A program made the translations under genes and the position numbers. A stretch of DNA of 63,568 nt, from IMG/VR virus record IMGVR_UViG_3300021963_006637, positions 1 to 63,568 of that record; one strand, 5' to 3'. The DNA comes from a virus. Shown piece by piece: positions 1 to 63,568 of the stretch (the first letter of the stretch is position 1; each line of letters opens with the position of its first letter). Under the pieces are notes generated by a model that made no database searches, had not been told where the DNA came from, and saw nothing but the letters and a program-made list of their open reading frames with translations.

Positions 1-8
1 AATTTTAA

Positions 9-18
9 CCTCCGGAGG
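9..18 (-). promoter_or_regulatory. Shine-Dalgarno-like site for a gene off the left edge
   Basis: Read on the minus strand, the first 20 bases carry GGAGG followed by an A/T-rich spacer that runs off the window edge. This looks like a ribosome-binding site for the next gene downstream. The GGAGG is half of a small palindrome (CCTCCGGAGG). Strong Shine-Dalgarno sites are rare in this window, so its presence here and before the neighbouring speD-like gene is notable. The start codon itself cannot be seen. Confidence 0.4.
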
Positions 19-25
19 ACAAAGG

Positions 26-57
26 AAAGGGGGAGAGAGTAACCCCCCACCCCCTTT
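26..57 (-). terminator. Stem-loop at the end of the speD-like gene
   Basis: An 8-bp perfect stem (AAAGGGGG / CCCCCTTT) encloses a 16-nt loop and overlaps the stop codon of the speD-like gene. The following minus-strand bases are only moderately T-rich, so this is either a weak intrinsic terminator or an mRNA-end/processing hairpin. Confidence 0.35.
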
Positions 58-454
58 ATTTTTTCTTCCAAACTCCATTCTCTATTTCTTTGAACTCTTT
101 TCCATTTCTATCTATAAACTGATAGTATGCTGATTCCAACCCAAACCATTCATCAATTTCCTTAAGAACTTGCTTAACTGTAAAAGTTGAACAACTATAA
201 AGGTCGAATTGAAACATTGCAGGTTTTTCTGAATCCCATACATGAATAGAAGCGTGTGATGTTGCTAATGTTACGGTTCCGGTCATTCCTTCATTTCCTG
301 GCTCCGATACATACACCGATGTCGGGCCAGCTACTACTTTCATTCCAACACTTCTTACTAATTCAGTAAAGAATATATTTAATATTTTTTCATTTTTAGG
401 AGGGGATTTTAAATATCCTTTTACTAATAAGTGTATATGATTAGGTATAAACAT
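56..454 (-). CDS. speD: S-adenosylmethionine decarboxylase-like (SpeD family) proenzyme
   Basis: This 132-residue protein has the small bacterial AdoMetDC layout. The self-cleavage region is at residues 65-71 (TSHASIH): Ser66 would become the pyruvoyl group, His71 matches the processing histidine and Cys88 the catalytic cysteine. The usual HTWPE after the cleavage site is changed (HVWDSEKP), so the substrate may differ. SpeD homologues are known in T4-like cyanophages, and some SpeD-derived enzymes decarboxylate ornithine or arginine instead of AdoMet. Unlike almost all neighbours, the gene has a clear AAGGAGG a few bases before its ATG. A nucleosidase gene at 22.8-23.4 kb could recycle the methylthioadenosine formed by polyamine synthesis. 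No spermidine synthase is visible. Family assignment is firm; substrate is not. Confidence 0.8.
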   Translation of the reverse strand: MFIPNHIHLLVKGYLKSPPKNEKILNIFFTELVRSVGMKVVAGPTSVYVSEPGNEGMTGTVTLATSHASIHVWDSEKPAMFQFDLYSCSTFTVKQVLKEIDEWFGLESAYYQFIDRNGKEFKEIENGVWKKK

Positions 455-466
455 TTTTATTCCTCC

Positions 467-598
467 TTATCGCCCTTGACCGCGATATTTTTTTGGTTTT
501 TGTTCTTTTGGGCCATAACCTTTTTTTGCTTTTCCGCTTATTTTCTTTCCGAAAGAAATCTTTTGTGAAACACCTGATGAACCTTTACTTTTTGCCAT
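467..598 (-). CDS. Small, very basic protein (43 aa)
   Basis: A 43-residue reading frame starts at an ATG (MAKSKGSSGV...) and ends 12 bases before the speD-like start codon; the Shine-Dalgarno of speD follows directly on its stop codon. About a third of the residues are Lys or Arg, with many Gly and Ser and no hydrophobic core, so it is probably disordered and could bind nucleic acid. It lies in tight head-to-tail order between its neighbours with no competing frame. I do not recognise a family. Gene status rests on spacing and composition. Confidence 0.5.
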   Translation of the reverse strand: MAKSKGSSGVSQKISFGKKISGKAKKGYGPKEQKPKKYRGQGR

Positions 599-614
599 TT
601 GTTAAAAACATTTA

Positions 615-1361
615 TTAATATGAATTAACATAACCTATCAATTTATCAAAAACCTTTTTATTCCCTTCTTCTGTCAAATGGTAATCATTTAACATTTGTT
701 GGTTATTTATATTATTTTTTTCAGCCCAATTTTTCCAAATGTATTCTCTATTATCTTCATAAAACCCATTGTAATTTATCCTATCAATTAGGTCTTTTCT
801 TTTAATAAAAAAATCATTATCTACATTAAATATTGGGTTGAATATGTTTTCAATTGTTAATAATAAAAATTTACAACTTTTATTTTCTTTTTCTTTCTTT
901 TGAATTAATTTGTTTGCATTATACAAATCATTTATTAAAAAAAGAGGTTCAAATTTAGTTACAAAATCAAAGTAAGTTTGAGTATCATCTAAATTAAAAA
1001 ACCCATCACCACCTTCACCAAATTTTATTGATGCAGTAGTAATAGGCCCCTTTAAATAATCATCAAAACACCAAGTTTGATTTCGTTGTATCGATGAATC
1101 AAAATTTAAAAATTCATAACGATTGAACCCAGTTAATTGTAATATAATAACTGAATCATCTTCAAATGATGTTGATGCAAAATCTAATAATATTGAGTTA
1201 TTTCCTCTAGCTGAATATGAAGAGTCAATTAATTCCAATCCTAACTCTTCTGCTAATAATTCGGTGTATAATCTATTTTGAGGATAGTTGTATTGTGTTA
1301 CACACCAATTTTTCCAATCTAACGAAGTAAATGAGCAACCAAATGAATATAACCTTTTCAC
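615..1361 (-). CDS. SGNH/GDSL-like hydrolase family protein (copy 1)
   Basis: The first strand ends in FGCSFT, the GDS-type nucleophile block with Ser10. A SARGNNS segment near residue 50 resembles block II, and a C-terminal NDYHLTEEGN (D226, H228) resembles the Asp-His block V, so the triad looks complete. Block III is not the usual GxND; it reads LTGFNRYEF, a T...R pattern shared with the other five SGNH-like proteins of this window. SGNH enzymes de-esterify or acyl-transfer on glycans and lipids. No signal peptide is visible, so it should act in the cytoplasm or in the virion. Substrate unknown. Confidence 0.7.
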   Translation of the reverse strand: MKRLYSFGCSFTSLDWKNWCVTQYNYPQNRLYTELLAEELGLELIDSSYSARGNNSILLDFASTSFEDDSVIILQLTGFNRYEFLNFDSSIQRNQTWCFDDYLKGPITTASIKFGEGGDGFFNLDDTQTYFDFVTKFEPLFLINDLYNANKLIQKKEKENKSCKFLLLTIENIFNPIFNVDNDFFIKRKDLIDRINYNGFYEDNREYIWKNWAEKNNINNQQMLNDYHLTEEGNKKVFDKLIGYVNSY

Positions 1362-1370
1362 TCTATAATT

Positions 1371-1967
1371 TTATCCAATATAGCAATTTAATTCATATTT
1401 ACCATTACCCATACCATATACTTGTATGTGTAATTGTTTTCTTTGTTCTTTACCATCTTTTGTTAATCTAATAGAAAATCTATTGGTTTTACCTTCAGAT
1501 GGTTTTTTTGGCCCAACTCCTATTTTTGTAAATGCATCATCATTATCAATTTCAAATCCTTGCTTTTCAGCCCACTCTCTAGCGGTTTCAATTGCAGATG
1601 TATATGAATTATGATAAACCTGAAACTTTGCTTCGTTTAATATATCTCTTAATTTTATCATTTTAGTTTCTTTTATTTCAGTTTGATATAATTCCAGTCC
1701 AGTCAAATCTCCTCTACCGATACTTTGAATAGATGCTTCAATTGATGTTAATTTATGAGTAGTTGGACTTTGTGTAAAGTTTGTTTCATCCCCTTGTCTG
1801 TTAACTTGCTTCAATGTAACATTATCTCCATTAATAGAATCAACTTTATAATATTTTTCAGGAAACAAACCTTTTAAAAGAGGATACCCATACACTACAT
1901 ATATATTTCCAACTTTTACGTTAGATTCTACTATTTTAGTCTTAAGTATATCTTTTAATCTCATCAT
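1371..1967 (-). CDS. Two-module protein with duplicated leader; candidate capsid cargo
   Basis: 198 residues. The N-terminus (MMRLKDILKTKIVES) has the leader type shared by the next genes upstream. A second leader-like segment (MIKLRDILNEA) is inside the protein at residues 103-113, so the gene reads as two small leader-plus-domain units joined in frame. Both leaders end in a hydrophobic-x-Glu followed by a small residue, which fits the T4 gp21 prohead-protease rule (Leu/Ile-x-Glu then cut). The second module (about residues 114-198) looks like a compact alpha/beta domain. I infer an internal head protein; no enzyme motif is seen. M103 could alternatively be a separate internal start. Confidence 0.55.
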   Translation of the reverse strand: MMRLKDILKTKIVESNVKVGNIYVVYGYPLLKGLFPEKYYKVDSINGDNVTLKQVNRQGDETNFTQSPTTHKLTSIEASIQSIGRGDLTGLELYQTEIKETKMIKLRDILNEAKFQVYHNSYTSAIETAREWAEKQGFEIDNDDAFTKIGVGPKKPSEGKTNRFSIRLTKDGKEQRKQLHIQVYGMGNGKYELNCYIG

Positions 1968-1972
1968 TTTAA

Positions 1973-2236
1973 TTAAAATCCTAAAATAATTTCCTGACCA
2001 TCTATTTCAATCCAACGAATTTGAAGAGATAATAATTTTTTCAAATCAGCGCTCTCTATTCTCTCACGTCCATTTGGAACTTTGATATAAACTATATACC
2101 CATGAATACCATCGAATATCTCACCATGCTTACCACCTAATATTTTTTCAAAAGCCAATACTTGCTTTGCTTTAGTAACAGGTATTTCACCCAATTCTAC
2201 TTCAGATGCTTCAGTTATTAAAGATTTTAATTTCAT
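1973..2236 (-). CDS. Small leader-type protein; candidate capsid cargo
   Basis: 87 residues beginning MKLKSLITEASE. The Ile-Thr-Glu/Ala in the leader fits a prohead-protease cut and would release an ~78-residue domain. It lies 5 bases upstream of the two-module gene and 11 bases downstream of the next leader-type gene. The remainder is a mixed alpha/beta sequence ending in a strand-rich tail. No family recognised. Confidence 0.5.
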   Translation of the reverse strand: MKLKSLITEASEVELGEIPVTKAKQVLAFEKILGGKHGEIFDGIHGYIVYIKVPNGRERIESADLKKLLSLQIRWIEIDGQEIILGF

Positions 2237-2247
2237 TTTGTATTATT

Positions 2248-3189
2248 TTACTTACCAAATGCTTTTATAATTCCTTGTGCAAACTTATTGTTTGGTTTAC
2301 CAACAATCGCAGTTGATATATCCATTCTATTACTTAAAGTTTTTGGCCCTTTTAATTTAAGAAATGCTAATAATTTTCTATCATCAATATTATTATCATC
2401 GATAAACTTTTGAACTGCTGATACTCTTACCCCAGTCAAATTACCTATTTCTTGTGCTTCCGATTCCTTAATCATTTTTGATAATGAAATTTTACCTTCT
2501 TTATTCAAAGCTTTCATATAAGGTTTATTATCAAATATAGATTGAATTTTATCCGCTTCCTTATGGAAACCATTCATTCTTAATGTGAATGCAATACCAT
2601 CAGCAGCTTCTACACCACTCCATCCCGATTCCTGTGATACACTAACTGCATAATTACGAGTATTATCATCATAATCCCAATACTCAGAACTATCTACTCC
2701 ACTCTTAATGGCTTTCATTTTTTCTGCGTAATTTGGGTCATCCATTCTAGGATAATTTACTTTCTTAGCCCATTCAGGTTTTCCTTCGATAGATGCTACT
2801 AATTCTCTTGCTTCATCATGAAAGTTTGAATCAGTTAAAGCCTCAACCGCTGCCTTATACATTGTTTTTACATATTCCTTATTACCTAATTTTTCAGGAG
2901 TAATACCAGCTTTTTCAGCACCGCTCTTAGCTTTTTTATTTACATTTGGATTACCTTGTCTTTTTGGTGTTTGAAATCCACCATCTCTCTTTGGTTCATC
3001 CTTTTTAGGTTCTTCTTTTTTAGGCTCTGATTTAGGAGCTTCACTTTTTTTACTTGCTGCACCAACAGTTGTGTTTTTCCCAGCAACCTTAACCTTAGTG
3101 GTATCTCTCATTTTATGCTTTTCTTTGTAAGCATCAAATGCCGCTTGCGAACCAAATTCAATTTCAGAAATAATACCTTTTAATTTCAT
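2248..3189 (-). CDS. Leader-type protein with KHKMR segment and Lys/Glu-rich linker
   Basis: 313 residues. The leader MKLKGIISEIEFG is followed by a short AFDAYKEKHKMRDTTKV segment of a type frequent in marine phage proteins. Residues ~45-95 form a Lys/Glu/Pro-rich disordered linker, and the rest (about 110-313) is largely helical. The Ile-Ser-Glu of the leader is a plausible processing site. The high charge, linker and place among similar genes suggest a protein packaged in the head. This is inference: no catalytic motif was seen. Confidence 0.5.
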   Translation of the reverse strand: MKLKGIISEIEFGSQAAFDAYKEKHKMRDTTKVKVAGKNTTVGAASKKSEAPKSEPKKEEPKKDEPKRDGGFQTPKRQGNPNVNKKAKSGAEKAGITPEKLGNKEYVKTMYKAAVEALTDSNFHDEARELVASIEGKPEWAKKVNYPRMDDPNYAEKMKAIKSGVDSSEYWDYDDNTRNYAVSVSQESGWSGVEAADGIAFTLRMNGFHKEADKIQSIFDNKPYMKALNKEGKISLSKMIKESEAQEIGNLTGVRVSAVQKFIDDNNIDDRKLLAFLKLKGPKTLSNRMDISTAIVGKPNNKFAQGIIKAFGK

Positions 3190-3213
3190 CTTATTTTATA
3201 ATTTATTTAATTA

Positions 3214-4359
3214 TTAATGCTGGTGTAATCCCCCACATCCACAATCGTGATTTTCGTTACAACCACAATCATGTTCTTCTTTTACCGGTTCATATCCTCT
3301 TTTTTGAGTATCCTTAGTATCATATTGGTGTCCATGTTTTTTATCTCTTAAATCATCAAAATCTATGGTATCCAATTCGGGCCCATGCCCCATATCTTTT
3401 GTGTAACTAGATGATGCATGGTGCTTATTAAAATCTTTTTCAGCTTCTGATCCAGCTACCGATTCTCTTACAAATTTCCCATCTTTATCTGCTACATAAT
3501 AAGCAACCATATTGTATGAACCACCTCTTTCCTTTTCAAGTTTTTCTACTGCTTTCTTAGCATCTTTATATGATGAATACGAATCTTTAAAAACTCCTGT
3601 ACCTTGCCCTCTACCTTTATTATATCCTACAAAATACAAACCTTCGTTTACTGATTCTGCTTTTGAGGTATCAGTTTTTAAAAATGGCCCTCTTCTAAGT
3701 GTTCTAAAATCTATGTTTATTTCTTGTCCAAATAATTCCGTTGGTGCTAATACTTTTAGCTTAACAGTTTGTTTTTGATTATCTATGCCAACTAATTCAA
3801 AATCAACCTCACTGTGTTTCTTACCTTTTAGAGTTACATTCTTTCCTGTGATGAATTTATTAACTTTACCACTACTAACTGCCTGTGCTTCGTTTGTTGA
3901 TTCTTTAATTCTCAACTCATCCTGAACATCAGTTATTTCGGTATAATCCATATCCTTTAAATCATCTACAATTCTATTTCTAGATACATTAGGGTTTTTA
4001 GATACGGCTACTCCTACTTTCTTTTTTGTAAAAGGGCCTCCATTATCGTACAACTTCATAATTGCTTTAAAGTGTACATCTCTCTCACTTGTTTCCCCTA
4101 AATTTCTTGCATCATATGGGTCTACTACTGAACCAAAAGCTCCCTCTCCTTTTAAAACTTCTCTTATCACACTTTTGATAAATTCCCTAACGTGAGTTGG
4201 CAATCCTTTGTGTTTTGTAGAAGCAAAGTCTTTCGCATCAGATTTTTTCATTGAATCTGCTGCTTTTTCAACTTCTTTTGATGGAGCTTCCATATCGCCT
4301 TTTTGAGTCGCATGAACCATACCCATAAATCGTTGTTGTGCTTTTGATACTGCTGGCAT
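3214..4359 (-). CDS. DUF3008-type N-terminus plus ESVNE-linked modules and a Cys/His tail
   Basis: 381 residues in several segments. Residues ~1-57 match the DUF3008 type (MPAVSKAQQRFMGM... ending FASTKHKGLPTHV). A winged-helix-like segment follows. An ESTNE linker then precedes a strand-rich segment, and an ESVNE linker precedes a module beginning GLYFVGYNKG. The C-terminus is a short metal-binding-like tail rich in Cys, His and Gly (HDCGC...HDCGCGG...HQH). The same type of linker recurs in the 491-residue protein at 6.5-7.9 kb. I infer a modular head-internal protein cut between modules by the phage prohead protease; the protease gene is not in this window. Confidence 0.6.
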   Translation of the reverse strand: MPAVSKAQQRFMGMVHATQKGDMEAPSKEVEKAADSMKKSDAKDFASTKHKGLPTHVREFIKSVIREVLKGEGAFGSVVDPYDARNLGETSERDVHFKAIMKLYDNGGPFTKKKVGVAVSKNPNVSRNRIVDDLKDMDYTEITDVQDELRIKESTNEAQAVSSGKVNKFITGKNVTLKGKKHSEVDFELVGIDNQKQTVKLKVLAPTELFGQEINIDFRTLRRGPFLKTDTSKAESVNEGLYFVGYNKGRGQGTGVFKDSYSSYKDAKKAVEKLEKERGGSYNMVAYYVADKDGKFVRESVAGSEAEKDFNKHHASSSYTKDMGHGPELDTIDFDDLRDKKHGHQYDTKDTQKRGYEPVKEEHDCGCNENHDCGCGGLHQH

Positions 4360-4364
4360 ATTCC

Positions 4365-4637
4365 TTATTTTATAGATACTTTAAATTTTTGATCTGCTAC
4401 CGGCAAATCATCATCCCATTCTGGATCTTCTACGATATTAAATGAATCCATTTGGGTATCCATAAAATAAATAGTTCCTCCATTATTAGGTGAATTTATA
4501 TCATCTACAATAGCTTCCATAAACTTTGAACCTTTTATTAATTCAACTCCTCCAAATAATTCAGCTCCATCTAATAATTCAAAATTTTCATCAGTTACAA
4601 CTACTGAATTTTCTAATTTCCATTCCGATACTTTCAT
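4365..4637 (-). CDS. Small acidic protein, tandem paralogue A
   Basis: 90 residues, clearly related to the next gene upstream (4639-4896). Both share an N-terminal S-E-x-K-x-EN segment, an LFxG turn, a central D-rich segment, FxIVEDxExD and an LPxxxQKFKV ending. The two copies are one base apart, so this is a recent or maintained tandem duplication. The proteins are acidic, with a Lys-containing C-terminus. No known family recognised; position suggests a small structural or cargo protein. Confidence 0.55.
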   Translation of the reverse strand: MKVSEWKLENSVVVTDENFELLDGAELFGGVELIKGSKFMEAIVDDINSPNNGGTIYFMDTQMDSFNIVEDPEWDDDLPVADQKFKVSIK

Positions 4638-4638
4638 T

Positions 4639-4896
4639 TTATTTTAGTTTTACTTTAAATTTTTGTTCCGATAACGGTAAAAATATATCATATTCAGCAT
4701 CTTCAACTATTTCAAAATTTTCTAATTGAGATGGAGTGAAATGAATTAACCTTTCAGAATCATCTACATCTATGAATAAAGCATCTATAAGTTTATCCCC
4801 TTCTGATGGACTGGTGCCATCAAATAATATAACCGATTCTGCTACTTCAGCCGTAATGGGTTTATGATTTTCTATTTTAAATTCTGATATTGTCAT
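4639..4896 (-). CDS. Small acidic protein, tandem paralogue B
   Basis: 85 residues, paralogue of the downstream gene (see 4365-4637), with the same IVEDAEYD and QKFKVKLK C-terminal half. Its ATG follows a conserved A/T-rich element (ATATTTATA on the minus strand, about 22 bases upstream) that also precedes several other genes here, so it may be the first gene of a transcript. Function unknown. Confidence 0.55.
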   Translation of the reverse strand: MTISEFKIENHKPITAEVAESVILFDGTSPSEGDKLIDALFIDVDDSERLIHFTPSQLENFEIVEDAEYDIFLPLSEQKFKVKLK

Positions 4897-4918
4897 TATT
4901 TTTAGATTTTGAGTTATA

Positions 4919-4927
4919 TATAAATAT
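4919..4927 (-). promoter_or_regulatory. ATATTTATA element (second promoter-like class)
   Basis: Minus strand reads ATATTTATA about 22 bases before the start codon of the 85-residue gene, in one of the few gaps longer than 40 bases here. The same element occurs 4-45 bases before genes starting at 8649, 9468, 21097, 44607 and 62056. It may be a middle or late promoter element. The AT-rich background makes single copies weak evidence. Confidence 0.3.
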
Positions 4928-4939
4928 TGAATTGATTAA

Positions 4940-5632
4940 TTAAACAAATTTTTCATCAAATAATACTCCAGTTAATATAGCAAACCTATTATAATTATCC
5001 TTTTCTATTGGAGTTACCGAGTGTATAGGGTTATGTTTCATAAAATCTAATACTGCAAAATTACCCCACTTTGGTTGCTGTTTAAACTTATTTTGTAAAA
5101 CCAACTCACCCCCATAATCCTCTCCCCACTCTTCATTTAAGTAGATTAGGATATTACAAATCATCCTAGAGCTTCCACCATCCGCATGATCTTCAATAAA
5201 ACACCCTTTTGTAAAATTAGATACGTTGATTACATTTCGGTGGATTTCCCACGCTTTCTCTGATATCTCCTTACCATAACAATATTCTAATATTGAAATA
5301 AAAAGTTCTTTTACAATAGGAAATACATTTTGTAATATATTTGATCCCTCAGGATTATCATTATTTATAGTATAAAATATCTGCCAAACATCCTTTCCTT
5401 TATTTTTTTGGCTTAACCATAATTCTTTTATGGCCTCCGCTTCTTCAAAAGAATTAGTGGTCGTGCTTTCAATTTTATCCGAATATTCACCTAAATAAGA
5501 GTGAGTAACTCTAGTAAAATATTCCCTATTAAGAAGAGGTTTTAGAACATTTAATTTTTCAAAAAGTGAATTATCTATTTCAGAAAGATGGCCTAGATAA
5601 CAACCATTTTCCTCTATTTGTTTTTTAATCAT
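4940..5632 (-). CDS. 2OG-Fe(II) dioxygenase (prolyl-4-hydroxylase-like)
   Basis: 230 residues with the double-stranded beta-helix pattern of Fe(II)/2-oxoglutarate dioxygenases. EDHADGG gives the first His and the Asp ligand, IYLNEEWGEDYGGEL is the conserved middle strand pair, and NPIHSV gives the distal His, followed by YNRFAI with the 2OG-binding Arg. Such phage enzymes could hydroxylate protein, nucleotide or sugar substrates; the substrate here cannot be read. It overlaps the downstream HAD gene by 8 bases. Two other oxygenases occur at 51.6-54.5 kb. Confidence 0.75.
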   Translation of the reverse strand: MIKKQIEENGCYLGHLSEIDNSLFEKLNVLKPLLNREYFTRVTHSYLGEYSDKIESTTTNSFEEAEAIKELWLSQKNKGKDVWQIFYTINNDNPEGSNILQNVFPIVKELFISILEYCYGKEISEKAWEIHRNVINVSNFTKGCFIEDHADGGSSRMICNILIYLNEEWGEDYGGELVLQNKFKQQPKWGNFAVLDFMKHNPIHSVTPIEKDNYNRFAILTGVLFDEKFV

Positions 5633-6152
5633 GTTTTACCAACTGAACTTTTTTTCTGATGTTAGGGTATTTACTTAATCTTTTTCTAACAGCATCAACA
5701 TTTTTAGAAGAATCATCTACAAAATAAACATTATCATATCCTTGATTCTTTATTTCTCTTTCTATCCAATCCGCCTTTGATTCAGGATTGTTATCTCCTA
5801 ATGCTACAACAAATACATCTCTAATCCCACTATCTTTTATGAAATCATATACAGGTTTATAAGCACTTCTTGCAGTAAGGATATAAACTGCTCTGGAAGA
5901 ATCCTTTACCATTCTTCTTAGCAATTCAAAATATGCTTTAATTATTCGAGGATTTTTAACTTGATTAAAATCTCTAAAATCAAATTGGTCACCAGGTCTT
6001 TCTTTATAAACTGCATATTGTCCTGGTGTTAATTTTGATGTTTTACCATCTTTGTGAGTTATGTAGATATAAGAAGTTGTTTTGACAAGGGTATCATCAA
6101 AATCAAAAACTCTAAGTTTTTTATCTTCTACGAATAGGCTTCTTGCAATCAT
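5625..6152 (-). CDS. HAD-superfamily phosphatase
   Basis: 175 residues. After a short N-terminal segment comes FDFDDTLVKT, HAD motif I with the nucleophile and acid/base Asp. ILTAR is motif II-like, a Lys sits near SKADW (motif III) and FVDDSSKN is motif IV. It resembles the phosphatase part of phage polynucleotide kinases and small nucleotide phosphatases, but no kinase domain is fused. It overlaps the start of the oxygenase gene. The substrate could be a 3'-phosphate on nucleic acid, a nucleotide or a sugar phosphate. Confidence 0.7.
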   Translation of the reverse strand: MIARSLFVEDKKLRVFDFDDTLVKTTSYIYITHKDGKTSKLTPGQYAVYKERPGDQFDFRDFNQVKNPRIIKAYFELLRRMVKDSSRAVYILTARSAYKPVYDFIKDSGIRDVFVVALGDNNPESKADWIEREIKNQGYDNVYFVDDSSKNVDAVRKRLSKYPNIRKKVQLVKHD

Positions 6153-6463
6153 TAGCCATTAATTACTTTTTTGGTTCTACTTTTTTTAGAAAGCTCTTCG
6201 TTTTCTTTAGTAAGGTATTCCACCTTAACAGTTAAAGCGGCTACTTGCTTAGTTAAATCTAAAATCATATTTCTCATCTCATCCTTTTCTTTAGAAGATT
6301 GAGCTAAAAGGGCTTCTAATTTTGCAATGCGGTCTTTACAATCATGTCTGATAAAATCATCATCTCTATCTTTCTTCTGAGCTCTTTTCTCATAGAAACG
6401 AAATGCAGATGCTCCACCTAATACTGTTATCGCCGTAATGATTACTGAATAAATGTTTTCCAT
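6152..6463 (-). CDS. Membrane-anchored coiled-coil protein
   Basis: 103 residues. Residues ~4-22 form one hydrophobic membrane segment, followed by a basic stretch (RFYEKRAQKK). A long heptad-like coiled coil (about 38-90) ends in a Lys-rich tail. A single N-terminal membrane anchor plus coiled coil is the layout of inner-membrane spanins and of some superinfection or lysis-control proteins, but no endolysin is adjacent. Lysis function is only a possibility. Its start overlaps the HAD gene's stop region by one base. Confidence 0.55.
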   Translation of the reverse strand: MENIYSVIITAITVLGGASAFRFYEKRAQKKDRDDDFIRHDCKDRIAKLEALLAQSSKEKDEMRNMILDLTKQVAALTVKVEYLTKENEELSKKSRTKKVING

Positions 6464-6465
6464 AA

Positions 6466-7941
6466 TTAATATATTCCAGGTCTATCACCTTTTTTCATAG
6501 TATCCGCCCACATTTGAAACATCTTTTTAATATCAGATGGCAGTTGTTTATCTCTAATTGATAATTTTCCATCTGGTGAAATATGTGCAATTATTTTATA
6601 ATCACCATGCTCTTCCTCTGCTCTATTCCATATAGTTAAACCATTACCCATCCATCCAGATCCAATATCATATTTCTTAGCTTCAGTTCTAATCATTTTA
6701 CCGATTACAGGAGTTTCAACAATAGAATTAACAATATCAGTTAATCTTGCTTCGTTTACTGACTCATCAGCTGGATACTTGATACCAAATTTTGCAAGCG
6801 CTTTTCTTTGGTATTCTAACCCCTTTGCAGCTCTACTTAGATATTTTTTAAAAAATGCAAGCATCTCCTCTTTTGTATCAAATGCTTGTGACCCCCTAAA
6901 CTGTTTATCACTTAAATCAGTAGTCCAAAATGCGGCAGAATCTCTATCATAGTCATAGTATCCCACAGGTTTACCATTTAATAATATTTTACCATCTTTA
7001 GCAATTAGACTTTCGTTTACCGATTCAGATAATCTATATTTCATTCCTAAATGACCTTTACCCATATCTTTTACGGTAAACTTTTGGTGAAATGTAGAAT
7101 TTTGTGCCCCTTTTGGAGTAATATCTAAAATCCAACCATTACCATCTTTTGTTAGGAAATATGCATTTTTATCACTCGTCAAAGTTCTTACAATTGAATC
7201 CTTTGATAATCCTTCGTTTACGGATTCAGATTTGTTTAATTTAAAATAAATTTGATTCTTTAATTTTTGGAATGCATCAGTTGCTGCTTTTTGATTTCCA
7301 ACAAATCCCATTTTTAAACCAATTTCTTTTGAACGAACACCTTGTCTAGCTAATTTTTCAATTTGTGCCGCAATTGGTTTAGAAACTACTTGAGTCGGAG
7401 TTTCTACTGAAATAATATGTTTAAACTCTTCGTTTAATGTTTCCAATTTCAAACTTCTTTGTGCATTAGTTAAACCACTAATAATAGATTTTAATCCACC
7501 CTTAACTCCTTCGGTATCTCTATCCTTAACTCTCTTATCTAAAATTTTTGTGTTCATTTTTAGAAAGTTAATGATTGCGGTTTCAACTGCATTCCATTTG
7601 ATTTCCTCTTCGTTTATGGATTCATTTGTGTTTCCGTATTCATGATAGTTAGATGATGCTTGAGAAATAAAGTTTTCTGCATTAGTAATGTGATCTTGAA
7701 TCCAAGCAGGAATATCTTTTTCGTTTTCTCCCATCTTAGCTTTTAATTCAGTTGCCATCTTAATGATAGTATCTAATGAATTTTGAGCCATAGAAACTTC
7801 GTGGTCTTCTTCATTTACAACTTCTTCTTTAACCGAAGGTTGTGGTGCAAATGCTCTTACATATGGATTTGGAATTACCTGTCCAGGTTGAGCATTTAAA
7901 CTCTTTAACCCTAAATTATCCATCAAACTTTTCAAATTCAT
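6466..7941 (-). CDS. Multi-module ESVNE-linker protein; candidate capsid cargo
   Basis: 491 residues built as beads on a string. A leader (MNLKSLMDNLGLKSL) is followed by a disordered segment, then modules each introduced by a linker: ESINE, ETLNE, ESVNE (before GLSKDS), ESVNE (before SLIAKDG) and ESVNE (before ARLTDI). The linkers end in hydrophobic-Asn-Glu and are followed by Gly, Ala, Ser or Glu, which resembles the T4 prohead-protease rule. The modules are unrelated to one another; one (GVRSKEIGLKMG) looks like a helix-turn-helix and one (about 300-380) a small alpha/beta domain. I infer a polyprotein-like head protein processed into separate domains. Confidence 0.65.
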   Translation of the reverse strand: MNLKSLMDNLGLKSLNAQPGQVIPNPYVRAFAPQPSVKEEVVNEEDHEVSMAQNSLDTIIKMATELKAKMGENEKDIPAWIQDHITNAENFISQASSNYHEYGNTNESINEEEIKWNAVETAIINFLKMNTKILDKRVKDRDTEGVKGGLKSIISGLTNAQRSLKLETLNEEFKHIISVETPTQVVSKPIAAQIEKLARQGVRSKEIGLKMGFVGNQKAATDAFQKLKNQIYFKLNKSESVNEGLSKDSIVRTLTSDKNAYFLTKDGNGWILDITPKGAQNSTFHQKFTVKDMGKGHLGMKYRLSESVNESLIAKDGKILLNGKPVGYYDYDRDSAAFWTTDLSDKQFRGSQAFDTKEEMLAFFKKYLSRAAKGLEYQRKALAKFGIKYPADESVNEARLTDIVNSIVETPVIGKMIRTEAKKYDIGSGWMGNGLTIWNRAEEEHGDYKIIAHISPDGKLSIRDKQLPSDIKKMFQMWADTMKKGDRPGIY

Positions 7942-7944
7942 TTT

Positions 7945-8649
7945 CTATCTATTTAAATGTTTTTTCATTTTCTCTTTATCTTCTTCGGAAGGTGCTCCAT
8001 TGATATATCCTCCTGGAAGTGTTAATCCTACTCCTGCCCCACCTGGAAATCCTTCTCTATGTGGTGCTTTTATTCCTAATGATTTTTTCTTATCAGATAA
8101 TCTTTGTAATGCGTTTTTCAATCTTTTCTGAATTTCCATTTTGGCGTCAGGAGATTTTATGCTATTAATTTTATCTCTTAATTTTTGTATGCGATTATTC
8201 AAATTTTGTATCTTCTCTCCCTCACTCTTCGCAGGCTCTTCGTTAATCTGCTCTTTCATTTTTTTCCAATCTTCAACTACTTTTCCGATAGCTTCCTTTA
8301 CCTGTTCCTTATTCAATCCAATCACTTTTACTTCTCCACTTTCGTTTTGATACATTGCATGTTTCAATCCGATTTCAGAAAAGTATTTTACTAATTTTTC
8401 ACCGATTAATTTTCCTTTCAATTCTTTTGTTTGAGGTAATCCTTGTGCAACACGTTGTGGCTCTTCTCCTTCTTCAGTTTTCCACTTACCACCCGCATCT
8501 TTATATTGTTTAGCCGCCCATCCATTTGCATAAGCAGAAGGGTAAACATCGAATTTCTTCTTTGCCTGAGAAACATAATACTGCCACTTTGAGGGGTCAG
8601 TAGGAACGTTTTTTTCTAAAAATAAAGTAATTGCTTCTTTTATATCCAT
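7945..8649 (-). CDS. Leader-type protein with YPSAYANGWAAK segment
   Basis: 234 residues. N-terminus MDIKEAITLFLEKN, then a KKKFDVYPSAYANGWAAKQY segment with GGKW, a short domain often found near the ends of marine phage virion proteins. A KEQINEEP linker resembles the ESVNE sites of neighbours. A long coiled coil lies at about 150-195, and the C-terminus has a Gly/Pro-rich segment and a basic end. The conserved segment's role is unknown. Probably a head-associated protein. Confidence 0.55.
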   Translation of the reverse strand: MDIKEAITLFLEKNVPTDPSKWQYYVSQAKKKFDVYPSAYANGWAAKQYKDAGGKWKTEEGEEPQRVAQGLPQTKELKGKLIGEKLVKYFSEIGLKHAMYQNESGEVKVIGLNKEQVKEAIGKVVEDWKKMKEQINEEPAKSEGEKIQNLNNRIQKLRDKINSIKSPDAKMEIQKRLKNALQRLSDKKKSLGIKAPHREGFPGGAGVGLTLPGGYINGAPSEEDKEKMKKHLNR

Positions 8650-8655
8650 AATGTA

Positions 8656-8664
8656 TATAAATAT
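8656..8664 (-). promoter_or_regulatory. ATATTTATA element before the 234-aa gene
   Basis: The same A/T element as at 4919-4927, here only about 6 bases before the ATG. If it is a promoter core, the transcript would have almost no leader. Treat as a candidate. Confidence 0.25.
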
Positions 8665-8676
8665 ATGTTTTTTTGT

Positions 8677-9468
8677 TTAAGATGGTGGATTAAAGTCTTT
8701 TTTACCACTTTTATCCCAACTAACTCTGATTGGTTTATCACCATCAGTTTTTTCACCACCTTTTTTAGCATCACCACCTGCTTTTTGCGCAGCTCTTTTT
8801 CTTTTAACGAAGTTAGCTCTACCTTTCTTTCCTAATTTGTCTGCTGCAGCTGAACTTAAACAGGCTGCATACGCTTCTCCTTCTTCTCCTGCTCCACACT
8901 TACCAATTCTTTCACCTTTTGAATTATACCTATCCCATCCACCGCCATCTTTACCACCCCACTTACCTTTACCAAACCACTTACGAAGATCTTCATTTGT
9001 AGCAACATCTTGAGATGATGGTAATACGTTTAATCCCACCTTTTTACCCAAAAATATGGTAATCGGTGTAATTGGAATTGGAGATGGAATAAACTTAAAT
9101 GAAATTAAAAAAAGTATTTTTATTACATCAGTAGATTGGGATTTTAAGAATCTTTTTTCTGCCTGAGAAACTTCTTCCCCACTTATCATTCTTTGGAAAA
9201 TGTGAAGAGCGACTATTGTTTCTTTTTTCTCTCTATCGGATGCAGTTTTAAAATCATCCCAATTATGTTTTATAAAATTTTTTGTTTTCTCTAACCAATT
9301 TACCACTTTATTTTTTGCATTATCAATTATACCTTCATTAAAAGGAGATTTTGATTTAGTATCTTCTCCTCTTTTACGAGCATCTCTACCATCACAATGA
9401 GCCTTTTGTGAAAACCCTTTTGGATTATCACAATCTATGCTTTTTTTGTATTTGTTAGACCAACTCAT
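8677..9468 (-). CDS. Multi-module cargo-like protein with LETM1-like hydrophobic core
   Basis: The likely start is the second ATG (MSWSNKYKKSID), giving 263 residues; the upstream ATG lies in the promoter-like element. An N-terminal NPKGFSQKAHCDGR segment is of a type common in marine phages. An SPFNEG site resembles the NE cut sites of neighbours. Residues ~75-160 (GEEVSQAEKRFLKSQ, then a hydrophobic stretch ending NVLPSS) resemble the LETM1 ribosome-binding/membrane domain. The C-terminal half has a KWFGKGKWGG segment, conserved Cys residues (KCGAG, AACLSS) and a basic KRKRAAQKA tail. Several independent segments again suggest a packaged multi-domain protein. Confidence 0.55.
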   Translation of the reverse strand: MSWSNKYKKSIDCDNPKGFSQKAHCDGRDARKRGEDTKSKSPFNEGIIDNAKNKVVNWLEKTKNFIKHNWDDFKTASDREKKETIVALHIFQRMISGEEVSQAEKRFLKSQSTDVIKILFLISFKFIPSPIPITPITIFLGKKVGLNVLPSSQDVATNEDLRKWFGKGKWGGKDGGGWDRYNSKGERIGKCGAGEEGEAYAACLSSAAADKLGKKGRANFVKRKRAAQKAGGDAKKGGEKTDGDKPIRVSWDKSGKKDFNPPS

Positions 9469-9488
9469 ATACATAAATATAAAAAATA

Positions 9489-10238
9489 TTACAACTCCAA
9501 ATATTTTACGATATTACTCGCAATAATTGAATGACCTTCTAAAGATGGATGGTAATCATATCCGTTTTTCAATCCAAATATTCCTCCAGATGTAAGATAT
9601 CTCCCACTATTTACTAATTCTACAATCGTATCATATTGAGTATTCTTATAATAAAGTGGTATTAAATATTTTTGCAATGGATGTTCTTTTATATATCTAA
9701 TCTCTTCATTGTTGGGCCAAACTAATAAACCAAATTTTACCCCACTTGATTCCACCATTAAAGCAAAATTGTATATATTTTCCAGAATTACAGAAATAGT
9801 ATCATAAATCACATTATCAATAGTTTTATTTTCTTTTACTAAAAAATCTACCATATCTGCTTCACAATCCGCATATACTATTCTACCATCATTAGTTTTA
9901 AGAGTCAAAACATCTTTTGGAAATCCATTGACTTGAAAAATTATTGAATTAACATCGTTTAGAGAGAACTCATTTCTTTCTAACCCATCAATTAAATTAT
10001 TCAAAGCTGCCATATTACCACTACACTTTGAGTAATTAAGCTCTATTCCATTAAAATAATTTGAAACTTTCTTTGAAAATCTATTATCAAATATGAATTT
10101 CTCCTGAGCTTTATCTAAATATTTCAAATCCCACGGCTCATTAAATGGCCAATGAATTGTAGATAATTCAGATTCATATTGTAATCCTATACCATATGTT
10201 ATTGAACTTCCGGTAAATACAAATACTTTTCTATTCAT
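9489..10238 (-). CDS. SGNH/GDSL-like hydrolase family protein (copy 2)
   Basis: 249 residues. The first strand leads to FTGSSITYGIG, a GDS-like nucleophile block. SGNMAALNN resembles block II and DYHPSLEGHSI near the C-terminus supplies Asp/His as in block V. The GxND block is again altered (FQVNGFPKD). Its stop overlaps the start of the next SGNH-like gene by 8 bases, so the two are translated as a pair. No signal peptide. Substrate unknown; a glycan acyl group is a reasonable guess given the adjacent glycan genes. Confidence 0.65.
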   Translation of the reverse strand: MNRKVFVFTGSSITYGIGLQYESELSTIHWPFNEPWDLKYLDKAQEKFIFDNRFSKKVSNYFNGIELNYSKCSGNMAALNNLIDGLERNEFSLNDVNSIIFQVNGFPKDVLTLKTNDGRIVYADCEADMVDFLVKENKTIDNVIYDTISVILENIYNFALMVESSGVKFGLLVWPNNEEIRYIKEHPLQKYLIPLYYKNTQYDTIVELVNSGRYLTSGGIFGLKNGYDYHPSLEGHSIIASNIVKYLEL

Positions 10239-10776
10239 TTAATATATTATCAATACATTTATAAATTTGTAAATTTCCTTCTATGTTATAATGATTTATA
10301 TCCCCTCTATTCAACAAAAATAATTTATTAAAATTTATTTCATTTTTAAACTTATACTCTCTACTACTTCTCTCAAAATGAGTAATATTAATAAGTTTAT
10401 TTTTTGCCATTTTATCTATTTTTTCACAAAGTAAATTGTAATAATCAATCATCCAATCTATATCTACAATTTCTTCAAAAAAAAATTTATAATTGGGAAA
10501 ATGCTTTACATCCTCATATATTAAATCACAATTTTTATGAATACCGATGTATCCATTAGGGTTAGCTTTTGTGTAAAATCTAAAAGGAGAAGTGTGGGAA
10601 ACAATTATTTTATCAAATTGATTTATTTTTTGTGATAATAATTGTTTATAAATTCGGTATTGAGAACACCCAGCTTGCGATAAGTTTAATATAGAATATT
10701 TTTGTCTGAGTAATTCAACCCAAGAGTTATTATTCCCATCACAGGAAAAACTATCCCCACATAACAATATATTCAT
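10231..10776 (-). CDS. SGNH/GDSL-like hydrolase family protein (copy 3)
   Basis: 181 residues, the shortest of the set. LLCGDSFSCDG is a classic GDS nucleophile block. SQAGCSQYRIY is a block II-like turn, VSHTSPFRF carries the T/S...R signature in the block III position, and DINHYNIEGN gives the Asp-x-x-His of block V. It is minimal in size for the fold. Confidence 0.7.
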   Translation of the reverse strand: MNILLCGDSFSCDGNNNSWVELLRQKYSILNLSQAGCSQYRIYKQLLSQKINQFDKIIVSHTSPFRFYTKANPNGYIGIHKNCDLIYEDVKHFPNYKFFFEEIVDIDWMIDYYNLLCEKIDKMAKNKLINITHFERSSREYKFKNEINFNKLFLLNRGDINHYNIEGNLQIYKCIDNILNE

Positions 10777-10795
10777 AGAAATTTTTAATAAATAT

Positions 10796-11227
10796 CTATA
10801 ATTCTTTAAAACTTAGTATATTGTCTGATATTATACCTTTGAGTGGAAGATTAATTACATCATATTCATCGGTAATCAATAATGTATCTTCGATTCCTAA
10901 TTCCGAAATTGTATCAGTAATAATATGTTCGGTGTTTACCATCAATGGCTCACCTTTCCATTGAAAATAATGAGGTGCTTTTTGCTCTTTAAGTTTAATC
11001 AAAGTTTCAAAATTCATTGCATTACACCAAAGAGCAAATATATTAAGAAACGATGGCTTAATAGGATAGTATGGTTCGTTTGTTCCTAAATAAAATTGCT
11101 CATTATGCCACCATACATCTACCCAACAATGAAACCCCATTCGGATAACTTCTTGTATCTGATAGGGTTTGTTTTCTTTTTTCTCATCTACACCTAATAT
11201 GTTTCCTCTAAGAGATATTAAATACAT
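10796..11227 (-). CDS. GDPD/PLC-like TIM-barrel fragment, probably non-catalytic
   Basis: 143 residues. The layout follows short glycerophosphodiester-phosphodiesterase-like phage proteins: an N-terminal RGN, an N-K-P turn, a VDVW strand, a YLGTNEPYY segment and a LWCNAMN strand. Where catalytic relatives have H-R-G and E-x-D and a histidine in LGHD, this protein has L-R-G, C-W-V-D and LGTN, so the general acid/base residues are missing. It may bind rather than hydrolyse a phospho-glycan. The start codon overlaps the end of the out-of-frame glycosyltransferase extension by 10 bases. Confidence 0.5.
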   Translation of the reverse strand: MYLISLRGNILGVDEKKENKPYQIQEVIRMGFHCWVDVWWHNEQFYLGTNEPYYPIKPSFLNIFALWCNAMNFETLIKLKEQKAPHYFQWKGEPLMVNTEHIITDTISELGIEDTLLITDEYDVINLPLKGIISDNILSFKEL

Positions 11228-11451
11228 TTGTCTAAATAATAATCCGAATATATGCTTACCAATTTATGCTCGTATGTATTCAGAGATTTAACATTGAAAG
11301 TAAGATTTTCGACTTTGAAAGAAGAATGTGATGATAGGTTCGATTGATAAATAAAGTCAGGTAAATTTGTTAGAATCTGCATATCATTTTTATTAATAGT
11401 TGATGCATCTATACTGATTATTACATCATTTTCTAACGCTATTAATATTTT
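11218..11451 (-). pseudogene. Out-of-frame C-terminal extension of the adjacent glycosyltransferase
   Basis: In the +1 frame relative to the glycosyltransferase that ends at 11426 there is an open, protein-like stretch of about 77 codons. It starts inside the last codons of that gene (KILIALENDVIISIDAS...) and has no usable ATG until 20 codons in. It ends in TAA at 11218, overlapping the next gene's start by 10 bases, exactly as real genes here do. Removing one A from the A6 run at the junction would give one continuous reading frame. It is therefore a +1 frameshift product, a true indel mutation or a homopolymer error. Confidence 0.55.
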
Positions 11452-12373
11452 TTATTTTTTTATTTAAGTTTAATTTAGTCTTTGGTTGTTCTCCATTTAT
11501 ATAATCAACGGTTTTACAATCAACATATATAGTAGAAACATAAGGTTCTAAAATTCTCAAAAGGTCTTCATTGCAATTTTTAACAATCAATCCAACATCA
11601 TATGTTTTTTTATTTCTCGTAGAAGCATTAATTCCCCACTTTCTAATTCTATTTAAATTAGAATTAGTTTCTATGATTCTTGTATTCTCCTTATGTTCTT
11701 CTGAAAATCTAGATGTTTTAGATACAAAGTGATAAACGATACTATCTAAACTTACTATCATTTTCATACCCAATAAATGCAACCTAAATAAGATATCATC
11801 ATCTTCACAAAACATTGGATTATATAAATTATCCATCCCGCCTATTGCCAAATAAGTTGCTCTATGCTGTGCCATAAAAAAAGCAGAACCTTCTGATGTT
11901 TGGTTTTGATATTGAGTTTGAGTTTCTTTTGTAAACTTTATAAGTTCTTCATAATTAACATCATCAAATTCTAACCCAAAGTCTTTTATAATTTTACCAG
12001 GTCTATTATGCCCAGCAAAAATAGGAGGTTCGATTGTAGTATAACTCACTACTACTCCTTTTTGTAAATGTTTATCTATGTTTTCTAACCAACCCTCTAG
12101 CATAACAATATCGTTATGACAGAATACAATGTATTCTTTTGTTGCTATTTCTGCACACTTATTAAATGTATCAGAGAAAGTTTTCTTTTCATCTGAATAG
12201 TAATACTTTAAATTCTCATCGTTTAAAGAATCTAACCATTCATGTGTCCCATCGTTTGAACCATAACTAACAAAACATAATTCTTCAGTTGGATATACTT
12301 CTCTAAATCTTTTGTAAAATTTTTTAGAATAATCTAAATTATTTTTTAATCCAACTAATGTAGAAATTTTCAT
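11426..12373 (-). CDS. Family 2 glycosyltransferase
   Basis: 315 residues. The GT-A pattern is clear: an N-terminal STLVGLKNN strand, SYGSNDGTHEW with the nucleotide-sugar-binding Asp, VFCHNDIVML as the DxD-type metal site, and GGMDNLYNPMFCEDDD as the acceptor/catalytic region. It should transfer a sugar from an NDP-sugar to an acceptor glycan or protein. The C-terminal ~60 residues leave the GT fold, and the frame ends in a run of A-rich codons where a second open frame continues (see 11218-11451). The native protein may therefore be ~75 residues longer. It is the first of six glycosyltransferases in this island. Confidence 0.75.
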   Translation of the reverse strand: MKISTLVGLKNNLDYSKKFYKRFREVYPTEELCFVSYGSNDGTHEWLDSLNDENLKYYYSDEKKTFSDTFNKCAEIATKEYIVFCHNDIVMLEGWLENIDKHLQKGVVVSYTTIEPPIFAGHNRPGKIIKDFGLEFDDVNYEELIKFTKETQTQYQNQTSEGSAFFMAQHRATYLAIGGMDNLYNPMFCEDDDILFRLHLLGMKMIVSLDSIVYHFVSKTSRFSEEHKENTRIIETNSNLNRIRKWGINASTRNKKTYDVGLIVKNCNEDLLRILEPYVSTIYVDCKTVDYINGEQPKTKLNLNKKIKNINSVRK

Positions 12374-12376
12374 ACT

Positions 12377-13249
12377 TTATTTTTTCAATATCATTTCAAT
12401 TCTTTCCTCTAATGTATATTTTGGAGTATAGATGGAATTAAACAATGTTGGGTCACAAACTCTATATGATACACCAATTGGTTTTTCCAATAAATGTTTA
12501 ATTCCGTTTAGAGGAGTAAAGCCACTTATAGTAAACATTGTTTTAGCTAATTCATTAAATGGAGTAGCAATTCCACATCCTAAATTTAAAGCATCTACAT
12601 TAACATCATTATCAACAACAGTCATAACTGCTTCTACAATATCATCCATATGAATGAAATCTCTAACCTGAGTTCCATCTCCCCATATTTCAAATTCATC
12701 TACTCTTCTTTTAATTCTATCAATGAAAGAGGGGAATGGATATGTTAAATCCTGATCTTCCCCATAACCACTAAATGGTCTGAATACATAAACCTTCGTT
12801 CCAGATTGTCTAACAAATTTAGCCAAATATTCTCCGGTTAATTTAGACCAACCATAGGTGTAATCAGGTAATCTGATATCATCTAAATTAATATCACTTT
12901 CCTTTAATCTATATTTTGAATCCGGATGTTGTAAATATGTTGGATATGCCGCACTACTACTAAAATATACAACTCTTTTTTGTTTTGTTTTAATTACCCA
13001 ATTGAAAAATTCAGAATCAATTGATAAATCAGTTGCAACAGATAATGGTTCTTTTTCAATTGTTTCTCTACCACCTACGATTGCCGCTAAATGAATAATT
13101 AAATCAAATACTTCAGTTGATTGTTTGAAATAATCTCTACAATCATTTCCTTCTTTTAAATCTATTCCGACTATTTCATGTTTATCACCAAAGTATTTCA
13201 AAAACGATCTACCTACAAATCCTAAATGGCCTGTTATTAATATTTTCAT
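12377..13249 (-). CDS. NAD-dependent epimerase/dehydratase (extended SDR)
   Basis: 290 residues. TGHLGFVG is the Gly-rich NAD(P) site, IDLKEGND the ribose-binding acidic turn, HLAAIVGG the conserved NxA-like strand, SSSAAYP the catalytic Ser region and YGWSKLTGE the Tyr-x-x-x-Lys active site. FRPFSGYG and REFI-like VRDFIHMDD complete the sugar-nucleotide epimerase pattern. It probably makes an NDP-hexose (GDP-fucose- or UDP-galactose-type chemistry) for the neighbouring transferases. It overlaps the next upstream gene by 4 bases. Confidence 0.8.
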   Translation of the reverse strand: MKILITGHLGFVGRSFLKYFGDKHEIVGIDLKEGNDCRDYFKQSTEVFDLIIHLAAIVGGRETIEKEPLSVATDLSIDSEFFNWVIKTKQKRVVYFSSSAAYPTYLQHPDSKYRLKESDINLDDIRLPDYTYGWSKLTGEYLAKFVRQSGTKVYVFRPFSGYGEDQDLTYPFPSFIDRIKRRVDEFEIWGDGTQVRDFIHMDDIVEAVMTVVDNDVNVDALNLGCGIATPFNELAKTMFTISGFTPLNGIKHLLEKPIGVSYRVCDPTLFNSIYTPKYTLEERIEMILKK

Positions 13250-14115
13250 TTTATTATTTTATTATATAAATCAATATGTTTACTTGCTACATTTTTAGAA
13301 TCACATAATTCTTCTATATTTTCTGGCTTTTGTATTTCTATGTTTAATATATCTCCATTTATATCAATCAAATACATATATCCAGGAACATCACAGCACC
13401 ATCCTTCTAATGTAGTTCTACCCAATAAAATACCGGCAGTAAAATCCATATTCTTAACTACATTTTCAGTATCCCATCTCTTATCTATGTATTTTATATT
13501 TGGATGTTTAAAATCATATCTACTATCGCTCATTAGATATAAATCCCAATCTTTATCTATACAACTATTAACCAAATGTGATACTGATTTAAATCTAATA
13601 TTATCCAATACTTCTCCTACAAATATACCACTTTTCTTTTGATTTTTCAAGCTATTTTCGCCATTAAATCTACTTCTATCAATTGGATTGTATATCAAAG
13701 AAACTTTATTAGATGGAATGTTATATTCATTAATTAGCATATCAACTATTGGTTGCCTAATAGCAATATAATGTTGTATATTATCGTTAAGAATTGGGTC
13801 TTCACTTCTTATTTCAGAATGAATTATACTAATTTTAGGAATACTCGGAAATTTTTCTATGAAGAATAAATTAACTTGTGGCTGAGATGCTACAATTATA
13901 TCAAAATATTCGGATGTATCTAAATTACTTAAATCGATTTGCTTAACTCCTAAATCATATAATTTTTTTCTAACTATATCATTTTTATCTATCTGTCTAG
14001 CTGAAAACAATGTAATGTCGTGGCCTAATAAATGAAGTTCTTTTACCAGTTCATAGTGATACAATTCACTTCCACCTAATCCATTTACATTTAAACAACC
14101 TATAAGAATTTTCAT
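13246..14115 (-). CDS. Family 4-type glycosyltransferase
   Basis: 289 residues. GCLNVNGLGGSELYHYEL is the N-terminal signature of GT-B (GT4) enzymes, followed by Rossmann-like strands. IYNPIDRSRF marks the interdomain linker and TTLEGWCCDVPGY is an E-x7-E-like sugar-nucleotide-binding remnant. It is shorter than typical GT4 enzymes (350-400), mainly in the C-terminal domain. It is placed between an epimerase and the FkbM methyltransferase, with overlapping start and stop codons. Confidence 0.7.
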   Translation of the reverse strand: MKILIGCLNVNGLGGSELYHYELVKELHLLGHDITLFSARQIDKNDIVRKKLYDLGVKQIDLSNLDTSEYFDIIVASQPQVNLFFIEKFPSIPKISIIHSEIRSEDPILNDNIQHYIAIRQPIVDMLINEYNIPSNKVSLIYNPIDRSRFNGENSLKNQKKSGIFVGEVLDNIRFKSVSHLVNSCIDKDWDLYLMSDSRYDFKHPNIKYIDKRWDTENVVKNMDFTAGILLGRTTLEGWCCDVPGYMYLIDINGDILNIEIQKPENIEELCDSKNVASKHIDLYNKIIK

Positions 14116-14747
14116 TATAATTTTTTATAAATTGCATTAATTCCATTTGTATGAATCTTCGAATATCCATTGCCTAAAAGAGCATCTGCATTTCTTAAAA
14201 CACCATTATTATCGTTGTATTCGAAGATGATAAATAACGGTTGTAGATTATTCTCAACTACTTGTTTTAGTATTTCCAAATCCTTTCCTTCGGCATCAAT
14301 ACTAATTATATCAAACGATTTGAATTTAGATTGACTTAATATTGTTTTTAATGTAGAAGTTTTTACTATTTCGCTTTCATACCTTACATTCCTATTTCGT
14401 TCCCAATAATTTTTTTCAACTTCATTCAGAGTTGAAACTTGATTTACCCCTTCATTATGCAAAGATCCTAAAAAAATTGTAGTTTCACCATCTTCTTCTG
14501 CTATCGCAACATTAAAAACGTCAATATTATTATTATCAGAATACAATGAATTCAACGATTCAGCACAATTTGTAGTTGGTTCTATAAGAATACCACCCCA
14601 TCCTAAAGTTTCAATAAACATTCTTGAGTTAGAATATGTAATACCATCATTCGCTCCTATATCCAATAAAGTTCCTGGATGGTTAAACTCTAGTTCTTTT
14701 AATAAATTGAAGATTATACTATCTTCGCCATGCTGAGAATAATTCAT
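14115..14747 (-). CDS. FkbM-family methyltransferase
   Basis: 210 residues. SQHGEDSIIFNLL is the typical FkbM start. LLDIGANDGITYSNS is SAM motif I, GILIEPTTNCAESL motif II, and SFDIISIDAEGKDLEIL the conserved motif III with ISIDAEG. FkbM enzymes O-methylate sugars or polyketides. Among glycosyltransferases the likely acceptor is a sugar hydroxyl of the same glycan. Start and stop overlap both neighbours by one base. Confidence 0.85.
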   Translation of the reverse strand: MNYSQHGEDSIIFNLLKELEFNHPGTLLDIGANDGITYSNSRMFIETLGWGGILIEPTTNCAESLNSLYSDNNNIDVFNVAIAEEDGETTIFLGSLHNEGVNQVSTLNEVEKNYWERNRNVRYESEIVKTSTLKTILSQSKFKSFDIISIDAEGKDLEILKQVVENNLQPLFIIFEYNDNNGVLRNADALLGNGYSKIHTNGINAIYKKL

Positions 14748-15430
14748 TATTGTGAAATTAAATCATTTACCTTATTGCAATCATTGAAAAATTCAATACT
14801 ACTTTTATATAAACTATATTGTTGCTGGTCGTAACCTGCTACAGATGCAGCATCTACATATTGAGAATCTCTAACAGCTTTACCATTATCAGGATGAATA
14901 TGTTCAAATGTTACATCATTAAAGTATTTTATAATACCGCATGAATTACCTAAATCTAACCAGAAATTATCCGCATACATATGAACAAGATTAGTAGGCA
15001 CCATAAATCCTAAAGCATCTACTATATTTGAGGTTAAACATACGGCAGTTGGTAATTTAGCACCTTGTAGCAAATCGTTACCATACGCAATTCCTACACC
15101 ATTATTTTCATTAAAAAATTCAATAAACTTACTTTCCCATTTTGTTTGAATTACATGATCATCTCCAAAAAATGCAATATACTTATATGAATCTTTATAC
15201 TTAATCGCAATTTGATTGAGGGTTGGTATCATTCGGATTCTAGGATTCACTTCGTAAATAACACCGTCTCTTATTGGGTATTGATGATTATCATCATCGT
15301 CTAATGCAATACATAAATCACTAAATCCTTCGGTATTAATTTTCCAATTTTCAATAAATCTGTCTACATTTGGATACCTAACACTATTACCGCTTCTAGA
15401 TGGAACAATTACTAATATTTCTTTTTTCAT
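14747..15430 (-). CDS. GT-A type glycosyltransferase-like protein
   Basis: 227 residues. The fold pattern is GT-A: IVPSRSGNSVRYPNVDRF at the N-terminus, CIALDDDDNH, IAFFGDDHVI as the DxD-like metal site and a C-terminal FEHIHPDNGK histidine region. It is more divergent than the other GT2 copies. Probably adds one sugar in the island's glycan. Its stop overlaps the start of the FkbM gene by one base. Confidence 0.6.
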   Translation of the reverse strand: MKKEILVIVPSRSGNSVRYPNVDRFIENWKINTEGFSDLCIALDDDDNHQYPIRDGVIYEVNPRIRMIPTLNQIAIKYKDSYKYIAFFGDDHVIQTKWESKFIEFFNENNGVGIAYGNDLLQGAKLPTAVCLTSNIVDALGFMVPTNLVHMYADNFWLDLGNSCGIIKYFNDVTFEHIHPDNGKAVRDSQYVDAASVAGYDQQQYSLYKSSIEFFNDCNKVNDLISQ

Positions 15431-15435
15431 AAAAT

Positions 15436-16059
15436 TTATATTTCGTTATAAAATTGATTTTGTTTTTCTTGTCTTTCTATTTGTTTATGATGATATAGGG
15501 AGTATTTTTCATCTGCAGGAAAGTTTGTAAACGTCGTATATCCACTTATTCTTTCATGCACCTTTCCATACCATACTACTTCATCAGTATTTTTATAAAT
15601 TCTGGTCTGATAATCAGGCCAATTAACCCATCCTTTTTCATCAACTCTCCATCCCCATTTTTGAATATGTGAATCGGTTAATCCTTCAACGGTGTTTACT
15701 CTCGGAACAAAAATAATATCAACTTCATTCATAGTTAATATCTGCTTTATCCTTTCCAATAGTATTTCAGATGGCTCTTCATCTGCATCAATTTGAAAAA
15801 TATAATCTCCCTCACAATGTGATTTCAAATTATTTTTAAATGATGCAAAATCTTTATTTAGAGGAAATGATATTACCTTAATTTGTTTTTGAATATCATT
15901 TATTACATTAAGATAATCAATTACTTCTTTTGTAGCAGATTCAGAATCATATTGAATAACAATTTGATCCTCGCTATCTACACGCACGAGTAAAAAGTTA
16001 ATTAATGAAGTAACCTCTTTTAGTTCATTACAAACGGTTATAGCGTAGCTAATTTTCAT
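15436..16059 (-). CDS. Family 2 glycosyltransferase (WaaE-like)
   Basis: 207 residues. ISYAITVCNELKEV is the GT2 N-terminal strand, YDSESATKEV the ribose/uracil region, DFASFKNNL a nucleotide-binding helix and IFQIDADEEP the DxD metal-binding motif. RVDEKGWVNWPDYQTRIYK and VHERISGY match the C-terminal acceptor part of WaaE/KdtX-like transferases. Likely acts on an LPS- or heptose-type acceptor, or on the phage's own glycan. Confidence 0.75.
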   Translation of the reverse strand: MKISYAITVCNELKEVTSLINFLLVRVDSEDQIVIQYDSESATKEVIDYLNVINDIQKQIKVISFPLNKDFASFKNNLKSHCEGDYIFQIDADEEPSEILLERIKQILTMNEVDIIFVPRVNTVEGLTDSHIQKWGWRVDEKGWVNWPDYQTRIYKNTDEVVWYGKVHERISGYTTFTNFPADEKYSLYHHKQIERQEKQNQFYNEI

Positions 16060-16908
16060 TTATATAGTTTTTATATATTCTTTTAAAATATCTCTAGGAT
16101 ACCAATTCAATCTTTCAACATCATTATCTTTTCGAGTAGCAATTCTGTAATTACCTTTAACAGAATCAATATACTTTACTTTCAAATCAGGATATTTTTC
16201 TTTAAACATTTCATATAATTGGTCGATACTATATACAATATTATTTCCCATTTCCCATCCTGAATGATTTATTAAATCAGTTTTACTCAACTTTACTAAA
16301 CCATCAACAACATCATCTATGTAAGTAAATGCTCTATATGAAAGTCCACGCATTGTTATTTCTATCTCCTTACCCTCCCTTATATTCCGTCTCCACTTTC
16401 CTATCACAGCTGCCATATGAGAATCAACTAATTCACCTGGCCCATATACATTATATAATCTTACAATAGTAACATCCAACCCCATCCCATCTCTATAAAA
16501 ATTACATAACTCTTCACCAATTCTTTTTGAAGATGAATATGGAGATATGGAATGGTGAACCGATGATGAACTTACAAATACTATCTTTGATTTATTTCTT
16601 AAAGCATATTCCAATACTTGTTTAGTTCCATCTACATTAACTGAAAATGTTAAATTTCTATGTTGGTATGATAATTCCAATCTACTAAATGCTGCTAAAT
16701 GAAATATCCAATCATATTGTTTGTCAGGGATATTCTCCATTGCTCTAACATCCCCGCCTAAAAAATGCGCACCGATTTCTTTTGGATTTTTTGCTTCAAA
16801 CCCAATTGAAAGATTATCTATGATATCAACTTCATTACCTTCTTCTAATAATTTTTTAGAAAGTGCATATCCAATAAATCCACATCCACCGGTAACTAAT
16901 ATTTTCAT
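16060..16908 (-). CDS. NAD-dependent sugar epimerase (extended SDR)
   Basis: 282 residues. TGGCGFIGYALS is the NAD-binding Gly motif, IDNLSIGF the acidic turn, HLAAFSR the conserved strand, VSSSSVH the Ser motif and PYSSSKRIGE the Tyr-x-x-x-Lys pair. RLYNVYGPGE is the typical UDP-sugar epimerase motif. Second SDR of the island; it differs from the one at 12.4-13.2 kb, so the two may make two different NDP-sugars or consecutive intermediates. Confidence 0.8.
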   Translation of the reverse strand: MKILVTGGCGFIGYALSKKLLEEGNEVDIIDNLSIGFEAKNPKEIGAHFLGGDVRAMENIPDKQYDWIFHLAAFSRLELSYQHRNLTFSVNVDGTKQVLEYALRNKSKIVFVSSSSVHHSISPYSSSKRIGEELCNFYRDGMGLDVTIVRLYNVYGPGELVDSHMAAVIGKWRRNIREGKEIEITMRGLSYRAFTYIDDVVDGLVKLSKTDLINHSGWEMGNNIVYSIDQLYEMFKEKYPDLKVKYIDSVKGNYRIATRKDNDVERLNWYPRDILKEYIKTI

Positions 16909-17382
16909 TTAGTCTTCGTTGTGCGGTTTACTATTTGTATAATGCCACGCCGAACCGCTTGGATATCCATATGTAGTTGATGTTGATGGGTTATATGTAT
17001 TTAAAATACCCGTACTACCTGTACCAAATGATGCTATATTTGGATTGGCAATTGTAATAAATCCGGTAGTTCCAGGTGTTGTTGTTACTACATATCCAGG
17101 TGTTGATGTTGTTCCAAATGAACCACTACTACAAGTTATTTTGTATGGATTATATGGGTCTATATATGGTTTATCAAATGGATTTGGATAATGTGGTTCT
17201 TGCCACACTGGAGTTGTATTTGGAGATGTGTTTGGTGTTCCAAATGGAAATGATGGAGATGATTCATCAGTAACTTCTGCTAACTTATCTTTTAATGCAT
17301 CCCATTGCTTTGGAGTTGGTGCGTATTCGTGGCAGGCTTCTACAAAACCTCTTAACCATATAACGTATTCTTTTGATGTCAT
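16909..17382 (-). CDS. Small protein with conserved head and Ser/Thr/Gly/Pro-rich tail
   Basis: 157 residues. Residues ~1-38 (KEYVIWLRGFVEACHEYAPT, KQWDALKDKLAEV) are a compact helical head of a type seen in other tailed phages. The remaining ~115 residues are low-complexity and rich in Ser, Thr, Gly, Pro and Tyr, with no charge pattern; such tails are often disordered or glycosylated. It stands inside the glycan gene cluster, so it could be an acceptor, but this is speculation. Confidence 0.5.
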   Translation of the reverse strand: MTSKEYVIWLRGFVEACHEYAPTPKQWDALKDKLAEVTDESSPSFPFGTPNTSPNTTPVWQEPHYPNPFDKPYIDPYNPYKITCSSGSFGTTSTPGYVVTTTPGTTGFITIANPNIASFGTGSTGILNTYNPSTSTTYGYPSGSAWHYTNSKPHNED

Positions 17383-17397
17383 AACCTATTTATTTTT

Positions 17398-17931
17398 TTA
17401 ATCTTTTAAATTTTCTCTTCTCTCTTTTATCTTTTGAGTAGTATTATATCCTGGTAAAAATTTATCTTTTAAATATTCTTTGTCAATTTCAATTAATTCA
17501 ACACTTTTAATAGATGTCATTTTATATTCTCTATAATTCCCAGGATATACCAAAGGTCTTCTTTTGATAATATTAAATAAAGGTTTACCATCATTAGGAA
17601 ATTTCATTAATAATCGTCTGAATTCTTCAGCTGAATTTATAGATTCTTCAGTAACATTATCCATTGCCAAACGTATTGAATCGAAAAATTTTTCAGGATT
17701 TACATACTTCAATTTAATAGAAGGAAATAATACTTTTTTATCTACGAATCTACCAATCAAAAAAATATAAGTGGTATCCAATTGAGCCAAAACCTTTGTT
17801 TGGGGAGGGTCTACATATTTGTAAACAACTATTTTATAGAAATTACCGGGCTTCATCATACTATGCGGTATTGGTTTAAGACTGATAATAATATTGTCCC
17901 ACTTTTGAATATAGAGTTGTTTATTAATCAT
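17398..17931 (-). CDS. Unknown protein within the glycan island
   Basis: 177 residues, mixed alpha/beta, with a beta-rich N-terminal half (KPGNFYKIVVYKYV, TTYIFLIGRFV) and a basic C-terminus (KIKERRENLKD). No catalytic motif or membrane segment was seen. It lies 3 bases downstream of a GT4 gene and may be a structural or accessory protein. Confidence 0.45.
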   Translation of the reverse strand: MINKQLYIQKWDNIIISLKPIPHSMMKPGNFYKIVVYKYVDPPQTKVLAQLDTTYIFLIGRFVDKKVLFPSIKLKYVNPEKFFDSIRLAMDNVTEESINSAEEFRRLLMKFPNDGKPLFNIIKRRPLVYPGNYREYKMTSIKSVELIEIDKEYLKDKFLPGYNTTQKIKERRENLKD

Positions 17932-17934
17932 TTT

Positions 17935-19170
17935 TTAAAATTCAGGTAATACTAAATCAACATGCTTTGCAACCTTAACATATCTATCACATATTACTTT
18001 TAGAGATTCCGTCATTTTTGAATGAGAGAATTTAACTCTATTTTCTGCTCCTAATTTAGAAGATTCGGATAAATATTTACTATAATTATTGAAAACATCA
18101 TTTAATTTTAAAGCCGCATCTGAATAATTTACATAAAACCACTGGGATTCTCCTAATAAAAACTGATTAGCAGCCGATGGGTCTACATTTCTCAAATCTC
18201 CTTTTAATAAAACAGAACCATTTTCATTCAGAAAATCTACTTGCCCACTCCAACCACTAGCAATAACAGGTTTTCCCGTCATTGAAAATTCTAACAAAGG
18301 TCTACCAAATCCTTCCCCATGAGTAAATGATAAAGTGGCCTTTACTTTTGGATGATTGTATAATCTCCACATATCATCGGTTGTTAAATCACCATGTAAT
18401 AAGTAAATCGATACATCACTATTAACTTTAGATACTACATCATTTACTTTTCTCAACATCTCTTCTCTATCTCTTACTGAAAATCCAGCGGATGAAGTTT
18501 TTAAAATTAAAGCCGGTTTTTCACCTTTTACTCGACTAAAGGCAGAAAGAAATGTTTGAATCATTCCTCCTATATCTTTTCTATCATGATAAAGATTCCC
18601 TTGTAACCAATGACCTACAAATAGGAAACAAAAATCTTCTTTTATATTATCTAATTTTTCTAATCTATCCAATTCTTTATAATCAGTACCCTCAAATAAA
18701 ACTTCTACCGGCTTTGAAACCCTATGCTCAGCGACAATCTGCTGAGTTTCTTTACTCTTTTCAGTCCATGTAGTTCCCGTTATACCTGATTTTGAATGAT
18801 TAGATGTAGTTATTACTAAATCCATTCTATTACATCCATCTACCCAATCTTTAGGTATAATCGTAGTTTCTATACCAGCGGTTATTCCAATATTAAATTT
18901 CCCAACTTTTTGAAATTCATTAGGAACTGTCATTTGAACATAGACATCTGGTTGCTTAGATATCTGTGTTACAATATTTTCAATTACCCATTTATCAAAT
19001 TCATTCGTAGGGTCTAACTGATCCATTGGAGTAGCTCCCCATTTTGTAGATACAATTTTTATATCATAATAATCTAAATCTCTAAATGATTTTAATAAAT
19101 CTCTTGCGTGATCTCCATAACCGCTTCTCGTAGCAATTGGAGCTTGATATAATAAAAATGGTTTACTCAT
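17935..19170 (-). CDS. Family 4 glycosyltransferase
   Basis: 411 residues, full GT-B length. APIATRSGYGDHARDLL is the N-terminal acceptor loop, FVGHWLQGN opens the C-terminal domain, and LSFTHGEGFGRPLLEFSMTG is the diagnostic GT4 E-G-F-G-x-P...E motif. It should use a nucleotide-sugar donor with retention of configuration. It is adjacent to MazG and a second GT4, separated by 2-8 bases. Confidence 0.8.
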   Translation of the reverse strand: MSKPFLLYQAPIATRSGYGDHARDLLKSFRDLDYYDIKIVSTKWGATPMDQLDPTNEFDKWVIENIVTQISKQPDVYVQMTVPNEFQKVGKFNIGITAGIETTIIPKDWVDGCNRMDLVITTSNHSKSGITGTTWTEKSKETQQIVAEHRVSKPVEVLFEGTDYKELDRLEKLDNIKEDFCFLFVGHWLQGNLYHDRKDIGGMIQTFLSAFSRVKGEKPALILKTSSAGFSVRDREEMLRKVNDVVSKVNSDVSIYLLHGDLTTDDMWRLYNHPKVKATLSFTHGEGFGRPLLEFSMTGKPVIASGWSGQVDFLNENGSVLLKGDLRNVDPSAANQFLLGESQWFYVNYSDAALKLNDVFNNYSKYLSESSKLGAENRVKFSHSKMTESLKVICDRYVKVAKHVDLVLPEF

Positions 19171-19172
19171 AA

Positions 19173-19505
19173 TTAATTCTTTACAAAAACTCCTCCAACA
19201 GTTTTACCTGTTCTATCTTTAATTTCATTCCACGCTGCCTCCAAACATTCCGCTGGTTCTAATCCTAATTGTTTAGATAAGATAATAAGTGTTACAAATG
19301 AATCACCTATACCGTCTTTAACTTCTTCATCTTTAGATTTGAGTAATGCTCCGGCAGTTTCACCTACTTCTTCTAATACTTTCAATAATTGCTTATGTGC
19401 ATTTTCTTTCTTTAAGATATTTTTATCAGCTGCCCAACCTACTACATTTTCAATCAATTTGTCAAATGATGCAGTTGTTTCAAATAATTCTAATTGTTTT
19501 CCCAT
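19173..19505 (-). CDS. mazG: MazG-like nucleotide pyrophosphohydrolase
   Basis: 110 residues. LLKVLEEVGETAGALL and KDGIGDSFVTL supply the EExxE...ExxD metal-binding signature of the all-alpha NTP pyrophosphohydrolases. Phage MazG proteins hydrolyse (d)NTPs to monophosphates, which can recycle nucleotides or dampen stringent-response signals; substrate preference cannot be told from this sequence. It sits between two glycosyltransferase genes. Confidence 0.8.
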   Translation of the reverse strand: MGKQLELFETTASFDKLIENVVGWAADKNILKKENAHKQLLKVLEEVGETAGALLKSKDEEVKDGIGDSFVTLIILSKQLGLEPAECLEAAWNEIKDRTGKTVGGVFVKN

Positions 19506-19513
19506 TTTGTAAC

Positions 19514-20902
19514 TTATTTTATTTTATATAATTCAAATCTTTCTTTAGGTTTCCAGTTTTCAAATGCCCTTTCCATTCCCTCAACCATAGTATCTGCCAT
19601 TCTTTGCGAATGAAATCCATTTTCTGATAGGAAAAATTCTCTACCTTTTAATCCCATTTCTTTTCTTTTTTCTTTAGGGATATCATACCAATATTTCATA
19701 GCATCCGCTAACTCATATACATCAACTTTATCGTCAATGATATAAGGAGTTGGAACTGAACCATTCATATTTTGAGCTCTAGGCCATAATGGTTTTACCC
19801 ATTCACCATGTTCCACTTTACCTTCCCATTTTCTCCAATCGTGCAATGAACCGATTTCAACATAATCATCCGCAGTTAATAACTTACCATCTTTTTTAAA
19901 CCCACATTGGTCTTGTAATCCACCTGTTACTAAAACAATAGAAGGTAGCCCAGCCATTATCGCCTCACAAGTTGTCAAACCAAATCCTTCGTTTCCAGCG
20001 ATATTAACTGAAATATCACAAAGGTTTACCAATTGGTTTATTTGTTCGGTGGATAGTCGGTTTGTTGAAAATTTAATTTCAGTATCAGGAGCTATTCTGC
20101 TAGCTACCGCAACCAAATCAGTACCGTTTTCATCAACGGGCTGAGTATGCATTAGCAATAATACTTTCTTTTTCTTTTCTTCTGGTAATGAATCAACAAA
20201 CATTTTATATGCCCAAATAACATCAGATGGTTGTTTACGTCTGATATTACGATTTGACCAATATATTACAAATTCATAATCGTTTCCGGCAAATAATTTT
20301 TGCTTTAATTCTTTATTTTCTTCTTCAAGAGGTTTATAAAGTTTAGATACACCATGTGGTACATAACTCACTTGCCAATCTTCCAATGGTTTCCAAGTTT
20401 TTCCATTTTCTAAAGCACCAGTTCTTTTAACGATTCCATAAGTTTGTTTAGAAATACAACCTAACCAATCACAACTTTCATAGTAATCTCTATTGTAATG
20501 AGGGTCTGGCAAATCATCCCAAATATGGTAAAAGAAAATTGGTGTAGTTTGTCTGATTTCATGTTCAATATCATACAACCAAATCCAATATCTCGGGTCG
20601 GTAAAGTGTAAGATAGCATCGATTTTATGCCTATTTAAAAAATCTCTTATTAAATCTGCATTACCATACCCACTATTTGGGTAGAGTATTACACTTGCAT
20701 CTTCTACTCCACTAAATTTTCTAACATCTTCAGATACATCAATTATTTTTCCCACATCAGGATGTTGCACAGCCGCTGCAACCTGTATCCAATTATATTT
20801 GTGAACTGAACCCAATACTATTTCTTTTGACATAGTAGCTATACCACTATGCATTCTTAAATCATCTGATAAAAGGAGAATTGTTTTTTTGTTGTTACTC
20901 AT
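19514..20902 (-). CDS. Family 4 glycosyltransferase
   Basis: 462 residues. SDDLRMHSGIATMSKEI is the N-terminal motif, VPHGVSKLYKPLEEE the interdomain linker, IYWSNRNIRRKQP starts the C-terminal Rossmann half and NIAGNEGFGLTTCEAIMAG is the GT4 E-x-F-G-L...E signature. It is related in layout to the 411-residue copy two genes downstream. It completes a group of six putative glycosyltransferases. Confidence 0.8.
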   Translation of the reverse strand: MSNNKKTILLLSDDLRMHSGIATMSKEIVLGSVHKYNWIQVAAAVQHPDVGKIIDVSEDVRKFSGVEDASVILYPNSGYGNADLIRDFLNRHKIDAILHFTDPRYWIWLYDIEHEIRQTTPIFFYHIWDDLPDPHYNRDYYESCDWLGCISKQTYGIVKRTGALENGKTWKPLEDWQVSYVPHGVSKLYKPLEEENKELKQKLFAGNDYEFVIYWSNRNIRRKQPSDVIWAYKMFVDSLPEEKKKKVLLLMHTQPVDENGTDLVAVASRIAPDTEIKFSTNRLSTEQINQLVNLCDISVNIAGNEGFGLTTCEAIMAGLPSIVLVTGGLQDQCGFKKDGKLLTADDYVEIGSLHDWRKWEGKVEHGEWVKPLWPRAQNMNGSVPTPYIIDDKVDVYELADAMKYWYDIPKEKRKEMGLKGREFFLSENGFHSQRMADTMVEGMERAFENWKPKERFELYKIK

Positions 20903-20905
20903 AAA

Positions 20906-21097
20906 TTAAAACTGTGAACCTGAAATTTGTAATTCTGCGAATGAATCTATTTTGTCTTTAAAATTTGGGTCTTCTACATAAAGAGTCAAAGAACGATTTA
21001 CTAATTTTTGTAAACTCATTTTATCATCTAATGTAACTCTTTTGAATTGCGAATAAAGATTACTTAGAATCTTTACGCTTGTTAATTTAACATCCAT
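20906..21097 (-). CDS. Small ribbon-helix-helix-like regulator
   Basis: 63 residues from the ATG at 21097 (MDVKLTSVKILSNLYSQF...). A longer frame begins at 21178, but its first 27 residues are A/T-driven and overlap the upstream membrane-protein gene, so I prefer the later start. VKLTSVKIL looks like the DNA-contacting strand and two helices follow (LYSQFKRVTLD, SLQKLVNRSLTLYV). An ATATTTATA element lies about 20 bases upstream. Likely a DNA-binding regulator, possibly autoregulated. Confidence 0.5.
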   Translation of the reverse strand: MDVKLTSVKILSNLYSQFKRVTLDDKMSLQKLVNRSLTLYVEDPNFKDKIDSFAELQISGSQF

Positions 21098-21116
21098 ATC
21101 TTTTTCAATTTGTATA

Positions 21117-21125
21117 TATAAATAT
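21117..21125 (-). promoter_or_regulatory. ATATTTATA element before the RHH-like gene
   Basis: The same A/T element as at 4919 and 62078, about 20 bases upstream of the preferred ATG and in a 55-base gap. Candidate promoter or RHH-binding site; flanked by further TA repeats. Confidence 0.3.
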
Positions 21126-21152
21126 ATATATTTATTTTTATGAAAAAGATAA

Positions 21153-21491
21153 TTATTTCCAAAAAATTTGTATCGCAACTATAACAATACAAAGAAAAAT
21201 ACTAATTAAAGTTTTAAGAGTGATTGGCTCTTTTAGATAAAACCAAGTCATAAACGAAAATACTAAGATTGATAATGAGAATCCTATTATTCTATTAGGC
21301 CACGTTAAACCATTGAATAGTTCAATCATTACTTTCGTACTCCATATAACTGAATACCCGAATGGTATTCCAACTAATACCATTAAAAAAGGATTTCTAT
21401 CAATCCATTTTGAAATTAAATGACCTTGCAATTGATAGAAAGAAACAACCTGTGATAGTATTAAAAAAAATATAGCTAATATAACTCTCAT
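21153..21491 (-). CDS. Small multi-spanning membrane protein (SMR/EamA-like)
   Basis: 112 residues from the ATG at 21491, which overlaps the stop of the upstream nuclease gene as TAATG. Four hydrophobic segments (about 2-18, 35-55, 65-82, 90-110) and a Lys-Glu-Pro turn before the last one resemble half-size drug/metabolite transporter (SMR/EamA) proteins. A second small membrane protein is at 29.05-29.33 kb. It might move a glycan precursor, polyamine or other metabolite; no substrate evidence. Confidence 0.55.
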   Translation of the reverse strand: MRVILAIFFLILSQVVSFYQLQGHLISKWIDRNPFLMVLVGIPFGYSVIWSTKVMIELFNGLTWPNRIIGFSLSILVFSFMTWFYLKEPITLKTLISIFLCIVIVAIQIFWK

Positions 21492-22351
21492 TATTTCCAA
21501 ATTGAGCAAATCTTTCTTTCCTTAAACTCACACCAATCACATTGCTTCCCTTTATTTGTAGGGTATTCTATTTCCCTATATTTCCCATCTACATCAAACA
21601 CAGTATCTACGAATTCCATAAACCCTTTCCAAGCTTTGTTTATAGATGGTTTACCGCTCGCTGGAATATGTTTTGAAATACGAGGAATTGGATAATCCGC
21701 ATCCTCTTTAATCTTTCTCTTAAGAATATGAAATTCAACATTTACTTTATCTTCATCAATCTTATATTTTTCCGCATAGAATTTCTTATATAAAAGAATT
21801 TGTGCGTTTTTAATAGGGTCTGATTTCTGATATTTACTCCAACCAGCAGTTGACGTTTTAAAGTCAATGATTGTTATTTTTTTAGTTGCAACTTCTCTGA
21901 TAATAATATCGACAAATCCAATAAAATGCACATTCTCTTTAATCTGCATATTCAATGGTAATTCAATTGCAACTAATTCATATCCTTTCTTAGAGAAAAA
22001 TAATACTAACTTACTTTTAAAGTATTGCAATATCTTTCTACCATCTCCAAAGAATTCTTCTAACTCTTCTTTAGTGCAAGGAAATTCATTTTCTCCCAAT
22101 TTCTCCTTTTCCTTATTAAAGTTTTCAACTAATCTATCCTTTAACAGCATATCTAAATCCATTGCCATTGCAGAGGATTTAGTAGCATTATACATTACAT
22201 CTAAAAACTTTTGTAATGTTTCATGCATCGCAGTTCCGAAAATTAAATGAATATTCGCATTTGAAATTGATAACCCATCAATATAAGATAACTTATATTG
22301 TTGAGGGCAAGAATTCCACATTGAATATTGAGAGAAAGATACTCTTGCCAT
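21491..22351 (-). CDS. RecB/Cas4-like PD-(D/E)XK nuclease
   Basis: 286 residues. SFSQYSMWNSCPQQYKLSYI and FGTAMHETLQ are the N-terminal pattern of RecB-family nucleases, with the catalytic His. GFVDIIIRE supplies the catalytic Asp, and TIIDFKTS the second Asp and the Lys. The C-terminus has CDWCEFKERKIC, which with the N-terminal Cys would make a four-Cys Fe-S site as in Cas4 and AddB. Likely an ssDNA/dsDNA exonuclease in recombination or host DNA breakdown. It overlaps gp62 by one base. Confidence 0.8.
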   Translation of the reverse strand: MARVSFSQYSMWNSCPQQYKLSYIDGLSISNANIHLIFGTAMHETLQKFLDVMYNATKSSAMAMDLDMLLKDRLVENFNKEKEKLGENEFPCTKEELEEFFGDGRKILQYFKSKLVLFFSKKGYELVAIELPLNMQIKENVHFIGFVDIIIREVATKKITIIDFKTSTAGWSKYQKSDPIKNAQILLYKKFYAEKYKIDEDKVNVEFHILKRKIKEDADYPIPRISKHIPASGKPSINKAWKGFMEFVDTVFDVDGKYREIEYPTNKGKQCDWCEFKERKICSIWK

Positions 22352-22815
22352 TATTTCTTTTTGGTTTTTGGTTTAGAAGATTTTTTACCTTTTTCTTTTT
22401 CTACTTCTCCATATTTTGATTTAAGATATTCAAAATATTCACTACCTTCTTTTATATTACTAAGAATAGTGTAGTAATCTATTGCAGTAGATTTTGAGCA
22501 ACTATATTCTATCTGAATTAACTCTACCAACTTTTCATTTGCAATTTCTTCACCCTTACCCTTTATATAACGAAGATAGTATTTTCCTTTTGGAATAACC
22601 CCTATCATAAGAAGGTAGTATAATTTCGGCTCCATTGTTTGTGTCAATGGTTGAAATTGTGCAATTGTTTCAACAAAATCGAAATTCATAGAAAGGAATC
22701 TATGAATCATGTAATTACTCCAAGTTTTCAAATCCTCCTCTGATAATTTATCAAAGTAATTCGGGTCTTGATCTTTTGTTATAGCATTAAGATGGTCAAA
22801 AAGTGTTTTAGCCAT
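22351..22815 (-). CDS. 62: Sliding-clamp loader small subunit (T4 gp62-like)
   Basis: 154 residues. Residues ~85-135 (YYLLMIGVIPKGKYYLRY ... AIDYYTIL) match the conserved core of T4 gp62 (YLM..VPRGKRY ... AINYKSIL). A Lys-rich tail ends the protein. gp62 forms the stalk of the gp44/62 clamp loader. In T4 it is adjacent to gene 44; here it is about 6.5 kb downstream of gene 44 and translationally coupled to the RecB-like nuclease and nucleosidase. Confidence 0.7.
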   Translation of the reverse strand: MAKTLFDHLNAITKDQDPNYFDKLSEEDLKTWSNYMIHRFLSMNFDFVETIAQFQPLTQTMEPKLYYLLMIGVIPKGKYYLRYIKGKGEEIANEKLVELIQIEYSCSKSTAIDYYTILSNIKEGSEYFEYLKSKYGEVEKEKGKKSSKPKTKKK

Positions 22816-23387
22816 TATCTAGCAATATATTTGTTATAGAATTCTAATTTAAACTGAGAATACCCAATTCTACAATTAGCCTGCCAATCATCCATCCCAC
22901 CATCATCACTTACCCATTTATAAGAAACGATAGGTATTTTGAATTCTTTACACACTCGAGTAATTGAATATAACTCCATCTCAAATATACTACATTTATT
23001 TAACAATTCCAACTTTTTAGGGGAGAAATTCTTAACCTTTTCCTTAGTTATAAAGGTTTCCGATGTAAAGCAGCTAACTCCTTCATTTTCAATCTCTAAG
23101 TAATCACCATCTACATCAAATGGAGTGATAGAATATGGGACTAACGGCTCCGCATCCATATCTCCATTGTAAACATCTTTAACTTTTAATAACATACCTT
23201 TATCCATTGTGAAACTCCCACAGCTTCCAAAATTACAAACTAAATCGGGTTTATGTTCTAATATAGCCAATGCGGTTTTATATCCTGCGTTTATTTTACC
23301 AACACCGGTATGTATAATTGGATAATCAAATAAATTATCATGCCCATCCGATTCTTCTTTTAATGCACAGACAAATAAAACTTTCAT
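22815..23387 (-). CDS. MTA/SAH nucleosidase-type phosphorylase-superfamily protein
   Basis: 190 residues. HTGVGKINAGY is the purine/ribose-binding start, NFGSCGS the phosphate/active-site loop, FEMELYSITRVC the MTAN motif with the ribose-binding Met-Glu, and YKWVSDDGG the catalytic-Asp region. It probably cleaves methylthioadenosine or S-adenosylhomocysteine, relieving product inhibition of methyltransferases, of which several are encoded here, and of any polyamine synthesis tied to the speD-like gene. It is shorter than cellular MTANs (~230). An internal TTG-N20-TATATTTG match lies in its 3' half. Confidence 0.7.
   Translation of the reverse strand: MKVLFVCALKEESDGHDNLFDYPIIHTGVGKINAGYKTALAILEHKPDLVCNFGSCGSFTMDKGMLLKVKDVYNGDMDAEPLVPYSITPFDVDGDYLEIENEGVSCFTSETFITKEKVKNFSPKKLELLNKCSIFEMELYSITRVCKEFKIPIVSYKWVSDDGGMDDWQANCRIGYSQFKLEFYNKYIAR
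22982..23012 (-). promoter_or_regulatory. Internal early-type promoter match
   Basis: Minus strand: TTG, exactly 20 bases, then TATATTTG, identical in spacing to the promoters before the replication genes. It lies inside the nucleosidase gene about 170 bases before gene 62. Could be fortuitous in coding DNA, or could drive gene 62 and the nuclease. Confidence 0.3.
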
Positions 23388-23388
23388 A

Positions 23389-23706
23389 TTATAATTCCAA
23401 TGTTAATGATGAGTTGGGTTCAACAGGTGGAGGAGTTGGAACTTCTTCTTTATTTTGAGCTTTTGAAGATTTTCTAATTTCAGCAGGAATTAATTCATCA
23501 ACTGGTTTCCCGCAGTTACCACACATTAATATATCTACTGGTATAACTGCATCTTTCGGAGTTCCCGTAACTAATTTTGAAAACTTTTTAATTACAACTG
23601 CGCTTATAAAATATTCTCCTCCGCAATGTGAGCAAGTAAAATCTTGAGCTTGTGACCAATCTAGTCGTGGTTGAGGAGGTTGTTGGTTTCCTAAAATTTG
23701 TGCCAT
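23389..23706 (-). CDS. Zinc-ribbon protein
   Basis: 105 residues. CSHCGG (about 29) and CGNCGK (about 62) form a two-knuckle zinc ribbon separated by a strand-rich segment (KFSKLVTGTPKDAVIPVDIL). Both ends are Pro/Gln-rich and disordered. Such small zinc ribbons can contact nucleic acid or RNA polymerase; the role here is unknown. Confidence 0.6.
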   Translation of the reverse strand: MAQILGNQQPPQPRLDWSQAQDFTCSHCGGEYFISAVVIKKFSKLVTGTPKDAVIPVDILMCGNCGKPVDELIPAEIRKSSKAQNKEEVPTPPPVEPNSSLTLEL

Positions 23707-23716
23707 AGTTTTTAAT

Positions 23717-24622
23717 TTAAATTATTGTTTTATTAATATATCTTTTTAAAATTTCAAATATCTTCTCATGCCCATTTTCATTTGGGTGCGATGGATCAGG
23801 TGTTCCATACGGTCTATCATGCATTAAAAATTCCTTCCAAATAGTTGTATCTTTTCCGTTATAAATTGGCTCAATTAATACATCGGTAACTTTATTTTTT
23901 TCTGCTATCTCATCTATAAAGAAAAAAGTTTCGTTTTTAAATTTTCCATAAAAAGAATTTTTTATATCACTATCTTCACTTAAAAATTTAATCATAGGTT
24001 TCGCAAAGAAGTTTGAATCTAAAACTTGTGTATCTTTGTAATCTAATTTGTATCCCATAATCGGAACTGGTATATCAAAGAATAGGTGTTCTATTTCATT
24101 TTTTACAAACCAATTATGCACTAAATAAATCGCGTAGCTATTTTGTTTAAAAAGCTCTCTTAGATAATCTACCCATTTATTATGGTCAAATTCTTTTTTA
24201 TACTTCCAATATTTGCCATTATAATAATTTTCATACTCTGTCCAATACCCAACCCACTCGTCAATTGGTAAAATATCTTCTTTGATACCATACTCTTCTC
24301 TAAAGCTATCAACTCTGAAACTATTAGAATTTACTTCCTTATAAAATCTATTTCCATACCAAGGGTTTGGAATCATCTGCTTATCGATTTGTCTTTCAAA
24401 ATAGGTTGTCTGAAACAAAACCAAAGCATTTTTATAAAACTCTATTGGCTTATTTAATATAACATTACTACCTACTATGTTACCTGCACCAGGAATTGCT
24501 AAACTTATAAAAGGAACTCCTAACCAATCGGCTATTCGTTGCCCAAAAATTTTATCCTTATCGGCATTTAATCCATATCCAATAGAACATCCCCAAAGTA
24601 TTACTCTATCTATTTTTCCCAT
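23717..24622 (-). CDS. SGNH/GDSL-like hydrolase family protein (copy 4)
   Basis: About 301-303 residues; two in-frame ATGs (24628 and 24622) both overlap the end of the upstream methyltransferase, and the second gives MGKIDRVILWGC. WGCSIGYGLNAD is the nucleophile block, IPGAGNIVGSN block II, FQTTYFERQI the T...R signature seen in the other copies and DPSHPNENGH the Asp-x-x-His block. The largest of the set, with an inserted aromatic-rich domain in the middle. Confidence 0.7.
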   Translation of the reverse strand: MGKIDRVILWGCSIGYGLNADKDKIFGQRIADWLGVPFISLAIPGAGNIVGSNVILNKPIEFYKNALVLFQTTYFERQIDKQMIPNPWYGNRFYKEVNSNSFRVDSFREEYGIKEDILPIDEWVGYWTEYENYYNGKYWKYKKEFDHNKWVDYLRELFKQNSYAIYLVHNWFVKNEIEHLFFDIPVPIMGYKLDYKDTQVLDSNFFAKPMIKFLSEDSDIKNSFYGKFKNETFFFIDEIAEKNKVTDVLIEPIYNGKDTTIWKEFLMHDRPYGTPDPSHPNENGHEKIFEILKRYINKTII

Positions 24623-25839
24623 ATCCATATTGGTTCTCCAAATGCTCTGTTTTTACCTTCTTCGGCTTGTTTTTTAGATTCTTCAGTATAATATTCACTC
24701 ACAGCAGTTCCAGCTCCTCCGCTGTTAGGTCTTTTTGTCATTTCCATACCAATACACCCTCTATATTTTAATCCCTTAGAATGAAGAAAATCATTCATAG
24801 AATTCGTTATATCTACATACCCCCCATCTGGTGCAGAAAATACATCTGATATATTAACTGCTAATACTCCTCCCTTCTTAAGAGTTGGTATCATTTTATC
24901 CAACGCTTTATGTAAAAAGTTTGTATTCCAATCATCTATTTGCTTATATCTCAAATAAGATTGTGTATCATGATCTGAATATCTTTCGGTATTAAAGTAA
25001 GGAGGTGATGTAAAAATTGTATCAAAATAATCAGTATATTCTGAATAATCAACATCCTCCGCTGGTTGTGGTATAAATGTTGCCTTCTTTGGTTCTTCAA
25101 AAAATGTTTGATACTTTTTATAGTATTCTTCTTGCAATAAATAATTCGGATGATTGTTTAAATTAGGGTCAATACCAACATAGTGTTTAGCATTATCAGT
25201 TGCATAAAATCCAGCAAATCTATCACCCCACCCCGCTGAAAAATCTAATATAGTTTCCGATTTGAAATAATCATATAACGCTTTAGCAACATTTGGTTTG
25301 AATTGAGAAGCAACATACTTTCTTAAATTCATAGCCATCTTAAGAGTATTGATATTAACATCGGTAAGAACTTTATCCAATGTAAAAAATGCTCTTACAA
25401 TGGTCTTAATTCCTTCGACTGTCTGCCACGTTCTCCAACCGGATGGGCCTCTTACCCAATCAACTTTATATCTATTCTCTACATGAAATTTATTCGATGC
25501 TTTATTACCAACGGTATACTTTTTAAAATACATAAACTTACCATCAAATGTAAGTGGGTATTTACTTTCTCTACCATTACGAGGAAACCATTCACCTTCA
25601 ATTAGGATGTCAGGCCACCAAGTTCCTTTTAGTTTTTGATAATCTTCCAATATCTCTTCATTAGTGTAAACAGGAATTGGTAATGGATATGTATGGCAAA
25701 CTTCTGAAAGAGTTTCAATAATATCTTCTTTATCGAAGGTCTTTATAATATATGCCCATTCTTCCTCATCAATAGAAAGATATGGTTTCATATTATAAAA
25801 CTTACTGAAATATTCTTTTATAGTTTTTTCCATATCCAA
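24610..25839 (-). CDS. SPPY-type DNA methyltransferase (tandem copy A)
   Basis: 409 residues. ILDFSAGWGDRFAGF is SAM motif I, HYVGIDPNLNNHPNY motif II, TSPPYFNTERYSDHDTQSY motif IV (S-P-P-Y, amino-MTase type) and LKKGGVLAVNISDVF motif V/VI-like. The motif order fits a gamma/beta-like N6-adenine or N4-cytosine methyltransferase; the ~180-residue N-terminal part may hold target recognition. It is a tandem paralogue of the upstream gene (same length, same GEPIWIWxK ending) and overlaps it by 22 bases. Target unknown. Confidence 0.7.
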   Translation of the reverse strand: MDMEKTIKEYFSKFYNMKPYLSIDEEEWAYIIKTFDKEDIIETLSEVCHTYPLPIPVYTNEEILEDYQKLKGTWWPDILIEGEWFPRNGRESKYPLTFDGKFMYFKKYTVGNKASNKFHVENRYKVDWVRGPSGWRTWQTVEGIKTIVRAFFTLDKVLTDVNINTLKMAMNLRKYVASQFKPNVAKALYDYFKSETILDFSAGWGDRFAGFYATDNAKHYVGIDPNLNNHPNYLLQEEYYKKYQTFFEEPKKATFIPQPAEDVDYSEYTDYFDTIFTSPPYFNTERYSDHDTQSYLRYKQIDDWNTNFLHKALDKMIPTLKKGGVLAVNISDVFSAPDGGYVDITNSMNDFLHSKGLKYRGCIGMEMTKRPNSGGAGTAVSEYYTEESKKQAEEGKNRAFGEPIWIWEK

Positions 25840-27047
25840 ATTGGTTCACAAAATCTTTTACCTTCAGCTTCTTTCGCTTTCTCTAATGCCTCTTCGGTAT
25901 ATCTACCCTCATCACCTTCTATGATTGCACCTGCTCCCGCTGAACCTGGTCTCTTTGCCATCTCCATGCCCAAACAACCTTCGTATTCTGCGCCTAATGT
26001 TTTGATATAATCATTCATTGGGTTTGTAATCTCCACATATCCCTTTTCTCTATCATTTGATTTAGCATATACATCGGCAATGTTCACTGCCAAATAACCA
26101 CCTTTGCGTATCGTTGGCCATAGATTGTGAATTACTCTATGTAAGAATTGCTCATTCCATGCATCAATTGATTTATATCTCACCCAACTTTGAGTGTCAT
26201 CATAAGAATATCTTTCAACATTAAAATACGGGGGGGAGGTGAATACAATATCGAAATGATTTTCGAATTGAGTGAAATCAAAATCTTCAGCAGGAGAACA
26301 ATGAAACTCTGCTTTCTTTTCAACCTCAAAAAATGTTCTATGTTTTTCATACCACTCTGCCTGCTGATTATAGATTGGATGATTTTCTTTTCTCGGGTCA
26401 ATGCCCACATAATGTTTTCCATATTCACTCGCATAAAATCCTGCTACTCTATCACCCCATCCAGCTGAAAAATCTAATACATTTTCAACCTTAAGATAAT
26501 CATATAGTGCTTTTGCTACATTTGGTTTGAATTGTGCACAAATGTATTTTCTCAACCCTAAACAAGTTCTCAAAGAGTTTCTATCAATCTCATCAAACTT
26601 AAGTGTATATAATCCACCCATAAGTGAAACCATAAACTCTCTTGTTTCCCAAGTTCTTTTAGGGCCAGGAGAAACCGTCCCGTCTACACTCCATCTATTA
26701 GCTTGTTGAAAGAAATTAGATGCTTCATTGCCCACATTATTTCTACTAAAGTATTGTTGTTTACCTCTAAATGTTAAAGGGTAATTACTTTCTGATGCTT
26801 TACGAGGAAACCATTCTCCTTCTTTTAGAATATCTGCCCACCAAGTTCCTTTTAGTTTTTTATAAGCATCCAATGCTTCTGCTTCAGTTATATCTGCGTA
26901 AGGGATTGGGTATTCCATAAGAATATCAGCCAATGTTTCCTTAACATCTTCTAATGCAAATGTTTGTTTTATATAACTCCATTCTTCTTTTCCAATATGG
27001 AGATAAGGGGTCATCCCTTTAAATTTGTCGAAATAATCTAAATACAT
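25818..27047 (-). CDS. SPPY-type DNA methyltransferase (tandem copy B)
   Basis: 409 residues, paralogous along its whole length to the downstream copy (shared EEWxYI start, GTWWxDIL, QFKPNVAKALYDY, SAGWGDR, TSPPYFNxERYS, EPIWIWxK). The catalytic SPPY is intact in both, so both may be active. Differences cluster in the N-terminal 180 residues, as expected if target specificity has diverged. It overlaps the GNAT gene by 29 bases. Confidence 0.7.
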   Translation of the reverse strand: MYLDYFDKFKGMTPYLHIGKEEWSYIKQTFALEDVKETLADILMEYPIPYADITEAEALDAYKKLKGTWWADILKEGEWFPRKASESNYPLTFRGKQQYFSRNNVGNEASNFFQQANRWSVDGTVSPGPKRTWETREFMVSLMGGLYTLKFDEIDRNSLRTCLGLRKYICAQFKPNVAKALYDYLKVENVLDFSAGWGDRVAGFYASEYGKHYVGIDPRKENHPIYNQQAEWYEKHRTFFEVEKKAEFHCSPAEDFDFTQFENHFDIVFTSPPYFNVERYSYDDTQSWVRYKSIDAWNEQFLHRVIHNLWPTIRKGGYLAVNIADVYAKSNDREKGYVEITNPMNDYIKTLGAEYEGCLGMEMAKRPGSAGAGAIIEGDEGRYTEEALEKAKEAEGKRFCEPIWIWKKL

Positions 27048-27600
27048 TTCTTATAAAATTATATTTTTTATTATCAGTAATTGTTTCAATATTTTTATCA
27101 GCGGGTAATCTTAATTTATAGATGGATCCTGAAATATATCCCTCTTTTTTACCATGCCACATTTGAGAATTCTCATCAACCAATTCAAAGCCATTTCTTT
27201 CATAAAATTTTCTAGCAGTTTCATTGGCAGTTCTTACTGATAAAATTATATTTTCACAATGATTTGTTTTACAATATTCAACAAACTCATTGAATACTTT
27301 TTGAGCTGAACCATTTCTATACTTAGAAGCAATTTGATGAATAATCATATCACCCTTTTTCTTTCTGGCAAAGGTTTTTCTAGCTATTTTAGAATTGCTT
27401 TTACTTTTTTCAAACGTAATTACAACTCCATCCTGTAATACAACTCCTCCATTTGGTTTACTAAAGTATTTTTTTAATTTAAATCCTTGCCCACTTAAAT
27501 GTGGAAATACCTTTGGATATAAATCAATTATCTCCATTGCTTCTTTGATAGCAGATTCCATTTCTTCGCCATCGGTTTTTATATTGAGTATCCTAATCAT
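27019..27600 (-). CDS. GNAT-family N-acetyltransferase
   Basis: 193 residues. ASKYRNGSAQKVFNEFV is the acetyl-CoA pyrophosphate-binding region (Q/RxxG/A-like), and TANETARKFYERNGFELV is the classic C-terminal GNAT motif. Substrate unknown: it could be an amino-sugar of the phage glycan or a host protein. The 5' end overlaps the AsnB-like gene by 8 bases and the 3' end overlaps a methyltransferase. Confidence 0.7.
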   Translation of the reverse strand: MIRILNIKTDGEEMESAIKEAMEIIDLYPKVFPHLSGQGFKLKKYFSKPNGGVVLQDGVVITFEKSKSNSKIARKTFARKKKGDMIIHQIASKYRNGSAQKVFNEFVEYCKTNHCENIILSVRTANETARKFYERNGFELVDENSQMWHGKKEGYISGSIYKLRLPADKNIETITDNKKYNFIRNVFRLFRQI

Positions 27601-29050
27601 TTAGTGAGAAAAATTTATCAAATAATATATCATTCTTATACGAATATAAGAATTTTAATTTAGATTTCAAAATATCTTTTCTAGCTTCCATCATATCACC
27701 GGTTCTGCATCCTTTAGCGAAGTAAACTTTAGGTCTATATAATAACTCATCTGAAATTTCTCCTTTAAATGCTGCCCTTAATAAAGGTTTCATATGCCCG
27801 TCTTCTTTTTGATATAGAGGTGGAATATTGAGTGTATATTCTACGAATGGTCTCCAACTATATGGTGTGCGAACTTCAACTGTTCCACCCCACATAATAG
27901 ATTGATTTGTTGTTAAAAAATTTGTTTTATGCACATCTTCTACTAACTTTCTTCGTGCAATATCATAATCCTCAGGTCTCCAATGAAATGCTTGTATGTG
28001 ACCATAACTTCCCCAAATTTCATCGGATAGGTCGCCACTAAACACAACTTTAAACCCCAATTCATTTATCTTTCTAGAAAGTGCTATTTGAGCAATTGCA
28101 GAACCTACATTTTGCCATCTACTCTGCTCAATTACATAAAGTGTTTCTTCAATAGCATCCTCTACATCTTTTTCAGTTAATATAATTTCGTGCAACTTAA
28201 CACCAAATTCTTTAGCTGCTATTCTTGCGTATTTAATATCATCATCTTTTGTATTACCATCTCCCATTGATACTACGAATGCTTCAATATCAGGTTTAAT
28301 TTTAGAAAGAATATATGTGGTAATAACAGAATCAATTCCTCCACTAAGAATAGTGCAAATAGGAACATCTGATATCATCTTAACTCTTACTGCTTCTTCT
28401 AACATCACTCTTATATTCCTAACGATAGTTTCTCTATCATCATTAATAATTTCAGATGGAAGTTTGTAATAAGTTACTGTTTGATATTCCAGCGTTTTAT
28501 AATCGTATTGAAGATATGTACCTGGATAAATTGCCTTTACTTGCTTTTCATAAATGTCTGAAAGTGGCAATCCTTTCTTTTCAGAACAAAATACCAACTT
28601 ACCATCATTGTCGATTGCATACCACAATGGAAGCTCACCAACATAATCTCTAACAACTAATATTTTATTTATTCGGGTATCAACAATAGCAAATGAAAAC
28701 ATACCATCTAATTCTTTGAATACATCGACTCCAAATTGTTCGTATCCATTAAGAATTATTTCGGTATCAGATTTAGTCCGGAAAGGAATTGTGATTTTTT
28801 CTCTTAATTCTTTTGTGTATGTACTATCCCACAATTCGCCATTATAAACCAAACAAATAGTTTTATCACTATTCCACATTGGTTGATTGGCAGAATCAGA
28901 TAAATCTTGTATAGATAACCTATTGTGCCCAATTAATACATTATCTATTTCAATGAAAGAAGAATTATTTCTACCCCTGTGTATAGTTTTATCTAATCCT
29001 TTTTTTATTGTAATATTTGAATACCCGTTACCTCCAATTATTCCACACAT
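27593..29050 (-). CDS. asnB: AsnB-like glutamine-dependent asparagine synthase/amidotransferase
   Basis: 485 residues. The N-terminus MCGIIGG places Cys2 as glutaminase nucleophile, with IGHNRLSIQDL, CLVYNGELWDS and RTKSDTEIIL forming the class II amidotransferase pocket. ILSGGIDSVITTYIL is the PP-loop ATP site of the synthetase half, followed by SGDLSDEIWGSYG and EVRTPYSWRPF. It is about 70 residues shorter than bacterial AsnB. It could make asparagine, but AsnB relatives also amidate sugar acids in surface glycans (as in WbpS/Asn-type O-antigen genes), which fits the nearby glycan island. Confidence 0.8.
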   Translation of the reverse strand: MCGIIGGNGYSNITIKKGLDKTIHRGRNNSSFIEIDNVLIGHNRLSIQDLSDSANQPMWNSDKTICLVYNGELWDSTYTKELREKITIPFRTKSDTEIILNGYEQFGVDVFKELDGMFSFAIVDTRINKILVVRDYVGELPLWYAIDNDGKLVFCSEKKGLPLSDIYEKQVKAIYPGTYLQYDYKTLEYQTVTYYKLPSEIINDDRETIVRNIRVMLEEAVRVKMISDVPICTILSGGIDSVITTYILSKIKPDIEAFVVSMGDGNTKDDDIKYARIAAKEFGVKLHEIILTEKDVEDAIEETLYVIEQSRWQNVGSAIAQIALSRKINELGFKVVFSGDLSDEIWGSYGHIQAFHWRPEDYDIARRKLVEDVHKTNFLTTNQSIMWGGTVEVRTPYSWRPFVEYTLNIPPLYQKEDGHMKPLLRAAFKGEISDELLYRPKVYFAKGCRTGDMMEARKDILKSKLKFLYSYKNDILFDKFFSLND

Positions 29051-29328
29051 TATATTAATGAGGCTTCTTTTCGTTTAAAATATTTTAGTATAATAATTTT
29101 CCCAATTGAGCCGGATAGAAGAAATAAAAAAATTGTAATCCAATCTCCTTTCAAAAAACTATCTACTGAATATGCAGTAGATGCAATCCAGAATGATGTC
29201 TGAATATTAAAAAGTATTACGGATTTAGTTATATTATTTTCAACTACCCATTTAATTTCTAATACTTTAAAAACTGCTAATGCAAGTTGAGAAAGAACAA
29301 CAAACCCATATACTAAAAGTGGATTCAT
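29050..29328 (-). CDS. Small membrane protein
   Basis: 92 residues with three likely membrane segments (about 5-20, 38-55, 62-82) and a basic C-terminal tail (KYFKRKEASLI) that should lie in the cytoplasm. The gene overlaps AsnB-like and gene 44 by one base at each end, so it is co-translated with them. No family recognised. Confidence 0.5.
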   Translation of the reverse strand: MNPLLVYGFVVLSQLALAVFKVLEIKWVVENNITKSVILFNIQTSFWIASTAYSVDSFLKGDWITIFLFLLSGSIGKIIILKYFKRKEASLI

Positions 29329-30275
29329 TATTTATTAATAAGTTGTAATACTGAAATAATTGTAGCCATAAATGTAATTTCCTTATCTACAACTAATGCA
29401 TCTTTGGAAGTTCCTTCGGCTAAAGCAATAATAACATTCGCTACATTTCCTTTTGCATAATCATCTATCTTATCATATAGAAAAGAATAAACATCAGTAA
29501 AATCAGAGATTCTATTATCAGCTACCAACTGTCTAATTGTCATAAACTTATTTCTAAGTTCATCCTTTGATTTCAATATTTCAACTAACTTCAATCTAAA
29601 ATCAGAATCTACAATCGTAGCACTCTCTGTCTTCAATACACTATCAACACACGCCAATTGAGTTGTGTTTATTATCTTTCTAATATCCGGATAATAACCA
29701 TCTACAATAGGAACTAAATCAGCAGGATTAAATTGAATATCTTCCTTTTTAAGGATTGATGCAATTTGAACTGCTACATCTTTTTTAGTAGGAGGAACTA
29801 TTTGAAATGATTGACATCTACTTTGAATTGGAAGAATAATTTTCTCAATGTAATTACAAGTTAAAATGAATCGACAATGTTTACTAAATGTTTCCATTAA
29901 GTTTCTCAACAATGCCTGTGCATTTGGTGTCATATAATCAAACTCATCTAAGATAATAACCTTATATGGTTTAAATCCTACACCACTAGCAAAATTCTTT
30001 ACTTTATTTCTTACGGTATCAACATTGTTTTCATCGGATGCATTGATAATCATTACATCACATTCAATATTCTTAACTATAAGTTTAGCTAAAGTTGTTT
30101 TACCAGTGCCTGCTTTACCAAAAAAAAGTAAGTGAGGTATATCACCGCTTTCGATATACCCCTTTACTTTTGCTTTGAGATTTTCATTACCTACATATTC
30201 ATCTAACTTTGTAGGTCTATATTTCTCAACCCAAAGTGAGTGAACTTGTTCTTCTTGTTGTTCAAAAAAACTCAT
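29328..30275 (-). CDS. 44: Sliding-clamp loader large subunit (T4 gp44-like)
   Basis: 315 residues. LWVEKYRPTKLDEYVG is the RFC/gp44 start, FFGKAGTGKTTLAKL the Walker A, VIILDEFDYM the Walker B, and LTCNYIEKIILPIQSRC the sensor I and SRC arginine-finger motif. The C-terminal half is the helical collar. With gp62 it loads the gp45 clamp onto primed DNA. It is 18 bases from the clamp gene. Confidence 0.9.
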   Translation of the reverse strand: MSFFEQQEEQVHSLWVEKYRPTKLDEYVGNENLKAKVKGYIESGDIPHLLFFGKAGTGKTTLAKLIVKNIECDVMIINASDENNVDTVRNKVKNFASGVGFKPYKVIILDEFDYMTPNAQALLRNLMETFSKHCRFILTCNYIEKIILPIQSRCQSFQIVPPTKKDVAVQIASILKKEDIQFNPADLVPIVDGYYPDIRKIINTTQLACVDSVLKTESATIVDSDFRLKLVEILKSKDELRNKFMTIRQLVADNRISDFTDVYSFLYDKIDDYAKGNVANVIIALAEGTSKDALVVDKEITFMATIISVLQLINK

Positions 30276-30293
30276 ACTTTGAATTGTTTAGGA

Positions 30294-31010
30294 TTAAGAT
30301 AATTGAACTTCAACCAAATAATAAGATGAAGTAAATCCGTCTACTGAAAAATCTACATTAGCTAATCCTTCTTTTGATACTTTCAAAGTTGCCTTATTTG
30401 CTTCTTTGTTAGCAGAAAGAATTTCTTTAAAATATTTTGCAGAGAATGAAATTGGTTTAACTTCTCCGTCAAATGTATCATTTACTACTAACTCAACTCT
30501 ATTTGTATTGATATTAGAGTATCCAATTACGATTTTTAATTTACCTTTTTCAGATAATACAGTAAAGTTATCGATATCACTCAATGCTGATTTAGCTTTG
30601 ATGAACTTTTCAATAAAATTACCATCCATATCGATACTAATTCCGAATTCAGGTAATTGTTTTAAATCCGGCACATTTGGAATTACCGCCAAATCTGCTA
30701 ACTGATATTGAACGGTTGTAGAATCAGATGTCAATGATAATGAAATTGGTTTTTCATCAACTTTCTTTAAGGAAATATTGATATCATTTCCCAATACACC
30801 TAATAAACTTTTTAATGTGTTTGTGTTATAAACACCAACGGTAGAATCTTCGAAATCGAAATCACTTACACTAACTGTACCCAATACGGTTTTATCATCA
30901 GAGATAAAACGAGTTGTTAATGTTCTACTTTCTGCTTTCCAAGAAACTGATTCAACTAGACCTGCCAAATTATACTTTGAGATAAAGCGGCTTAAACGAT
31001 TTTTGTCCAT
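30294..31010 (-). CDS. 45: DNA polymerase sliding clamp (T4 gp45-like)
   Basis: 238 residues, the gp45 length. The two-domain clamp pattern is visible: SRFISKYNLAGLVESV, GVYNTNTLKSLLGVLG, and in the second domain TVLSEKGKLKIVIGY and AKYFKEILSANKEA. It should form a trimeric ring that tethers the polymerase and, in T4, activates late transcription. An early-type promoter (31044-31075) lies 34 bases upstream. Confidence 0.85.
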   Translation of the reverse strand: MDKNRLSRFISKYNLAGLVESVSWKAESRTLTTRFISDDKTVLGTVSVSDFDFEDSTVGVYNTNTLKSLLGVLGNDINISLKKVDEKPISLSLTSDSTTVQYQLADLAVIPNVPDLKQLPEFGISIDMDGNFIEKFIKAKSALSDIDNFTVLSEKGKLKIVIGYSNINTNRVELVVNDTFDGEVKPISFSAKYFKEILSANKEANKATLKVSKEGLANVDFSVDGFTSSYYLVEVQLS

Positions 31011-31043
31011 AATTTTTGTTTTAATTTTTATTTTTTATTTGTG

Positions 31044-31075
31044 TAAATATAATCTTTTTATTTCGATTTTCCAAA
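31044..31075 (-). promoter_or_regulatory. Early-type promoter before the clamp gene
   Basis: Minus strand: TTTGG, spacer to a total of 20 bases, then TATATTTA. This is the Bacteroidetes -33/-7 pattern with one change in the -7 element. The start codon is 34 bases further on. It should drive the clamp and clamp loader. Confidence 0.55.
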
Positions 31076-33616
31076 TTAAAATGAGAAAAATTTATCAGAT
31101 TTTGTAATTTTAAGTTGTAAATGTCCCCAACTTAATGCTCTATAAAAGTCTTCTAATTTATTTTGCATCTCACTTTCAAAGATTTTATCATAATCGATGT
31201 AGTTTTTGATAAATGATTCAATTTCTTCAGGATCATCTGCACCCTTAAATGCAATAGTTTCCAACCCCAATGGATTTTGTTTTAGATAAACCCACTTCAT
31301 TTTATCTCCATTTCTCATAGGAGAATATTTAAACCCACAGTTAAAGTGCTTCAACAATTGATTGTATGTCCAAGCAGCTTTAACATGCGCTGGAGTTCCT
31401 TTAGCGAATTGGAACATTGCACCTTTTGCGGGAGTATATTTTGAAAGTTCTTTTACTGAACTACTTTTTGCGATATTGTATGGCTTAACTAATGGGAGTG
31501 AACCTTTGAATGCAATAATTTTTTCATCCATAGTTTCTTTATCTTCTCCTCTTAGGATATCGATAAGAGTTTGCCTCATAAAATCTTTAAACGACTGAGG
31601 AAACGATGAACGAACTACATCCAATCCTTTAACATCCAATCTATCAGTTGGAATACCATTCTCAGCAATAATCCACTGTGCGTATCTCTTTTTAGCAATC
31701 CAAAGTCCAGACCTACTCACAAATTCTTTCTTAATTTGCAATCTATGCTTTTCTTTCGGTACATTTAAAATTCTCTGAGAAAAAACATCATAAAAACTAT
31801 TCAAAAAATCTTGAGTTTCGCCTGCGATAGCATCTACTTTTAATGCAACATCCTTATCTTCCATATCTCTCCAATTAGGATATCTATGTTCTAACAAAGG
31901 AACTGCTGAAAAGAATACAGAATCAGTATCAATGTAGATATTATAATCACCATCTTTAGTACCCAACTCTTTATTGTATTTTATGTTAGCCATATCCGCA
32001 GTTGATTTGATTACTGTCTGGCCTGTTATCGTAACAGCTTCTGCATTATCAATATCATAAAAACGGAATGAAGGTAATCCCAATACTCCATACAATGAAT
32101 TCAATAAAATCTTTTGTACTAACTGTCTTTTCTTATAGAAAGCGTATTTTTCTTTATCACCTTCCTCACCATACTTCTTTTCTAATTTACGGAACTCAAC
32201 CCTTTTATTAAACCATTCATCTAAGATAGCAGGGATACATCCTATTTTATCCTGTCTGTAAATTACACCATTTGATGCAATTGAATTTCCACTAGTCTTA
32301 AGAAAGTGTTCAAATTTATCTCTTTCAATTTGGTTTCCTTTTATTGTATAAAATTCATCTTCTTTTTTAAGATATCTCTGAACATCCCAATTTTCAACTT
32401 TGCCCATTTTGGTTTCAGGTGAAATATTAAGAGTCATAATGATTGAGGGATATAGAGAAGTTAAATCCAAATCATATATCCAATCATACTTACCAACAAT
32501 TGGGTCTTTTACATAAGCACCAATGAACTTTTGGTCTTTTGCACTTTCATCTATCCCACCACTTTCCCTCATAGAATCTAACATTCTGTCAGAATCTTCT
32601 TTCTTCATTTTATTAGGTGCTACCAATCCTCTTTGTCTTAAGAAACACAAAAGTGCTCCCTCTAACGGACGCGAAGTGAAAAAAACATCTTCATATGCAA
32701 CGTGTCCGGCGTGAGCAATACCTCTACACAAATCTATAAATTGTAGTTTTTTATCCATATCTACAATCAATCTCACATCCTCTAAGTTATATTCAATAAA
32801 TTTATCTTTATCATTTTGAAATAACTCATCTAGATTTCCACTATATTCAACTTTACCCCTGCCTAATTCAATTTTCGCAACAGTATCCAATCGGTAGTTA
32901 TCTAATTCAGTATAGTTATATTCCTTATATAAAACTAAATAATCTAAAGCAGAAACACCTCCTATGAACCATTTTTTTCTATATGGAGAGTAGAATACTT
33001 CTCTAATAGGAGATAATCTTCTAGCCTGTTTTTCACCTAATAAATTTTTAAGACGATTAAAAAGATAAGGAACATCGAAGAAATCTATGTTCCATCCAGT
33101 TATAATAGTAGGAGATATTGATTCGTATATATCTAAAAATTTAGAAAGCATTTCCTTTTCAGAATCAAAAGGAGATACTATTCTATTATCAGATTTAGAT
33201 GGTTGAATTTTTCTTTCTTTATCTAATATTAAAACATAGTAAAAATCTTCAACTGAATCATGAATTGCAATTGATGTAATTTCATTTTCAGCCTTTTCAG
33301 TATCAGGAAGACCTGAATTCATTTCAACCTCTATGTCAAAAGTTAAAACTTTATGACCTTCTGATGGTAAATCCGAGTTAGTGTATAAATCAACCAAAAC
33401 TCTTGTGATTTCAGGAACATCGGATTCAAATAAAGATGAATCATCTTTATCATATTTAAATACCTTTGTTAGTTTATCACCGTAAATGGATGTCCATTCA
33501 CCATTAGTAGCGGGTTTAAATGCATACCTTTGATATGGCATTGTAAAATACCCTTTTACATCATCCCATATATGGATTGTATTTGTATTTCTTTGATAAT
33601 ATACGTTTTGATACAT
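31076..33616 (-). CDS. 43: Family B DNA polymerase (T4 gp43-like)
   Basis: 846 residues. The 3'-5' exonuclease motifs are FDIEVEM (Asp94, Glu96), GWNIDFFD and YNLEDVRLIVD. Polymerase motif A is DLTSLYPSIIM, motif B the KILLNSLYGVLG helix, and motif C YIDTDSVFF. RNP-like N-terminal and C-terminal clamp-binding regions are of T4 type (the protein ends in KSDKFFSF, a plausible clamp-contacting tail). It is the replicative polymerase. Its promoter is at 33636-33666. Confidence 0.92.
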   Translation of the reverse strand: MYQNVYYQRNTNTIHIWDDVKGYFTMPYQRYAFKPATNGEWTSIYGDKLTKVFKYDKDDSSLFESDVPEITRVLVDLYTNSDLPSEGHKVLTFDIEVEMNSGLPDTEKAENEITSIAIHDSVEDFYYVLILDKERKIQPSKSDNRIVSPFDSEKEMLSKFLDIYESISPTIITGWNIDFFDVPYLFNRLKNLLGEKQARRLSPIREVFYSPYRKKWFIGGVSALDYLVLYKEYNYTELDNYRLDTVAKIELGRGKVEYSGNLDELFQNDKDKFIEYNLEDVRLIVDMDKKLQFIDLCRGIAHAGHVAYEDVFFTSRPLEGALLCFLRQRGLVAPNKMKKEDSDRMLDSMRESGGIDESAKDQKFIGAYVKDPIVGKYDWIYDLDLTSLYPSIIMTLNISPETKMGKVENWDVQRYLKKEDEFYTIKGNQIERDKFEHFLKTSGNSIASNGVIYRQDKIGCIPAILDEWFNKRVEFRKLEKKYGEEGDKEKYAFYKKRQLVQKILLNSLYGVLGLPSFRFYDIDNAEAVTITGQTVIKSTADMANIKYNKELGTKDGDYNIYIDTDSVFFSAVPLLEHRYPNWRDMEDKDVALKVDAIAGETQDFLNSFYDVFSQRILNVPKEKHRLQIKKEFVSRSGLWIAKKRYAQWIIAENGIPTDRLDVKGLDVVRSSFPQSFKDFMRQTLIDILRGEDKETMDEKIIAFKGSLPLVKPYNIAKSSSVKELSKYTPAKGAMFQFAKGTPAHVKAAWTYNQLLKHFNCGFKYSPMRNGDKMKWVYLKQNPLGLETIAFKGADDPEEIESFIKNYIDYDKIFESEMQNKLEDFYRALSWGHLQLKITKSDKFFSF

Positions 33617-33635
33617 TTATAACCTTTATTATTTA

Positions 33636-33666
33636 CAAATATAAGGAATATATTTGTATTTTCCAA
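33636..33666 (-). promoter_or_regulatory. Early-type promoter before the DNA polymerase gene
   Basis: Minus strand: TTGG, 20-base spacer, TATATTTG; 19 bases then separate it from the polymerase ATG. It is in the 55-base gap after the thioredoxin gene and matches five other promoters almost exactly. Confidence 0.65.
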
Positions 33667-33671
33667 CTTAA

Positions 33672-33932
33672 TTAGAGATTTTCATTGATAACATTTACAT
33701 ACGCCAACTTAGATTGTACACCTAAAAATCTTTCAACTTCTACTCCATTTTTTTCTATTACAACAGTAGGAACTGAGCGAACTCCGTATTGGGATGCTAA
33801 TTCAAAATTTTCATCTACATCGATATCCTCAAATTTAACATTTAAAAATCCGTTCTTTACTTCTTCAAAAACTGGCTTAAGGGCCTTACAAGGGCCACAC
33901 CAACTTGCACTAAACTTTTTTACCGTTATCAT
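33672..33932 (-). CDS. Thioredoxin
   Basis: 86 residues. WCGPC at 11-15 is the redox active site, SVPTVVIEK the cis-Pro loop and FLGVQSK the C-terminal strand end. The short length is typical of phage thioredoxins/NrdC-like reductants. Located 20 bases after nrdA, it probably reduces the ribonucleotide reductase. Confidence 0.9.
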   Translation of the reverse strand: MITVKKFSASWCGPCKALKPVFEEVKNGFLNVKFEDIDVDENFELASQYGVRSVPTVVIEKNGVEVERFLGVQSKLAYVNVINENL

Positions 33933-33952
33933 ATTCTTTTATTTTATTTTTT

Positions 33953-35734
33953 TTAACCTTCACAACTTACACATTCTGGATCCATAGCCTTTGCTGCAAT
34001 ATCACCTCTCAATACCGATTCAGTTCTCATATAGTAAAGAGTTTTAACACCTTGCTTCCATGCTTCTAAGTGAACTTGATTAATCCACTTTGGTTCTGCG
34101 GTTGCGGGGAATGCTAAGTTTAAAGAAACCGCTTGGTCAATATATTGTTGTCTTACACCTGCTTGTCTTACTAAATCTAACTGATTAATTTCCTTAAATG
34201 TTTTGAATACATCTTTAATTGAATAGCATCTACCTTTATGTGATTCTTCTGTCACCTCACTGCATTCAACTAATTTACTATCTAAGAAACACCATTCATC
34301 TAAGAAATCTAAACCTTGTACCGAACCACCATCTGCAAGGATTTGATCCCAAACTTCTTTGTTGTTCTTTCCCATTTTACGAAGAACTTTTTCTAACTCT
34401 GGATTTTTTCTAATGAAAGTTCCCTTTGCAGTTTGTTCGGTAAATACATTTGCTGCCCACGGCTCAATTCCACTGCTAACATTTCCACTTAATTTAGAAT
34501 TTGATACAGTAGGGGCTACTGCTCTTAAGTGTGTGTTTCTGAATCCACTTTCTCTACACCACAATGGTTCTCCATATTCTGCTGCTAAATCTCTACTTGC
34601 TCTTTCAGATTCAATCTTCATTTGAGAGAATATCTTACGAGTTTCAAATTGAGCTTGTAAACCTTCGAATGGTAATCCTTTTTGTTGTAAGTAAGTGTGC
34701 CATCCTAATACACCTAACCCTAATGCTCTACCTCTTTCTGCTGAACGAACTGAATTCTCAAATCCTTTCATATTCTTAGCTCTTTGTAAGAATTCTTCTA
34801 ATACACCATCTAAGAAAATAGTAGATGTATAAACTAAATCAGTATCTTTCCACTCATCGTATTTTGCTAAGTTAAGTGAACTCAAACAACAAACGAATGA
34901 ATGTTGCTCATCGGTATGTAAAACGATTTCAGAACAAATGTTAGTCATATGTACTTTCAATCCGTTCTTCTTATACATTTCAGGATTTGCTTTATTCACA
35001 TTTCCTTTATACATAATATAAGGCTCACCGGTTGCTTTACGCTTCTGAAGTAACTTACCCCATTTTCTACGAGCTTCAGAATCCCCTTCTTCTAATTTTT
35101 TCATAAACTTATCACTAACCACTACACATTGATGTAAGTTCAATGATTGACGATTCACATCACCCTTTGGTTCTCTAATCTCTAAGAAATCATCGAAATC
35201 CTTATGTTCAATTTTAATATTTACCGATGCTGCTCCTCTACGAACACTTCCCTGATTCGTTGCTAGTATTGTAGAATCATATATCTTAGCGAATGGAACA
35301 ATACCATCGGATGTTCCATTGCCGGTGATTTTAGAACCTGCAGGTCGTATCATATTGATTCCAATACCAACGCCACCACCATGCTTTGCTAACAACATTA
35401 ATTCTAAATTCTTAGAACCAATCTCATAGATACTATCACCTACATCGATACCAAAACAAGAGATTGGTAAACCTCTATCAGTTCCAGTATTTGATAATAC
35501 AGGAGTTGCTAAACACAGCCATCCTTTCCAAATATAATCAAAGAATTTAGTTGCTAATTGTGGTTTATCCAATCTCTTAGCAACTGCCGTAGCAACTCTC
35601 CAATATGCATCCTTTGGTTTTTCACCTGGCTGCAAATAAGTTTTAGATATAGTTTTTACATATATCTCATTGTTTCCCCAAGATGGAAAATCTACATCCA
35701 CCTCCCAGCCGAAATCTTCGCCGTAGTTCTTCAT
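33953..35734 (-). CDS. nrdA: Class I ribonucleotide reductase large subunit
   Basis: 593 residues. PVLSNTG..GLPISCFG holds the first active-site Cys. TNICSEIVL is the N-x-C-x-E catalytic motif with the thiyl-radical Cys, and PTVSNSKLSG a later barrel strand; the protein ends in a CVSC redox pair. There is no N-terminal ATP-cone, so overall-activity control by dATP is probably missing. The length is short for cellular NrdA (~760). It makes dNDPs with NrdB (next gene) and thioredoxin. Confidence 0.9.
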   Translation of the reverse strand: MKNYGEDFGWEVDVDFPSWGNNEIYVKTISKTYLQPGEKPKDAYWRVATAVAKRLDKPQLATKFFDYIWKGWLCLATPVLSNTGTDRGLPISCFGIDVGDSIYEIGSKNLELMLLAKHGGGVGIGINMIRPAGSKITGNGTSDGIVPFAKIYDSTILATNQGSVRRGAASVNIKIEHKDFDDFLEIREPKGDVNRQSLNLHQCVVVSDKFMKKLEEGDSEARRKWGKLLQKRKATGEPYIMYKGNVNKANPEMYKKNGLKVHMTNICSEIVLHTDEQHSFVCCLSSLNLAKYDEWKDTDLVYTSTIFLDGVLEEFLQRAKNMKGFENSVRSAERGRALGLGVLGWHTYLQQKGLPFEGLQAQFETRKIFSQMKIESERASRDLAAEYGEPLWCRESGFRNTHLRAVAPTVSNSKLSGNVSSGIEPWAANVFTEQTAKGTFIRKNPELEKVLRKMGKNNKEVWDQILADGGSVQGLDFLDEWCFLDSKLVECSEVTEESHKGRCYSIKDVFKTFKEINQLDLVRQAGVRQQYIDQAVSLNLAFPATAEPKWINQVHLEAWKQGVKTLYYMRTESVLRGDIAAKAMDPECVSCEG

Positions 35735-35755
35735 AATTCTATAAATTCTTTGTTA

Positions 35756-36769
35756 TTAAAATATATCATCCCAATTTTCACCTTCACCCGCCTTACTATA
35801 ATCAGTAGGTCTAATTGCGAAGAAATCGGTATGAGTTACACCCCCCGTTAAGTGGTAAAACCAATCTAACTGAGATGCTTTTTTATCATTATATTCAAAA
35901 TAATCATCACCACCTGGAATTGGATTATATCCTAATTCAACTAATTTTTCATTAACTCTTTTTGTGATAAATTCTTTTAAATCATTTTTCTTAAGATTTT
36001 CCAAATCTCCCATTTCAAAAATCTTATCAATGAACTTATGTTCTAATTCGATAATAATTTTAGCTGCTTTGTAAATATCTTCTTTTGCTTCCTCTAACAA
36101 TTCAGGAAACTCTTCACACATATGCCTGAATAATTGGCATCCCATTTTTGAGTGTAGGGATTCATCTCTTACACTCCACTTCATTTGCTGTCCGATTCCT
36201 TTTAGGAGATTTCTCATTTGGAAAGAATATAGAACTGCAAATGATGAATAAAGTGCTACACCTTCTGCAAATGCAGAGAAGATTGCCAAACTTTTACCAA
36301 CCTCAATTCTAGCTTTTGGATTGATATCTAAATCCTTTGGAGTCCAATCAGCAGTTGTATTAGTTAATAACTCAAATCTCTCTTTCATTGCTTCATCGTG
36401 TAAGAATCCTTCAAAGTCATCTAATCCCAATGTTTCATTTAGATATGAGTATGCAATTGAGTGAATAGTTTCCTGTGAACCAAATGCCATTGCCATCTGT
36501 CTAATCTCATGCTTTGGAAACCATTTAGTAACCATACCTGTCCAATAGTCAGAAACTGCACATTCTGTTTGAGCGAAACCTAAAAGGATATTACCAACTA
36601 AATGTTTTTCTTCTTTTGTTAAATTTTCATTCCAATCTTTGACATCCATCTGCATAGGTATCTCAGTATGTAACCAAAATGCCTGCATCTGTTTTAACCA
36701 ACCTTCAGTATAATATTCTGGATATTCAAATGGCTTAAATGGTATCCTTTCGGTAAATAATTTGCTCAT
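35756..36769 (-). CDS. nrdB: Class I ribonucleotide reductase small subunit
   Basis: 337 residues, ferritin-like. Metal ligands by alignment with E. coli NrdB: Glu69 (where E. coli has Asp84), Glu100 and His103 in QETIHSIAY, a Glu in FAEGVALY, and Glu/His in VRDESLH. Tyr107 sits at the radical tyrosine position (E. coli Tyr122). A Glu at the Asp84 position is characteristic of Mn/Fe subclass Ic enzymes, but those lack the Tyr. A 96-base gap separates it from the methyltransferase gene upstream. Confidence 0.9.
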   Translation of the reverse strand: MSKLFTERIPFKPFEYPEYYTEGWLKQMQAFWLHTEIPMQMDVKDWNENLTKEEKHLVGNILLGFAQTECAVSDYWTGMVTKWFPKHEIRQMAMAFGSQETIHSIAYSYLNETLGLDDFEGFLHDEAMKERFELLTNTTADWTPKDLDINPKARIEVGKSLAIFSAFAEGVALYSSFAVLYSFQMRNLLKGIGQQMKWSVRDESLHSKMGCQLFRHMCEEFPELLEEAKEDIYKAAKIIIELEHKFIDKIFEMGDLENLKKNDLKEFITKRVNEKLVELGYNPIPGGDDYFEYNDKKASQLDWFYHLTGGVTHTDFFAIRPTDYSKAGEGENWDDIF

Positions 36770-36821
36770 CTTTAAAACTTATTTTTGTATTATAGGTAAG
36801 AATAAATAGGATATATACCGT

Positions 36822-36852
36822 AAAAAATTTTAGGTTCTTTAGAAAATTTTTT
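36822..36852 (-). other. A/T stem-loop in the 96-base gap before nrdB
   Basis: A perfect 10-bp inverted repeat of only A and T (AAAAAATTTT / AAAATTTTTT) with an 11-base loop. It follows the methyltransferase stop codon and is followed on the minus strand by a T-run and the nrdB leader. It may be a weak terminator. No early-type promoter is visible in the gap. Confidence 0.3.
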
Positions 36853-36865
36853 CATCAATTTTTCT

Positions 36866-37924
36866 TTAGTTTTTTTTCTTAAAAATGAAGATTGGCTCAT
36901 ACTTTATACCCTTACCGGCTATACTGGAAAGAGCTAATTTAATTGTTTTTTCCAATTCAAACCCAACTTCACCCGCTACCCTAATCGTTTCACTTTCTAT
37001 ATCTTTATGTTTAGGAGTATTTGCAATATTTAATAACATTTTACCCCCATTTTTTAATCCGATATGACAATTTGCCATAGTTTGTTTTAAGAATCCTTCA
37101 ACCCATAAATGAGGAGTTGGAAACTTTTTATATGATTGAGTATCCTCTTCACTATACTTTTCGGTATCAAAATATGGAGGTGAGGTAAAACACAAATCTA
37201 ATGATTCTTTTTCTGGCACAAATACTTCCGAACCCATTTGGTGAAGTATAACACTTTTACCATAGAAATTTAAGTCTTTATTTAATTTACATAATCCTTC
37301 ATATGTTTTACCACTCGGATCAGTTCCTATATATGTTTTACAGTTACTCGTCAAAAATCCAATCAATCTCCCTCCCCACCCACAACTCATATCCCATATA
37401 GTTTCTCCGCCATATGTATTGTAAATCCATTTGGCAGCAGATGGTCTGAAATTACTTACCGTCTGATTACCTCCGTATATTTTAAAATTTTGTCTTAAAC
37501 GATTTAGAGTAAATTTACCATCACTATGTTTAAGATGCCAATTCCAAGTTTTTCGAATAATCTCCTTTAACTTATTATCATCATTCCAATAATCAATTGG
37601 TCTCATTTTACTATTACCACATTGAACATCTACCCAATGAGGAAAGTAACTCCATGCCAAACCTAAACAATGCATAGTTTGATCAATATAATCATCTTTG
37701 AATATAGTTGATTCATCGAATTCAGTTAATGATTTCATATCACTAACCTTATCATCGATTGTAGAATGGTAATGTGGAAAGCCTTTTTTTCGGTGATACT
37801 TAAAAATTACATCTAAAGCGTATGGAACATCTTCTACCTCTTTTATATTTTGTGTAACTCTTTCGTATTCTAATTCTAACTCATCCCATTCTATAAACTT
37901 TGCAAAAGTATTATAGTTTATCAT
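36866..37924 (-). CDS. SPPY-type DNA methyltransferase (third paralogue)
   Basis: 352 residues. IWDMSCGWGGRLIGF is SAM motif I and TSPPYFDTEKYSEEDTQSY motif IV, the same signature as the tandem pair at 24.6-27.0 kb. It also shares the FRPSAAKWIYNTY segment before motif I. The N-terminal half differs and carries its own helical domain, probably target recognition. It is therefore a third, more distant member of the family. Target unknown; self-protection from host restriction is the likely role. Confidence 0.7.
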   Translation of the reverse strand: MINYNTFAKFIEWDELELEYERVTQNIKEVEDVPYALDVIFKYHRKKGFPHYHSTIDDKVSDMKSLTEFDESTIFKDDYIDQTMHCLGLAWSYFPHWVDVQCGNSKMRPIDYWNDDNKLKEIIRKTWNWHLKHSDGKFTLNRLRQNFKIYGGNQTVSNFRPSAAKWIYNTYGGETIWDMSCGWGGRLIGFLTSNCKTYIGTDPSGKTYEGLCKLNKDLNFYGKSVILHQMGSEVFVPEKESLDLCFTSPPYFDTEKYSEEDTQSYKKFPTPHLWVEGFLKQTMANCHIGLKNGGKMLLNIANTPKHKDIESETIRVAGEVGFELEKTIKLALSSIAGKGIKYEPIFIFKKKN

Positions 37925-37945
37925 TTACTCAACCTAATAATAATT

Positions 37946-38671
37946 TCATACAAAAAACTTATATTTATCTAACCTATTTTTAATCAACTCAAAATACTCA
38001 GCATTCTTTTCAATAAGGATACATTCTCTATTCGTATTTATACAAACATCACCAAGTGTTCCACTACCTGCAAAATTATCCAATATCACATCTCCCTCAT
38101 TAGATAACATCAAAACTAATCTTTCAATGAGTTTGTAGGGTTTTTGTGTTGGATGATTTAGTTTTTCTTTACTATTATGTGGTAAAGCTGATATATCATC
38201 CCAAACATCACTTAAAGTTATACCCTCTTTTAATATACCCTCTGTGTATTCTTTTCGAGTTGTATTTGGTTTTATCTTTATAGTATTAAATGTACCCCTC
38301 TCACCATTTGTATAATAACATATAGGTTCATATCCACTTGATAACGCATTTCCTCTTGATGAATTGAATGCACGTTTTCTACTCCAAATTATAATTCGTT
38401 TTTCGGTAAAATACTTATCCAAAATAGTAGAAATGTGTCTGTTGTATTGTCTACCTGTAAAGATTACAACATTTCCACCTTCTTTAACAATTCTTTTATA
38501 TTCAATTATAATTGTTTCAGCCCAATCCAAATACTCATCTAAAGTATTCCATTGGTTATCCCAATCTTCTTTAACAACACCATAGAAGGGCCAATCAGTT
38601 ATGATGTGGTCAATACTATTATCATCGAATTCTTTAAGTTTATCCAAACAATCACCTAATAGTAATTTCAT
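37946..38671 (-). CDS. N6/N4 DNA methyltransferase with altered DPPY motif
   Basis: 241 residues. KLLLGDCLDKLKEFDD is motif I-like for the beta group, TDWPFYGVVKEDWD stands where T-D-P-P-Y-G is expected, and NHPTQKPYKLIERLV plus ILDNFAGSGTLGDVC are motif X/I. The catalytic D-P-P-Y is replaced by D-W-P-F; Asp and the second Pro remain. The enzyme may be active with changed geometry, or inactive. It lies between the third SPPY methyltransferase and the helicase. Confidence 0.7.
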   Translation of the reverse strand: MKLLLGDCLDKLKEFDDNSIDHIITDWPFYGVVKEDWDNQWNTLDEYLDWAETIIIEYKRIVKEGGNVVIFTGRQYNRHISTILDKYFTEKRIIIWSRKRAFNSSRGNALSSGYEPICYYTNGERGTFNTIKIKPNTTRKEYTEGILKEGITLSDVWDDISALPHNSKEKLNHPTQKPYKLIERLVLMLSNEGDVILDNFAGSGTLGDVCINTNRECILIEKNAEYFELIKNRLDKYKFFV

Positions 38672-38674
38672 AAC

Positions 38675-40036
38675 TTATCCCATATTATCAACATACTTTT
38701 TATGAAGTAGTTGTTTTTGTAGAAGTTCCCCATTTTTTGCTTCCTTACTTGCAATAATTCCATTAGCGGAATTATTAGCATATACTTCTATAATTCCTTT
38801 GTTAGTATTCATCTTAGCAGGAAAAGTCATACCATCTTGCCCAAATCTATTTTTCATAATATGGAATCTAGCGGTATCATTTAGTTTATCAGTATCCTTT
38901 CTACTTACTGAAATAATTAAATCTGCATTCATAACTTTAGCATATGAATCCGCAATTTTATCTGCCTGAATTACTTCTGAATCAATTGCACTTCTATTTG
39001 TCTGTGATGCAGTCCAAATTGGTATTTGATATTCACCACTCAATGCTCTTAAATCAATGTAAATACCACCTTGCTCTGCATAATCAGAATTATTCTTTGA
39101 ATTAGTTGATACCAATAAATCTGCATAATCTATGATAATCAAATCAGGTTGAAATTTAGTTTGTCTGACCATATCAACGTGAGCGGCAATAGTGTTTGCT
39201 GTAATTCCTTTTGGCGGGTAATATTTGATCATCAATCCACCTCTTAATTTATCAACCTTCTCTTTAATCTCATCCTTATGGTCTTTTAAATCAGCTGAAG
39301 GAATTGATGTAAATATAGTATCATATCTCTGCCCAACATAATTTTGAGTAAGTTCTAATGTATAGTGTAATACATTTTTACCCTGCCTAACTGCTTCCGC
39401 ACCGATGTGAGATAACACCCAAGTTTTACCAACTCCCGATGGTGCTACAATTACACCCAATTCTCCTGGCCCTAAACCTCCATCGGTAAGTTCATCGATT
39501 ACATCCCAATTAGTAGCAACAGTTCTTCGATTTACTTCTTCAAAACGAACTTCAATTTCTTCCTTATAATCTAATCCCAAATCAGCAGTTTGCCCAACCT
39601 TAACTGCATCTCTAACCATCTTTTCAATCTTTTCAAATTGACCGGTTTTTAATAATTCTACTGAATTAAGGATTACATTTTTAAAATTTTGATTTTTACA
39701 AAATGTAACAAACTCACTCTTAACCCATTCTTTATCCGAATGTTGTGTATTCTGATATACTGCCTTTAATTGCTGTAATACATTTTGCTGTAATGTATTA
39801 TCGGATATTTTTTGAACTTCAGTTTTAAAATAATCGGTAGTTGGATTATTTTTATATGTGTGGAAATACTTTCTAGTCAAATCCACAATCCATTTGTTGG
39901 TATCTGATTCAAAATATTTTGTTTCTAATATATCAGAAACTTGTTCCAAAAAACTTCTGTCAGTAACCAAATTAGCTACAACTTTCGTTTGGTAGCTCTG
40001 ACCATATTTGGATAGATTATCAATAGTTTCACTCAT
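38675..40036 (-). CDS. 41: Replicative DNA helicase, DnaB-like (T4 gp41-like)
   Basis: 453 residues. VAPSGVGKTWVLSHIG is the Walker A, LIIIDYADLL the Walker B, and TASQTNRSAID holds the sensor/arginine region. The N-terminal ~150 residues are the helical primase-interaction domain. It unwinds the lagging strand ahead of the polymerase. Its ATG lies only 4 bases after a TATATTTG element, so the transcript may be leaderless. Confidence 0.88.
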   Translation of the reverse strand: MSETIDNLSKYGQSYQTKVVANLVTDRSFLEQVSDILETKYFESDTNKWIVDLTRKYFHTYKNNPTTDYFKTEVQKISDNTLQQNVLQQLKAVYQNTQHSDKEWVKSEFVTFCKNQNFKNVILNSVELLKTGQFEKIEKMVRDAVKVGQTADLGLDYKEEIEVRFEEVNRRTVATNWDVIDELTDGGLGPGELGVIVAPSGVGKTWVLSHIGAEAVRQGKNVLHYTLELTQNYVGQRYDTIFTSIPSADLKDHKDEIKEKVDKLRGGLMIKYYPPKGITANTIAAHVDMVRQTKFQPDLIIIDYADLLVSTNSKNNSDYAEQGGIYIDLRALSGEYQIPIWTASQTNRSAIDSEVIQADKIADSYAKVMNADLIISVSRKDTDKLNDTARFHIMKNRFGQDGMTFPAKMNTNKGIIEVYANNSANGIIASKEAKNGELLQKQLLHKKYVDNMG

Positions 40037-40040
40037 GCTT

Positions 40041-40072
40041 CAAATATAAAAGTTAATTTTATAATTTCCAAA
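40041..40072 (-). promoter_or_regulatory. Early-type promoter before the helicase gene (leaderless candidate)
   Basis: Minus strand: TTTG, 20-base spacer, TATATTTG, then AAGC and the helicase ATG. With the usual +1 about 6-7 bases after the -7 element, transcription would start at or next to the start codon. Confidence 0.6.
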
Positions 40073-40085
40073 TTTTTTAAATATT

Positions 40086-40853
40086 TTATTTGATAATGTA
40101 TTCAAACAACAAGTCGGAATGGATTATATGAGCTTTTTCACTTTGGTGATAATCTCTTATCATACCCTTAGTTTCCTCAAAAATTGTCACATCAATTGAG
40201 TAAGATTTTAAGAATGAATTATATGAAAAATTATTTTTTATAAAATCGTTAAACTTAAAAAATATCCAATTTTCTTTTCCATCGAAATTATTATCAAAAA
40301 TTGTTTTATTAATTTCGGATACCCACGACCAAAAATAAATCTTAAATCCTACTTTTTTACTCAATTCTAAAATAGGAATCATCCTAATCATAAACTCTTC
40401 AATATAATACTCAACTCTGTCTCCTCTTAGAGCACATATCTTATATAATTCTTTTGTTTTTATAAATCTATTAATATATAAATCATTTTGAATGATGTTG
40501 GGCAATATAGAATTCACCATACCATCTTTTAATATAGATGGAATTTTAAAACGAGATGTATCGGTTAATCCAACAAATACTATATCTCCTTTTTGAAATT
40601 GATTAGAAAAATATGAAACACTATTTAAGCAATCATCGTTGGTGTTCCCACTTTGTATATAGGATTTTGCAATAGATTTAGTAGCTGAATAATTTTTATA
40701 TTCTAAATTTAATTTTTCAGATAAAATCTCAGCCCATATTTTGTGATAATCTTTTTTTAAAAAAACTTTTGAATAAATTATCCTTTCAGTATCCTTTGGT
40801 AAATCTTTATTATCTTCACTAAAACTATCACCAAATACCCATAAACAATTCAT
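40086..40853 (-). CDS. SGNH/GDSL-like hydrolase family protein (copy 5)
   Basis: The ATG at 40853 overlaps the stop of the RNase H gene (TAATG), which decides the start; 255 residues beginning MNCLWVFGDSFSED. GDSF is the nucleophile block, ATKSIAKSY block II-like, VGLTDTSRFKI the T...R signature and DYHQSEKAH the Asp-His block. It lies between helicase and RNase H genes, far from the glycan island, yet is clearly a relative of the other copies. Confidence 0.7.
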   Translation of the reverse strand: MNCLWVFGDSFSEDNKDLPKDTERIIYSKVFLKKDYHKIWAEILSEKLNLEYKNYSATKSIAKSYIQSGNTNDDCLNSVSYFSNQFQKGDIVFVGLTDTSRFKIPSILKDGMVNSILPNIIQNDLYINRFIKTKELYKICALRGDRVEYYIEEFMIRMIPILELSKKVGFKIYFWSWVSEINKTIFDNNFDGKENWIFFKFNDFIKNNFSYNSFLKSYSIDVTIFEETKGMIRDYHQSEKAHIIHSDLLFEYIIK

Positions 40854-41887
40854 TATTTTAAAATTAAATTTCCAAATGAACTCCGTAACCAATCATTTAC
40901 ATCCGTCCAATTTTGTAATATTTTATATTTCATACCAAACCCTATGAATTTCATTTTATCCAAAGGTTCATTTTCTTCTCTGAATTTATCAACTATTTTT
41001 AATTTAGTTGTTCCACTTATATCAGGATTATCTAATTGCATTAAATCAAAATTTCTTTCAATAATGTTCTTACTATCTAATATAGTTTGAAATACTTTGT
41101 ATTTATCTTTTTCGGATTCAGCCGCTTGCATTAAATCATCTATTGATACTCTTCTATCTCCTTCAAATAAAGGTAATCTCTTCTGTAAAGTTTTTAATCC
41201 ACATCCTTTTACTCCATCAATATTATCAGATTTATCACCATCTAATACTCTATACCAAATAAAGTTTTCAGGATGAATTCCATATAATTCTATCAATCTT
41301 TCTTTTGTAATCTTTTCTTTTTTAAGAGGATTCCAAACATTTACATTGTCTGATACTAATTGCAAAAAATCTTTATCAGATGAAAGTATTAAAGCATTCT
41401 CATCTTCAGTTACTACTTGCTTTGATAAATAACCAATAACATCATCTGCTTCAATGTTATCATATACCATAGTGGTAACTGGCAAAATACTTAATATATT
41501 ACCTAACCAACTTATTTGCCTCTTCAAACTAATTTGCTCATCTTCTTCCGTCATCATATCATCATACTGACGGTTTACTCTGAATTTAACTTTTCTATCC
41601 GCTTTATAATTTGAAAAAGTTTGTCTTCTTTTTTGAGAACCACCTTTTCCATCAAACACTACAACTACCCTAGATGGATTTTCATTTCTAATAACCATCC
41701 CCAGAGATTTAAGAAACCCAACTACCCCACCAACATGCTCACCATCTTCGTTCATCGTAGGATTTGTGCTCCAACATCTAAAAAAAGTATTGAGTCCATC
41801 TACAAAAAGAACTTTCGAATTTCGAACTCTATGTGTATTATGCTCCTTATCAATTTCCTTAAGTAAACTTTTATATTTTTGGTTCAT
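40853..41887 (-). CDS. rnh: 5'-3' exonuclease / RNase H (FEN family, T4 Rnh-like)
   Basis: 344 residues. LFVDGLNTFFRCW, VVVFDGKGGSQKRRQ, NIEADDVIGYLS and LILSSDKDFLQLV supply the acidic metal-binding residues of the FEN/5'-nuclease fold. DGDKSDNIDGVKGCGLKT is the helix-hairpin-helix DNA-binding loop. It removes RNA primers from Okazaki fragments. It overlaps the SGNH genes on both sides by a few bases. Confidence 0.85.
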   Translation of the reverse strand: MNQKYKSLLKEIDKEHNTHRVRNSKVLFVDGLNTFFRCWSTNPTMNEDGEHVGGVVGFLKSLGMVIRNENPSRVVVVFDGKGGSQKRRQTFSNYKADRKVKFRVNRQYDDMMTEEDEQISLKRQISWLGNILSILPVTTMVYDNIEADDVIGYLSKQVVTEDENALILSSDKDFLQLVSDNVNVWNPLKKEKITKERLIELYGIHPENFIWYRVLDGDKSDNIDGVKGCGLKTLQKRLPLFEGDRRVSIDDLMQAAESEKDKYKVFQTILDSKNIIERNFDLMQLDNPDISGTTKLKIVDKFREENEPLDKMKFIGFGMKYKILQNWTDVNDWLRSSFGNLILK

Positions 41888-42599
41888 TGAAATTTTCTTT
41901 AATTTCTTTCGAATATTTTTCTATTGTTTCTAAACTAAAATGATGATATTCATATTCACCTTCTTCTTTATAATTTACAGAGGATGTTAAATAATGTTTA
42001 TCACTAAATTTTATAATTCTATTATCAAGATTCAAATCAGTAATTAAATTTAAAATTGAAATAGCAGAAGATGAATTATATCTAAAGTGAGTGTCTTCTA
42101 ATAAAATGATTCTTAAATCAACTCCAATATTTTCTAAAAATGAGTAAATGTATTTTAAATAAATTAAAAATTTAAAATAATAATCTACTTGATTGATTTC
42201 AAAACTTTCTATAAATTTAGATAATTTCTCTGTTTCAAATTCATCTAAATCTCTTTTTCTACTATGATAAAATTGAGGGTGAATGAAAAAATTATTTCCA
42301 GTAAGAAATAATTCCTTTTCCCTTTGATTGAGTTCTCTATTGGATTGTCTATCGATATATGAAGTTCTATCTAAAAGAGATAATTGAAAAATAATAACAT
42401 CTCCTTTTTTATACTCGGATAAAAACTTTAATAAATTACCAAATACTTCAAATGAACTCAGTCCAGATATTGCCTTATTTTCCTCAGTTAAATTTAGATG
42501 ACTTGCAACTTCGCTATAAATTGAGAGGCGGACTCCTTGAGCCAGCCTCTCACTATTATATGTTGAATATGAGTCACCAAATATCCATAGTTTATTCAT
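41871..42599 (-). CDS. SGNH/GDSL-like hydrolase family protein (copy 6)
   Basis: 242 residues. WIFGDSYSTYNS is the nucleophile block and very similar to copy 5 (W-V/I-FGDS). AISGLSSFEVFG resembles block II, FQLSLLDRTSYI carries the T/S...R signature, and EYHHFSLETI would hold the C-terminal His, though the Asp two or three residues before it is not clear. It is interleaved with rnh and uvsX by overlapping stop/start codons. Confidence 0.65.
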   Translation of the reverse strand: MNKLWIFGDSYSTYNSERLAQGVRLSIYSEVASHLNLTEENKAISGLSSFEVFGNLLKFLSEYKKGDVIIFQLSLLDRTSYIDRQSNRELNQREKELFLTGNNFFIHPQFYHSRKRDLDEFETEKLSKFIESFEINQVDYYFKFLIYLKYIYSFLENIGVDLRIILLEDTHFRYNSSSAISILNLITDLNLDNRIIKFSDKHYLTSSVNYKEEGEYEYHHFSLETIEKYSKEIKENFNEPKI

Positions 42600-43717
42600 T
42601 ATTCTACTTCATTTGGTAAGGCTGTATCAACCTCCATCGCTTCAATATCATATGTATCTTTTTTATATTGAAGAATAGTAGCCTCACAAATCTTTTTATA
42701 AATTTGTTCTCTTAATTCATCTTTCTCTTCCATCATTTTGATAAAATCCTTTGATTGGAATTTGATGATTTCCCCAGTATCGGTGTCGGTATATTCATAC
42801 CAAGCCCCACCTTGCTTAACTAATTTGTTTTCTTTCAAACTTGTCAACCAACTACCGTAGTTATCAATTCCTCTATCAAAGTAAATTTCAAAATCAGCAG
42901 AACGAAGTGGTGGCCCTAATCGGTTTTTTACAACCTGCGCCCTAACTGATATACCAACTATCTTATCCTGTCCGCCAATTTTCATTTTAATTTGACCAAC
43001 ATTTTTCAATCTCAATCTAACTGAAGCGTGAAATGCTAATGCTTTACCACCACTTGTAGTCCAAGGGTCACCAAACATAACACCTAACTTCTGTCTTAAT
43101 TGATTTGTAAAGATAACTGCAATTTTCTGTCTACCAATTGTGTTGGTAATTTTTCTCATCGCCTTTGATATGATGATTGCCTTATCAGTTGCGTAACCAT
43201 CTTTATCGTAATCAGCTTCCATTTCCTTTTTAGTTGATGCAGCTGCTACCGAATCCACTACAATTGTTACCAATTTTTGTGCATCCTTTTCTCTAACCTT
43301 TTCGATAATGGTTTCGATTGTTTCAAAAATATCTTCTACTGTATCTACTGATACATACAATAGTTTAGATACATCTACTCCAATTGCATCGAAGAATTCT
43401 CTACTCACCGCAGTTTCAGTATCAATCAATACTGCAATACCACCCTGCTTTTGAGTTTCAGCTAAAAGGTGGGCAGAGAGTAATGATTTACCACTCTGCT
43501 CCAATCCAGTTAGTTCGGTAATTCTTCCCACAGGAATACCACCATATGGTCGATTAGAAATAGCAACATCTAACATAGCAGCTCCGGTAGAAATCCAACC
43601 ATTCACATTGGTGGGAGCTCCTTCGGAATCATCATCTAAATAAAAGGCGATTTTTTGGTCTTTTTGTTTTTTGTTCAGACTATCAACCAAAATGTCTGCT
43701 AAATCTGTTTTTGCCAT
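42599..43717 (-). CDS. uvsX: RecA-like recombinase (T4 UvsX-like)
   Basis: 372 residues. ITELTGLEQSGKSLLSAHL is the Walker A (with Gln-Ser in place of Ser-Ser), VLIDTETAVSREFF holds the catalytic Glu region, KLVTIVVDSVAAAS the Walker B and TNQLRQKLGVMFG the L2-type DNA-binding loop. It carries out strand exchange for recombination-dependent replication. It lies directly after the ssDNA-binding protein gene. Confidence 0.88.
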   Translation of the reverse strand: MAKTDLADILVDSLNKKQKDQKIAFYLDDDSEGAPTNVNGWISTGAAMLDVAISNRPYGGIPVGRITELTGLEQSGKSLLSAHLLAETQKQGGIAVLIDTETAVSREFFDAIGVDVSKLLYVSVDTVEDIFETIETIIEKVREKDAQKLVTIVVDSVAAASTKKEMEADYDKDGYATDKAIIISKAMRKITNTIGRQKIAVIFTNQLRQKLGVMFGDPWTTSGGKALAFHASVRLRLKNVGQIKMKIGGQDKIVGISVRAQVVKNRLGPPLRSADFEIYFDRGIDNYGSWLTSLKENKLVKQGGAWYEYTDTDTGEIIKFQSKDFIKMMEEKDELREQIYKKICEATILQYKKDTYDIEAMEVDTALPNEVE

Positions 43718-43725
43718 AATCTATA

Positions 43726-44607
43726 TTATTTGAATAAATCTTCGAATGCATCTGCTACTTGTTGAGTAGTTTTAGCTACCGCTGGTTTTTCATCATCCCA
43801 AGGTAAGTCAGATGTTGATTGTTTTGCTTTTGGTGCTTCACTCACCTCATCTAATTGATGTGGCTTAGAATCGAAATCAAATGAATCTGATACAGATTGT
43901 TCTGATTTAGCAACAACAGTCTCTTGAGTAGTAGAAGTTTCAGTATCATCAGTTGTGTTTCCACTCAACCAATTCTCTAAAATTTTCTTTAACTCATCGT
44001 AAGATAATTCAGAATAAATAGATGTAATATCTTTTTGATTCTCCAATAACTCTTGAATCTTTGCATTATCATCGTGCAACTTTGTAGAGTTTGGTTTCAC
44101 TCTAATAGTTGTAGTAGGATAAGATGCTCCACCTTCTGGTGCAGTATAATCAACTACAATATCTCTACCATTTAAAGGATGTGATAAATCACCATAATCA
44201 GGATCTGCAAAATACCCCAATAATTCTTGATAAACGGTTTTACCAAATCCCCAAAATTTAACACCCTCATGCTCCAATCCTCTTACGATTACTGGCACAA
44301 AAGTTCTTAATTTTGGCTCCATTTTCTTAGCTTCACGATAATCATCTTTACCACCCATTCTCTTAAGTTTGTCAGCAAACTCAACAATTGGGTCAGGTCT
44401 TCCGAAAGAAGCTGGTGATAAATAAGATTTGTTGTTGATGTTGTAGTGAAAATACAATTCAATAAAAGGAATTTCCTTGTTGAATTTGTAAGGTACTAAA
44501 CGTAATTGGTGTTTTCCGACTGAAGGTTTCCATAGACTGTCGGCTGTCTTTTGTGTGCCCTGAAGTTTGTTCAGACGGGCTCTGATTGCATCAATGTTCG
44601 TTGACAT
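43726..44607 (-). CDS. 32: Single-stranded DNA-binding protein (T4 gp32-like)
   Basis: 293 residues. IRARLNKLQG is a basic N-terminal self-interaction (LAST-like) segment. SLWKPSVGKHQLRLVPY starts the OB core, and the last ~70 residues are acidic and disordered, ending in DAFEDLFK, the protein-interaction tail. No Cys is present, so the zinc site of T4 gp32 is missing. It is preceded by an early-type promoter overlaid by an inverted repeat, and by an ATATTTATATTCGTA element. Confidence 0.85.
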   Translation of the reverse strand: MSTNIDAIRARLNKLQGTQKTADSLWKPSVGKHQLRLVPYKFNKEIPFIELYFHYNINNKSYLSPASFGRPDPIVEFADKLKRMGGKDDYREAKKMEPKLRTFVPVIVRGLEHEGVKFWGFGKTVYQELLGYFADPDYGDLSHPLNGRDIVVDYTAPEGGASYPTTTIRVKPNSTKLHDDNAKIQELLENQKDITSIYSELSYDELKKILENWLSGNTTDDTETSTTQETVVAKSEQSVSDSFDFDSKPHQLDEVSEAPKAKQSTSDLPWDDEKPAVAKTTQQVADAFEDLFK

Positions 44608-44652
44608 AATTTATAGTTTTTAAAGTTTAAAATTTAAGTTTATCGTTACGAA

Positions 44653-44661
44653 TATAAATAT
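44653..44661 (-). promoter_or_regulatory. ATATTTATA element in the gp32-like leader
   Basis: Minus strand AATATTTATATTCGTA, repeated exactly upstream of the 69-residue gene at 62 kb. It is about 45 bases before the gp32-like ATG, downstream of the early-type promoter. It could be a second, later promoter for the same gene. Confidence 0.35.
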
Positions 44662-44673
44662 TCGCAAATCAAA

Positions 44674-44709
44674 AACTTAGAACAAATATACGAAATATGT
44701 TTCTAAGTT
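44674..44709. promoter_or_regulatory. Operator-like inverted repeat over the gp32 promoter
   Basis: Two perfect 9-base arms (AACTTAGAA / TTCTAAGTT) flank 18 bases that contain the TATATTTG -7 element; one arm lies in the promoter spacer and the other around the expected start of transcription. This placement would let a bound protein block the promoter. Confidence 0.45.
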
Positions 44710-44714
44710 CCAAA
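44683..44714 (-). promoter_or_regulatory. Early-type promoter before the gp32-like gene
   Basis: Minus strand: TTTG, 20-base spacer, TATATTTG. It gives a leader of about 70 bases before the gp32-like start codon. Confidence 0.65.
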
Positions 44715-44720
44715 TGTTTT

Positions 44721-45002
44721 TCAGGATTTTTTTGAAAATTCTTTTGTAGAAGAATTACGATTTTTTTTGACTGTTCTAAACGAATCATATAATCTTTTTT
44801 GTTCGTTTATTTTCGCCAAAGTCCAATACCCATCCATGTGATGTTCATACATTTCTTCCCAAAGAGAAAGATTTTCAGAATAAGAATGTGGTTGAGATTG
44901 AGCCCATTTTTGAGCGGCTCTAAATCCTTTTGGAGTTGCGGGGAATTCACCCTCTACGTGAGGATTTAAAAAATTTAAGAGTTTTTGTAACAAGCGTTTC
45001 AT
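44721..45002 (-). CDS. Small basic protein, unknown
   Basis: The start at 45002 (MKRLLQKLLNFL) gives 93 residues. A longer frame to 45050 would begin inside the promoter element. An amphipathic N-terminal helix, a FPATPKGFRAAQKWAQ segment with aromatic residues, and a Lys/Arg/Ser-rich tail are visible. It has its own early-type promoter and is expressed just before the ssDNA-binding protein. Function unknown; an early host-takeover protein is possible. Confidence 0.5.
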   Translation of the reverse strand: MKRLLQKLLNFLNPHVEGEFPATPKGFRAAQKWAQSQPHSYSENLSLWEEMYEHHMDGYWTLAKINEQKRLYDSFRTVKKNRNSSTKEFSKKS

Positions 45003-45047
45003 AGAAGAAAGAGTGGGAGATTCATCAATAAATATATACGAATATAT

Positions 45048-45078
45048 CAAAACAATAATTTTTTTTTAGTTTTCCAAA
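45048..45078 (-). promoter_or_regulatory. Early-type promoter (variant -7)
   Basis: Minus strand: TTTGG, 19-base spacer, TTGTTTTG (one change from TAnnTTTG). It leaves a leader of about 40 bases before the ATG at 45002. The surrounding 66-base gap holds nothing else. Confidence 0.4.
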
Positions 45079-45116
45079 TATTTTTTTTATTACAATTTCC
45101 CCCCTTAATTCCTATC

Positions 45117-45407
45117 TTAATTTGTTGGAAAATCGCTAAATTTTAATCCCCACATTAGGGAAATCATTCCCATTTCTCTTTCGGCCCACTTCTTATTATA
45201 CCGAAATCTTTTTTGAATTTCTTTAATTCCCCATTCTTTCCACTCATCGTTTTGAGATACGCTCATTTCCCATTCAGTAAACCAATTATCTTTCCTATCT
45301 TTAATATCATCGAAGGTAACATCATGATTTGCAATCTCAAACATTTTGTTGATTACATCTACAACAAATTGTTCTTGTTTTTGTTTCATACTTAATCGTT
45401 GTGCCAT
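45117..45407 (-). CDS. Small helical protein, unknown
   Basis: 96 residues from the ATG at 45407 (MAQRLSMKQKQEQF). An in-frame ATG at 45425 would overlap the upstream gene by 14 bases. The protein is rich in Trp, Lys and Glu and mainly helical (EWEMSVSQNDEWKEWGI). No family recognised. Position suggests an early gene. Confidence 0.5.
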   Translation of the reverse strand: MAQRLSMKQKQEQFVVDVINKMFEIANHDVTFDDIKDRKDNWFTEWEMSVSQNDEWKEWGIKEIQKRFRYNKKWAEREMGMISLMWGLKFSDFPTN

Positions 45408-45411
45408 AACT

Positions 45412-45642
45412 TTATAGTTTACCAAATTGTTGGTGATTTTCTTTAATATTATTTGATACTTTGATACCTAACCAAATATCTTTAAAAAATCTCTTTACTT
45501 TCTTCCAAAAGGTATTATCTTTTTTGTAGTTCTTGATTACTTCATCTTGTATCAGTTCCAACATTCTACCGGACGATATTTCTTCTACAAATACTTGATA
45601 TTCTAACTCTCTAAAATATGAACGTTTAAGATACTTTGCCAT
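45412..45642 (-). CDS. Small protein, unknown
   Basis: 76 residues. Basic, with an amphipathic aromatic stretch (FWKKVKRFFKDIWLGIKV) that could touch a membrane or nucleic acid. It has close spacing with both neighbours (4 and 12 bases). No family recognised. Confidence 0.5.
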   Translation of the reverse strand: MAKYLKRSYFRELEYQVFVEEISSGRMLELIQDEVIKNYKKDNTFWKKVKRFFKDIWLGIKVSNNIKENHQQFGKL

Positions 45643-45654
45643 AATTGTATCTGT

Positions 45655-45792
45655 TTATATACCTATAACTATTTCCCATTTTAACCAGCCAATAATGAGT
45701 TCTATATCACCATTCAATCTTCTACTATGAGTCATACCTATGAAAGGTAGAAAATAAACTTGTCCGTAAATTTTACAAATTGAAAATTTCAT
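45655..45792 (-). CDS. 45-residue protein coupled to the Nmad1-like gene
   Basis: The ATG overlaps the stop codon of the upstream DUF1599-like gene as TAATG, and the frame (MKFSICKIYGQVYF...) is open for 45 codons to a TAA 12 bases before the next gene. It has a hydrophobic, Trp-containing C-terminal half (ELIIGWLKWEIVIGI) that could be a membrane segment or strand pair. It accounts for what otherwise looks like a 149-base gap. Confidence 0.5.
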   Translation of the reverse strand: MKFSICKIYGQVYFLPFIGMTHSRRLNGDIELIIGWLKWEIVIGI

Positions 45793-46151
45793 TATTTAGC
45801 CCACTTACCTCTACTTACAATTTGTGCAATGATACCATAAACCGAAAGGTCTTCATAGGTATCCTGTATAGATTCGCCTACTTCATCAGGCTGCCCCAAT
45901 ACTACTAATTGTTTTAATCGTTGTACTTTATCGTTGATTCTAAACCAAAGACCTGTGAGTGAAAGTTTTACATCATCTTTAGTTTGCAGTGAAGTTCCTA
46001 CTGAAATATTAGCTGGCCCATAATTTCTTTGTTTCTTACAAAAAGTTTCATACATTTCAGATTGAATCTTTTTGAATTCTTCCATCATTTCAGGATAGAC
46101 TCTTTCACAATAAGCTACTGCATTTTCTTCTAATTTGATATTTTCTTCCAT
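45792..46151 (-). CDS. DUF1599/Nmad1-like nucleotide-modification-associated protein
   Basis: 119 residues. KKQRNYGPANISVG, FRINDKVQRLKQL and ESIQDTYEDLSVYGIIAQI match the all-helical DUF1599 (nucleotide modification associated domain 1) pattern found in phages and near nucleotide-metabolism genes. A promoter of the early type lies 17 bases before its ATG. Biochemical activity is not established for the family. Confidence 0.65.
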   Translation of the reverse strand: MEENIKLEENAVAYCERVYPEMMEEFKKIQSEMYETFCKKQRNYGPANISVGTSLQTKDDVKLSLTGLWFRINDKVQRLKQLVVLGQPDEVGESIQDTYEDLSVYGIIAQIVSRGKWAK

Positions 46152-46168
46152 TCTATATTTTGTTTTTA

Positions 46169-46200
46169 CAAATATATGAAAAAAATATCAATTATCCAAA
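46169..46200 (-). promoter_or_regulatory. Early-type promoter before the Nmad1-like gene
   Basis: Minus strand: TTTGG, total spacer 20 bases, TATATTTG, placed directly after the stop codon of the 1657-residue gene. It starts the right-hand end of the replication transcript. Confidence 0.65.
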
Positions 46201-49200
46201 TTATTTTACCTTTGGTTTTTCTTTATGGATCTCAGATGGGTTTACGTTTGTAGGTCTCACTACTGTACAATCACCTTGTTGATAATCATTAAATCCAACA
46301 TCATCTTTGATTTTCATATAGCAAGGATTTTCTACACCATCTAAGTCTTCTGATTCACATTTTACCGCCTTACCTTTGCTAATACTGAATTTTTGATTAG
46401 AATTCTTAAAATTAGTATAATCCAAATCGTTATTGTAAAGAACTTCGGAAATTTTTTGATTCCTATAATATATTTTCATTGTTTCTTCGAATCTTACCTT
46501 TTCCTCATCACTCATACAATCAAGCACTCCAAGACCCTTAAATTTTTTCAATACGGCTTCAACTCGTCTTTCTGCCCAATCTTCAGCAGCTTTTAGTTCT
46601 TCTTCAGTAGCAATTCCACTTTCTACCATCCATTTTTTATCATCTTCTAATGCCGCCTTCTGCTCGTTAATTTGTTCATCTGATGGAGGGAAATTAGGAG
46701 GGGTTTGTTCCTTTGGATAAAGGAAATCAAATGTTGATAACATTCTCTTACCTCTGCTTCTTGTTTGATTGCTTTTAAACCTACTCTGTCTCCATTTTTC
46801 TTCACTTACTCCAGCTGCACCACCTTGTACTTTTACACTAATTCCACCAGAGAATTCTAATGTTACCATAAGAAATTCTAAATCAGTTTCATTTTCACTA
46901 ATTTCATTTACAACTAATACATCAGCTGTTTTAAACGCTTCATCAGCTGGTAAATAAACTGAATTACCCTTTGCTATTAAGCTCATTGCAACTTTAACCT
47001 CCGCGTAATCAGAAAGACCATCTCTAAAATCTTTACTGTTAAACATATCAGTTAGAAGTTGATTTAAAAGTTCCTGATATTCTTTTTGCTTTTCAGGATT
47101 ATTTTCCAAATCTTCATCTTCAAAATCTTTAAGCTTTTGAAAGGTTTCCATTACCTTTTGATTTTCAGGCAAATCTATTTTATCTCCTAATAATTGAGTA
47201 AATTTATCAATCGATTTATCTAATAATTTTTTCCTAGCTTCCTTTCTTCCTTCAGGTGTTGTAGTATCACCAATATCAACTGTTTTAAATTTTCCAGGTG
47301 GTTTTTTAGAAATTTCTGCTTTCAATTGTTTATATTCATCAATACTATCATTTCTACTTTTAATGGAGTTGACAAAATCTGTTGCTTTTTTCTCTAATTC
47401 TTCATCACTAAGGTTCGGATTACTTTCTTTTAATTTTGCTTTTGCTTCTTCAATTGTAGGAACTGCTAATTTCTTATGTGTTACCCCATTGAATACAACT
47501 GTATCTTCATCAATTATTTCAATTTCAACGTATTTTTCTTCTCCTATGATTTTAAGAGGTGTTCCATCTTTTTTACCAACAGCACCCTGTCCGGATTTAC
47601 CAATTGTTACCCCATATTTTTTAGCTGAACTCTCAGCCCATTCTCTACTTGCTTTTCCAGCTCCTAATTCAGCAACTTTAATGTATCCTTGATTAGGCCA
47701 ATCTCCTTTCTTTTTTGAAGCAATATAGATTTTAACTTCTTTATCATTTACTATTTTAATATAATCTTTTGCAATAGCCTGCTCTTCATCTGTCAAATCT
47801 TCGCCCCTCGTCATCTTACCAACAATAGTAGATATTTGCTCTTTAAGATTATCATCCAAAATTGTATCTTTATATTTAGGTTGATTCATTTTTTTAGCCG
47901 CCACATCTTTGTAATCTTTTTTACCAGCTAATGGGGTAACTGAAGTTGATTGTGAATCTTCTCCATCTTTATTAGAATCTAATTCATCGGCTTTTGCGGT
48001 TGCTTCTGGTTGGTCTTTTGGTTCAATTACGGTCAATTTAAGTGGATCACCATCACCATCTACTTTTGTCACAACAGTTTCAAATATCAAATTAAAAAAT
48101 CTTTGATCCCCATCTATGAATATTTTTTGAACTACACTTTCAGTTTTAATATATTGTGCAGGCCCATTTGGAGTATCGGAATAATAATCTCCTCCTACAT
48201 TATAAACTCGTTGATTAGGGGTTTCATCTGCTTTTTTAGGTTTAGGTAATTCACCATCATTTGCATCCGCTTTCTTTGCAGCAATTCCTTGCTCTTCAGC
48301 AAATTGGTTACACATTGGGATAGCATCTTTAATATCCATATCCACAACAATAACTTTCATATTAGCAGGTTTACCCGCTTTAATCGCGGCAGATGTTACC
48401 GCTGCCCATCTATGATGCCCATCAATTACAAATCCATCTCTACTCACAAAAATTGGTGCAGTAATACCTGGATTAGTAGGATCTTCTTCTAATGCCTTAG
48501 TCATTCCGGCAACTTTACTACCTACTAATTCACTTTGAGTTGCTTTTAATTTATCAGAAGGCAATTCAGTTTCCACAGTCTTAATACCTTTCTCTTTTAA
48601 CATTTTTTTGAAAAGAGGTTCGGTATCTACTTCACCCTTGCTATCTTTTGGAAGGTCTTCGGCAGGAGTTCCTGGAAGAGGTTTACCTTTGAATTGAGGC
48701 ATTTCTACTCTAGGTATTCCCTGATTATCATCACAATATAAGTTAGTACCAGGAACAGTTATTTGACAAAGATTGAAATCTTCCCCTTTAGATGCCTTAT
48801 CGGCTAACTCATCAATCTTCATAGATATTTCTTCTTTCTTATCGGAAGGTATTTTATCTAAATCGGATTCTTTATTGAATACATCTTTATCAACCTCTGG
48901 CATCTCTTTAGCCAAATTCCTTAAAGATGATGGGTTAAATTTATCATCACTCTTTTTATTTCTTTCTCTCCACATTCCAACGTGAGAATTACCCATTGTT
49001 GCAATTACAGTATAACCTTTCTCTTCTGCCTCTTTTATTTTTCTATCTAACTCCTTTTGTCTAAAATCATTAAATGCTTTCTGACCTTTGGATAATTCGG
49101 TTTCACCATAATTCTGGTCATCTCTATAATTTAATTGGTATAAGTCTTCTTTTTGCTCCAATGTTAAATTATTCCAGTCTACATCACCCTCAAATTCTGC

Positions 49201-51174
49201 ACTACCACCTTTTTTAGCTTCACTCTTAATCCATTCTTTAGTCTCATCGGTAAGATAATCATCTGCGTCTAAATCATCACCCTGACCAATCATATTAGTC
49301 CAAACTGATGCCAATGCTTTGTTTTTATCACCGTCATATGATTTAGCAATTTCATCAAATATAGGTGCATCTGAATTTCTTACATCTCCGTTTTCATCCC
49401 AACTTTCTTCTCTACCATTTTCAAAGTGATCTAAAAAAGCATCTCTAATTTCTGCTTGCTCACCTACGAAATCAACTTTACCATTATCATCTATTCCAAC
49501 TCCACCTTCTCCTACAAACATTACTTTTGCATCTTTAGGTAAGCTCTTTATTTTATCTATAATATTTTTAGTAGATTCAGTTCCTTCGCCATGCTCAACT
49601 CCAATTAACATTGAGCCATTTTCGGTAACCTCTGCATCTAAATTATTTCCATCGGAATCCTTTTTACCTCTTAGACTATTTACTATGTCTTCGTTTTGCT
49701 TAACTACTTCCTTCTTAAGTTTTGATTGGTATTCAGGATCATCTTTTTGTTTTCTTTTAAGATTATCATGTTGATTCTTAAATGATCCTGCCATAGCTCT
49801 TTCTTTGGCAGTAGCAGATGGGTCATCTAATATCTTATCAAAATCAGTTTTAGGATCAGGTTTGGTTTCATCTTCAATTTCCTTTTCCTTCTTCTCTAAT
49901 GAATCTTCTGCAGTTTTAACAAGTTTATCTACTTCAGAATCTCCAATTCCTTTTCCTTCAAATTCTTCTTTTTCCTCAGGTGTTATTGGTCTTAAATTCC
50001 CCCCATCATTTTTGAATTCAGCTTCCCCACCCTGCTTTGAAGAATAAAATCCTCCTCCTAAATGATACTTACCAGGAAACTGAGATGATTCTCCCTCATC
50101 TTCTTTTAATAAATGGTAATTTAAAATCTCATCCAAAGAAATAGTTTCGTTTGATACTTCCCCCTGAGGTCTCTTCTCATTCCAACTATCTACAATCTTA
50201 TCCATTATTTCAGGTGAGATTTCCATATTTTCTAATTTCTCCGCAATCTTATCCGCAAAATCCATAAGGATTCTCTCATCATTGTTCACATCAGCAAATA
50301 TCGATGCTCTAGCCGCTCCTACTGCAATAGTTTCTGCTACAACGTGAGGAATAAATTCAATAGCAACGTGTTTTGCAAATGCCTTAGCCCCAGCTGCCGC
50401 TCCACCCAACGCAGCTCCTGTTATGGCAGTAGTGGCTATTTTAACACCAACTGATATTAATGCTTTCTTTTCATGTTTTTCTAAATCTCTCCATCCTCCA
50501 GGTTTACTAAATAATTTACCAGCCGCTACCGCTGCTGTCTTAAACAATTTAACTTCATGTTGAAATCCATGCTTTATTGCAGCACCGGCTCCCTTTACTT
50601 TATCTTTTAGAGCTTCCGCAAAACTTCTACGGGTTTCTGATCCTGGTTTTTCCTGTCCCTTATTAAAGAATTCTTTTTCGTTTTCACTCCACTTTTCTAT
50701 CTTTTGATTAATTTGCTGAAGTTTTTGTTTTGGTACATCTACTAATGATTTCTTAGCATATCCCATCCCAACATTACGAGTGATAGGTGGTTTCTTTTCA
50801 GAATCAGATGAGGGTTGAGATTTCTTTTCAAAATCTGCTTTCTCTTCTGGGGTTACTGGTCTTAAATTACCACTATCATTTTTAAATTCAACTTCTCCAT
50901 TTTGCTTAGACGAATAATAACCTCCGCCCAGGTGGAATTTACCTGGAAATTCAGATGATTCTCCTTCTTTTGATTTATCTACTGGAGCGGGTTTTTTAGG
51001 TTCTTCCTCTAATAAAAAGTATTCGGATATGATATCAGAATATTGACTATACCCCAATTTGTGGCAACATCTAATTAGATTTTCCACTTGCTCTTTATCC
51101 TCCAAACTTGGAAATGGATAGGTTAAAGAGTGTTCTAATAAAATTTCATCTATTATTTTATTAATATCTGCCAT
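46201..51174 (-). CDS. Giant multidomain 'polyvalent'-type protein (1657 aa)
   Basis: Domains in order: a helical N-terminus (1-60); repeat 1 (71-116); a disordered stretch, then an Ala/Gly-rich hydrophobic stretch (about 240-292) able to insert in a membrane; repeat 2 (361-406), 37 of 46 residues identical to repeat 1; an alpha/beta region (520-740) with IGVEHGEG, VMFVGEGG and ATMGNSHVG, perhaps TraB/ChaN-like; a ParB/sulfiredoxin-like domain with FVIDGHHRWAAV (915-926); a degenerate third repeat (989-1009, VGGDYYSDTPNG); and a C-terminal region with DYAEVKVAMSLIAKG, KTADVLVV and GISVKVQGG in the order of a PD-(D/E)XK nuclease. Such ParB-bearing chains are typical of proteins injected with phage DNA. 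Function is inferred. Confidence 0.65.
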   Translation of the reverse strand: MADINKIIDEILLEHSLTYPFPSLEDKEQVENLIRCCHKLGYSQYSDIISEYFLLEEEPKKPAPVDKSKEGESSEFPGKFHLGGGYYSSKQNGEVEFKNDSGNLRPVTPEEKADFEKKSQPSSDSEKKPPITRNVGMGYAKKSLVDVPKQKLQQINQKIEKWSENEKEFFNKGQEKPGSETRRSFAEALKDKVKGAGAAIKHGFQHEVKLFKTAAVAAGKLFSKPGGWRDLEKHEKKALISVGVKIATTAITGAALGGAAAGAKAFAKHVAIEFIPHVVAETIAVGAARASIFADVNNDERILMDFADKIAEKLENMEISPEIMDKIVDSWNEKRPQGEVSNETISLDEILNYHLLKEDEGESSQFPGKYHLGGGFYSSKQGGEAEFKNDGGNLRPITPEEKEEFEGKGIGDSEVDKLVKTAEDSLEKKEKEIEDETKPDPKTDFDKILDDPSATAKERAMAGSFKNQHDNLKRKQKDDPEYQSKLKKEVVKQNEDIVNSLRGKKDSDGNNLDAEVTENGSMLIGVEHGEGTESTKNIIDKIKSLPKDAKVMFVGEGGVGIDDNGKVDFVGEQAEIRDAFLDHFENGREESWDENGDVRNSDAPIFDEIAKSYDGDKNKALASVWTNMIGQGDDLDADDYLTDETKEWIKSEAKKGGSAEFEGDVDWNNLTLEQKEDLYQLNYRDDQNYGETELSKGQKAFNDFRQKELDRKIKEAEEKGYTVIATMGNSHVGMWRERNKKSDDKFNPSSLRNLAKEMPEVDKDVFNKESDLDKIPSDKKEEISMKIDELADKASKGEDFNLCQITVPGTNLYCDDNQGIPRVEMPQFKGKPLPGTPAEDLPKDSKGEVDTEPLFKKMLKEKGIKTVETELPSDKLKATQSELVGSKVAGMTKALEEDPTNPGITAPIFVSRDGFVIDGHHRWAAVTSAAIKAGKPANMKVIVVDMDIKDAIPMCNQFAEEQGIAAKKADANDGELPKPKKADETPNQRVYNVGGDYYSDTPNGPAQYIKTESVVQKIFIDGDQRFFNLIFETVVTKVDGDGDPLKLTVIEPKDQPEATAKADELDSNKDGEDSQSTSVTPLAGKKDYKDVAAKKMNQPKYKDTILDDNLKEQISTIVGKMTRGEDLTDEEQAIAKDYIKIVNDKEVKIYIASKKKGDWPNQGYIKVAELGAGKASREWAESSAKKYGVTIGKSGQGAVGKKDGTPLKIIGEEKYVEIEIIDEDTVVFNGVTHKKLAVPTIEEAKAKLKESNPNLSDEELEKKATDFVNSIKSRNDSIDEYKQLKAEISKKPPGKFKTVDIGDTTTPEGRKEARKKLLDKSIDKFTQLLGDKIDLPENQKVMETFQKLKDFEDEDLENNPEKQKEYQELLNQLLTDMFNSKDFRDGLSDYAEVKVAMSLIAKGNSVYLPADEAFKTADVLVVNEISENETDLEFLMVTLEFSGGISVKVQGGAAGVSEEKWRQSRFKSNQTRSRGKRMLSTFDFLYPKEQTPPNFPPSDEQINEQKAALEDDKKWMVESGIATEEELKAAEDWAERRVEAVLKKFKGLGVLDCMSDEEKVRFEETMKIYYRNQKISEVLYNNDLDYTNFKNSNQKFSISKGKAVKCESEDLDGVENPCYMKIKDDVGFNDYQQGDCTVVRPTNVNPSEIHKEKPKVK

Positions 51175-51176
51175 TA

Positions 51177-51572
51177 TTAATTAAATTCAATCTTTTGAAA
51201 TATTCTTGTAGGTATCTTTCTTATACCCGCAGCTCCGGTAAGAATTATAGAATTTTTAAACTTTTCCCAATCTAATGGAAAGTTCGTATCCAAAACCCCA
51301 CCATTTTCTTCCTTAATCAATTGGTTTAATGCATTAATTGTATATAAGGTGTTTGATTGTTTTTTACGATGAACCAATATAGTATTTTCTAATTGATAAG
51401 GGGGTCTGAACTCCACATCAATATTATATGTAATATATAATTCATCTATATTAGTTTTATTTTGCAAAACATATATGTAGTTGTAAACTATCTTATAATT
51501 CTCTCTTACCTTTTGTAGAATATCTTGTAAATTTTCAGTCTCCGCAAAAGTACATAGTAACTGTGTTTTCAT
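51177..51572 (-). CDS. Conserved T4-like phage protein, unknown function
   Basis: 131 residues. The segment TILVHRKKQSNTLYTINALN and the GVLDTNFPLDWEKFKNSI ending resemble a small conserved protein of marine T4-like phages. It begins MKTQLLCTF. The composition is soluble alpha/beta. It is preceded by a stem-loop in a 72-base gap. No biochemical role known to me. Confidence 0.5.
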   Translation of the reverse strand: MKTQLLCTFAETENLQDILQKVRENYKIVYNYIYVLQNKTNIDELYITYNIDVEFRPPYQLENTILVHRKKQSNTLYTINALNQLIKEENGGVLDTNFPLDWEKFKNSIILTGAAGIRKIPTRIFQKIEFN

Positions 51573-51582
51573 TTAAAAATAT

Positions 51583-51615
51583 TTTAATACTTTTTTCTCC
51601 TATATAAGTATTAAA
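51583..51615 (-). other. Stem-loop in the gap upstream of the 131-aa gene
   Basis: A perfect 10-bp stem (TTTAATACTT / AAGTATTAAA) with a 13-base loop that contains AGGAG on the minus strand. It follows the oxygenase stop and is followed by ATATTTTT, so it could act as a weak terminator or mRNA-end hairpin. The AGGAG is about 27 bases from the ATG, too far for normal initiation. Confidence 0.4.
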
Positions 51616-51644
51616 TATTTCGTTAAGTCTATTTTTTTATAGAG

Positions 51645-52400
51645 TTATGGAGTAAAAACATTCTTATTTTTCTTATACTCCAAAAAATTTCCAGTGGATT
51701 CGTTACCATTTTTTATTATAGAGGGAAAGGAAATCAAAGTGTATCTTCTATAATCCTCTAACATTTCCATTACCTGATGCTCTATTAAGTTATCAACGAA
51801 GTCCAAAAGTACAAATTTTCCAAAAGTTGGTGATACCTTTTCATTCGTATAATTAATTAAAAATTCCCCACCTTTACCTTCATTCCAATCTTCTTCAGGA
51901 GTTAAATAAAATATACATCCAAATATAGTCCTCTCACTACCTGCATCAAAATGTGGTGGCTGTTTATCACCTTTTTCATACATTCCAATTGTACCCCATC
52001 TTCCTAAATCAATGTCTTCTTTTTTTAAAGAAAATTCGTTATAACACTCATCAATAATTTTTAACTTAGCGGTTTCAATTAATTCTGCTAATTGAGTATC
52101 ACCTTCAAATGGAACATTATTTAAAAGTTGTTTCCATCTTTGAAAAATAACATATCCATTTTCTTCCATATACCCATCTATTTTAGGTATATCACCATAA
52201 GGATGAATATAAGTTTCTTTAAAATCGTAAAACGGGTAACAATGATTTCCGGTATGCTGAGTCTTACATTCTATATTTTCGGAATTAGTAAATTTTTCTA
52301 TAATAACATCACTAATATTCTTAAGAAATTCTATCTCATTTGAAGAAAATAATTCTTCGAAATTACCAATGTAGTATCCTTTTTCTCTAAGTTCTTTCAT
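51645..52400 (-). CDS. 2OG-Fe(II) dioxygenase (second copy)
   Basis: The ATG at 52400 (MKELREKGYYIGNF) is preferred, as the upstream frame overlaps the polymerase-like gene; 251 residues. PPHFDAGSER gives His and Asp ligands, IFYLTPEEDWNEGKGGEF the middle strands, LLDFVDNLIEHQV the distal His and YRRYTLISF the 2OG-binding Arg. Same fold as the 4.9-5.6 kb protein but clearly divergent. Substrate unknown. Confidence 0.75.
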   Translation of the reverse strand: MKELREKGYYIGNFEELFSSNEIEFLKNISDVIIEKFTNSENIECKTQHTGNHCYPFYDFKETYIHPYGDIPKIDGYMEENGYVIFQRWKQLLNNVPFEGDTQLAELIETAKLKIIDECYNEFSLKKEDIDLGRWGTIGMYEKGDKQPPHFDAGSERTIFGCIFYLTPEEDWNEGKGGEFLINYTNEKVSPTFGKFVLLDFVDNLIEHQVMEMLEDYRRYTLISFPSIIKNGNESTGNFLEYKKNKNVFTP

Positions 52401-52404
52401 ATTA

Positions 52405-53646
52405 TTAAATATTACCGTAACTTTTATTAGTGGATACATCCGTAGAAGAAACTTTATCTAAAATCATTTTAATATCATTTAAAACTGATTTCTCATTTTC
52501 ACATACATCAAACAGAAAAGAATCATAGGTATATAACACTAACTTGGTTTTTCTTTTTTCCAAAAAACGATTTATCTTACGAATAACAAATGCGTTTGTT
52601 TCGGTTTCCAACGCCTGCAAATAATAATTGAATACCTTTTGGGGATTATGATTATCTATTTTTTGGAATGGAATACGCTTACCCGCCTTAGTTTCCAGAT
52701 ACCCATTTATCAAAAAATCTTTATACATCTTTTTGATAAACTCATCTGTCTTTTTAAAAAATGGAATCTCTAAATTCTCCACATCTATCCCACCATATAA
52801 TTGTTGGAATGTTAGTTTCTTACTATTGAGGTAATCCTCATCACTCAATACATCTTTGCCAAAATATTGTTTACCTAACCACTCATGAGCGGATTCCTCA
52901 GGTATCTCTTCATCTACTAATTTAGCTATCAGGCGAACGTGGTATCCATCAAAATCAAACTGAACCAACTCACCCAACTTAGAAACGATATAATCCCTAC
53001 TGCCATCCGATTTATTAAGCGCGGAATAGTTTACACCTCCGAATGTGTTTGATGGTCTTCCTGTGGTTGTAAAGTTGTTATATAGAGAATATTCATACCC
53101 ATACGTTGTCGGAATACCATTACTCTCAATTTTTTTGAACTCCGGTAGGACTAAGGAATTGTAGAAATCGTACCCCCCAACCCCCTCAGTATCCGCATAC
53201 TTAAGGTTTTCATTTACAAAATCTACTACACCTTTGAGTATAATACTAATTGGTATAAAACTTAAATCATCTTTATCCCTATACCCCTTTGTAAAATTGT
53301 TATATATCATATCATATTCATAAGGTTTAAACTGACTGAGATGATATAGAACATCAATACTTTGATAATTTGGTAATTCCATTTGATGAAGAAACCACTT
53401 ACTATCAAAGATAAATTTAGGTGCGTTTCCATGAGTTAAAACTCCCAAAGGAGCATCAACACAATCATTATGTCCATTCATAAGAACATAGCAATCATCT
53501 TCGATAAAAACAAAAGCACCCAATAACGTATTCAGTTTTGGATGCTCTTTTCTATTTTTAAACAATGGAAATATTACGCTCCTTGTTAAGCGATATCTTT
53601 TTTGGAATACTCTTCCGATTTCATTGTTTTCTACGAAAATTACCAT
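52405..53646 (-). CDS. Derived family A DNA polymerase-like protein
   Basis: 413 residues from the ATG at 53646 (a TTG lies nine bases earlier, inside the promoter). The C-terminal 230 residues follow the Pol I palm/fingers order: NNFTTTGRPSN (as in Pol I TaTGRLSS), motif A QFDFDGYHVRLIAKL (Asp kept; the usual Q-I-E-L-R partly lost), motif B with K-x3-F-x3-YG, GKRIPF before the palm, and motif C LYTYDSFLFD (Asp kept, neighbouring Glu is Ser). The N-terminal ~150 residues have no recognisable exonuclease motif. A complete family B polymerase is also present, so this is a second, altered polymerase-like protein. Confidence 0.65.
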   Translation of the reverse strand: MVIFVENNEIGRVFQKRYRLTRSVIFPLFKNRKEHPKLNTLLGAFVFIEDDCYVLMNGHNDCVDAPLGVLTHGNAPKFIFDSKWFLHQMELPNYQSIDVLYHLSQFKPYEYDMIYNNFTKGYRDKDDLSFIPISIILKGVVDFVNENLKYADTEGVGGYDFYNSLVLPEFKKIESNGIPTTYGYEYSLYNNFTTTGRPSNTFGGVNYSALNKSDGSRDYIVSKLGELVQFDFDGYHVRLIAKLVDEEIPEESAHEWLGKQYFGKDVLSDEDYLNSKKLTFQQLYGGIDVENLEIPFFKKTDEFIKKMYKDFLINGYLETKAGKRIPFQKIDNHNPQKVFNYYLQALETETNAFVIRKINRFLEKRKTKLVLYTYDSFLFDVCENEKSVLNDIKMILDKVSSTDVSTNKSYGNI

Positions 53647-53652
53647 AGGAAA

Positions 53653-53683
53653 CAAATATACGAAAATATTTTATAAATTCCAA
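53653..53683 (-). promoter_or_regulatory. Early-type promoter before the family A-like gene (leaderless candidate)
   Basis: Minus strand: TTG, 20-base spacer, TATATTTG, then TTTCCT and the ATG at 53646. Six bases between -7 element and ATG put the expected transcription start at the start codon. Confidence 0.6.
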
Positions 53684-54453
53684 TATTTTTCTTGCAAAGG
53701 TTTTAATTCAATTGGCTCTCTTTTCATATGAGAACCCTGATTGAAAGAAGCTCCTCTTTTCAAATATCCACCTAAAAAGTTTCTACGAAATCTGTTTGAT
53801 GTATTAGCCTCTGAACCATGCACACAATGAGAGTGAAGTAAAACTACTTGCCCTTTCTTTAATACACCCTCTACTTTACGGAAATCATGTCCTTCTGGCA
53901 TTACACACGGCTTACCTCTTTCGTTTCTCCAAAATGATGGATTTGTTTTTGTTCTTTCTTCATCCACTTCAATTGGTAAAACAGGTAATCTATGAGAACC
54001 TTCATAGTTCCATACTGCCCCATTTCCTGCATCATGATTATCCAATGCCAACGCCGTATTAATAATTTCATTATGACCACAACCAGTGTAGAAAGCGTTC
54101 TGATGCATATCTCTACCTAATTGTCCAGGTGGTTTGAAGTAAGCCCAAGTTTGCATACCTACTATTTCACCTTCCATAAGGAATTCACACGCTTCAATAA
54201 TTTTTGGATGAACGAATAATTTTTCTAATTTTTCAGAAATTTTATGAGGGTAAGCAAATGGATCCCATTCACCCCATTCTTTTCCATCTGGAGTAAGCGT
54301 TCCCTTTCTTTCATGTCTTAATCTTTCTAATTCATCATTAATCTCATCACATTCTTCTTCGGTAAGAAGCTCTAATGTGGTAAACCCTCTATATCTCCAG
54401 TCGAAGGTGATTTGTTGGATTTCTAAATCCGTTAAATGTTTAAAATTTGCCAT
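53671..54453 (-). CDS. Phytanoyl-CoA dioxygenase (PhyH)-family protein
   Basis: 260 residues. WRYRGFTTLELLTEEECDEI is the PhyH start, MHQNAFYTG with NTALALDNHDAGNGAVWNYE the iron-binding H-x-D-type core, GSHRLP the conserved turn and VVLLHSHCVHGSEANTS the distal His, followed by FRRNFLG with the 2OG-binding Arg. PhyH enzymes hydroxylate small molecules or sugars. It is the third Fe(II) oxygenase of the window. Its stop region contains the promoter of the downstream polymerase-like gene. Confidence 0.8.
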   Translation of the reverse strand: MANFKHLTDLEIQQITFDWRYRGFTTLELLTEEECDEINDELERLRHERKGTLTPDGKEWGEWDPFAYPHKISEKLEKLFVHPKIIEACEFLMEGEIVGMQTWAYFKPPGQLGRDMHQNAFYTGCGHNEIINTALALDNHDAGNGAVWNYEGSHRLPVLPIEVDEERTKTNPSFWRNERGKPCVMPEGHDFRKVEGVLKKGQVVLLHSHCVHGSEANTSNRFRRNFLGGYLKRGASFNQGSHMKREPIELKPLQEKYWNL

Positions 54454-54474
54454 ATAACTTTTGTTTATTTATAA

Positions 54475-54855
54475 CTATACTAATTTATGAAATTGTTTTG
54501 TATTTACCAAATATAAATTGAGTTCTGACATTGTTTTTTCAGCTTCTTGTATTATCAATTTATTTACGGTATGAACCGAAGGTATAAATTCTCCTTTTTC
54601 GGTATAAGAATCTTCTAAATTTCCTTTTATTTTCCAATTTATAGAAACTCTATTGTAATATTCAGAGTTCTCAAATTGAGAATATACATCTTCGTTTACT
54701 TCAAAGATAGGTGCACCAGGAGTAGCTCTCATTTGTATAAAATATCTATTAATAAACCCCCTTTGATAATCTAATTCCGTAGGTCGTGGAAAAAAGGTTT
54801 CAGGTACTTTATTTTTTATTTCTACTTTAATAAGATTTTTATATCTATCTAACAT
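54475..54855 (-). CDS. Conserved tail-region protein, unknown
   Basis: 126 residues. LDYQRGFINRYFIQM and INWKIKGNLEDSY are its recognisable segments. It is 5 bases downstream of the baseplate hub gene and expressed with it. The mostly beta character with a C-terminal helix suggests a small structural protein of the baseplate. Confidence 0.5.
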   Translation of the reverse strand: MLDRYKNLIKVEIKNKVPETFFPRPTELDYQRGFINRYFIQMRATPGAPIFEVNEDVYSQFENSEYYNRVSINWKIKGNLEDSYTEKGEFIPSVHTVNKLIIQEAEKTMSELNLYLVNTKQFHKLV

Positions 54856-54860
54856 AATTT

Positions 54861-56972
54861 TTATTTATGAAATGGTCTAAAATGAGAAGAAATTTCTGTT
54901 ATCCATTGCTTACCATCAATTTTATGTTTTATTTCCTCTACTTGAAATGCTCCCTTATCACTACTATACTGAGGAGGTAATCCTTTTATGTTGAATAAAT
55001 GTCCAACTTGAAATCCACTCATACCTAATATTGAAAAATCAAAACTTACAGGCAAAGGTCTTCCATTATAAACTTCAGTACTAGGTGAATTATATCCTAA
55101 ATCTATTTTTCTTATATCATTAAATTTTCTTTTATTTAAAAATTGTCCACACATAGCCCACTCATCCATATTAGCATTTCCAATAGTTGATATATGGGTT
55201 ACACTTGGTTTAATCATAATTCTTATATTTCTCCTAAATTCAATCCATTTTAGTTCCTCAGGTGATGGCCCAGAAGCGGTTGATGCATTATTCTTTATAT
55301 CTTCAAGGATAAGGTCAGCTAAAACTACATCTTTCTTATCGGAAAACACACCCTTAGTTAATGAATCAGTAGATTGTATTCCAGTAGTAGATTTTTCCAA
55401 AAAAACCTGGCTAGCCATTGCTTTTGGTATATCTAAATTAAAACTAGCATCTACGAAAAAACTATCTGTTCCGAACATATCAAATTGAGGTGGAGATGCT
55501 GCGTTTCCAGTTCTAACATTTCTTAAATTTGCATCTGCTATTCTTAAACTTACTGAATCTCCATTTTTTCTTTCGACTATCTGAAAAGCCCATAATCCTT
55601 CAACGGCCTCTTCCATAGTTTTCAAAACATTATCCAAAATTTCTTTTACAGGAGTTTTCTGGTCTTTCAATGCTTCCATTGCCAACTCATTATCGATATA
55701 TAAATCTCCTATCCATCCATGTCGATATCCAACTAATGTAGCCGATGTACCATCTATATTTAATGTAGTTGCAGATGTTTTTACAAAAGACCTACCATTT
55801 ACAGATGTATCCAAGTTACCGGCAAAATTTCCACCTAAAATTTCAACATCATTTAAATAATTATAAGTGTTTTTATTTGGAATAAAAACTCTTTCAGAGG
55901 TTGAAAACATACGAAGAAATGCACCACAATATGCATCACTTATATCAATATCAAAATTGATTGTTGAATTTTTTTGAAATTGAATACGTCTGGAATTTAA
56001 TAATTTTATAAAGGCATCAAAGCTGATAAATTTATTACTATTAATTGGGCTCTCTGAGTCCGCAGCTGTGAATGTTACTCCTTTAAATGTTAATGTTCCA
56101 GTAAACCAACCGCTATCTGAGGTTTCAGTTTTTGCTTCCTCAGTTAATTCCTCTATATAATTTATGAAATCTGATTCCGATTTCACATCTATTTTCTCAG
56201 TACTGTCAGTTCTAAGTTCATCTGGTAACTGTTGGTAACAATAAATCCAGTTTTTAATTGTTCCTGTAACCGAACCATTTGACATTCCATAATATTGTGA
56301 ATGATTCTTCGGTTTAAGTGAATTTTCATCATCACTTTCTTTTACAACATCTTCACTACTCTTACCCATTAATATCTCTCCAATAGAAGCCATTTTAACG
56401 GTTACATCAAATTCGTTACCGCTGATAGATGAATCTCCTCCAGTAATTATACCTACGAAGTTATCATAACATCCATCATTATTAGAACGTATAGTGTTTA
56501 AAGCTCCAGCGTTTCTGTGGTAATTTTGAACAGTTCCAGCATCCACTCCAACCGGCCCAATTTGTTTTCCTTTATTTACGGAATAATTCCACCCCCATTG
56601 AACAAAGACACTTAATCCAGGTTCCATAAATGATTGTTGAACTTTAGTAAGTTGCTCAGGTGAAAAACATTTTATTTTTAGAGTACATCTTCTCAATGTT
56701 CCTCTACTCGCAAAATCTACCGAAAAATCTGTTATTATTGGATTAGGTCTATATTTCCAAGATGCCCCCTGTGAGTTACCATAGGCATCGGTTGCTGAAC
56801 CGTCAAATAATGTAGAATATGTACCAGTTCCTAACGAATATCTACCTTCCAAACTGGATGTCGCTTTTATCCAAGGAACTAATTTTGATAATTTTACATT
56901 ATTCTTTGAAGTTCTTGCCCTTAATTCGTCTATAATGTACCCATCTAAACTTTTGTAAAAAGGAAATGCCAT
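54861..56972 (-). CDS. Baseplate hub-like structural protein
   Basis: 703 residues. PNPIITDFSVDFASRG and SFMEPGLSVFVQWGWNYS open the first beta domain. Later segments include DILDNVLKTMEE-like helices and AFQIVERKNGDSVSLRI. The C-terminal GAFQVEEIKHKIDGKQWITEI followed by SHFRPF matches the end of hub proteins of the gpD/gp27 type. It should form the central ring under the tail tube. No signal peptide or catalytic motif. It precedes the LysM wedge gene by two bases. Confidence 0.65.
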   Translation of the reverse strand: MAFPFYKSLDGYIIDELRARTSKNNVKLSKLVPWIKATSSLEGRYSLGTGTYSTLFDGSATDAYGNSQGASWKYRPNPIITDFSVDFASRGTLRRCTLKIKCFSPEQLTKVQQSFMEPGLSVFVQWGWNYSVNKGKQIGPVGVDAGTVQNYHRNAGALNTIRSNNDGCYDNFVGIITGGDSSISGNEFDVTVKMASIGEILMGKSSEDVVKESDDENSLKPKNHSQYYGMSNGSVTGTIKNWIYCYQQLPDELRTDSTEKIDVKSESDFINYIEELTEEAKTETSDSGWFTGTLTFKGVTFTAADSESPINSNKFISFDAFIKLLNSRRIQFQKNSTINFDIDISDAYCGAFLRMFSTSERVFIPNKNTYNYLNDVEILGGNFAGNLDTSVNGRSFVKTSATTLNIDGTSATLVGYRHGWIGDLYIDNELAMEALKDQKTPVKEILDNVLKTMEEAVEGLWAFQIVERKNGDSVSLRIADANLRNVRTGNAASPPQFDMFGTDSFFVDASFNLDIPKAMASQVFLEKSTTGIQSTDSLTKGVFSDKKDVVLADLILEDIKNNASTASGPSPEELKWIEFRRNIRIMIKPSVTHISTIGNANMDEWAMCGQFLNKRKFNDIRKIDLGYNSPSTEVYNGRPLPVSFDFSILGMSGFQVGHLFNIKGLPPQYSSDKGAFQVEEIKHKIDGKQWITEISSHFRPFHK

Positions 56973-56974
56973 AA

Positions 56975-57253
56975 TTAAATTTTATTCAATATATCAAATT
57001 TATTCTTTGGAATTCTTAATTGTATTCCTCCTTCCAATCCAATGTTTGCCCCATTTAAATTATTTGCTCGTGCGATTATCCACCATAAAGTACTATCTTT
57101 GTAAAATTGGTTTGCAAGTAAATCTAATCTATCGGTTTCTTGTGTTATGATATAAATATCATCATCTCTTTTTGGAATACTGGTAGGTATAGTTGTTTTC
57201 AATACCCTTTTACCATCTGCTAATCTTTTCGTATTTTTAGTATCGTATCTCAT
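56975..57253 (-). CDS. LysM-containing baseplate protein (gp53/gpX-like)
   Basis: 92 residues. DIYIITQETDRLDLLANQFY and STLWWIIARANNL followed by GGIQLRIP form a LysM fold as found in T4 gp53 and P2 gpX, which join the baseplate to the tail. The gene sits between hub and tail-structural genes in the expected order. Confidence 0.7.
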   Translation of the reverse strand: MRYDTKNTKRLADGKRVLKTTIPTSIPKRDDDIYIITQETDRLDLLANQFYKDSTLWWIIARANNLNGANIGLEGGIQLRIPKNKFDILNKI

Positions 57254-57255
57254 AG

Positions 57256-59247
57256 TTATTGAATTTTTTTACCATATCCGTAAAGATTGTAATCAGTTGT
57301 CTCTTTTGTTTCTATAAAAGTTAATCCAACCGAAGCGTTGATGAATTTAGGTAATTTATAATTATCCATATTATAATTACCAGAACTTACTTCTACTACT
57401 CTTTCTTTTTCTTCTAAATTGGTTACGTTAAGTTTATCATCATATAAAGTATTTTGATTTTCTTTTACTCTATCGACTTTAGTTTTATAAACTCCAGTAG
57501 ATCCAGCGGAAACATTTAATTTTGTTTCAGAAACGTTTGCTCCCACTCCATTTTCTTTTGAATTTTCTTGTCCATTTAATGTAGTTGCATAAAATCTATC
57601 ATTAAATCCTTGTTCAAAAGTGCCACTTTTTGTTTTAAGAATACCACCACCGATTTCCCAAAGATTTTCAGTATCTTCAATAGCGTAAGTTAAACTTTCT
57701 AAAAAACAAGCTTTTTTATTATAAACACTTCCTAATGTAAAATATAAAAGAGTTGGTTCTATAATACCTTGATTATATTGATACGGATATGTACAATGTG
57801 CTAAAAATTCCAATCTTCTCCACATCATCACCAATTCAGCCTGAGACATGCAATATAATTTTAGGTTAAACGTTAATTTTCTTTCAACATTTGTATAGTT
57901 ATAAAAATTAAATGGCGAACCTAACATTCTACTATTTTCCCAACCTGGTGTAAACGATTCATTAAATGAACTTACTAATGATCTGAAATATACCACTGCG
58001 TCATCGTTTACTCTTTGAAATTTTAATGGTATTAAATCTACTTCATCTAATGTTCTTCCATTATATTTTACGGTTGCTAATTCATTCACACTTAATCTAC
58101 CCGTCTGATTTAATATATCTCTATCGGTGTAAAGACCTCGTCTAGAATCTAATCTATTATCATAAGTAGTTTCTCCGGCATTGTGATATGATTTAGCAGT
58201 ATTATCAGTTGAATATCTATCTTTTTTCCAATTATTTTTTTGTAATGATTTAGGTTTTATAAATTCTAAAATAGGATTTGTTTTTAAACTACCTGATAAA
58301 GCTGCCTCTGGATTTTCATCACTATATCTCGCATTATATGAATTAAAATTAATTAATTCTTGAATCGAAGGTTCTCCTGCTTTTTGATTTGCAGTTCCAT
58401 CCGATAATTGAAACCCATATATTACTTCTTTGTTTGCAAATTTTCTAGGTGTTCCGAATAAATTACCATTTGCAGTTCTATCATATCCATTAATAGGAGA
58501 AACTTTAGATATATCAAATGATGGGCCTGAATCAGGTCTTGTTAAATCTCCCATTGATACGCTATAAATTCCATCCTTCTCACTTTCGGAATATTTTTGA
58601 TTAAAATTATCTAAACTACCTGAAGTTATTGGAACATATCTATCTCCTAAAAGTGCGGTTCTAATTACCGTCTTTCCTAAATTAATCGCTCTACCAACTG
58701 TTTGCTTTGCTAATTGAGAAGGTGTCCCTGCTCCAGTTTCTTTTAAGAATCTCCCCAATGCAGTCCCCCTTGCATCTTTTGTAATATCACCTAACGTAAT
58801 CATTTTGTTAGGAGTCAATCCTTCCTTAAATTCTTTTGTACTGATTACATAAGTTGGAAAAACATTTTGTGGAATACCTAATTTTTTATTTACAAATTTA
58901 GTACTCTTTTCCAAAAATCTACCAATCTTACCCAAACTTATTTGAGCATTTGGATTTTTGGAAAGTTTCATTGCATCTACATCAGAAGTTTTTCGAGTAG
59001 TAATTCTAACAATATCAGTCCCGTATAATGTAGGAGAATTAACTAATCTCATAGGTCTTAATCCACTTAACTCCTGTTCTAATGCAGTTTCAGTAAGAGG
59101 ATCAAAACGTTTTTCTAATTCGTTTCCTAATTTATTTGTTCTATCAACAAGAAATTGCCCCCTAGCAGCTTCATAAGTTGTAGCTTTAGGTTGAGGTATC
59201 TGTTTTTTTAAATCAGATTTATTAAATAATTCTAATAATGTAGGCAT
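57256..59247 (-). CDS. Tail/baseplate structural protein
   Basis: 663 residues. A long, low-complexity N-terminal half (Asn/Thr/Ser/Lys-rich) precedes a folded part: VYFRSLVSSFNESFTPGW, RMLGSPFNFYNYTNVERKL, MWRRLEFLAHCTYPY and a Tyr/Leu-rich LLYFTLGSVYNKKACFLESL. This resembles the spike-proximal or tube-initiator proteins that neighbour LysM wedge proteins in contractile tails. Exact role not assigned. Confidence 0.55.
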   Translation of the reverse strand: MPTLLELFNKSDLKKQIPQPKATTYEAARGQFLVDRTNKLGNELEKRFDPLTETALEQELSGLRPMRLVNSPTLYGTDIVRITTRKTSDVDAMKLSKNPNAQISLGKIGRFLEKSTKFVNKKLGIPQNVFPTYVISTKEFKEGLTPNKMITLGDITKDARGTALGRFLKETGAGTPSQLAKQTVGRAINLGKTVIRTALLGDRYVPITSGSLDNFNQKYSESEKDGIYSVSMGDLTRPDSGPSFDISKVSPINGYDRTANGNLFGTPRKFANKEVIYGFQLSDGTANQKAGEPSIQELINFNSYNARYSDENPEAALSGSLKTNPILEFIKPKSLQKNNWKKDRYSTDNTAKSYHNAGETTYDNRLDSRRGLYTDRDILNQTGRLSVNELATVKYNGRTLDEVDLIPLKFQRVNDDAVVYFRSLVSSFNESFTPGWENSRMLGSPFNFYNYTNVERKLTFNLKLYCMSQAELVMMWRRLEFLAHCTYPYQYNQGIIEPTLLYFTLGSVYNKKACFLESLTYAIEDTENLWEIGGGILKTKSGTFEQGFNDRFYATTLNGQENSKENGVGANVSETKLNVSAGSTGVYKTKVDRVKENQNTLYDDKLNVTNLEEKERVVEVSSGNYNMDNYKLPKFINASVGLTFIETKETTDYNLYGYGKKIQ

Positions 59248-59248
59248 T

Positions 59249-61843
59249 TTATGTTACTGGATTTTTAGATGCTGTATTTGCAACTCGTGCTGTAACCAAT
59301 TGTCCATCCATATATACAGCAATTTTACCCGCTGATAAATCTTGTCTTAATCCTTTTATTTCACTTAATAAACTACTATCTTCATTACCTTCACCTCCAC
59401 CGAATATTCCTGCCGCTAATCCACCTACCGCTCCCAATCCAGCTAATACCGGTAACGCTAATAATCCCATAGTTCCAATCATTCCCAATGAGACAGCTAA
59501 TGCAGCTAATGCCGCTGCTAATCCAAATATAGGAAGGAAACTTAATTGTGACATTGCAGATACCTGCTCAACTAAAAGTGAAAAGGATGAAATTATTGAA
59601 TTTATTCCATTCCCCACCATCATCAATCCGGCACCAAAAACAATCATCGCTCCACCCAATGCTATAAGCCCTAAAACTCCTGCACCAAATAATACTGCAC
59701 CAGGCCCTGATAATAATGCACCCAATCCAAACATCGCTGCTGAAAATAATACCAATCCTAATGCCGCGGCTCCAACTGCTGTCCAATCTAGCCCTGCAAT
59801 TAAACTCATCGCAAATGCAAATGGAATTAACGCAACACCTAATATACCAACTGCCAATGCACCTTGAACCATATCTTTTTCAACCTTACTAAGTAAATAT
59901 GCAATTCCAGCCAATCCTGCTATTCCAACTAAACCTTTTCCAACTGATTCCCATTCAACACTTCCAAATTCTTGAAATGCCTTTGCTGCAACATATAAGG
60001 CAGCTGATAAAATAAGAATTGCGGCTGCACCTCCTATCAAATTAGTCATATTTCTTCCACCGGTAGCATTACCTGTTTGATTTAATTGATTTCCTACTGA
60101 ATTTTGTGGAGCCGGTGTGGTTGGCCCAGTTGGTGCAGTAGGTGTTGCTCCACCTCTACTAAATAAATTTCGTATTCTTCCTGGAACCAATGAACCCAAC
60201 ACACTTTGCCCATTTATTGCCGCAGCTGTCATTTTTGCTCTAATCAATTCTCCTACAAAAAATGTTACCCCACTTGCTATCGGCCCACCAAATTGTGTGG
60301 CCATTCCTTTAATCATTTGATATGCCTTTGCAGTATTACTACCGTAATCTTTACTTATTTGATCAAGTTTTCCCTGATTCGCTACCATTTGATTAAGTTC
60401 CTCAACTGATAGGCCTAATGCTTCCGCAGTTTGCCTTCTGGAAATAGGATCCATTTTATTATATGCATCAATACCTCCAACTTGATTAAGAATTTCTTTA
60501 GTCATTCCTTCCAAATCATTAGTAAATGCCAATTCTCTTGCACGGTTAAGGTTAATGTTTCTACCTAACATAGCACTTAATTCCAATTCTTTTTCAATCG
60601 AACTTTCAAAATCCAAAAGATTTTCCGCCATCTTTGCAGTAGTTCCAATTGATACTCCTAGTTTAGCTGCCTGAATTGCTGCATCTGCAAAATTCTGACC
60701 TGTTCCCTTTGAGTAAAGTGCCATTGCTTCGGTGTTACCCTCTATATCCTTCATTACCTGTCCAGGCAAAAGATTACTCATCAATGCGGTGTTTGCAACA
60801 TTCGCCACCATGTTTTCACTTACTTCACGACTCACACCCCTTAAATTACCAAAAGAATTTACTAAAGAAGCGGCTTCAGCTCCAGATGTTCCCATCCCTA
60901 ATGCTAATAAATTAGTGTTGAGTTGTGCACCAAGTGTAGCTTCATCCACATCACCACTTAATTTAGCCATTTGGGATAATGTTCCAGCGGCATCATCAAA
61001 TACAAATGATAGAAGAGAAGTAGATACAACAAATGCACCAGTTTGTTTGTTCACATCTGCCATAGCAGATGCAAATTTTCCAGCTGCTGCGGATGCCGCT
61101 ACAATCATAGCTTGAGGAGTTTGAAGAGTCATACGAACGGTATCTAATACCCCTAATACACTTTTCTTCATTTTATCGTAAGCCGCAATTTGTCCCGCTA
61201 TTTGTTCCTTAGTTTCAGCGGATACAGTTGCATATTCTTCGGCTACTTGCAATCCATCTTGTTGAGTTTGTAGTAAACTTGCTAGCTTAGAAGCCTGCTC
61301 TTCGGTGATTTTATTTTGTGCAAGAGCCATTGCAATTTCTCTCTCAACATTTGTAACAACTCCATCATGCTTATCTCTTAACGCATCTTGTAATTCTATT
61401 TTACTTGAATCCGTTTCTGCTAATTTTTGTTGTATCCCCTGTAATTGAAGAGCTTTGTTTGAAATTTGAGTAATTATTTCAACTTGTTCTTCTGAAGCAT
61501 TTTGTTGAGAAATAATACTTCTTAATTCATTTCTAGAAGTATCAACTGATTCTTTTTGTTTTTCTGTCAATTTAGAATAAACGCTACTGATAGACGCCAA
61601 CTCATTTAATTGATCACTAAATATTTCAGTTAATTGTCCAGATATTCTATTTCCTCTATATCTTTCGTTTACAATTCTTTGTTGTAAACTTAATAAAGCC
61701 TTTTCTTTATCTTCTAATCTATTTAAACGATCAAGCTGAGCTTGATCCAATTCTTCCCCTCTAGCCTGAAGTTCGATTTGTCTCTCTTTCAGGTTATTTA
61801 TACTTTGTTGGATATCCCTTAATTGTTGTAGATTTTGAGACAT
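59249..61843 (-). CDS. Tail tape measure-like protein
   Basis: 864 residues. A long coiled-coil N-terminal half (LQQLRDIQQSINNLKERQIE... to ~260), a helical, Ala-rich middle part, then a strongly hydrophobic C-terminal block (about 610-820, rich in Gly/Ala/Leu with repeated membrane-like segments), as in tape measure proteins that reach the host membrane. At ~1.5 A per residue it would set a tail near 130 nm. It lies next to the tail and baseplate genes, as expected. Confidence 0.75.
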   Translation of the reverse strand: MSQNLQQLRDIQQSINNLKERQIELQARGEELDQAQLDRLNRLEDKEKALLSLQQRIVNERYRGNRISGQLTEIFSDQLNELASISSVYSKLTEKQKESVDTSRNELRSIISQQNASEEQVEIITQISNKALQLQGIQQKLAETDSSKIELQDALRDKHDGVVTNVEREIAMALAQNKITEEQASKLASLLQTQQDGLQVAEEYATVSAETKEQIAGQIAAYDKMKKSVLGVLDTVRMTLQTPQAMIVAASAAAGKFASAMADVNKQTGAFVVSTSLLSFVFDDAAGTLSQMAKLSGDVDEATLGAQLNTNLLALGMGTSGAEAASLVNSFGNLRGVSREVSENMVANVANTALMSNLLPGQVMKDIEGNTEAMALYSKGTGQNFADAAIQAAKLGVSIGTTAKMAENLLDFESSIEKELELSAMLGRNINLNRARELAFTNDLEGMTKEILNQVGGIDAYNKMDPISRRQTAEALGLSVEELNQMVANQGKLDQISKDYGSNTAKAYQMIKGMATQFGGPIASGVTFFVGELIRAKMTAAAINGQSVLGSLVPGRIRNLFSRGGATPTAPTGPTTPAPQNSVGNQLNQTGNATGGRNMTNLIGGAAAILILSAALYVAAKAFQEFGSVEWESVGKGLVGIAGLAGIAYLLSKVEKDMVQGALAVGILGVALIPFAFAMSLIAGLDWTAVGAAALGLVLFSAAMFGLGALLSGPGAVLFGAGVLGLIALGGAMIVFGAGLMMVGNGINSIISSFSLLVEQVSAMSQLSFLPIFGLAAALAALAVSLGMIGTMGLLALPVLAGLGAVGGLAAGIFGGGEGNEDSSLLSEIKGLRQDLSAGKIAVYMDGQLVTARVANTASKNPVT

Positions 61844-61846
61844 TTA

Positions 61847-62056
61847 TTATAAACTTTTTAAAAATTTTCTAAACTCCTCTGCATCCTTTTCCATTCTTTT
61901 CATTCTTTCAACAACTTCAGCAGGAAGTTTAGCATTTTCAGCTTTTTTAATTACTTGATCAGCAGCTCCTTTTTTTAACCTATCAAAGAAATCAGCTACA
62001 AATCTATCAGCCATAGAAAACAAACCTTCTTTTTTTAGTGATTTTTGAGTTTTCAT
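61847..62056 (-). CDS. Small helical protein before the tape measure gene
   Basis: 69 residues, helical and charged (FFDRLKKGAADQVIKKAEN, ERMKRMEKDAEEFRKF). It lies 3 bases from the tape measure gene. An ATATTTATA element is about 21 bases before its ATG and a terminator-like hairpin lies directly upstream, so it starts a transcript. It may be a tail-assembly chaperone or a core protein; function unknown. Confidence 0.5.
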   Translation of the reverse strand: MKTQKSLKKEGLFSMADRFVADFFDRLKKGAADQVIKKAENAKLPAEVVERMKRMEKDAEEFRKFLKSL

Positions 62057-62077
62057 TTTTAGTTATTATTATACGAA

Positions 62078-62086
62078 TATAAATAT
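62078..62086 (-). promoter_or_regulatory. ATATTTATA element before the tail block
   Basis: Minus strand AATATTTATATTCGTA, an exact 16-base match to the copy before the gp32-like gene, about 21 bases before the ATG at 62056 and just after a terminator-like hairpin. The best single candidate for a tail (late) promoter in this window. Confidence 0.4.
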
Positions 62087-62098
62087 TACAATAAAAAA

Positions 62099-62121
62099 AT
62101 AAGGGGAAATTATCCCCTTAT
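62099..62121 (-). terminator. Intrinsic terminator after the 86-aa gene
   Basis: An 8-bp stem (ATAAGGGG / CCCCTTAT) with a 7-base loop, followed on the minus strand by a run of T (TTTTTTT). The stop codon of the 86-aa gene lies in the stem. Classic rho-independent form. Confidence 0.7.
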
Positions 62122-62378
62122 CTCATTTTTACTTTACTACCACCAGGTCTTTTTCTATTAACCTTATCCATCTCTTCTTTTTCTTTCTTCTTTAAATCAA
62201 CCAACTTTTTTAAATAAAATCTTCTCCAATGTATTGGCATCGTATAAACATCTCGCCAAGTAAATCCATTACCGAATTGAACCATACTCCACAACTCTTC
62301 ATGAAGTATAGCAGAGTAATTAGTTGGAAGGGTAAAAAAAGTTAATCCCAAAGGGGATATCCAGCGCCTCCGTCTCAC
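62118..62378 (-). CDS. Small tail-assembly protein downstream of gp26-like gene
   Basis: 86 residues, overlapping the gp26-like gene by 59 bases (different frame). The conserved part is SAILHEELWSMVQFGNGFTW and YTMPIHWRRFYLKKL with a Lys-rich tail. Tailed phages often have such a protein after a gp26-like gene, with overlap, as for assembly chaperones. The N-terminal ~15 residues are uncertain: a downstream non-ATG start is possible. Confidence 0.55.
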   Translation of the reverse strand: MRRRRWISPLGLTFFTLPTNYSAILHEELWSMVQFGNGFTWRDVYTMPIHWRRFYLKKLVDLKKKEKEEMDKVNRKRPGGSKVKMR

Positions 62379-63081
62379 CTGTTATATCTGATACAAATTC
62401 AAATTTCAATTCTAAATCCGGTGTTATTTCCTTTATGTGATTTCTAAACGCTCTACTATCAGATGCTTTAAAACTATTTGCAACCCATTTATTTACAAAT
62501 GATTTATCAGTATTTCCATTAACCTCTAAAATCATATATCTTAATCTAGTTGTAACATCGGAAGGATTTGCACCCTTAGATAACTTTTCTAATGCTTGAA
62601 TTTCTGCTGTTATATTCTGCTCATCTTTATGTGTAAGCAATTTGAATTTAATTTTTGTCCCATCTGAAGGTAATGAAAAATCATAAACATTGTTTCTTTT
62701 AAGTTTAGTAAAATCAATATCCTTTGTTTGAACTTTGCCTAAATCGATAGTTACTTTCTGTCTTTCTCCGCTAAAAGGGTCAGTTATCTCCACTTCGTAG
62801 TTTGGCCCATAACCTAAAACACGAGTTGCTAAGAAAATTGCATTCTTATCACCAATGATTAAATCATCGATGGATGTCCCAACTACTACTGATTCCAGTA
62901 ATTTATCTAATACAATTCCTTTTTTAATTAAATTCTGAGAAGAAAGGATATCTTCCTCTTTTGCGGTCATATACTTTAAAGTAATCTTTCCACTTGCCAA
63001 TGGATGACCTTCTGGATAACATAATCCTTGAGATGGTAAATCTATAACCTCTGTCGGAAAATCGTACTGTTTTTCTTGCAT
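62320..63081 (-). CDS. 26: Baseplate hub/assembly protein (T4 gp26-like)
   Basis: 253 residues. VIDLPSQGLCYPEGHPLASG, TLKYMTAKEEDILSS, KGIVLDKLLESVV and DKNAIFLATRVLGYGPNYE are the conserved start of the gp26-like family of T4-type marine phages. The C-terminal half (ALEKLSKGANPSDVTTRL) is helical. Probably a chaperone or hub component in baseplate assembly. It is the first gene after the strong terminator at 63136-63162. Confidence 0.65.
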   Translation of the reverse strand: MQEKQYDFPTEVIDLPSQGLCYPEGHPLASGKITLKYMTAKEEDILSSQNLIKKGIVLDKLLESVVVGTSIDDLIIGDKNAIFLATRVLGYGPNYEVEITDPFSGERQKVTIDLGKVQTKDIDFTKLKRNNVYDFSLPSDGTKIKFKLLTHKDEQNITAEIQALEKLSKGANPSDVTTRLRYMILEVNGNTDKSFVNKWVANSFKASDSRAFRNHIKEITPDLELKFEFVSDITGETEALDIPFGINFFYPSN

Positions 63082-63135
63082 AATAAAACTTATTTGTTGT
63101 ATATAGATATATATAATCTTTTTAAAAAAATAAAA

Positions 63136-63162
63136 AAAAGTGATAGGATTTCTATCACTTTT
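63136..63162 (-). terminator. Intrinsic terminator before the gp26-like gene
   Basis: An 11-bp perfect stem (AAAAGTGATAG / CTATCACTTTT) with a 5-base loop (minus strand AAATC) followed on the minus strand by a long T-run (TTTTTTTTATTTTTTT). The strongest terminator in the window. It separates the right-end transcript from the gp26 transcript. Confidence 0.8.
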
Positions 63163-63183
63163 ATATTCAACTCAATTAAGAGT

Positions 63184-63462
63184 TTAATCTACTGGATAAA
63201 ATTTTGTACTCAGTATCACATTATCAGGTTTTGTAGCCAATAGAGATTCTACATAATCATTAGCCCGCTTTCTAGCATCATAATGTCCATACTCCATCAC
63301 ATCGAAGAATGCCAGATTTACTTTATATAATGTTTTAGGAAATTTACCTGAACCATAATAAACTCTAGTTTCTATTTTTTCACGCTTCACATTAGGAAGT
63401 TTCATTAAAGAAGTGATTTTATTAGAGGAAGCGGATACGGAGAAGAAATCAAAATCGTTCAT
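63184..63462 (-). CDS. Small unknown protein at the end of the right-hand transcript
   Basis: 92 residues, beginning MNDFDFFSVSASS. A central IETRVYYGSGKFPKTLYKVN and YDARKRANDYVESLL give a beta-beta-helix look. It precedes the strong terminator by 22 bases. Located next to baseplate genes; no family recognised. Confidence 0.5.
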   Translation of the reverse strand: MNDFDFFSVSASSNKITSLMKLPNVKREKIETRVYYGSGKFPKTLYKVNLAFFDVMEYGHYDARKRANDYVESLLATKPDNVILSTKFYPVD

Positions 63463-63473
63463 ATTAAAGGGGT

Positions 63474-63566
63474 TTAAATGTTATTAACGTATTTGTTGAT
63501 GGCTTGAACTAATATCTTATTGAATTGGTAGTTAGCCTCTCTATTAATCAGTTGGTTTTGTTTTCT
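63474..63566 (-). CDS. C-terminal end of a gene continuing beyond the right edge (partial)
   Basis: The minus strand from the edge is open for 30 codons (RKQNQLINREANYQF...) to a TAA. The other two frames are closed by stops within a few codons. It is 11 bases before the start of the 92-residue gene, the usual spacing here. Helical and Asn/Gln-rich. Too short to identify. Confidence 0.5.
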   Translation of the reverse strand, partial: RKQNQLINREANYQFNKILVQAINKYVNNI

Positions 63567-63568
63567 CA

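Follow-up and report, generated by a model that had tools for sequence, protein, structure and literature searches.

T4 and P1 serve as the model phages for head-shipped proteins, with cargo that is mostly small or a single giant chain. In T4, the internal proteins IPI-III and Alt carry an N-terminal capsid-targeting peptide that gp21 cleaves off within the prohead core, and a targeting sequence of roughly ten residues can bring foreign proteins inside the head (PMC9958956, PMC3012670); the internal proteins are then injected with the DNA. The P1 protein DarB, at about 250 kDa, is virion-packaged and injected, and is targeted to the capsid through fewer than 30 N-terminal residues (PMC9024508). 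Polyvalent proteins, surveyed by Iyer et al. in 2017 (PMC5512222), are giant multi-domain chains with late-gene context and modular shuffling. Their ParB/Srx domains are thought to be NTP-regulated DNases, and in Osa-like proteins a ParB-type DNase has been suggested to degrade rival elements (PMC5512222).

Here we describe a 1657-residue protein that shares features with each of these known systems. Like the polyvalent proteins, it is a giant multi-domain chain with a phage polyvalent-type ParB domain, a late-gene setting and shuffled relatives. Unlike them, it yielded no zincin MPTase, ART, primase or helicase domain in profile searches, and it includes a TraB/Tiki-like domain of a kind outside that survey, which mentions neither TraB nor EreA (PMC5512222). 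In the literature searched, no paper described polyvalent proteins in combination with TraB. DarB-like relatives share the ParB-type domain, but detectable similarity to DarB is confined to it; the 1657-residue protein has no methylase or helicase and comes from another phage lineage. The internal proteins of T4 are small and single-domain, whereas here several domains are joined in one chain. What is new is a large, reshuffled family behind a shared head-type tag in uncultured T4-like phages, comprising the TraB/Tiki-like module as well as MEM and MID/CT modules for which no isolate relatives were found.

Genomic setting and gene structure

The window, by which we mean the whole 63.6-kb stretch of the IMG/VR virus record analyzed here, carries T4-type replication genes (Table 1) and represents part of the genome of an uncultured T4-like phage. 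Its longest open reading frame is the one singled out in the initial annotation, running on the minus strand from an ATG at 51174 to a stop at 46201 opposite a plus strand full of stops. The frame is conserved across relatives of 54-100% identity and dN/dS stays well under 1 in almost all modules (selection is weakest in the linker, REP3 and exchanged modules), which rules out a chance ORF. As first described, the gene lies between tail and early genes, with baseplate and tape-measure genes on one side and gp32, UvsX, DnaB and DNA polymerase on the other, all on one strand; the homologous gene in an 88-kb sister contig (G001) has the same neighbors. This position downstream of tail and baseplate genes in a phage record matches the late or virion gene context of polyvalent proteins, and T4-type Alt-related ADP-ribosyltransferase genes are likewise reported directly after tail and baseplate genes. 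Head genes are absent from the window, and gp21 and gp23 are presumed for this phage from its sisters.

The whole chain returned no usable match from Pfam, NCBIfam, PADLOC or PDB sequences, apart from traces over the ParB region. Matches to the T4 late-promoter motif were rarer than expected by chance, with none just upstream of the gene. Two genes upstream, the product of 51645-52439 resembles a DNA endonuclease family (phrog_2297, E 3e-8).

Table 1 Features of the 1657-residue protein and of the surrounding window.
Feature	Residues	Nucleotides	Strand	Basis or remark
Whole gene, 1657-aa multi-domain protein		46201..51174	-	ORF analysis and homologues
N-terminal domain (NT)	1-60	50995..51174	-	Alignment and N-termini of relatives
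Repeat copy 1 (REP; FPGKFHLGGG...; KSKEGESSEFPGKFHLGGG...)	67-112	50839..50976	-	
MEM module, Ala/Gly-rich	155-345	50140..50712	-	Whole module either present or missing in relatives
Repeat copy 2 (REP; FPGKYHLGGG...; KEDEGESSQFPGKYHLGGG...)	357-402	49969..50106	-	Preceded by conserved L[DN]E at 347-349
TraB/Tiki-like alpha/beta domain	505-750	48925..49662	-	Invariant motif and AlphaFold model
DdrB/DarB-type ParB-like domain	785-984	48223..48822	-	DGHHRWAA at 918-925
Divergent third repeat (REP3)	988-1062	47989..48213	-	
MID module	1075-1260	47395..47952	-	Travels with C-terminal module
C-terminal module (CT)	1290-1657	46204..47307	-	Candidate nuclease core about 1380-1480
DNA polymerase		31079-33616		T4-type replication gene
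DnaB-like helicase		38678-40036		T4-type replication gene
UvsX		42602-43717		T4-type replication gene
gp32-like		43729-44607		T4-type replication gene
Weakly tape-measure-like gene		59252-61843		Upstream of the 1657-aa gene in transcription direction
Baseplate hub gene		62323-63081		Upstream of the 1657-aa gene in transcription direction

A shared N-terminal tag

Residues 5-14 (NKIIDEILLE) form a capsid-targeting-like helix that ends in LLE, and a second [IL]xE lies at 49-51. Nearly all intact N-termini of the family begin with such a short helix and an [I/L/M][L/I]xE end, whatever domains come after; examples are NKIIDEILLE, SELINEILSE, NFEEILLE, QYLVNQILLE and KLKSLLKE. The cargo behind it may be ParB, the TraB-like domain, MEM alone, MID and CT alone, or a nucleotidyltransferase, and the tag is missing from the stand-alone TraB-like ORFs of the L078 type and from a few other members. 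A simple version of the motif, which is short and has a background match rate of 11%, was found in 15 of 21 distinct family N-termini as compared to 37 of 324 other distinct N-termini on the same contigs (Fisher p 2e-9). Several of these 37 background matches are prohead-core genes adjoining the gp21 protease (MKITKEQLKALVGEVLQEE, MSNQLEALKNKIKEILSEL, MKISRTRLKEIIKGVMTEE), and core genes beside gp21 in sister phages start with the same kind of N-terminus. When a position-specific matrix of the tag was used instead, the 1657-residue protein ranked first of 68 ORFs in the window; in the sister contig its homologue ranked first of 87 and a core gene second. Scans with the N-terminal domain returned only family members that were already known.

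A gp21-type protease (PF03420) is encoded in the sister contig (E 2.9e-29) and in seven other related contigs, is not found in the window fragment, and gp23 is present in two related contigs. The N-terminal [L/I]xE arrangement is that of T4-type capsid-targeted internal proteins and, together with the protease of the relatives, the helix fits a capsid-targeting sequence of the T4/P1 type, with LLE-14 as a possible gp21-type cleavage site. LxE sites are conserved across the family at the N-terminus (residues 12-14) and ahead of each repeat (49-51 and 347-349). From this placement, we infer that the chain might be processed into its cassettes by the prohead protease.

Other tagged proteins lie among or near head genes. 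One contig of a T4-like phage (G037; L144:10840-12603) encodes a tagged 588-residue ParB-family protein (phrog_2859, 3.7e-18) between the gp21 prohead protease and a gene in the scaffold position, and two more (G024, G026) encode tagged cytidylyltransferase-like proteins near head genes.

ParB-like and TraB/Tiki-like domains

Residues 785-984 are homologous, as judged from sequence, to the ParB domain of DarB-like and PLxRFG polyvalent proteins, in agreement with the ParB-like assignment of the initial annotation. In tblastn searches of cultured phages, the region matched Klebsiella, Pseudomonas and Burkholderia phages (to 4e-10), where the annotations of the matching proteins are DarB-like antirestriction, PLxRFG or structural, and it matched phrog_2859 at 9.5e-18. 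The DGHHRWAA motif, with R922, is invariant in 21 of 21 sequences and thus preserves the conserved active-site arginine of DdrB/DarB-type ParB domains.

The run at 520-740 had been flagged for profile and structure searches with no function assigned. It falls within an independent alpha/beta domain at 505-750 (AlphaFold model, mean pLDDT 89) that has a GxxH...E...R...GxxH signature: G525xxH528, E556, N702xxR705 and G728xxH731 are invariant in all 39 sequences. In the model, G525xxH528 follows an early strand, E556 the next and G728xxH731 the last, with the arginine also near the last strand. We take this layout, GxxH...E...GxxH at the ends of core strands, to be that of the TraB/Tiki/Ere superfamily (TraB/PrgY/GumN-Tiki-ChaN-erythromycin-esterase). 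Foldseek searches of viral models (BFVD) placed an Edafosvirus protein first (E 7e-3, prob 0.93) and a Catovirus "TraB family protein" second (E 0.023, prob 0.57). Pfam TraB gave sub-threshold, in-register matches in three members (E 0.05-0.07), one over the N-terminal motif and two over the C-terminal motif. In the Tiki-type endopeptidase RRSP, the 2His/2Glu site of this superfamily is catalytic (PMC6254334).

Sequence profiles do not connect the domain to the superfamily with significance: hhalign against TraB was non-significant, although hhalign also misses TraB against Ere, and a small-family HMM scored no better than shuffles when searched for TraB with hmmsearch. In the PDB, no fold match fell below E 0.001, and the best were MINPP phosphatases (E 0.014, TM 0.25). 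A histidine-phosphatase assignment was rejected, because the RHG motif is absent and the His_Phos_2 profile scores at the level of shuffled sequences. On balance, we lean towards a TraB/Tiki-like hydrolase domain, a resemblance of motif and viral fold match rather than proven homology. No relative was found in 84,980 prokaryote genomes.

MEM, MID and C-terminal modules

A membrane-active stretch had been proposed for the Ala/Gly-rich region. The region itself is real and constitutes the MEM module; its hydropathy is borderline, with a best 19-residue Kyte-Doolittle value of 1.63 and a single window above 1.6. On a 147-kb contig, a stand-alone protein of 285 residues (L344:6692-7546) consists of the tag MIKLMDLLNEE, a KTGKVVNF element and the MEM module.

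For the C-terminal region, the proposed PD-(D/E)XK nuclease is only suggested. D1389, E1392, D1418, S1446 and K1448 are invariant, and the predicted order of helix and strands (H95-112, E116-120, E130-133, E155-160, helix) fits the alpha-beta-beta-beta arrangement of these nucleases, with pLDDT of 35-66 in parts of the model. The core motif D...(D/E)xK is not seen, as an invariant Ser replaces the acidic residue (S1446xK1448) and E1392 lies on the preceding helix; a Foldseek search of the PDB gave nothing below E 0.001. SxK variants occur in restriction enzymes of the Cfr10I type. We therefore put the module forward only tentatively as a candidate SxK variant of the PD-(D/E)XK fold.

Shuffled architectures and cassette borders

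Whole-protein searches found 21 loci on about 20 contigs at 54-100% identity. The TraB-like domain was found in at least 143 IMG/VR stretches from uncultured phages and MEM in at least 112 viral stretches, both on contigs of up to 288 kb. Among 50,697 isolate-phage records, the TraB-like, MEM, CT and N-terminal regions have no detectable relative; of the domains searched, only ParB does.

Module orders, determined with HMMs built on each region, vary widely around the NT-REP-MEM-REP-TraB-ParB-REP3-MID-CT arrangement of the window. Four loci (L008, L014, L044, L046) keep that order with no MEM and one repeat. Others read ParB-TraB-REP-CT (L048), TraB-REP3-ParB-MEM (L040), MEM-ParB-REP3 (L304) or ParB-TraB-MEM-MID-CT (L068), and reduced forms consist of MID and CT alone (L123), ParB-TraB alone (L076, 594 residues on a 202-kb contig) or MEM alone behind the tag (L344). 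Disparate domains are thus combined in single polypeptides as in polyvalent proteins, ParB-like with TraB-like, MEM and MID/CT in the window. Each of these occurs apart or in another order in relatives, and their differing activities are predicted ones.

Divergence also changes abruptly along single pairs of sequences. Between the window and L005, pS falls in the range 0.55-0.66 for the greater part of residues 1-1062 and in the range 0.07-0.10 for 1075-1657; between the window and L012, pN is 0.03 in ParB and 0.51 in CT. These jumps indicate that the chain recombines near residues 1062-1075 and elsewhere. Taken with the module orders, the alignments show cassettes exchanged among phages by recombination, with modules reordered, deleted and swapped.

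The two 46-residue FPGKxHLGGG repeats are present as annotated, with 37 of 46 residues identical. A decayed third copy at 988-1062 is plausible, since an HMM of copies 1 and 2 matches it in close relatives (E about 0.01) and distant ones (3e-5 to 4e-3); the match is weak and recurring, and only a GG-YYS..G core is held in common, which leaves the assignment short of certain. Repeat copy number is kept across relatives: two repeats in all eight distinct NT-class alleles with MEM and one in all seven that have no MEM. Recent recombination joints were considered and rejected, as the DNA of copies 1 and 2 is only 76% identical (105 of 138 bases) and shares no identical run of more than 12 bases, which makes recent exchange between the copies unlikely. 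With their linkers, the repeats are better called borders between cassettes. The suggestion that they serve as a packaging tag or scaffold was not upheld, because the tag helix also occurs on relatives that have no repeat and the repeats flank cassettes.

In one set of N-termini (L076-L088, L144, L145), a post-tag element, KNKKTGNVYxVKKMDPxKHDKPTPAE, stands in place of the FPGKxHLGGG repeat and may be its functional counterpart.

In one branch, the ParB ORF ends in GAA AAA AAA AAG TAG/TAA, which contains the slip heptamer A AAA AAG (L078:5929-5974, L079:5962-5974, L083:1202-1214, L088:5905-5974). The TraB-like domain goes on in the -1 frame over about 14 codons with synonymous changes and no start codon, and the fused relatives L076 and L086 retain the same A10G run in frame. 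This pattern, new for such proteins, likely reflects a conserved -1 frameshift or transcriptional slippage that would yield both ParB alone and a ParB-TraB-like fusion. RNA structure downstream of the slip site did not rise above that of shuffled sequences.

Proposed packaging and injection, and alternative explanations

Interchangeable cassettes behind a capsid-packaging-like tag make head loading and injection probable, and we consider it likely that this is a polyvalent protein which a T4-like phage packages in its virions and injects. ParB homology to DarB-like and PLxRFG proteins, the fusion and shuffling of disparate domains, and the capsid-targeting-like N-terminus support the polyvalent-protein comparison made in the initial annotation. 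In this mechanism, the helix IIDEILLE would bring the protein into the prohead core, where the gp21-type protease of the phage would cleave it off at LLE-14; the conserved LxE sites ahead of the two repeats may be further points of cleavage. Intact or in fragments, the protein would lie beside the DNA in the head until infection carries it into the cell. Once inside, the ParB-like domain as a DNase/NTPase, the TraB/Tiki-like domain as a hydrolase and perhaps the C-terminal module as a nuclease would act on host DNA, defenses or regulators before phage gene expression, so as to disarm the bacterium or take it over.

Packaging is itself deduced, and the gene adjoins replication genes, while stand-alone TraB-like ORFs of the L078 type begin with no tag. 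These points would suit a cytoplasmic protein, late or early (e.g., for anti-defense or host takeover), that is made after infection and never packaged, with the helix as a folding or oligomerization element. This is unlikely, as the tag is enriched over otherwise unrelated cargo and prohead-core genes, the closest cultured ParB relatives are annotated as DarB-like antirestriction or structural, and P1 DarB is found in the virion (PMC9024508). That the tag is shared with prohead-core rather than tail genes also counts against a role as a tail- or tape-measure-associated structural or ejection-pore protein, in which MEM would insert into the host membrane as the DNA enters, with ancillary roles for the other domains. 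The location of the gene behind co-oriented tape-measure and baseplate genes and the Ala/Gly-rich, moderately hydrophobic MEM module speak for such a role. Many full-length relatives lack MEM, however, its hydropathy is borderline, catalytic-type residues are kept invariant in the ParB and TraB-like domains, and no tail family matches the protein; we regard this explanation as quite unlikely. Far more improbable is a multifunctional toxin/immunity-type protein directed at rival phages, whose nucleases would exclude superinfecting DNA in the infected cell. The DNase suggested for Osa-like proteins (PMC5512222) and the candidate C-terminal nuclease are in line with it, but no immunity gene or self-protection system was identified and the packaging-type tag would be left with no explanation.

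Beyond the single protein, the packaged and injected cargo may belong to a class of capsid-targeted cassette effectors in uncultured T4-like phages, a proposal that we hold with less than even confidence. A constant head tag would precede reshuffled modules (ParB DNase, TraB/Tiki-type hydrolase, MEM, nuclease-like and NMN-adenylyltransferase-like), and the repeats and LxE sites would be both borders and prohead-protease processing sites, such that a single gene could supply each virion with several separate effectors. Within one phage lineage, a common packaging tag appears to serve dozens of exchangeable multi-domain cargoes, among them domain families that lack cultured relatives and a type of hydrolase absent from the listed polyvalent-protein domains. 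If this is true, the architectures would be a readable catalogue of early anti-defense functions and a source of natural capsid-targeting tags.

Additional domains in relatives

Another group of relatives opens with a cytidylyltransferase/NMNAT-like domain (PF01467, E 8e-6 and 5e-7), followed by the TraB-like domain, MEM or both. Such starts, with the motif RFQPFHKGH, are seen in large tagged proteins (L141:17013-19829, L142:1026-3374), some near head genes, and also in L054, L061, L063, L087, L092, L104 and L295. The tagged NMN-adenylyltransferase-like proteins are possibly injected enzymes of NAD metabolism or against NAD depletion. Several relatives (L092:4546-10029, L295, L314) carry a DUF5661 (PF18905) domain after the TraB-like or MEM module. 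In one further homologue (L017:7983-11361), a break in frame within ParB splits the gene; an error of assembly or sequencing is the probable cause.
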